Virus record (IMG/VR): IMGVR_UViG_3300043775_001643
Location: 1-22,066 of that record
DNA length: 22,066 nucleotides
Direction: 5' to 3' (one strand)
Source: a virus
The position numbers were made by a program, and so were the translations under genes. This document shows positions 1-22,066 of the stretch, in pieces; within the stretch, counting starts at the first letter, position 1; each line of letters begins with the position of its first letter. The notes beneath the pieces are model-generated. The model was not told the DNA's origin. It did no database searches and worked only from the letters and a program-made list of their open reading frames with translations.

Positions 1-338
1 CCACACAAAATTATGCTCCTCACACCACCTATAAAATAGCTACTAGCTATCTCGATATATGGCTCGGCGCAATGGTAAACACTCTTAACTGAGTTTTGAT
101 AACACGGAATATACATGGCCAGCTCGCAAAACAGTGCTTTTTTTAACATAGCTGGATTTTTAGCCATAATCTCTTGTTTAACGTTGTCTAATGCCACCTG
201 AAACGCTATGCGCTCGCTATCTCTGGCATTTACTAGAACCCTAGCCCTTGCTTGGTGTGGATACCCCGAAGCATGCATACACAATGGCGATATGTTAATT
301 GTGTGTTCGAACTCGAAGCCGTCTTCATAAATTTTCAT
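1..338 (-). CDS. Hypothetical phage protein, 3' end cut by window edge
   Basis: An open frame starts with ATG at 338 and runs without a stop to base 1, giving 112 codons so far; the C-terminus lies outside the window. An AAGG sits nine bases before the ATG, and the start overlaps the end of the replication-like gene by 14 nt, which suggests translational coupling in one leftward operon. The N-terminus reads MKIYEDGFEFEHTI and is followed by a mixed-charge, probably alpha/beta sequence with scattered cysteines but no CxxC pair. I do not recognise the family. Its place straight after an initiator-like gene suggests a replication or early-takeover role, which is inference only. The start is well supported; the full length cannot be judged. 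Confidence 0.7.
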   Translation of the reverse strand, partial: MKIYEDGFEFEHTINISPLCMHASGYPHQARARVLVNARDSERIAFQVALDNVKQEIMAKNPAMLKKALFCELAMYIPCYQNSVKSVYHCAEPYIEIASSYFIGGVRSIILC

Positions 339-1437
339 GATGTAACCTTCGCTTAAAACTCTCTTGCTCAGAAGCATCGGAAATTTTGCTGTATGTGTCA
401 ATAATTTCGGGCGTAGGCATAATTTTCTTAGTAAAGCAGTATAAAGCGATCTCAGCTGCTCTTGTATCGTGTGGCGTATCGTTTTTGTTTGTTTTTGACG
501 TATTACCCATAACCCCAAAAGGACGGCTTGCCATATATTCTTGAGTTTTGCGTAATCTTTGCTCACCGCGTTTTTTGCTAATATATGCAATAGCCCGCTT
601 GGTGGCTTGTTCAACAACTCTATAATCAACCTCATCACGTTTGAGGTGTTTGCACAATATGGTATTCACCTGACTACGCAATTGGTTTTCTGTAGTGGCT
701 GGCGTAATTGTTGAGGCTAACTCCTCTAAAACATGGTTGATTGTCGCTTCGCTCATCTCCCCTCCCCCTCCTTTTTTTATAAAAGGGATGTTAAATGACT
801 TAGCATAACCAAAGTTGTCCGCCTTTGTCATGCTACTTACAATATTTAGAGTCTTATTTATATATATATTACTATAGAGTTTAGTGTCTGTATGCGATGG
901 ATTCGTAAAGGATAGAAGCTGCAAAAACGAGGTAAGTAACAACATGGTTTTTTTAATAGCAGACGGTGATAGAGTGATTTTAAAAAACACTGGGGCAAAC
1001 TTATTTTTACGCCCATTTGTGTTGTTACATTTGTGGCGCTCTAACCAACCTAGCTCAATAAAATAATTGATTGCATCAAAGTACGTTCTTATTGAAACAC
1101 CTGCCCGCTCGGCTATTGTTTCAGATTTAGCAGATAACCAAATCTTATCCGCAAACTCATAAGCACGTGGGCTGCCTTGCTGTGTGGTCTCAACCGTTTT
1201 AGCTAATGTGCATAAAGCACCCCATACCTTTTGCTGAGCTGGGGATAACTTGTTAAAGGTGTAATTATCAACTGTTCCGACTTGCTCGGCAGGGTTAAAC
1301 GCATAACGTTTTTTAGCAGAATTATACAGCTGGGTTTGTTTATTACCTAAAGGCTTTGAAGTAGTTGATTTACTTGTCTCTTTGTGGTAATCTTTATTTA
1401 TATTAGATGAAAGTAATTCAGCTAGACTTTTAATCAT
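325..1437 (-). CDS. Winged-helix replication-initiator-like protein (370 aa)
   Basis: The protein has three parts. Residues about 1-55 are polar and basic. Residues about 65-150 look like a winged helix-turn-helix: KLSPAQQKVWGALCTLAK, then SETIAERAGVSIRTYFDAI (recognition helix region) and LGWLERH as the wing. Residues about 228-370 form a charged helical C-terminal domain. A low-complexity linker at about 175-227 joins them. This architecture resembles phage and plasmid initiation or helicase-loading proteins that pair an N-terminal wHTH with a variable C-terminal domain; I cannot assign a named family. The ATG at 1437 has an AAGGAG eleven bases upstream. It is preceded by a leader ORF whose stop overlaps this start, and it contains a second strong ribosome site at 757-778. 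The stop overlaps the next gene. A transcriptional regulator remains possible. Confidence 0.6.
   Translation of the reverse strand: MIKSLAELLSSNINKDYHKETSKSTTSKPLGNKQTQLYNSAKKRYAFNPAEQVGTVDNYTFNKLSPAQQKVWGALCTLAKTVETTQQGSPRAYEFADKIWLSAKSETIAERAGVSIRTYFDAINYFIELGWLERHKCNNTNGRKNKFAPVFFKITLSPSAIKKTMLLLTSFLQLLSFTNPSHTDTKLYSNIYINKTLNIVSSMTKADNFGYAKSFNIPFIKKGGGGEMSEATINHVLEELASTITPATTENQLRSQVNTILCKHLKRDEVDYRVVEQATKRAIAYISKKRGEQRLRKTQEYMASRPFGVMGNTSKTNKNDTPHDTRAAEIALYCFTKKIMPTPEIIDTYSKISDASEQESFKRRLHHENL
756..778 (-). promoter_or_regulatory. Strong internal Shine-Dalgarno and ATG inside the initiator-like gene
   Basis: On the minus strand an A7 tract (778-772) runs into AAGGAGG, then a purine-only stretch, then an in-frame ATG at 756 (Met228). 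This is the most extreme ribosome-binding sequence in the window and it lies exactly where the low-complexity linker gives way to the charged C-terminal domain. Initiation here would give a separate 143-aa protein, 756 to 325, beginning MSEATINHVLEELAST. The purine run also encodes Lys-Lys-Gly4-Glu in the full-length frame, so the bases serve as coding sequence too. Whether the site is used is inferred. Confidence 0.55.
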
Positions 1438-1550
1438 ATTTAAAAACTCCTTTTTTAGGTATGAAAGTTTTATTAGATGAAAGTAATTTAGCTAGATTTT
1501 TTAAAAAAAATTGAGCTTGAGCTAGATTTTTAATCATGTTTAAAACTCCT
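1401..1550 (-). repeat. Tandem partial copies of the initiator gene's RBS and 5' end
   Basis: Bases 1401-1431 (codons near the start of the initiator-like gene) recur at 1471-1501 with two mismatches in 31. Bases 1421-1452, covering the start codon and its AAGGAG, recur at 1521-1550 with two substitutions and one missing A. The region upstream of the gene is therefore mostly two overlapping, slightly diverged copies of its own beginning, offset by 70 and 100 bases. The duplication created the leader ORF at 1430-1537. Confidence 0.8.
1430..1537 (-). CDS. 35-aa leader ORF overlapping the initiator start
   Basis: ATG at 1537 with AGGAG eight bases upstream opens a 35-codon frame that stops with TAA at 1432-1430, so its last codons read across the ATG at 1437 of the downstream gene in another frame. 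Its N-terminus MIKNLA and the later KNLAKLLSSN mimic the initiator's own N-terminus, MIKSLAELLSSN. Ribosomes finishing the leader would stop a few bases past the initiator start, an arrangement typical of translational coupling or of a leader peptide that gates its downstream gene. It may equally be a by-product of the duplication. The ORF and its SD are seen directly; translation is inferred. Confidence 0.5.
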   Translation of the reverse strand: MIKNLAQAQFFLKNLAKLLSSNKTFIPKKGVFKYD

Positions 1551-1611
1551 AAGTTTAGTAGAGGTTGCTGTTCCCGAATACCGTGGTAAGTTAGAGGGAT
1601 AAAAAATTTAT

Positions 1612-1647
1612 TGGCACTAGTTTAGCATAAAAACTTTACTAGTGCCA
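1612..1647 (-). terminator. Ten-bp perfect hairpin between the Cys4 gene and the leader ORF
   Basis: TGGCACTAGT (1612-1621) and ACTAGTGCCA (1638-1647) are perfect inverted repeats around a 16-nt loop. On the minus strand the stem is followed, after five bases, by six T residues (1606-1601). It lies nine bases beyond the stop of the 56-aa gene, where a terminator or attenuator between the regulator genes and the replication gene would sit. The gap before the T-run makes it imperfect as an intrinsic terminator; the palindrome could instead bind protein. Confidence 0.45.
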
Positions 1648-1655
1648 TAATTTGT

Positions 1656-1826
1656 TTAATCAGGTTTTTCACACCTGCAAAAATACTTTACGTCATATAT
1701 CCGTTTACGCGGTCTTGTTATGTGAGTTAAATTGTCATAACACGTCTCGCAACGCTTAGACTTAAGAAGATTAACCACCTTTGCCCTCACTGGCCGCTTT
1801 GGTTTACTGTTCTCCAAATTCTTCAT
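1656..1826 (-). CDS. Small Cys4 zinc-binding-like protein (56 aa)
   Basis: ATG at 1826 with AAGG seven bases upstream opens a 56-codon frame overlapping the end of the HTH regulator by 23 nt, as expected for coupled phage genes. The N-terminal half is strongly basic (KPKRPVRAK). A CETC pair (Cys26, Cys29) and a CRC pair (Cys50, Cys52) are spaced like the two knuckles of a small zinc finger. Residues between them are again basic (RPRKR). A nucleic-acid-binding accessory is the natural reading, but no named family is recognised. A 10-bp hairpin follows nine bases after the stop. It is below usual ORF length cut-offs, so it could easily be missed. Confidence 0.6.
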   Translation of the reverse strand: MKNLENSKPKRPVRAKVVNLLKSKRCETCYDNLTHITRPRKRIYDVKYFCRCEKPD

Positions 1827-2091
1827 GCCAAGCCTTTAATAATAATAAATCTTTGCTATTTTTTAAAAGATGTTTGCTTTCAGAAACCCACCTTTGCATT
1901 TTCGCAAGAGTTAAAGTACCCATTCCTTTAAGGTTTCCACTACGAACCCTCAACCAATGAGTCCTTGAAATACCTATCTCGGCACAAGCTTCTTGACTAC
2001 TAATTAATTTGGCTTTTATAATTGCTAGGAATAACGGTTCAAAGTTATATCCTGTTATTGTCCCTGCATATGGACCCTTGCTATAAGGCAT
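1804..2091 (-). CDS. Small helix-turn-helix transcriptional regulator (95 aa)
   Basis: The middle of the protein reads as an XRE/Cro-like helix-turn-helix: SSQEACAEIGIS as first helix and turn, RTHWLRVRSGNLKG as recognition helix and loop, and TLTLAKMQRWVSE as the following helix. The remaining C-terminus is short, so it is a DNA-binding domain with little else; no cleavable repressor domain is visible. ATG at 2091 is preceded by AAGGAAG. It is the first gene behind a TTGACA-17-TATACT promoter whose -10 lies in a palindrome, opposite a divergent gene, the classic seat of a Cro- or CI-type switch protein. Being co-oriented with the initiator-like gene favours a Cro-like or early-activator role over a maintenance repressor; that is inference. 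Confidence 0.65.
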   Translation of the reverse strand: MPYSKGPYAGTITGYNFEPLFLAIIKAKLISSQEACAEIGISRTHWLRVRSGNLKGMGTLTLAKMQRWVSESKHLLKNSKDLLLLKAWHEEFGEQ

Positions 2092-2103
2092 AGCTTCCTT
2101 GTT

Positions 2104-2132
2104 TTAAAAATGTATGTATTGTTATTTATAGT
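2104..2132 (+). promoter_or_regulatory. Candidate rightward promoter
   Basis: TTAAAA (2104-2109), a 17-base spacer and TATAGT (2127-2132) form a moderate sigma70-type promoter upstream of the AAAGGAG (2146-2152) that serves the GTG start at 2160. The -35 is weak, so activation or tight regulation is possible. It overlaps the palindrome at 2129-2138. Confidence 0.4.
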
Positions 2133-2138
2133 ATACTA
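2129..2138. promoter_or_regulatory. Palindromic operator candidate in the divergent promoter region
   Basis: TAGTATACTA is a perfect 10-bp palindrome centred in the 68-bp gap between the HTH regulator and the 123-aa gene. It contains the -10 of the leftward promoter and overlaps the candidate rightward -10, and a related half site, GAGTATT, follows at once. A protein bound here would block both directions. The HTH protein encoded next door is the obvious candidate ligand, by inference. Confidence 0.45.
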
Positions 2139-2158
2139 GAGTATTAAAGGAGTGTCAA
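2130..2158 (-). promoter_or_regulatory. Strong leftward sigma70-type promoter
   Basis: Read on the minus strand, TTGACA (2158-2153) is followed by exactly 17 bases and TATACT (2135-2130): a consensus -35 and a five-of-six -10. It faces the HTH regulator start at 2091 and would drive the whole leftward early operon. The -35 lies within the first bases upstream of the divergent GTG start, so the two transcription units share their control DNA. Confidence 0.75.
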
Positions 2159-2159
2159 C

Positions 2160-2531
2160 GTGTTTAGATTATCAGATTTACAACTAGTTCCACATATTAG
2201 TGACGCAGACTTTCGCGAGCAAATTGAAAAAGAGGTTTTGAGTCAAGAACAGCTGGACGAGAAGCTCAAAAGTGGTGAAGCTCAGCCATTGAAGTATGGC
2301 ATCGCTAGTGTTGTGTATCACGAGGGTGACAAATCAATTACTATCGATAATATTTTAGTTACGATTTACCACCAAGCAGTAAGCTACAACCTACCTATTA
2401 ACGCAGGTTTTACGAACGCAGGTACACAACAAGTTTTACAAAATTACATTGTCAGCGAGTTAGTACGACGCTATAATGTGATAGTTGATTCAGACAAGTC
2501 TGCTCCAGTCGAAGCAGAAGTCTTGTCGTAA
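2160..2531 (+). CDS. Early protein of unknown function (123 aa)
   Basis: The start is a GTG at 2160, chosen because AAAGGAG lies seven bases upstream and no ATG with a ribosome site is nearby. The protein is acidic in its first third (DADFREQIEKEVLSQEQLDEKL), followed by a beta-rich stretch (SITIDNILVTIYHQ) and a helical C-terminal part ending in an acidic tail. No cysteine, membrane segment or known catalytic motif is seen. It is the first gene of the rightward arm and is closed off by an intrinsic terminator 23 bases after its stop, so it forms its own transcription unit. I do not recognise the family; a small DNA-metabolism accessory or anti-host protein would fit the position. Confidence 0.7.
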   Translation: MFRLSDLQLVPHISDADFREQIEKEVLSQEQLDEKLKSGEAQPLKYGIASVVYHEGDKSITIDNILVTIYHQAVSYNLPINAGFTNAGTQQVLQNYIVSELVRRYNVIVDSDKSAPVEAEVLS

Positions 2532-2553
2532 TGACTTCCTCCTCCTATTTAAG

Positions 2554-2585
2554 CCCCTAACGCCTCACAATGTTAGGGGTTTTTT
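2554..2585 (+). terminator. Intrinsic terminator after the 123-aa gene
   Basis: CCCCTAAC (2554-2561) pairs with GTTAGGGG (2572-2579) around a 10-nt loop and is followed at once by six T residues (2580-2585). It is a textbook rho-independent terminator on the plus strand, 22 bases after the stop of the upstream gene. Confidence 0.9.
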
Positions 2586-2586
2586 G

Positions 2587-2615
2587 TTGACATTTGTGGT
2601 TATACATGTTAAAAT
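2587..2615 (+). promoter_or_regulatory. Consensus promoter for the Cys4/ERF pair
   Basis: TTGACA (2587-2592), 17 bases, TAAAAT (2610-2615). It begins two bases after the T-run of the preceding terminator, so the recombination genes are insulated from the upstream unit. The expected transcript start near 2622 leaves a short leader before the GAAGGAAG ribosome site and the ATG at 2642; this excludes the longer in-frame ATG at 2594 as the real start. Confidence 0.8.
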
Positions 2616-2641
2616 ATGTTTATAATAGTGAAGGAAGTATT

Positions 2642-2809
2642 ATGTTACCAACTAAATGTTTTCTATGTAATCCATTAGTTCGAGAATATGCAGTCATTCA
2701 TCTTTGCGAGGACTGTAAAGCCAAAGACTTTAGAGATCTTAAGCTTGAGATTCTGATCCGCAAAAACCAACTTCAATCTAACGAAATGGCTGAGTATAAT
2801 GGCTGTTAA
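2642..2809 (+). CDS. Small Cys4 zinc-ribbon-like protein (55 aa)
   Basis: Start at ATG 2642 is set by AAGGAAG just upstream and by the promoter position. Two CxxC knuckles, CFLC (Cys6, Cys9) and CEDC (Cys22, Cys25), are separated by 12 residues, the spacing of a treble-clef or zinc-ribbon fold. The rest is a basic and acidic helix. It overlaps the start of the ERF gene by 11 nt, so the two are translated as a pair from one promoter. Mini zinc-ribbon proteins beside phage recombinases are common, but I cannot name this one; a nucleic-acid or partner-binding role is inferred from fold and neighbour only. Confidence 0.65.
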   Translation: MLPTKCFLCNPLVREYAVIHLCEDCKAKDFRDLKLEILIRKNQLQSNEMAEYNGC

Positions 2810-3431
2810 TTTTGAGTTATCAAGCCTCGACACTGGCGAGCTATACAAGGCACTTACAAAGGCGCAGTCTGCTTTCACTGAGTGTGCCGTTAACGGAAGC
2901 AATCCTTTTTTTAATTCAAAATATGCCTTACTAACAGATTTAATTAAAGCTAGTAGACCTGCCTTAGCTGATAATGGTTTATGCGTTATCAGCAAAATTT
3001 TGCATATTGATGGGGAGATTTACACTGTGTTAGAACTTCACCATGGTGAAAGTCAGCAGTTTACACGCTGTTGGCAAAAACTAGAACCTAACAAAAAAGA
3101 CGCGCATGGATATTCTAGTGCTAATACATACTGGCGCCGTACTATGTATAGAGATTTAATTAACGTAAATTGTGCTGACGGTGATGATGATGATGGAAAT
3201 TATGCTTCTACTAGTGTTCCTAACAATAAAAGTAATAGTGCTAATAATAAGTTAGCTCAAAAAACTGCTGACGTTGCTTCTAACAATCAAAGTGTTATTA
3301 CAAGTAATCAATTAGCGGAATTGGAAGAAAAGCTTTTTGATGACCCTGGATTACGAGATGATATTTTAAAGTTTTATAAAATCACCCATTTATCACAACT
3401 TAAGCAAAGCCAGTTTGCTAAAGTAATATAG
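2799..3431 (+). CDS. erf: ERF-family single-strand annealing protein (210 aa)
   Basis: The protein shows the ERF pattern in order: a helical N-terminus (LYKALTKAQSAF), the NPFFNSKYALLTDLI block at about 35-49, NGLCVISK at about 59-66, a beta strand pair ending YTVLELHH, the YSSANTYWRRTMYRDLINV block at about 104-122 that corresponds to the family's G-S-A-x-T-Y-x-R-R-Y segment, and the acidic DDDDGN at about 129-134. ERF proteins anneal complementary single strands in phage recombination, circularisation or repair. A low-complexity Asn/Ser linker (about 138-168) leads to a small C-terminal helical domain (LAELEEKLFDDPGLRDDI) like those on other phage recombinases. No exonuclease partner is visible nearby. 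It ends against the converging late operon. Family assignment is from motif reading. Confidence 0.85.
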   Translation: MAVNFELSSLDTGELYKALTKAQSAFTECAVNGSNPFFNSKYALLTDLIKASRPALADNGLCVISKILHIDGEIYTVLELHHGESQQFTRCWQKLEPNKKDAHGYSSANTYWRRTMYRDLINVNCADGDDDDGNYASTSVPNNKSNSANNKLAQKTADVASNNQSVITSNQLAELEEKLFDDPGLRDDILKFYKITHLSQLKQSQFAKVI

Positions 3432-3461
3432 TTTTTTAAAAAATGACTCCATTATAAACTC

Positions 3462-3491
3462 CCCCGCACATCTTTCATTAGACGGCGGGGG
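3462..3491. terminator. Hairpin between converging early and late operons
   Basis: CCCCCGC (3462-3468) pairs with GCGGGGG (3485-3491) around 16 bases, between the stop of ERF at 3431 and the last late gene at 3499. No long T-run follows directly on either strand, so it is a weak intrinsic terminator by sequence, but a GC-rich stem in this AT-rich DNA at a convergent junction most simply acts as a two-way stop. Confidence 0.5.
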
Positions 3492-3498
3492 ATAAAGG

Positions 3499-3687
3499 TT
3501 AAGGCTTTTCAGGACTCTCTGGTGTTAAATCCACATCAAGACCTGTTACTTTGTGTAACACTACTTCAACAACCTCTTCAACTTGGTTGTCGTCTTTATA
3601 GTCTGGCGTGCGTGATTTATACACAGCGACACCACCTATCAAAGAACCTACAAGCACGATTTTTGCTATTAAAGATAGTTCCAACAT
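3499..3687 (-). CDS. Small membrane protein at the end of the late operon (62 aa)
   Basis: ATG at 3687 follows AAGGAG at four bases; the ribosome site is formed by the last codons of the upstream gene. Residues about 4-22 (LSLIAKIVLVGSLIGGVAV) form one clear transmembrane helix, followed by basic YKSR and then an acidic, valine-rich amphipathic tail ending in DLTPESPEKP. One span with a charged cytoplasmic or periplasmic tail is compatible with a small holin-like or virion-associated protein. Similar tails occur on uncharacterised small phage proteins as I recall them, but I cannot name the family. It is the last gene before the converging ERF gene, where lysis genes often sit. No endolysin is beside it. 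Confidence 0.65.
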   Translation of the reverse strand: MLELSLIAKIVLVGSLIGGVAVYKSRTPDYKDDNQVEEVVEVVLHKVTGLDVDLTPESPEKP

Positions 3688-3688
3688 A

Positions 3689-3982
3689 TTACTCCTTAAT
3701 TGGTGTTTCTATTGAATACTGAGGCTTATAATCATTTTGAGCAAATACAAGCTCAGCGAGGGCATCTTTGTTAGTAGGTAGCGAATCAAAACGCTCTCTA
3801 AGTGTAGGCAACCAACGTTTTATTAAACTGTCATAACAGTTTTCTAATTTATGACTAACAATATAATTAACCCGTCTTTCCATGTCAGCAACAAAAATGT
3901 CTTGGTTAATTACATCTTGTATAATTTTTTGCTGTGTTCGATTTAATTCTAATACTTCTTTGTTATCTACAAAAAATTTCAT
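3689..3982 (-). CDS. Conserved-type small phage protein (97 aa)
   Basis: I place the start at the ATG at 3982 (MKFFVDNKEVLELN) because AAGG lies about eight bases upstream; an in-frame ATG at 4012 would extend the protein by ten basic residues but has no ribosome site. The sequence starts with two short strands, then continues as charged helices (QQKIIQDVINQDIFVADMERRVNYI) with tryptophan in RWLPTL and a final LVFAQNDYKPQYS. Cytoplasmic, no cysteine pair, no membrane span. It is packed one base before the 62-aa membrane gene and just after the fibre genes. Proteins of this build are found near the late end of other podophages, with unknown function; that comparison is from memory. Confidence 0.65.
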   Translation of the reverse strand: MKFFVDNKEVLELNRTQQKIIQDVINQDIFVADMERRVNYIVSHKLENCYDSLIKRWLPTLRERFDSLPTNKDALAELVFAQNDYKPQYSIETPIKE

Positions 3983-3996
3983 AATAATCCTTTTTT

Positions 3997-5193
3997 TTAT
4001 TGCAATAAACAACCGCTAAACCATGTTAAACCATTGACGCCATCACCTGCAATATCGGCAGTATTAGCTGCTAAACCAGTAATTTGAACTTGAACATATG
4101 CTATATCGCCTGAATCCATGTCGGCATTTACAGCAATATTTATAGAAAAATAACCATTAGAAGAAGTTGGGACTTGCTGGCTATAGTAAGAACGATTGCT
4201 AGTTATTAATTGTAATTGGCAACCAGTCGCACCAGTAAAATTATAAACTCTTGCCTGTGCAGTTAGCATATAACGCCCTGTTGCAGGCGCCGTAAATTCT
4301 CCGTTTACAGTATTAAAACTATTTGATTGGTCATAAATTTCTGTAAATCCAATAAGTTTATACGTAGCCCCATTTCCAGTTTGGTCTATTGCATCTGCAG
4401 TTAAAACTGCAAAAAAACTTGCTTGCAACGGTAGGTTGATTTGGTTGTTTGATGCCGTGTAAGTTAAAAAGTTACCTAACCCCAGAGCTGAACTGTTAGC
4501 TATAACAAATTGATCTGTACTTGTGTCTATGCCCAAAGCTACAGCTCTGACCCCATAATTCACAAATCTTAAAAAAGCGTCTCCTCCAGTAGCGGCGGCT
4601 TGACCAATAACACTGCATTCAATTTGACAAGAACTACCAGCTGCGCCAGTACTATTTAAAGCTCTAAATGCATCAAATTGAGCTCCTGACACAACACCTA
4701 AAAATTGCGCTCCATATGTGGCAGCAGCGTTAAATCCATTGACAGTTAGGGCTGTCCCCGCTGCTGCAGGAGTATTAATAACTACTTGACCGTCTGCATT
4801 TAAAATCATGCGTTGACCAAGCGCACCTGCAGTGGATGTTGTCCACCAGTCCATACCGCCCGAAACATAGCCTGCGGCAACATTGGTTGCATACATTCTT
4901 TGAAGTGCGGCTTGACGATCTACAAAACCACTTTGACCATAAGCTTCAATTTGCCATAAAACATCATTAGCAGTAATAGTACCGGTTGTGTAGCGTTTAA
5001 AGTTTCTATAATATACTGGCTGTGCATCGTTTGATAATTGCACGCAACCAAGCGTTGGCGCACCACTAAAACTTTGCTGTACGGTAATAGCATTATCAGC
5101 AGCTGTGCTGAATACGGTCAACGCCGCACCAGATGTAGGGCCGTTAACAGTAAACCCTGTACTTTGATTATTTATTGAATTTCTTACTGGCAT
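3997..5193 (-). CDS. Tail-fibre/receptor-binding protein with C1q-like tip (398 aa)
   Basis: Short N-terminus, then fibre shaft modules. Residues about 10-30 (STGFTVNGPTSGAALTVF) and about 129-153 (RMILNADGQVVINTPAAAG) carry the beta-helical module seen again in the two other fibre genes. Residues about 258-398 form a C1q/TNF-like jelly roll: QTGNGATYKLIGFTEIYD, then NTVNGEFTAPATGRYMLTAQ, and the terminal WFSGCLLQ. C1q-like domains form trimers and commonly act as fibre tips that bind receptors. The gene follows the 564-aa fibre gene with one base between stop and ATG, so they are probably made as a set. No collagen triplets are present. The exact ligand is unknown. Confidence 0.8.
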   Translation of the reverse strand: MPVRNSINNQSTGFTVNGPTSGAALTVFSTAADNAITVQQSFSGAPTLGCVQLSNDAQPVYYRNFKRYTTGTITANDVLWQIEAYGQSGFVDRQAALQRMYATNVAAGYVSGGMDWWTTSTAGALGQRMILNADGQVVINTPAAAGTALTVNGFNAAATYGAQFLGVVSGAQFDAFRALNSTGAAGSSCQIECSVIGQAAATGGDAFLRFVNYGVRAVALGIDTSTDQFVIANSSALGLGNFLTYTASNNQINLPLQASFFAVLTADAIDQTGNGATYKLIGFTEIYDQSNSFNTVNGEFTAPATGRYMLTAQARVYNFTGATGCQLQLITSNRSYYSQQVPTSSNGYFSINIAVNADMDSGDIAYVQVQITGLAANTADIAGDGVNGLTWFSGCLLQ

Positions 5194-5194
5194 A

Positions 5195-6889
5195 TTACAC
5201 CACGTTTAAGTTACCAACACTACTTAGGGTAACCCATGTAGTATTAGCGGTTATACATAATAACTCTAAAGCATCGTATTGGTTGGTGCTATCAATGTAT
5301 CCACCAACACCAGCTGTTGTTGATGTATTGCCAAAATTGATAGTTTGACCAGCGTTTTGACCGCATCGCCACCCACCAGCACCTTTACCAGCAATACGAA
5401 CACGATCACCTACCACAGCTGTCGCAGGCAAGGTTAAAGTAACAAGGCCAGCATTGTTAGCAATATAGCCAGAGTCGACAGCCATAGCTTGTGATGTGCC
5501 TGTAACCTCTGTCCATGCTATGCCGTTGGTGCTTGCGATGGTAATAGTATTAGCTCCTGGTGTTACACTAATCCCAGCACCTGCTGTTATTGTTGCAGTA
5601 CCAAGTTGATCACTAGCCATTGTTATTACTTTGGCTACTGAACCTACGTCAACGCCGTCAATGCCAGCAATAAAACATTTATTTTGTTGGAATGAACCTG
5701 AACCAGATATACCTATGCGAATTGCGTTAGACTGACCATTTACCCCAGCGTTACCAATACAAATATTACTAGAATCAGCTAAGGTATAATTCTGACCACC
5801 ATTATTATTATAATTACCTAATATGATATTGTGGGAACCTGTGGTAATAAATAACCCCGCACCATAACCTATACCAATATTATTACTACCTGAAACTAAA
5901 CTTTGATAAGCTTGTCCGACAGCAGTATTAAAACTTCCAGTAGTCAACACTGTTAAAGCTGTAGGAGCAAGAGCTGTATTATGGGTACCAGAAGTAACGT
6001 TTGATAGAGTGCTTGTTCCTAGTCCTGTGTTGTTGGTGCCTGTTAATGTAAAATTACCCGAAACAACGCCTACAAACGTATTAGTAGTACCATAATTGTG
6101 TATAAATCTATTACCACCAGCAGTTATTACACCAGTTGCACCACTTGTAGTAGTAGTCAAATTAATATTGCCAGCAGATAAAGTCAAATCACCCGCCGTA
6201 ATTGTTTCACCGCCACCAACAATAGTCAATGCAGTACCAGATACAGGGGCATTAATGGTTACATTACCATCTGCCGAAATATTCATTCGCGTATTTATAG
6301 CAGCATAAGTAGTAGGACGTGTTCTAAATTGCAAACTACCACTAACAGATGCACCGTTTACAGTCTGCGCTTGGGCTCGGATATCAGCTGCTTCGATTGC
6401 GGTACCACCCTGAAAACCTCTAAACTCTAAGCGACCTAGATCGTCAGACGCGTTTACATCTGCTGTACCAACCCTAGATCTAGTAAAATGAATATGAGGA
6501 CTATTGGTTGCTGTAGCATTAGCAGTACGCAAATTAATGTTTGCAGAAGTTTGGTTATTGGTTACAAATAACGTTGTTTCGTTTGTAGCTGGGTTGTTAA
6601 TTGTTACTTGCCCGTTTTGACCAATAGTCATGGCTAGCTGTGTGCCAGTTCCAAAACTAGTATTAAATTGAAGCTCAGAGGGTACGTTACCAGCTGGAGC
6701 ACCAACCGCTTGGCAATAAATATAACTAGCTGATTTATAAGTGCTTGTTCCAGCATCATAACCAGTCCATAGTATTTGACCTAATAAGTCTAGGTTAGCT
6801 ACAGATGCAAAATTATTGCTTTTTCTAAACTGGATCAGTGCAAACTGCAATGGTCCATTATTGTCGTTTCTAAAACTGTTATATGACAT
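5195..6889 (-). CDS. Large modular tail fibre with YadA-head-like repeats (564 aa)
   Basis: Two fibre modules of the type LGxIxxxGY...LQFxT...GxVTINxP lie at about 15-110 and 140-225. Residues about 255-395 consist of short repeats rich in G-x-x-N-T-A-V/L-G and G-S-x-N-I-x-I-G (for example GSFNTAVGQ, GSNNIGIGYGAG, GSHNIILGNY), which resemble the left-handed beta-roll of trimeric autotransporter heads. FIAGIDGVDV follows, then a beta-rich C-terminal domain, about 455-564, with GDRVRIAGKGAGGW and an ending in WVTLSSVGNL. No intramolecular chaperone or peptidase motif is recognised at the C-terminus. It overlaps the previous gene's stop by one base (TGATG) and lies one base before the C1q fibre. 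The protein is probably a trimeric adhesive fibre on the virion surface. Confidence 0.8.
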   Translation of the reverse strand: MSYNSFRNDNNGPLQFALIQFRKSNNFASVANLDLLGQILWTGYDAGTSTYKSASYIYCQAVGAPAGNVPSELQFNTSFGTGTQLAMTIGQNGQVTINNPATNETTLFVTNNQTSANINLRTANATATNSPHIHFTRSRVGTADVNASDDLGRLEFRGFQGGTAIEAADIRAQAQTVNGASVSGSLQFRTRPTTYAAINTRMNISADGNVTINAPVSGTALTIVGGGETITAGDLTLSAGNINLTTTTSGATGVITAGGNRFIHNYGTTNTFVGVVSGNFTLTGTNNTGLGTSTLSNVTSGTHNTALAPTALTVLTTGSFNTAVGQAYQSLVSGSNNIGIGYGAGLFITTGSHNIILGNYNNNGGQNYTLADSSNICIGNAGVNGQSNAIRIGISGSGSFQQNKCFIAGIDGVDVGSVAKVITMASDQLGTATITAGAGISVTPGANTITIASTNGIAWTEVTGTSQAMAVDSGYIANNAGLVTLTLPATAVVGDRVRIAGKGAGGWRCGQNAGQTINFGNTSTTAGVGGYIDSTNQYDALELLCITANTTWVTLSSVGNLNVV

Positions 6890-7422
6890 CAGAACACCTC
6901 GTAGTTTGTGCCGTTATACAATATTCTTACTGAACCAAACGACGCGTTTATAATGTAATTTGCTGATCCATCTATAGTTTTACCACCAACAAGCGACTGA
7001 ATAGTGATTTGCCCGTCAAATGCTTCAGGAGGATTTGTATAATTAGCTTGGCCAGTGCGATCTTTTATAATCCATGTTTCGCCGACTGCAACACCAGCTG
7101 ATGGTAAATTAATTGTTATAAGACCACCGTTAGTATTACAGCTAATATATTCAGTAGTAACCGATGCATTATAAACACGCGGATATGGGCCGCCAACATC
7201 TACATAACTTATTATAGGCGATGGATTAACCGTTAAATTTAAAATATTACCTGCACCATTACTAAACGTTAGATTACCGTTTGTGCTGTTTAAGATAATA
7301 TTATTTGTTGCATCTGGTGATACAGGAGGAGCAACAAGCGTACCAACGTTAGACCCTTGAAGAGTTTCTACCACCGTGCCTGGAGGATATACACCCCTGT
7401 TTAATATTCCGCTTTGAGACAT
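6889..7422 (-). CDS. Short fibre or fibre-base protein (177 aa)
   Basis: N-terminus GVYPPGTVVETLQGSNVG leads into NIILNSTNGNLTFSNG and then a compact beta domain, about 85-177, with LITINLPSAGVAVGETWIIKD and the final SVRILYNGTNYEVF. This TINLP...IIKDRTG...YNGTxYE pattern occurs in many phage fibre and spike proteins of uncharacterised function, as I recall it. The gene lies one base after the 112-aa gene and overlaps the 564-aa fibre gene by one base, so the three are translationally coupled. It probably forms a short fibre or an adaptor joining the large fibres to the tail. No enzymatic motif is visible. Confidence 0.7.
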   Translation of the reverse strand: MSQSGILNRGVYPPGTVVETLQGSNVGTLVAPPVSPDATNNIILNSTNGNLTFSNGAGNILNLTVNPSPIISYVDVGGPYPRVYNASVTTEYISCNTNGGLITINLPSAGVAVGETWIIKDRTGQANYTNPPEAFDGQITIQSLVGGKTIDGSANYIINASFGSVRILYNGTNYEVF

Positions 7423-7423
7423 A

Positions 7424-7762
7424 TTATACCCCTGAGTAAATGCCTGTTAAAATAACTAGGCCTGATGTTGTAATGACGTCTGCTGCAATATAAAATTGTG
7501 TTAATGCTGGAAACTGCAAAGTACTACCCATGCTGGCTCTATTTGTACCAAGATCATAGAGTACAAATCCGTTTGCAGGTATGTAATCATGAATTGTTAC
7601 CCCATCTGTTGATAAAGAGATGTTTTGATCTGTAGTATTTGATATTTTTAAAATACGCAAAGGTTGATCAACGGGTGTACCTAATGGCGTAAAAGCCGCT
7701 GGTATTGGCGAAAGTACTACACGAGCATCAATAAATTTTGCTTTAATAGTCGTATTTAACAT
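7424..7762 (-). CDS. Small beta-rich virion-associated protein (112 aa)
   Basis: The sequence is one beta-sandwich-like domain: KAKFIDARVVLSPIPAAFT, QPLRILKISNTTDQNISLS, IPANGFVLYDLGTNR and a terminal GLVILTGIYSG. Small proteins with this R-I-L-K-I-x-N...D-F/Y-I-P-A-N-x-F-x-L-Y-D pattern accompany tail or fibre genes in several podophages by my recollection; they are probably structural. ATG at 7762 has an AGGA that overlaps the stop of the 51-aa gene, and its stop is one base before the next ATG. No membrane segment or cysteine is seen. Confidence 0.7.
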   Translation of the reverse strand: MLNTTIKAKFIDARVVLSPIPAAFTPLGTPVDQPLRILKISNTTDQNISLSTDGVTIHDYIPANGFVLYDLGTNRASMGSTLQFPALTQFYIAADVITTSGLVILTGIYSGV

Positions 7763-7770
7763 AATTTTTC

Positions 7771-7926
7771 CTAATCAAATATATCTGATTCTCGCAAAGA
7801 ATAACTTAACATATGTGCCAGCTGTTCCATAGCTTGCTCAAGTTCGGCAGCTGTGGTGTCCACTGGCACATAAAATTTAAAATCTTTGCTGTTAATTGTA
7901 AGTTCGACGCAAAGATTGGTTTTCAT
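7771..7926 (-). CDS. 51-aa hypothetical late protein
   Basis: The ATG at 7926 shares its A with the TAA of the 400-aa fibre gene (TAATG), so it is translationally coupled; the frame runs 51 codons to TAG at 7773-7771. The protein begins MKTNLCVELTINSKDFKFYV and continues with a helix, AAELEQAMEQLAHMLSYSL, and an acidic end. Strand-strand-helix order with an amphipathic helix suggests a small folded protein, perhaps a chaperone or partner for the fibres. It fills exactly the space between two late genes, and the AGGA of the next gene overlaps its stop, which supports it being real. No family recognised. Confidence 0.7.
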   Translation of the reverse strand: MKTNLCVELTINSKDFKFYVPVDTTAAELEQAMEQLAHMLSYSLRESDIFD

Positions 7927-9128
7927 TAGCTAATTAACTGCCCGTAAAACTGTGTTCCGCGTTGAGTTCCCGCTGCTGTTCCAAGATAAGAAGCACTATT
8001 TGCTGCACCACCAGAAAGTTGACATTTAACGACTACATAATGTGTTGCTTGCATAGGTATAACAACTTGACCTTGAAAACCTACTCTATCATCTACTGCA
8101 GGATTCGATCTAATTGCACCTGCATTACAAGTATCAAATTCATAGAATGCTACAGGATTGTTAAGGGCATCATACATTTCTATTTTAACTACACCTGTAA
8201 CCATGAGAGCCGTTACCCCACCAACCAAAACTGACGCTCCAATTAAATAATTACCGTTTACTGGTGCGGTAAATTTACCGTTAGCTGCATTATAATTAGT
8301 GCCAACATTTATGGACACAGTATCAAATAATATGACTGGCTCAGCACCATTTCCAGTTTGTGCAGCAATATTATTAGTTAAAAAAGCGTTAAAACATGGC
8401 TGGACAGGCAGATTTACAGCGCCTGTAGTACCATCAATGGTAAGTCTATCATTAGTACCTAAAGCAGCTCCTTGACTAATTACAAAATCGCCTGCAGATG
8501 CATCTTTACCAAGTGTAAATCCACCTAAAGCTGTGTCTGTAAGTCTTATTTGTGCATCACCAATTCTACCAGCACCAGCATCTTGGTTAGTTGTTATTAC
8601 TGTAATTTCGCAAGTTCCAGTACTTGCAGCATTTTGATTGACAAATTGAACAGCATTATGGTTGCCTGCAACGCTTGCTGCAAAAGTTGCTGAGGGTTGC
8701 GTAGCAGTATTTTGTCCGAAAACTGTTAAAGAAGATGTTACTGCAGTAGCTGAAGGATTAATTATCACTGCGCCAGTATTATTTACAAAGTTGCCATTGT
8801 TTGTTAAACCAGCAGTAGTTGTAGCCAATAACGATGTAACGCCAGCTGTTTGTGTAATATTTCCAACAAATGTAGATGGTCCGTTTACAGTTAAGCTAGT
8901 AAAAATACCAGCGCCACCGTTAGATAATGTTAGCCAGTTGCTATTACCACCTGTAACAGATGATAATACGTATACGTTATTAGCCGCTGTATATACCCAA
9001 AAAGTACCAATACGCGCTTTATCTTGCTGTGTAGGTGCACGGTTAGCAATAATTGAAAATGGTGGTAATGGCTGTAACGCATTACCAATACCATAACCTT
9101 GTTGTAATCTTAATGGACTTGTTGCCAT
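7926..9128 (-). CDS. Tail fibre with C1q-like tip and virion-attachment-type N-terminus (400 aa)
   Basis: The N-terminal region (about 25-72: RAPTQQDKARIGTFWVYTAA to NWLTLSNG) resembles the anchoring start of other phage fibre proteins that attach them to the tail. Shaft modules follow, with SLTVNGPSTFVGNI at about 78-91 and GAVIINPSATAVTSSLTVFG at about 119-138. Residues about 242-400 form a C1q-like jelly roll (QTGNGAEPVILFDTV, NAANGKFTAPVNGNYLIGAS, final QFYGQLIS) clearly related to the tip of the 398-aa protein. ATG at 9128 has AGGG upstream. It is the first gene of the fibre block after the plus-strand cassette at 9241-9571 and so needs either read-through or its own promoter; I see no convincing one. 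Confidence 0.8.
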   Translation of the reverse strand: MATSPLRLQQGYGIGNALQPLPPFSIIANRAPTQQDKARIGTFWVYTAANNVYVLSSVTGGNSNWLTLSNGGAGIFTSLTVNGPSTFVGNITQTAGVTSLLATTTAGLTNNGNFVNNTGAVIINPSATAVTSSLTVFGQNTATQPSATFAASVAGNHNAVQFVNQNAASTGTCEITVITTNQDAGAGRIGDAQIRLTDTALGGFTLGKDASAGDFVISQGAALGTNDRLTIDGTTGAVNLPVQPCFNAFLTNNIAAQTGNGAEPVILFDTVSINVGTNYNAANGKFTAPVNGNYLIGASVLVGGVTALMVTGVVKIEMYDALNNPVAFYEFDTCNAGAIRSNPAVDDRVGFQGQVVIPMQATHYVVVKCQLSGGAANSASYLGTAAGTQRGTQFYGQLIS

Positions 9129-9192
9129 AATATCCCTTGTTTTATGTTAATAATTACCCTAGTTAACTACAATTGCTAAGAAACCCATAACT

Positions 9193-9241
9193 TGTTATTT
9201 TGTGGTAAATTGGCTTAAAAGGTTACAAGTAAGGGTTACAA
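9193..9241 (+). promoter_or_regulatory. Promoter and direct-repeat operator candidate before the RHH gene
   Basis: TTGTTA (9193-9198), 17 bases, TAAAAG (9216-9221) gives a moderate promoter for the plus-strand cassette. GGTTACAA occurs at 9221-9228 and again at 9234-9241, 13 bases apart, spanning the predicted transcript start, the AAGGG ribosome site and the ATG. Direct repeats at roughly this spacing are what ribbon-helix-helix dimers bind, so autorepression is plausible; binding is inferred. Confidence 0.4.
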
Positions 9242-9405
9242 TGGAGCGAGACAATTTAAAGCGCATCACGTTATTTATACCCAACGAGTGGTTTATACAA
9301 ATCCAAGAGTTGTGTATTATTCAAAAACGGAGTTACTCACACTATATTAGGCAAGCTATCTACTTAAAAATCATCGAGGATCAATTAAATGACACGTCTC
9401 AGTAA
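9241..9405 (+). CDS. Ribbon-helix-helix (Arc/CopG-like) DNA-binding protein (54 aa)
   Basis: I place the start at ATG 9241, six bases after AAGGG; a longer in-frame ATG at 9202 lies between promoter elements. The short protein shows the Arc/MetJ layout: a basic N-terminus, a strand KRITLFIPN, helix EWFIQIQELCIIQKRS and a second helix YSHYIRQAIYLKIIEDQL. Such proteins dimerise through the strand and bind DNA with it. It overlaps the next gene by 17 nt. It is encoded against the direction of the surrounding late operon, so it may repress late transcription, its own promoter, or act as a superinfection or lysogenic moron. Role is inferred. Confidence 0.65.
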   Translation: MERDNLKRITLFIPNEWFIQIQELCIIQKRSYSHYIRQAIYLKIIEDQLNDTSQ

Positions 9406-9571
9406 TAATGCTCAAGAACTTAAAAGCGTCAATCGTAGGCTAAATTTAGTGCTACTTTTGTTTGTAGGTATATTAGTCAAAGATTTATATGTTAATCGAC
9501 GTTCTTATATGCACCATGCCAAGAATATTTTACAAGGCACAGCAAATTGTATTAGTATAAAAGAGGATTAG
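9389..9571 (+). CDS. One-span small membrane protein (60 aa)
   Basis: ATG at 9389 follows GAGGA about nine bases upstream, within the end of the RHH gene. The first 18 residues are polar and basic, residues about 19-35 (LNLVLLLFVGILVKDLY) form one hydrophobic helix, and the tail is basic and then acidic (SIKED), containing one cysteine. No lipobox is present. The pairing of a DNA-binding protein with a membrane peptide recalls superinfection-exclusion or toxin-antitoxin style modules, or a small holin or spanin-like gene, but nothing in the sequence decides between these. A terminator lies 30 bases after the stop. Confidence 0.55.
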   Translation: MTRLSNNAQELKSVNRRLNLVLLLFVGILVKDLYVNRRSYMHHAKNILQGTANCISIKED

Positions 9572-9600
9572 AAATAATCTTACTTTCTATGTGTGAGGTG

Positions 9601-9630
9601 AAGGAGTCTCATGGGACTCCTTTGCTTTTT
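9601..9630 (+). terminator. Intrinsic terminator closing the plus-strand cassette
   Basis: AAGGAGTC (9601-9608) pairs perfectly with GACTCCTT (9615-9622) around six bases, followed by TGCTTTTT. It is on the plus strand, 30 bases after the membrane gene, and just before the converging end of the 752-aa gene. On the minus strand no T-run follows, so late read-through may continue. Confidence 0.85.
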
Positions 9631-11889
9631 CTAAGCTTGTTGAGGCTGTAACGTAGCGGCTTCGCCTACTTGACGTTTAATAGCTGCTTCGTTTTTGCGT
9701 AAGAATTTATCAAATGCTAGCAACGTGCTTCTAATTGCACCACCGTCATTTTTAGCTGAAGCTTGTATTATGTCGGATATAAGTTTAGCACCCTGTTCGT
9801 TGTTATATGCCCATTTAAGAATTTTAGCACCTTGCATAGTCTTATCTATAAGCAAACCACCTAGAGCAGTTCCTGCTAACGCACCAGCTTTTTTAACTGT
9901 CATAAATGGTAAAGCATACACTGTTGCAGGGTTATTTCTTAACATATTAACAATTTTTTCACCTTTGGCTTCCTGTAAAGCAGTTGTAAAAGGTGAGCGC
10001 CAGTTTTGTATTGTGTATAATTCATTAGCAGCTAAGAAATTTTTATATGCTTTAGGGTTGCTTTTGCCAGCTTCTTTAAGAGCATCACCTAAAACATCTC
10101 TATATTTACGATATATTTGAGCTTCAGTAGTACTGCCTTCTACAAAGTTTGCGTTAATATTTTGATACTCATCTACCAAGTCATTGAATGTAAGTGTTGC
10201 ACCCTTTTTTTTAAGAATATTTTGCTCTGAGGCGTCTTTTAAATTTTGTGTTGATTTTTCAATGTTTGTTAGTAAAGACGTTTCTTCAGTCCTACCATAT
10301 TTTGACCTCTTACCAGTAGTTTTCTTGCGAGCTTCTTTTGCTACTTCGTTTAATTTATCTATAATACCAGGTTGCCCTTTAATAATTTCGCCTTGTTTAT
10401 CCAGTTTTACTTGCTCTTTTAATTTTATAGGCACATTTTTGCCCTGAAATTGTGTTGTAGCAATAAAATCACCTTCTTTTCTAGCATCTCCATATAGCTT
10501 CGATGTTAGTTTACCGACAGGTGTTTTGGGATCTATTCCTCGAAGATAATTATTTAGCGCGCCAAACGATTTTCCAAAAGCTAAATTTGCTACAATGCCT
10601 GTGCCTAAGTTAACATATGGGTCTGTGATACCTGCATCTTCTAGAGCAGCTAAAGTTGTACCTGTTGCCATCTGTGTTGCTACATTAGGAATATCGGCAC
10701 CACCAAACGCCATCAAAGTTGGTGTAGCCCTTACGCCAAACCTCAAGCCTTTTTCTACGATGCTTACATCTTTATCAGTAGAACCAGGGCTAATATATTC
10801 TGCTACCTGCTTAATTGTTTTTCTGATCGGCTCAGTTATATTGCTTAACTTATAATCTTGAAACAACGATGCGCTTACAAGCTGTGGCAAAACCTTCATT
10901 CTTTGTTCTAAAGGCATTTGATCTAAAGCAGCTTGTTGTTGTTCTAGAGGCAATTTAGTTAATTGTAAAACACCTGGTTCCGTTAACTTTTGCATAGCTG
11001 CACCAGCTAATTGCTCTGGTAGCTCAGGTATATCTAAAGCTCCTTGAGGAAATTGTTCGGCTATGCCGACTGCTTGCTGCGTATATGTCCTTGGTTTTCT
11101 CTCTTTAGGCGTTAAGTCGGCAATCGCACTCTCTACAGTTTCTTGCTGCATTGGCATACCTAGCTGCCCTTGCATACTCATATCTTGTTGCTGCATGTCC
11201 ATACCTTGCGGCATCTGTGCTTGCATAGCTTGGCCTGGTTGTGTTTGTGCAACTGCGCCAGATATCATATTACCAACTGAAGATACCGATTCAGGGTGCG
11301 CCCTTAAGTAACCAATCAAAGCATTTGCTCGTTGTTCGTTGTTTTTAGCTGTTTCAAGTGCTGATCCTAAGCCAACAAGTTCTGGGTCTTTGAGTGCCTT
11401 CAACTGCGCCGCGACGGTATTAATAGCATCTATGTTACCTGTAAATATTTTTGACAGGTAGTTAGTAGCAACGTTAGAACCATAACCTTTTTGTATTAAT
11501 TTGCGCAAATTATCAATTAAAGGCTTAGCTAAACCTTGGGCCTCTTGTCTTTGATATTGTGACGAGCTTGTAACAGTTTGTATTTCCTTAGGTGTTAATC
11601 CTGCTAAATTTGGGTCTCCCAGTAAACCAGCTAATCTTTGCCCTTGCTGTAATTGTGTTTGTCTTTGTATCAATTGATTTAATAACGCAGGGTCAGCCAT
11701 AGCCATTTGTTGTAACTGCTCACCTTGAATGCCAGGCAACAACCCTTGTAATAAAGGTACGTTATAAGAAGCTTGCTGCCGTCTCATTAAATCTTGGGCT
11801 TTCAGTTGGGCTAAACCTTGTAGACCTTGGGCCAAACCAGCTCCTAGCGATTCCCCTATCCCTTGTTCAGGTATTATTTGTACTGCCAT
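9631..11889 (-). CDS. Large internal virion / DNA-ejection-type protein (752 aa)
   Basis: The N-terminal 250 residues are glutamine- and leucine-rich helical sequence (GLAQGLQGLAQLKAQ, QRQTQLQQGQRL), with a Met/Gln-rich low-complexity stretch at about 220-250 (QAQMPQGMDMQQQDMSMQGQ). Residues about 390-440 are moderately hydrophobic and glycine-rich (MAFGGADIPNVATQMATGTT), the middle is lysine-rich and helical, and a second hydrophobic patch lies near 665-690. The C-terminus is helical again. This composition, length and place just downstream of the tail-tube genes match podovirus internal core or ejection proteins, which leave the capsid with the genome to form a channel. No lysozyme or transglycosylase motif is visible. 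ATG at 11889 is preceded by AGGAGA. Confidence 0.65.
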   Translation of the reverse strand: MAVQIIPEQGIGESLGAGLAQGLQGLAQLKAQDLMRRQQASYNVPLLQGLLPGIQGEQLQQMAMADPALLNQLIQRQTQLQQGQRLAGLLGDPNLAGLTPKEIQTVTSSSQYQRQEAQGLAKPLIDNLRKLIQKGYGSNVATNYLSKIFTGNIDAINTVAAQLKALKDPELVGLGSALETAKNNEQRANALIGYLRAHPESVSSVGNMISGAVAQTQPGQAMQAQMPQGMDMQQQDMSMQGQLGMPMQQETVESAIADLTPKERKPRTYTQQAVGIAEQFPQGALDIPELPEQLAGAAMQKLTEPGVLQLTKLPLEQQQAALDQMPLEQRMKVLPQLVSASLFQDYKLSNITEPIRKTIKQVAEYISPGSTDKDVSIVEKGLRFGVRATPTLMAFGGADIPNVATQMATGTTLAALEDAGITDPYVNLGTGIVANLAFGKSFGALNNYLRGIDPKTPVGKLTSKLYGDARKEGDFIATTQFQGKNVPIKLKEQVKLDKQGEIIKGQPGIIDKLNEVAKEARKKTTGKRSKYGRTEETSLLTNIEKSTQNLKDASEQNILKKKGATLTFNDLVDEYQNINANFVEGSTTEAQIYRKYRDVLGDALKEAGKSNPKAYKNFLAANELYTIQNWRSPFTTALQEAKGEKIVNMLRNNPATVYALPFMTVKKAGALAGTALGGLLIDKTMQGAKILKWAYNNEQGAKLISDIIQASAKNDGGAIRSTLLAFDKFLRKNEAAIKRQVGEAATLQPQQA

Positions 11890-11896
11890 GTTTCTC

Positions 11897-12583
11897 CTAG
11901 AAATAATTTACGCCTAGTGGTCTAAAAAACCCATCTGCTCCAACACCACCTGCTTGTTGGGCTAATCCGCTCAACGTTTGAGCTGGGGATAAATCTTGAC
12001 CCATACCACCCATACCGCCCATGCCCATAGCTAGATATGGCAACATCTGCAATAAAGAAGCTCCACCAATCTCCGCTAACCCTTTTTGTCTTGGCATATA
12101 AGCTGATTCAAAGCTTGGCTGTCCTGCTAGTCCTAGTAATCCCATCATATTACGTTGTTGAAAAGCTCCTTGCTGAGCTGCTAAAGCTTCTTCTAAGTTG
12201 GCTGCTGACCCGCCTAGCTGACTATAAAGAGCTGGGCTTGATAAAGCGTTTTGCCCTAATGAGCTAAACCGTTCTGCTATAGTTGGGATAGCTTGTTGGC
12301 TAAACTGACTTCTTGCACGCTGTGCAATTGGCCCAAAATCTAACTGTCCACCTGGCTGCAACCCTCCCATCAAATTACGAATAGCTTGGTTTTGTAACTG
12401 TTGTTGTTGCGGGGTAAAACGTTGAAACGTTTTTTGCTGGCCCTCTTTTCCAAAAATTGCATCACCTACTCCTCCACGCGAGGCTAAACCGCCTAATGCG
12501 GCACCGCCTGCTGCTGCGCCTAAATATGGAGCAGCTTGGGCTAAATATGGTAAAGCTGCTGCTAATAATGCTGGTATTGCCAT
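11897..12583 (-). CDS. Internal virion-type protein, Ala/Gly/Gln-rich (228 aa)
   Basis: An alanine- and glycine-rich hydrophobic N-terminus (residues about 5-36, PALLAAALPYLAQAAPYLGA and on) could insert in a membrane. A Gln-rich helical centre follows (RFTPQQQQLQNQAIRNLMGG), and a Met-Gly cluster (MGMGGMGGMGQ) precedes the C-terminus FRPLGVNYF. It is seven bases before the 752-aa ejection-type gene and has AGGATT before its ATG. Small membrane-active partners of the large ejection protein are usual at this place in podoviruses, so this is probably one of the set, by analogy. No enzyme motif is seen. Confidence 0.6.
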   Translation of the reverse strand: MAIPALLAAALPYLAQAAPYLGAAAGGAALGGLASRGGVGDAIFGKEGQQKTFQRFTPQQQQLQNQAIRNLMGGLQPGGQLDFGPIAQRARSQFSQQAIPTIAERFSSLGQNALSSPALYSQLGGSAANLEEALAAQQGAFQQRNMMGLLGLAGQPSFESAYMPRQKGLAEIGGASLLQMLPYLAMGMGGMGGMGQDLSPAQTLSGLAQQAGGVGADGFFRPLGVNYF

Positions 12584-12619
12584 AATAATCCTTTATATAA
12601 ATATTGTTGTAATATTACC

Positions 12620-13174
12620 TTAAAGTTTGAGGTACTCAAGCACAACCCAAACTTCATTAAACGCTGTCAAGTTAGTTGTAGTTATCAAAGTGATATTTGT
12701 CTCATCAACCAATAAATCAATCGGATCAACCCCTGTACATGGTATTGGTTTATAAAGCTTGGTAGGAATAGTATTGATAGTATTTGCAGCACCATACATG
12801 CGCACAAACTTAGTAGTATCCGTTATTACAATGCCATGCGGTATGGTTTTTGCTGCAGCGTTTAACAATGCACCACAAAACACTATTTTGCGATAGACTT
12901 GGCGCGGGTCAGCGTTTACTTTGCTGTCGTTACTAGCAACGACCCCAGTAAAGTTAGTTATTTCGTTAATAGGGCACCACTGTTGCCCATTTACAAACTC
13001 GGTCTGTGAATACAACCCACTGTCTTTAAGATTCAATGCAATGGCTATTTTGTTGATGTTTTGATATAGCCTTAAAAACAACTCCCGACTATCTATTTCA
13101 CCCTGTGAAGCTTGCAAATATTCGTCCCATATCTGCGTAGTATCTATAAACAAACCGACATTATTTTGCTCCAT
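12620..13174 (-). CDS. Conserved-type podophage tail/virion protein (184 aa)
   Basis: The N-terminal third is helical (ELFLRLYQNINKIAIALNLKDSGLY), followed by NGQQWCPI and a beta-rich part with RQVYRKIVFCGALLNAAAK and TIPHGIVITDTTKFVRMYGA. This YQNIN..IA..LN.KDSG..Y plus RQVYRK.V..GAL.N pattern is shared, as I recall, by unnamed proteins beside tail genes of other podophages. GAGG lies seven bases before the ATG at 13174. A hairpin and a possible mini-ORF lie upstream in the 189-base gap before the 869-aa gene, an unusually loose spacing in this operon. Probably structural. Confidence 0.65.
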   Translation of the reverse strand: MEQNNVGLFIDTTQIWDEYLQASQGEIDSRELFLRLYQNINKIAIALNLKDSGLYSQTEFVNGQQWCPINEITNFTGVVASNDSKVNADPRQVYRKIVFCGALLNAAAKTIPHGIVITDTTKFVRMYGAANTINTIPTKLYKPIPCTGVDPIDLLVDETNITLITTTNLTAFNEVWVVLEYLKL

Positions 13175-13233
13175 GCTACCGCCTCAAAAAAATTATGTTA
13201 TATTGTTGGCGTATCGCATTTATTTCCTGTATG

Positions 13234-13263
13234 ATCTGCCAGTCCCTGCTCGGATTGGCAGAT
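13234..13263. repeat. Twelve-pair inverted repeat between late genes
   Basis: ATCTGCCAGTCC (13234-13245) and GGATTGGCAGAT (13252-13263) pair over 12 positions around a six-base loop. The one non-Watson-Crick pair is a G-U wobble in plus-strand RNA but a C-A mismatch in the minus-strand (late mRNA) form. No T-run follows on either side, so it is not a standard terminator; an RNA processing or protein-binding site is possible. Confidence 0.55.
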
Positions 13264-13364
13264 TAATTTATTACCTCTTTGATTACTAGATAAACACAAA
13301 ATCCTATACAACAGGCTTTTAAAAACCTGTGAGCATAAACTATTAATATGTAATTATCGTCCAT
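13263..13364 (-). CDS. Possible 33-aa membrane mini-protein
   Basis: The ATG at 13364 shares its A with the TAA of the 869-aa gene (TAATG), as at 7926. A 33-codon frame ends with TAA at 13265-13263, inside the last base of the inverted repeat. The peptide has a hydrophobic, cysteine-bearing stretch (ACCIGFCVYLVI) flanked by basic residues, so it could span the membrane. There is no good Shine-Dalgarno, only the coupling. It may be a genuine mini-gene or a chance ORF in the longest gap of the tail region. Confidence 0.35.
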   Translation of the reverse strand: MDDNYILIVYAHRFLKACCIGFCVYLVIKEVIN

Positions 13365-15973
13365 TATTGTAATCCACTGCTTGTAGGTTGAGCATAGATA
13401 ATCATTGAGTGCATTTGGAAGTCCTGCTCAATTCCATAATTAGTTGCTGCCGTAGCTGGATCACCTGTCAAAGTAAAATTAAATGGCTGGTCATCATCAT
13501 TAGCTAGTACTATTTGTATAAATTCACCATCTGCGCTTAAATAAACGTTATGCCATATTAGTTCTTGAAATTGCTCATAAGGGGCTAAAGCATATGGCGA
13601 TGTTTCAAGTTGTGAATTGCCTAACAAAGCGGCATTAGGTTGTGGAAAACCTAACGATCTAGCAGTACCAATATTGTAATTTACTCTTATGTAGTTACTA
13701 TTAGTTTTGGTTACTAAAAAGTTTATACGACTAATGTAAGCATTGTAATCTTTACCAACATACAAGTTAAAGTCTTTGGACTGTATATTTATCAAGCTAA
13801 CACGAGCAATAGTCCCCAGTCCTGTATAAGTACCTGTAAAAGTAAATAGAGTTACTACATTATTAGCCGTGTCTAACTTTCCTGCAGTAATTCGAACTTG
13901 GTTTCTATCAACAACTGTTATAACTTTTGCTACAAACCTAGTTAAGGTATATACAACATTTAATGGGTCAGTGTAAGTAACAGCAATACCGCCTAAAGTG
14001 TCAATTGCTATATAATCTCCAGCGGCTAAATTATGGTTAACGCAATATATATAAATTGGAGTACTTCCCGCAACTGCACTATTAATTGTACCGCTAGCGT
14101 TGCTAACGCCAGTTATAGATAATCCCGGTGCGTTTGCAGAATAGTTATACTGCATAATATGCACAAAACCTTGTTGATTTCCAGCTACTACTCTAAGTGT
14201 TTTAATAGCGTTACTAGTACCAACATCACCGTTCCACTCATCTAGAGCGTTTACCCAATAAATATTTGTCAAACTCCATATAGCTTGAGGTGCAGGTGCG
14301 TTTAAACTGGTTTGGTAGAATCCTAAAAAGGTATAACTATCATCTATAAAAGACCATGAGTTATTAACATAATTATATACTATTAACCTATTTGGGTATG
14401 GAAAATCAGCAGTTCTACCAGATCCAGGATATGTCCACATAGCTACTTCTGGCTCATAATTACGAATACCAACTACACGCTCTAGCCCTGCATCTTCATT
14501 ATGCAAACCAAATACAAAATTTGGTATTTTTTCATCTATACGGGCAACGTTAGCGCCTGTGCAGCTATGTATTCCAACATTACCAAAACCTAATACTGTT
14601 TTATCAAACGGTATGGTACTAAATGTAGACTCCGCCCCTAATTCAGTATTAATTTTTTGCCATGTAAATGGGTAAATTTGGTTACCTGTATAGACAAGCT
14701 CCCACGTAGACCTCTCAAAATAAACTATCAATCTATCTTTTAAAAACTCGGCTGTAATAATAGCTTCTTGTGTTGCTGCATCTATTGCATTACCAAATCC
14801 TGGCAAATCTCCCATAAACGACACAGAGGTAAAGATTGTACCGCTTGACCCAAATAACGGATTACCCACTGCGCTAAATCTACACCTATTTGAAAACACT
14901 GTGTCTACACCATTAACTTGTTCTACAGTATTTAAAAATACTAATCTATTTTTAAACTGCACAATAATTCGCGCTGTAGAAATTTTAAAACTATGGCTGT
15001 AATAAACTGCAGTATTTGGCGACGGCGTTGCACTAGGTGCTATATCTAATTGACCTGTTGCCAAATCAATTGTTGTACCTGGTTGTTGAGCACATGGTGC
15101 GGCTGTAGTTAAAGGCACAATTAATAAGTTACCTGTTGCGGCTGGGACAATAAGAGCAGTACTTCCAACTATAAAGATATCGCCTGCTACTGGTAATGGG
15201 TTTACTATAAAAGCAACGACAGCACCAGCACCATTTGTTGTAGTTATTTGCGTGCCTTTACTATGAAACAAACTTGGCTTAATCCATGTACCTCCTGGTA
15301 TTTGATTGCGAAACCTAATGCCGTCAAGAGTACGAAAATTTGTTACCCATAAATAATTTTCGCTTGGTGTTACCCCACGATAGTTTACAATCCAAAAAAG
15401 CTGGTTATCTGCACCAGTCCAAGTGTCCTGGCCACCACTAAGCCGTTGCCAATCACCACCGCTGTAAAAATATGCAAACTTAGTATCAAAAGCAACTGTA
15501 GTTTCATCGTTCGTAAAAGGTTCTTCAAATTGTCCTATACCTGTAACAGGTAAAGCAGGATACAAAAAAACTGTGCCTACTGAACCTGCAATAGTTATTT
15601 GATTTGCTCCAGGACCTACGACTGCCGTTACAGCATTGTTAGTAGTTAATAATGGTTCACCAATTGTACTATTTACAACAGTCAAAGTTTCACCATTAGC
15701 AACTTGTTCTTCTATTTGCATACCAACCGCCACATTTAATGGCAGAGTAATTACACCGCCACCGCCAATAGCTATACCTGGTATCCGCAACCTACTACCA
15801 TTAACGCCGTTAGTCATTAAAGTACTACCAATACGTTTTCTAACTCTGCCACGCCATGTATAGGCATTATTCATAGTTGTAAATGCGTTATCAGGTAATA
15901 GCCATGGTTTAAAATTTGTTTGGACGCCCGACTTGTCGTCGGTGTATCCAATTATAAATTTGTCTATTGGCAT
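13364..15973 (-). CDS. Tail nozzle / tail-tube B-type structural protein (869 aa)
   Basis: The N-terminus reads PWLLPDNAFTTMNNAYTWRG followed by RVRKRIGS, the start seen on large podophage tail-tube or stabilisation proteins that begin with a 'pick up the constant features, then rotate into a propeller' beta architecture. The remainder is beta-rich throughout (for example IITAEFLKDRLIVYFERSTWEL at about 400-420, NRLIVYNYVNNSWSFIDDSY at about 525-545), which fits a beta-propeller nozzle. A domain with NHNLAAGDYIAI near 640 resembles the PHGMTVGQQV segment of the 344-aa protein. TAGGT lies before the ATG, one base after the upstream stop. It probably forms the distal tube of the short tail. The exact family is not verified. 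Confidence 0.65.
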   Translation of the reverse strand: MPIDKFIIGYTDDKSGVQTNFKPWLLPDNAFTTMNNAYTWRGRVRKRIGSTLMTNGVNGSRLRIPGIAIGGGGVITLPLNVAVGMQIEEQVANGETLTVVNSTIGEPLLTTNNAVTAVVGPGANQITIAGSVGTVFLYPALPVTGIGQFEEPFTNDETTVAFDTKFAYFYSGGDWQRLSGGQDTWTGADNQLFWIVNYRGVTPSENYLWVTNFRTLDGIRFRNQIPGGTWIKPSLFHSKGTQITTTNGAGAVVAFIVNPLPVAGDIFIVGSTALIVPAATGNLLIVPLTTAAPCAQQPGTTIDLATGQLDIAPSATPSPNTAVYYSHSFKISTARIIVQFKNRLVFLNTVEQVNGVDTVFSNRCRFSAVGNPLFGSSGTIFTSVSFMGDLPGFGNAIDAATQEAIITAEFLKDRLIVYFERSTWELVYTGNQIYPFTWQKINTELGAESTFSTIPFDKTVLGFGNVGIHSCTGANVARIDEKIPNFVFGLHNEDAGLERVVGIRNYEPEVAMWTYPGSGRTADFPYPNRLIVYNYVNNSWSFIDDSYTFLGFYQTSLNAPAPQAIWSLTNIYWVNALDEWNGDVGTSNAIKTLRVVAGNQQGFVHIMQYNYSANAPGLSITGVSNASGTINSAVAGSTPIYIYCVNHNLAAGDYIAIDTLGGIAVTYTDPLNVVYTLTRFVAKVITVVDRNQVRITAGKLDTANNVVTLFTFTGTYTGLGTIARVSLINIQSKDFNLYVGKDYNAYISRINFLVTKTNSNYIRVNYNIGTARSLGFPQPNAALLGNSQLETSPYALAPYEQFQELIWHNVYLSADGEFIQIVLANDDDQPFNFTLTGDPATAATNYGIEQDFQMHSMIIYAQPTSSGLQ

Positions 15974-15974
15974 G

Positions 15975-16676
15975 TTAAAAACCTATAGCAACATATGCAA
16001 AAATACCACTTTGTCCAGCTGAAGTGCCCGATGTTCTAACACTTCTACAACCAACCTGAATAATTGGGCCAGCAATACCAGCAGCTGGAAGAGTAGCATG
16101 GGCAACTGCTGAAAATGTTGTACCAATGAACGGTGTAAGCATTACGCTAAATACCTTGTTGGGAAATGGGATTGGAAATACTATATTAGCAGATGGTGAA
16201 ATGCTACCATTATCTGGTATGCCTTGGGTAAAAGAACTATATTGTATTAAAATTCCAGATGGTAAATAAGTATAGCCTGCTTGTCCATTAATTCCTGGAT
16301 TGTTTAATAATTGTGATTCAGTAAATGGTACGTTTAAAGTCCCCCATGTACTTGGGTTTGCTGTTTTTATTGGTATTACAGCCCACATTCTTGATTGTGA
16401 ATTTGGATCGTTAGCAGCATTTAAAGCCGCATAAATACCTAATGTTCCTCGACCATTTGCAGGATTTATAGATGGTGTAAAATTACCACCAGCAACATAA
16501 GTTTGTTGTATTAATGATACTTTAGCGTGTTTACCTTCGTTACCGCCTGCCCCGCTAATTTGCACATGGTCGACGTTAGTCCAAACTTGAAGTTGTTGAA
16601 AGTTTTGCAATATCAATGGTTGAGTAAATGAAATAGCTTGTTGCGGTTGTGGTACGTCTGGTGTATATGCTGGCAT
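15975..16676 (-). CDS. Fibre-like virion protein with gp53-type C-terminus (233 aa)
   Basis: The N-terminal part (LILQNFQQLQVWTNVDHVQI, then GNEGKHAKVSLIQQ at about 48-60) resembles conserved podophage proteins that start with a short helix and a DH-V-x-F/I motif. The C-terminal part, about 130-233, reads GYTYLPSGILIQYSSFTQG, IVFPIPFPNKVFSVMLTPF and final FAYVAIGF, the pattern of the gp53-like fibre C-terminal domain (LPxGxxxQWG ... FPxxFPxxxxxVxxT ... YxAIG). A short trimeric fibre or tail-tip plug is likely. AGGATAAAATT precedes the ATG at 16676 and the 869-aa gene starts one base after its stop, so the two are made together. Confidence 0.65.
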   Translation of the reverse strand: MPAYTPDVPQPQQAISFTQPLILQNFQQLQVWTNVDHVQISGAGGNEGKHAKVSLIQQTYVAGGNFTPSINPANGRGTLGIYAALNAANDPNSQSRMWAVIPIKTANPSTWGTLNVPFTESQLLNNPGINGQAGYTYLPSGILIQYSSFTQGIPDNGSISPSANIVFPIPFPNKVFSVMLTPFIGTTFSAVAHATLPAAGIAGPIIQVGCRSVRTSGTSAGQSGIFAYVAIGF

Positions 16677-16754
16677 AATTTTATCCTTTTATAAATTGTT
16701 AAAAACCTAGTTATTAATTGCCACCAATTAATTTTTTGTTCATTAAAATACTGT

Positions 16755-17822
16755 TTAAAAGTTGCCGCCGCCACTAAAGAAGCCTGGTCCATATGCTCCT
16801 GCGGCAGTCATTTGTTCTGTATATATTGTGCTAGAGCGTTGACTGGTCTGCTGTACAATTGTACGGCGCTGGATCAAGTCCATCTGGCTTGTAAATTCAG
16901 GCATAATGGCTTTAACAGACTCATAGTCCTGACGGTCTTGAAAGACCTTGATTGAAGCCCCGTACGCTATATACTGCCACCACTCTTTAAGCTTTGGATT
17001 TTGCGTATCCGCCAGCAAAGCAGCAGGTTGCACAAATACTTCCATATTGATGCGGTATGCTTTATCAGGCACTGGACGCACTACAAATTTACCGTCATAG
17101 AATAACACGGCTTGCGGTAAACTAGGCGATACTAATACTGTTTCAGAATATATAGGCGCTCCAGCTAACGCTGCTGTAGCTACGCCGTTGAGGTTAAAAC
17201 CGTTTGGTATATTTACCACGCCTGTTAAATAGTTAATTGTACCGAGTACTGTTCCTAAAAAATTAGGCTCAACCAAATTACCTGAAATACCATTACCAGC
17301 TATCGGTAAGTCAATTAAAGTTAATGCATTTTGTAACGCATCGACTGTTGTTATAACTATACTATTGCGTAATAGACAAGTAGTTATACTTACACCGCCA
17401 GTATTAGCTTGCTGTGTATTGATTGTAAACGTTATAGCTTGTCCCACGTTACCGTCACCTGTAGCAGATGTTTGGGCTATAGAGTTTATTTGAGGATAGA
17501 CACCAAAAAAAGATGTTCTGCTTTCACAAAACCAAGATTGGTAGCCAGCTATAAACACTGGTGGGTGTACAGTAATATATCTATTTTTAAAATCAAACAG
17601 CGGGCTTTCTGGTGGAGCTGTAACTGTATCATATGTATCTACGTACGGAGTTGTATAGAAACTGAATGTCTCACGTAGGTTTGCTAAGCGTAAATGCTCT
17701 GGAAAATCGTATAAAACAAATGTGTTGATATAGTCATTTATTTGAGCGTCTGTTAGCTGGGAGGGAGACAGGCTACGGGTAAGCCGTCTTACTTTAGTTC
17801 TGATGGTTTGTAAATCTGCCAT
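16755..17822 (-). CDS. Head-tail connector / adaptor-type protein (355 aa)
   Basis: The first 65 residues are helical with LQTIRTKVRRLTRSLSPSQL followed by TDAQINDYINTFVLYDFPEH, the signature I associate with podophage adaptor proteins that bind the portal. A beta-rich insertion, about 120-245, is followed by a second helical part (KEWWQYIAYGASIKVFQDRQ) and a disordered Gly-rich end (GPGFFSGGGNF). It comes between capsid genes and the tail nozzle gene, the expected site for the connector. AGGATGT precedes the ATG at 17822. The assignment is by motif and position. Confidence 0.65.
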   Translation of the reverse strand: MADLQTIRTKVRRLTRSLSPSQLTDAQINDYINTFVLYDFPEHLRLANLRETFSFYTTPYVDTYDTVTAPPESPLFDFKNRYITVHPPVFIAGYQSWFCESRTSFFGVYPQINSIAQTSATGDGNVGQAITFTINTQQANTGGVSITTCLLRNSIVITTVDALQNALTLIDLPIAGNGISGNLVEPNFLGTVLGTINYLTGVVNIPNGFNLNGVATAALAGAPIYSETVLVSPSLPQAVLFYDGKFVVRPVPDKAYRINMEVFVQPAALLADTQNPKLKEWWQYIAYGASIKVFQDRQDYESVKAIMPEFTSQMDLIQRRTIVQQTSQRSSTIYTEQMTAAGAYGPGFFSGGGNF

Positions 17823-17882
17823 ACTACATCCTTATTATGTAAATTGGTAATAGCTTAGCAAACTTACAAACCAGTTGAATTG

Positions 17883-18227
17883 TTAATTCAATATATTTCT
17901 AGTTGCCGCGTATAAAATGCTGTTAATTTCGCCAGTTGGCACTGCTTGTGGAAACTGTTCTGCTGCTGGAGGAGTAATATAGGACGCCATGTTTATTGTA
18001 TCTATAGGCATAGAAAACGTTGTATTAGTGAGCACTAAAATAGGCGCTTCTACATGGTTTAGCTCTGTAATGCCATAACCTTGTGGCACATATAAGCGTA
18101 TTATCAACCCAGTAACAAATTGATTATCAAACGAAGTAGTAATTACTACAGGGTTTGAGTTTGTTATGTTAGTTATAATCCTCATAGCTGGTTGAAATAT
18201 TGGCGTTGCTACAGCAAGTATTGGCAT
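17883..18227 (-). CDS. Small conserved head/tail protein with RIITNIT beta domain (114 aa)
   Basis: Residues 15-52 (MRIITNITNSNPVVITTSF, then TGLIIRLYVPQGYGITELN) match, position for position, a segment of the 344-aa capsid-neighbour protein (NRIITNITQAAGVITVATS, then VGQQVRFKIPSTCG). The rest, ending in PTGEINSILYAATRNIL, is a short beta domain and helix. It is probably a virion component, perhaps a head decoration or a stopper. Its AGGA overlaps the stop of the 123-aa gene, so the two are coupled. A weak 7-bp hairpin overlaps its stop. Confidence 0.65.
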   Translation of the reverse strand: MPILAVATPIFQPAMRIITNITNSNPVVITTSFDNQFVTGLIIRLYVPQGYGITELNHVEAPILVLTNTTFSMPIDTINMASYITPPAAEQFPQAVPTGEINSILYAATRNILN

Positions 18228-18599
18228 CTAGATCCTTTCTACAGTGATAATCTCTTTGCTTGGCTGAGCATCGATGCCCATAAAGTCTAATGATTGGAAA
18301 CTACAACGGCGTACTTTTTGCCCAATCTTAGCAATAGGTTTACCAAACTCATCTTGGCTATAAGAGTGTATTGGGTAAAAACAATTTGTATTTAAATGAC
18401 GTGCTACGCCTAATGGTAGTTCATATATCTCACCATCACGCAACGAGTAGTTTTGTGGGGCATCACCTTTATATAATTTTATACTAAAGTCCATGACACC
18501 GCCTGGCACTTCGTGAAAGATAAATTTGCCGCTTACTTTTTCGGCATCACGGTTGCGTAAGGCTTCCATCTCTTTGCTTGTTAACTTTTTTCTTTCCAT
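18228..18599 (-). CDS. Conserved-type virion protein (123 aa)
   Basis: A charged N-terminal helix (KKLTSKEMEALRNRDAEKVS) leads to FIFHEVPGGVMDFSIKLYKG, a strand-rich part with YELPLGVARHLNTNCFYPIH and KVRRCSFQSLDFMG. The VPGG..F..KLYKGD...Y.L.DG..Y.LPLGVARHLN pattern is one I recognise from unnamed podophage proteins coded between capsid and connector. The C-terminus is short and charged. It is probably a head or portal accessory. GGGAG precedes the ATG and a GNRA-type hairpin lies 28 bases upstream. Confidence 0.7.
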   Translation of the reverse strand: MERKKLTSKEMEALRNRDAEKVSGKFIFHEVPGGVMDFSIKLYKGDAPQNYSLRDGEIYELPLGVARHLNTNCFYPIHSYSQDEFGKPIAKIGQKVRRCSFQSLDFMGIDAQPSKEIITVERI

Positions 18600-18626
18600 G
18601 ATTACTCCCTTGTTAAATGTTAAGCG

Positions 18627-18644
18627 GGGAGGGGTAACCCTCCC
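18627..18644. terminator. Seven-bp GC-rich hairpin after the 344-aa gene
   Basis: GGGAGGG (18627-18633) and CCCTCCC (18638-18644) flank GTAA. The stem is GC-only except one pair, rare in this AT-rich DNA, and lies just after the stop of the 344-aa gene on the minus strand. No T-run follows, so it may attenuate or protect capsid-gene mRNA rather than end it. Confidence 0.35.
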
Positions 18645-18656
18645 ATCCGAATAAGA

Positions 18657-19691
18657 TTATGCGTATTCTTCAGAGTTAAAGCAAGCTCCAACTTTCCAGA
18701 AACTAACCTCAGTTGCAGCACCAGCAGGTTCGTTAGCACCAGCTTTTAAGCGGATACCAATAAAACCTTGGTTTACTGTAGCATCAGCCAAAATGTTAGC
18801 ATTTTGTGATACTGAGTAAGCTGTGTCTTGGCCGAAAGGTATCATCTCTGGCAATTGTGAACCAGCAGCAACTTCTGCAGATGTTGGATAAGTAAAAACT
18901 TGACCACTACCAACAATGTCGATAGTAAAGCGAACTGATCCAAAAGCAGCTAATGGAGCGTCGTTAGCAACTACGCTTGTTACTGTAGCTGATACATAGT
19001 TGTTTGATGAGTTTGAATCAAGTAATGCACTAATTGCAGCACCACATGTTGAAGGGATCTTGAATCTAACCTGTTGTCCTACTGTCATCCCGTGTGGAAT
19101 AGAAGTAGCAACAGTAATTACACCAGCAGCTTGTGTAATGTTGGTGATGATTCTGTTTGCTGGATAGAATCTTGATGTGATATCAATACGCTGTATGTTA
19201 CCGTTAGTACCAGCAACACCAGAAGCTGTAGCTAATGCGTTGTTTGCAGCTAACAATAAACTAATATTGTTACCAGCAACAACACTAACAATCATATCTA
19301 CACCGTAGTTACCAAAAACAGCTGCACCACCAGTAGCATTAACCACCCTAACAATATTACCTACAGCGACAGCACCAGCTGCTACTGCTGCGGCAGATGT
19401 TACCACAGGAACAGTTGCGCTTGTTTGTGCTGTAGTAGCATATTGAATAGATGCAAAGTTAGCTGGGTTAGAGTAATCGATGATAGTAAATGAATCAGCA
19501 GCTGTGTAGGTAACAGCACCAGCAACATCAATTCGTATACCAGTAGGCATACCTGTTTGAAAGTAAAACTGTTCTCTTGTTGAGTAATTTACAATATTAA
19601 TCCAGTTTACGCCTGGCCTAAAAACAATAGTCTTAGCAACTGCTGTAGCTGGCTGAGTAAAATTACCACGTACTATAATTGTTCCGTCCAT
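18657..19691 (-). CDS. Capsid-associated beta-rich structural protein (344 aa)
   Basis: Directly follows the major capsid gene with ten bases between and GGAG before its ATG. The protein is almost all beta and loop, alanine- and valine-rich in the middle (VTSAAAVAAGAVAVGNIVR), and has the RIITNIT...PHGMTVGQQVRF domain at about 174-212 shared with the 114-aa protein. The start, TQPATAVAKTIVFRPGVNW, suggests a surface beta-sandwich and the end is SFWKVGACFNSEEYA. A head decoration, minor capsid or fibre-like protein on the head is the natural reading from position and composition. I do not recognise a named family. Confidence 0.6.
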   Translation of the reverse strand: MDGTIIVRGNFTQPATAVAKTIVFRPGVNWINIVNYSTREQFYFQTGMPTGIRIDVAGAVTYTAADSFTIIDYSNPANFASIQYATTAQTSATVPVVTSAAAVAAGAVAVGNIVRVVNATGGAAVFGNYGVDMIVSVVAGNNISLLLAANNALATASGVAGTNGNIQRIDITSRFYPANRIITNITQAAGVITVATSIPHGMTVGQQVRFKIPSTCGAAISALLDSNSSNNYVSATVTSVVANDAPLAAFGSVRFTIDIVGSGQVFTYPTSAEVAAGSQLPEMIPFGQDTAYSVSQNANILADATVNQGFIGIRLKAGANEPAGAATEVSFWKVGACFNSEEYA

Positions 19692-19701
19692 AATATCTCC
19701 T

Positions 19702-20652
19702 TTATTGTGCTAATGTAGCTCTTAGGTTGATAACCCAGAGATCGTTGGTTATTCTTGGACATGTCGCAAATTTATAGCCTACAGAAGCGTTCAACGCTAA
19801 TGGGCCATCATAAATTGGCGGTCTGTAGATAAAGGACGCACTGTATCCATCTTGCTGTACAGTTGCATAAGCTTCCATACCAACACAGAAAATGTTATAT
19901 ACGTCTTGACCTTGAACAGAAGCAGCTGGGCTGATTGAGCCGATGCTTGATACCAAGAATCTCAAGTTATTAACACAACCCCACTCTGAACGTAAAGCGT
20001 TTGTAGGTGCTGGATAATTACTTTTTGACGTAAAGTTATTAACGCCTTCTAACTCTTTTGTCATGTTTGTATGACATAAAGCAAAATAAGCGTCACGAAC
20101 TGGAGCTGTACCAAACTTATCTTCACCTTCGATGTTATCGGAGATTGTATAAGCGTTGTTACCTAGTAATACACGTGTTACTTCAGACACGTCTAACAAT
20201 GTTAGCTCGGTCGGGCTGTCGCCGTTTACGCCACCAACACAGTTAATAAATGATGCTGTTGATGCCAACATATCACGTGTTAACTGATCTTCGGTTTGAC
20301 GTAGCGAAACGCCTAAACGTGCTGCACATTCGTTAAGAACAGGGTCTTGGTTTTGTAATGTTACTTGTTCGTTTAAAACTACATATGTGCCATAGAAGCT
20401 AATTTTAGCGTCAATGTCTACAGCTGTTAGGTTTTGTGGTGGTGGAGTAATACCACTGTTCCCCAAAGGAACCATAGCTGTTTGTAATGGGTTATATCTA
20501 CGCATACGTAAAGTATTACCACCATTACGAGGCATATTTTTGCGCATTGCTGGGATATTATGAATCATATTTGGTACAGGTACGCTTAGCAATTTATAGC
20601 TAAAGCTCTGTTGTACTGGTGAAGGTAAAATGGATGTAGTTGTAACTGCCAT
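19702..20652 (-). CDS. Major capsid protein, N4-gp56-like (316 aa)
   Basis: The HK97-fold features seen are: an N-terminal arm; a segment GNTLRMRRYNPLQTAMVPLG (about 45-64) and the strand KISFYGTYVVLNEQV (about 83-97), both typical of the N4-gp56 capsid family; a helix QTEDQLTRDMLASTASF (about 119-135); and a P-domain/A-domain stretch with NNLRFLVSSIGS and a C-terminal beta (DLWVINLRATLAQ). Length of 316 aa is usual for small podophage capsids. It lies after the scaffold gene and has its own leader and a candidate promoter, as expected for the most abundant virion protein. GGAA precedes the ATG at 20652. Confidence 0.8.
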   Translation of the reverse strand: MAVTTTSILPSPVQQSFSYKLLSVPVPNMIHNIPAMRKNMPRNGGNTLRMRRYNPLQTAMVPLGNSGITPPPQNLTAVDIDAKISFYGTYVVLNEQVTLQNQDPVLNECAARLGVSLRQTEDQLTRDMLASTASFINCVGGVNGDSPTELTLLDVSEVTRVLLGNNAYTISDNIEGEDKFGTAPVRDAYFALCHTNMTKELEGVNNFTSKSNYPAPTNALRSEWGCVNNLRFLVSSIGSISPAASVQGQDVYNIFCVGMEAYATVQQDGYSASFIYRPPIYDGPLALNASVGYKFATCPRITNDLWVINLRATLAQ

Positions 20653-20726
20653 TTTTGTTCCTTAGTTAAAGTTAATCAATGTACTTCAAATAAGATGACG
20701 AGTCTTTTTACAGTCTGATGATCTGG

Positions 20727-20773
20727 CGAGAATCTATACGGCCATTAAGAAGGGTGAGAGTAGCGAATTCTCG
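20727..20773. repeat. Inverted repeat in the capsid-gene leader
   Basis: CGAGAAT (20727-20733) and ATTCTCG (20767-20773) are inverted repeats 33 bases apart inside the 198-bp gap before the capsid gene, and the right arm overlaps a second short imperfect stem (GTAGCGA with TCGTTAC around ATTC). The untranslated leader could fold in two alternative ways; function is unknown. Confidence 0.4.
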
Positions 20774-20787
20774 TTACGGCTGGCTTT

Positions 20788-20815
20788 ATATTAGCAAAAA
20801 GTATATGAGGGTCAA
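20788..20815 (-). promoter_or_regulatory. Candidate capsid-gene promoter
   Basis: On the minus strand TTGACC (20815-20810), 16 bases, TAATAT (20793-20788). Five of six and four of six matches to sigma70 consensus. Transcripts would start near 20780 and carry a leader of about 130 bases, with an inverted repeat, before the capsid ATG. No ORF fills the gap. Confidence 0.45.
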
Positions 20816-20850
20816 CTAGAGGGAGCAGATTGATACTACCCCCTATAATT

Positions 20851-21663
20851 TTATAAGTTTTGACGTGCTGCAAACATCTCTTTGACTAGCTGGTCTTTTA
20901 ACTCTGGCGTTAAACCGTTTGCAAAAGCATTGGCATGACTCAAAGGAGATTCACTTTTTTGTGGCGCTATACTGCTCAATGACTTAGGCTTAGCTAAGTT
21001 TTGCTGTGCTTTAAGCTTGTCAGCATCGTATGAAGTATCACGATGGATATTTAATAGCTTAATCATCTTATACGCCATAGCATGGGCTTTATAAACGTCG
21101 CCTGTAGCTAAAATTGCATCGGCCACATCTGGATCTATCTCACGTAATTTTTTTTGATTTTCGTATGACACTACCTTCTCAAAGTCTGGAAAGTCGTTCT
21201 TAATACGCATCTCAGCAGTAGACATAGCTAGACGCTTAGAATCTTCTTCACGTGCTTTCTTCAGCGCTGCTAACTCTTTTTTGATACTTAAAAGATGCCT
21301 ACCCTCTGCCAAGTCGTCTTCTTTAATACCAAGCTCACTAAGGTCAATCTCTTCTTCTTGAGGTTTTGTTGCAGCTTGTCGCTGTGCTAGCAACTCTCTT
21401 GCTTCATCTAATTCACGCTGTAACTTATCTTTAGACTGACGCAGTAATCGCCAATTTTCGTCTTTGACGCTCTTTAGCTCCGCCTCGATAGATTGATCTG
21501 GTTGCGCCTGTATCGTTTGCTGCGGAGCTTCCTCAACAACTTCTTCTTGTACTTGCTCAACTACTTGCTCTTCAATCATTTCAATACCTTCCTGTTGCAT
21601 TTTCTTGGCTGCCTCTCTGTTCATTTGATCAATTTGTGATTGTGATGCTATTGGTAAATCCAT
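20851..21663 (-). CDS. Capsid scaffolding protein (270 aa)
   Basis: The sequence is highly charged and helical. An acidic N-terminal segment (EEQVVEQVQEEVVEEAPQQ at about 31-49) is followed by coiled-coil heptads (ENWRLLRQSKDKLQRELDEA at about 73-92 and LLSIKKELAALKKAREEDSK at about 124-143), and the C-terminus is a basic-acidic helix (PELKDQLVKEMFAARQNL), which in scaffolds binds the capsid protein. Length and place directly before the major capsid gene match podophage scaffolds. AAGGAT precedes the ATG at 21663 and overlaps the upstream stop region. An A8 tract lies inside the frame without breaking it. No protease motif is seen. Confidence 0.8.
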   Translation of the reverse strand: MDLPIASQSQIDQMNREAAKKMQQEGIEMIEEQVVEQVQEEVVEEAPQQTIQAQPDQSIEAELKSVKDENWRLLRQSKDKLQRELDEARELLAQRQAATKPQEEEIDLSELGIKEDDLAEGRHLLSIKKELAALKKAREEDSKRLAMSTAEMRIKNDFPDFEKVVSYENQKKLREIDPDVADAILATGDVYKAHAMAYKMIKLLNIHRDTSYDADKLKAQQNLAKPKSLSSIAPQKSESPLSHANAFANGLTPELKDQLVKEMFAARQNL

Positions 21664-21667
21664 ATCC

Positions 21668-22066
21668 TTACGCCTTTATCAATATTGAGTTATCTGCTTC
21701 ATTATTTAGCTGCTTTGACAGCTTTAACAAGTCGCCGTTTCGGTCGGCAAGTATATAATACAACAACCATCTTTCATCTGGTACTATCTCCCCTGCATGC
21801 CGTATAAACATTTCGCAGGTATCTTTTGATGGTAATACCCATAAAAACTGAATCTTATCGTCTTTATGTATCTTGTAGACTGTCTGGTCATATTCTGGGG
21901 TAGGGCACGATGTACGGTTTAAAAAGTAGTTACGTAAAACATTTTCCATCAAGCGTTCTTTTTTGGTCAACACAACTACATAGTACTCGCCTGTATATTG
22001 CTGTCTGCCACGCCGCAAGCACTCATAAAAATCTTTTTCATAAGTCTTATGTATCTCACGTTGCAA
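21668..22066 (-). CDS. Conserved-type phage protein, probably cut at its 5' end
   Basis: The frame is open to the right edge of the window; the first codon, TTG at 22066, could be a start but has no visible ribosome site because the upstream DNA is missing, so I treat it as partial (at least 132 aa). It is rich in charged helix (EKDFYECLRRGRQQYTGEYY) with LWVLPSKDTCEMFIRHAGEI and LLYYILADRNGDLLKLSKQL. No known enzymatic motif is recognised. It precedes the scaffold gene with four bases between, a place where podophages often code a small protein between portal and scaffold. Function unknown; a head-morphogenesis role is inferred from position. Confidence 0.65.
   Translation of the reverse strand: MQREIHKTYEKDFYECLRRGRQQYTGEYYVVVLTKKERLMENVLRNYFLNRTSCPTPEYDQTVYKIHKDDKIQFLWVLPSKDTCEMFIRHAGEIVPDERWLLYYILADRNGDLLKLSKQLNNEADNSILIKA

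Follow-up and report, generated by a model that had tools for sequence, protein, structure and literature searches.

The initiator-like gene and its surroundings

The window, by which we mean the whole stretch of DNA analysed here, is a 22,066-base contig of an uncultured virus. Near one end it carries, in an operon-like order on the minus strand, an HTH-like gene, a gene for a 56-aa protein, a hairpin, a short leader ORF and a gene for a replication-initiator-like protein. The features of this region, in order of their coordinates, are as follows:

325..1437, minus strand: replication-initiator-like gene, 370 aa, named from profile matches; N-terminal winged-helix region at about residues 64-132
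1398..1445, minus strand: reference unit C, comprising the SD-proximal bases, the ATG and the first 13 initiator codons
1430..1537, minus strand: leader ORF, 35 aa, MIKNLAQAQFFLKNLAKLLSSNKTFIPKKGVFKYD, with its TAA at 1432-1430
1447..1452, minus strand: Shine-Dalgarno (SD) sequence of the initiator gene (AAGGAG), from reading the sequence
1468..1501, minus strand: copy B, about codons 3-13 only; 34 nt, 91% identical to unit C, offset 70
1517..1545, minus strand: copy A, a duplicate of the start (ATG and first codons); 29 nt, 90% identical to unit C, offset 100
1546..1550, minus strand: SD sequence of the leader ORF (AGGAG), from reading the sequence
1601..1647, minus strand: hairpin between the 56-aa gene and the leader, with a perfect 10-bp stem (1647-1612) and a T run to 1601
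1656..1826, minus strand: gene for a 56-aa protein with cysteine pairs, overlapping the HTH gene by 23 nt
1804..2091, minus strand: gene for a 95-aa HTH-like protein (HTH_17, 0.098, a weak match)
2130..2158, minus strand: putative sigma-70-like promoter, TTGACA-17-TATACT, a consensus match only

The start of the initiator-like gene can be read directly from the sequence as the ATG at 1437-1435 on the minus strand. Its product matches the profiles phrog_186 (E 8.2e-7), phrog_270 (1.1e-4) and phrog_391 (1.2e-4), as well as HTH_36 at 0.0065, which is below the Pfam cut-off, and it is on these moderate matches, together with the sub-threshold one to HTH_36, that we call it a probable initiator. 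A structure model of the protein was too poor for use (pLDDT 51), and none of the solved structures is a clear relative. Within the gene there is also a strong SD sequence followed by an in-frame ATG (754-773, minus strand, AAGGAGGGGGAGGGGAGATGAGC), from which a separate C-terminal product of 143 aa could be made, reflecting either an internal start or a fused gene; this start is nearly invariant in the relatives, even in the contig L004 (see below), where the N-terminal domain has been swapped.

Upstream, the sequence at 2130..2158 is a candidate promoter for an operon comprising the HTH, 56-aa, leader and initiator genes. The hairpin is possibly a terminator or an attenuator; a terminator scan, which considers only loops of 3-8, did not report it, and Rfam gave only mir-263 at this position, a chance match far below the threshold of that family. 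In L005, another related contig, a different stem lies where the window has this hairpin, and it seems that structure rather than sequence is kept at the site. Elsewhere in the window, the major head protein matches phrog_1357, and its close relatives (62-77% identity) were found in three contigs, L082, L083 and L084, binned as Thermotoga, Saccharibacteria and Parachlamydiaceae MAGs, which are probably phage contigs that ended up in these bins.

The 113 bases ahead of the initiator gene had been described, in a first-pass annotation, as holding two diverged copies of the gene's own start at offsets of 70 and 100 bases, each with its ribosome binding site and first codons. Both copies are indeed there at these offsets, but copy B has neither SD sequence nor ATG, and of the two only copy A has both. 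The same annotation's 35-aa ORF with its own AGGAG, formed by the copies, can be read directly at 1537-1430, and its TAA does lie a few bases past the initiator ATG, overlapping the initiator start and ending 8 nt past the first base of that ATG.

Leader versions in related contigs and comparison with chance

Four viral contigs reach upstream of the initiator start: L002 and L003, which share the same version of the leader, L004 and L005. No more versions were found in phage records or genome contigs, additional scans of viral sequences brought up these contigs again, and a search with the HTH gene added none; one apparent relative, L013, was discarded as a chance pattern match within a DNA polymerase-like gene. 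Synteny is kept among the relatives, and their upstream genes overlap too.

The leader of L004 is identical to that of the window at 180 of 181 nt, the single difference being non-synonymous, while initiator codons 31-180 have diverged strongly. The near-identity of these two contigs extends over the leader, the first 15 codons and the C-terminal part, with the N-terminal DNA-binding half diverged, which is, as far as the alignment tells, a pattern of domain-level recombination. L002 and L003 have the last part of the leader in common with the window, plus a tandem duplication of the SD-ATG segment that is 33 nt long, i.e. a multiple of three, so that the leader frame stays open. In both contigs the start in this extra copy (7968-8000 in L003) is in frame with the initiator and has a weakened SD sequence; if used, it would extend the protein by 11 N-terminal residues (MITYLKKEFLN).

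L005 has a leader of unrelated sequence, yet here too the gene's own segment of SD, ATG and first codons is repeated: it occurs three times, the ATGs lying at -105, -52 and 0 (52-53 nt apart), and in part a fourth time. Two of these copies are 91% alike but only 53-62% like the window units, which is what a separate duplication, and not a single ancestral array common to both, would be expected to give. The divergence of L005 stops at about codon 12, near the end of the repeat unit of the window, which suggests that the leader and the first codons behave as one cassette. Taken at the level of sequence, the leaders are thus products of a recurrent self-duplication of the initiator start, in three unlike versions.

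None of the four leader sequences (window, L004, L002/L003 and L005), three of them clearly different, lacks the ORF or carries a frameshift. It ends at +8 from the initiator ATG in the window, L004 and L002, and in L005 two short ORFs (33 and 19 codons) end at -3 and +8, respectively. In contrast, the peptides are not conserved: those of L002/L003 (MKITLLSSNKTKKVVFKYDYIPKKGVFKYD), of L005 (MYKSLYTIKRPDERTVKTCIKIFTKLIPTKGQL) and of the window are three different sequences. The resemblance of the window's leader peptide to the N-terminus of the initiator is real, as had been noticed, and can be attributed to the origin of the leader by duplication of the initiator start; mimicry as a function of the peptide does not survive these differences among relatives, and we rejected it.

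How unusual are such leaders? Self-similarity was scored by aligning the gene start locally with the 150 bases that precede it. The window scores 26.5, whereas 5000 dinucleotide-preserving shuffles never got above 17.5 (0/5000), and L004 (29), L005 (23) and L002 (19.5) each beat all 5000 of their own shuffles. Among 788 starts of ORFs, taken from the window and the fetched phage loci, this score placed L004 first, the window second and L002 fifth, while ranks 3, 4 and 6 went to ORFs that overlap one another within a single repetitive coding region in L023; L005 was left out of the ranking because its gene runs off the contig.

The position of the leader ORF was evaluated by criteria that had been chosen after the sequences were seen: an SD-preceded ORF ending between -10 and +12 of the gene start is present in 4/4 leaders and in 0.4-1.1% of shuffled leaders. 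By the same measure it occurs at six of 91 other starts without a long upstream neighbour (8/93 once the window and L004 are included), and when the first ATG is held fixed, shuffling leaves an ORF ending near the initiator ATG in 6-9% of cases per leader. Obviously, the versions are few and partly related, amounting to about two to three independent cases, since the leaders of the window and L004 are near-identical and that of L002 has its final part in common with them; with this in mind, the ORF rates lend moderate support to selection for coupling.

Proposed translational coupling and alternative explanations

The explanation that we favour, with a probability of about one half, is that the leader ORF arose by recurrent tandem self-duplication and is coupled to the initiator gene by termination-reinitiation. 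Ribosomes recruited by the SD sequence of the leader would translate 19-35 codons and come to a stop right over the initiator start, where the initiator's own SD would let them begin again, so that initiator output would depend on leader translation. Initiator dosage could then easily be retuned by altering how many copies there are and how they are spaced, and the peptide encoded by the leader would probably not matter. Coupling of the leader start to the initiator had been proposed in the first-pass annotation, and as far as position goes this is supported by the short ORFs that end between -3 and +8 in all four leaders. Reinitiation where stop and start overlap is a general phenomenon, strengthened by an SD sequence (PMC2268962). 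Counting against coupling, the initiator gene has a good SD itself, which might suffice without the leader. Furthermore, predicted RNA folding of the leaders is no stronger than that of shuffled sequences (z about 0), and a start-masking stem, typical of tight coupling, is therefore not evident. With the leader start covered, access to the initiator start goes up in the window and in L004, but not in L002, and in L005 it rises only with the whole leader covered. A pairing between the starts of A and C that appeared in one longer fold was gone once the ends of the fold were shifted.

A more elaborate form of this idea, which we offer tentatively and regard as doubtful, is a start-amplification device in which the SD-ATG segment is duplicated into chains of coupled mini-ORFs that tune initiator dosage, the cassette being swapped independently of the DNA-binding domain of the protein.

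The main rival to coupling, and a serious one, is a neutral duplication hotspot, where slippage or annealing recombination repeatedly copies an AT-rich start and the leader ORF is a by-product of little effect. This is quite possible, although we do not hold it to be probable. The period and extent of the duplication differ in every version (30/70, 33 and 52/53 nt), and copies have decayed, copy B being without a start and the L002 copy without an SD sequence. The phage also encodes an Erf-type protein (the Erf-like gene at 2799-3431 in the window), through which annealing recombination could create such a hotspot, and the contig L001 starts at the edge of the repeat, as one would expect if the repeats vary or break assembly. 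However, among the related genomes no other gene start has such a self-duplication, and in all versions short ORFs that end on the initiator start are commoner than expected.

One may also consider that the repeats act as DNA and are bound, at an origin or an autoregulation site, by the initiator or by the HTH protein encoded upstream. Iterons usually take the form of direct repeats beside an initiator gene, and here such repeats do lie beside an initiator-like gene; moreover, the motif TWAAAARTCTA occurs three times in the window, each time at the leader. Nevertheless, L003 has only one copy of this core motif, the spacings of the repeats have no helical phase, and no other direct repeats lie within the gene. 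Nor is the repeat array conserved among the relatives together with the DNA-binding domain: L002 and L005 are alike at 101 of 105 winged-helix residues, yet their repeats are unrelated, whereas the window and L004 are alike at only 61 of 105 and have the same leader; L003 and L005 have close HTH proteins as well, and still the repeats differ. Repeats that do not track the winged-helix domain, together with the single core copy in L003 and none elsewhere in the gene, argue against origin iterons, which we consider very unlikely and rejected. A decoy is also conceivable: the leader start, having its own SD and ATG upstream, would draw ribosomes away from the initiator start and so reduce initiator output, with no coupling between the two. 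We consider this very unlikely as well, since in each version the leader ORF stops on or directly beside the initiator ATG, which favours reinitiation over ribosome loss.

Comparison with known systems

In plasmid R1 (IncFII) the initiator gene is preceded by a short leader ORF to which its translation is coupled (PMC5717011). The likeness of the phage locus to this Tap-RepA pair is that a short leader ORF stands before a probable replication initiator gene, and all four leaders have such an ORF with its own ribosome binding site and a stop that overlaps or abuts the initiator start. In contrast, the phage leader has no significant predicted structure, and structure that masks the initiator start and is opened by leader translation, as in Tap-RepA, was not found in the leaders. 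Control in R1 involves the antisense RNA CopA and RNA structure. Tap is not known to have been copied from the start of repA.

In origin iterons of the lambda O type, direct repeats likewise accompany the initiator gene of a phage, whereas here neither the sequence nor the number of the repeats follows the DNA-binding domain. In Salmonella Genomic Island 1 the leader S004 overlaps the initiator gene repA and has to be translated in cis (PMC7826253); S004 is a separate gene and the system needs a stem-loop, while the phage leader would derive from the initiator start and has no significant predicted stem. The TAACTGA repeats of Beggiatoaceae lie just before start codons and have been proposed to play a role in translation (PMC4679880), but they consist of a fixed heptamer that recurs at many genes, whereas here a single gene has had its own start copied. 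The open-access literature yielded nothing comparable on ribosome binding sites or starts that have been duplicated.

Leader ORFs coupled to initiators are thus already known from plasmids, and what appears to differ here is the origin by self-duplication and its recurrence. The source of coupled leader ORFs is rarely visible, whereas in this case it can be read, the gene's own start having been copied ahead of the gene, and close relatives having versions that differ. If the leaders do control expression, a phage would have in them a simple means, quick to evolve, of setting its replication dosage.
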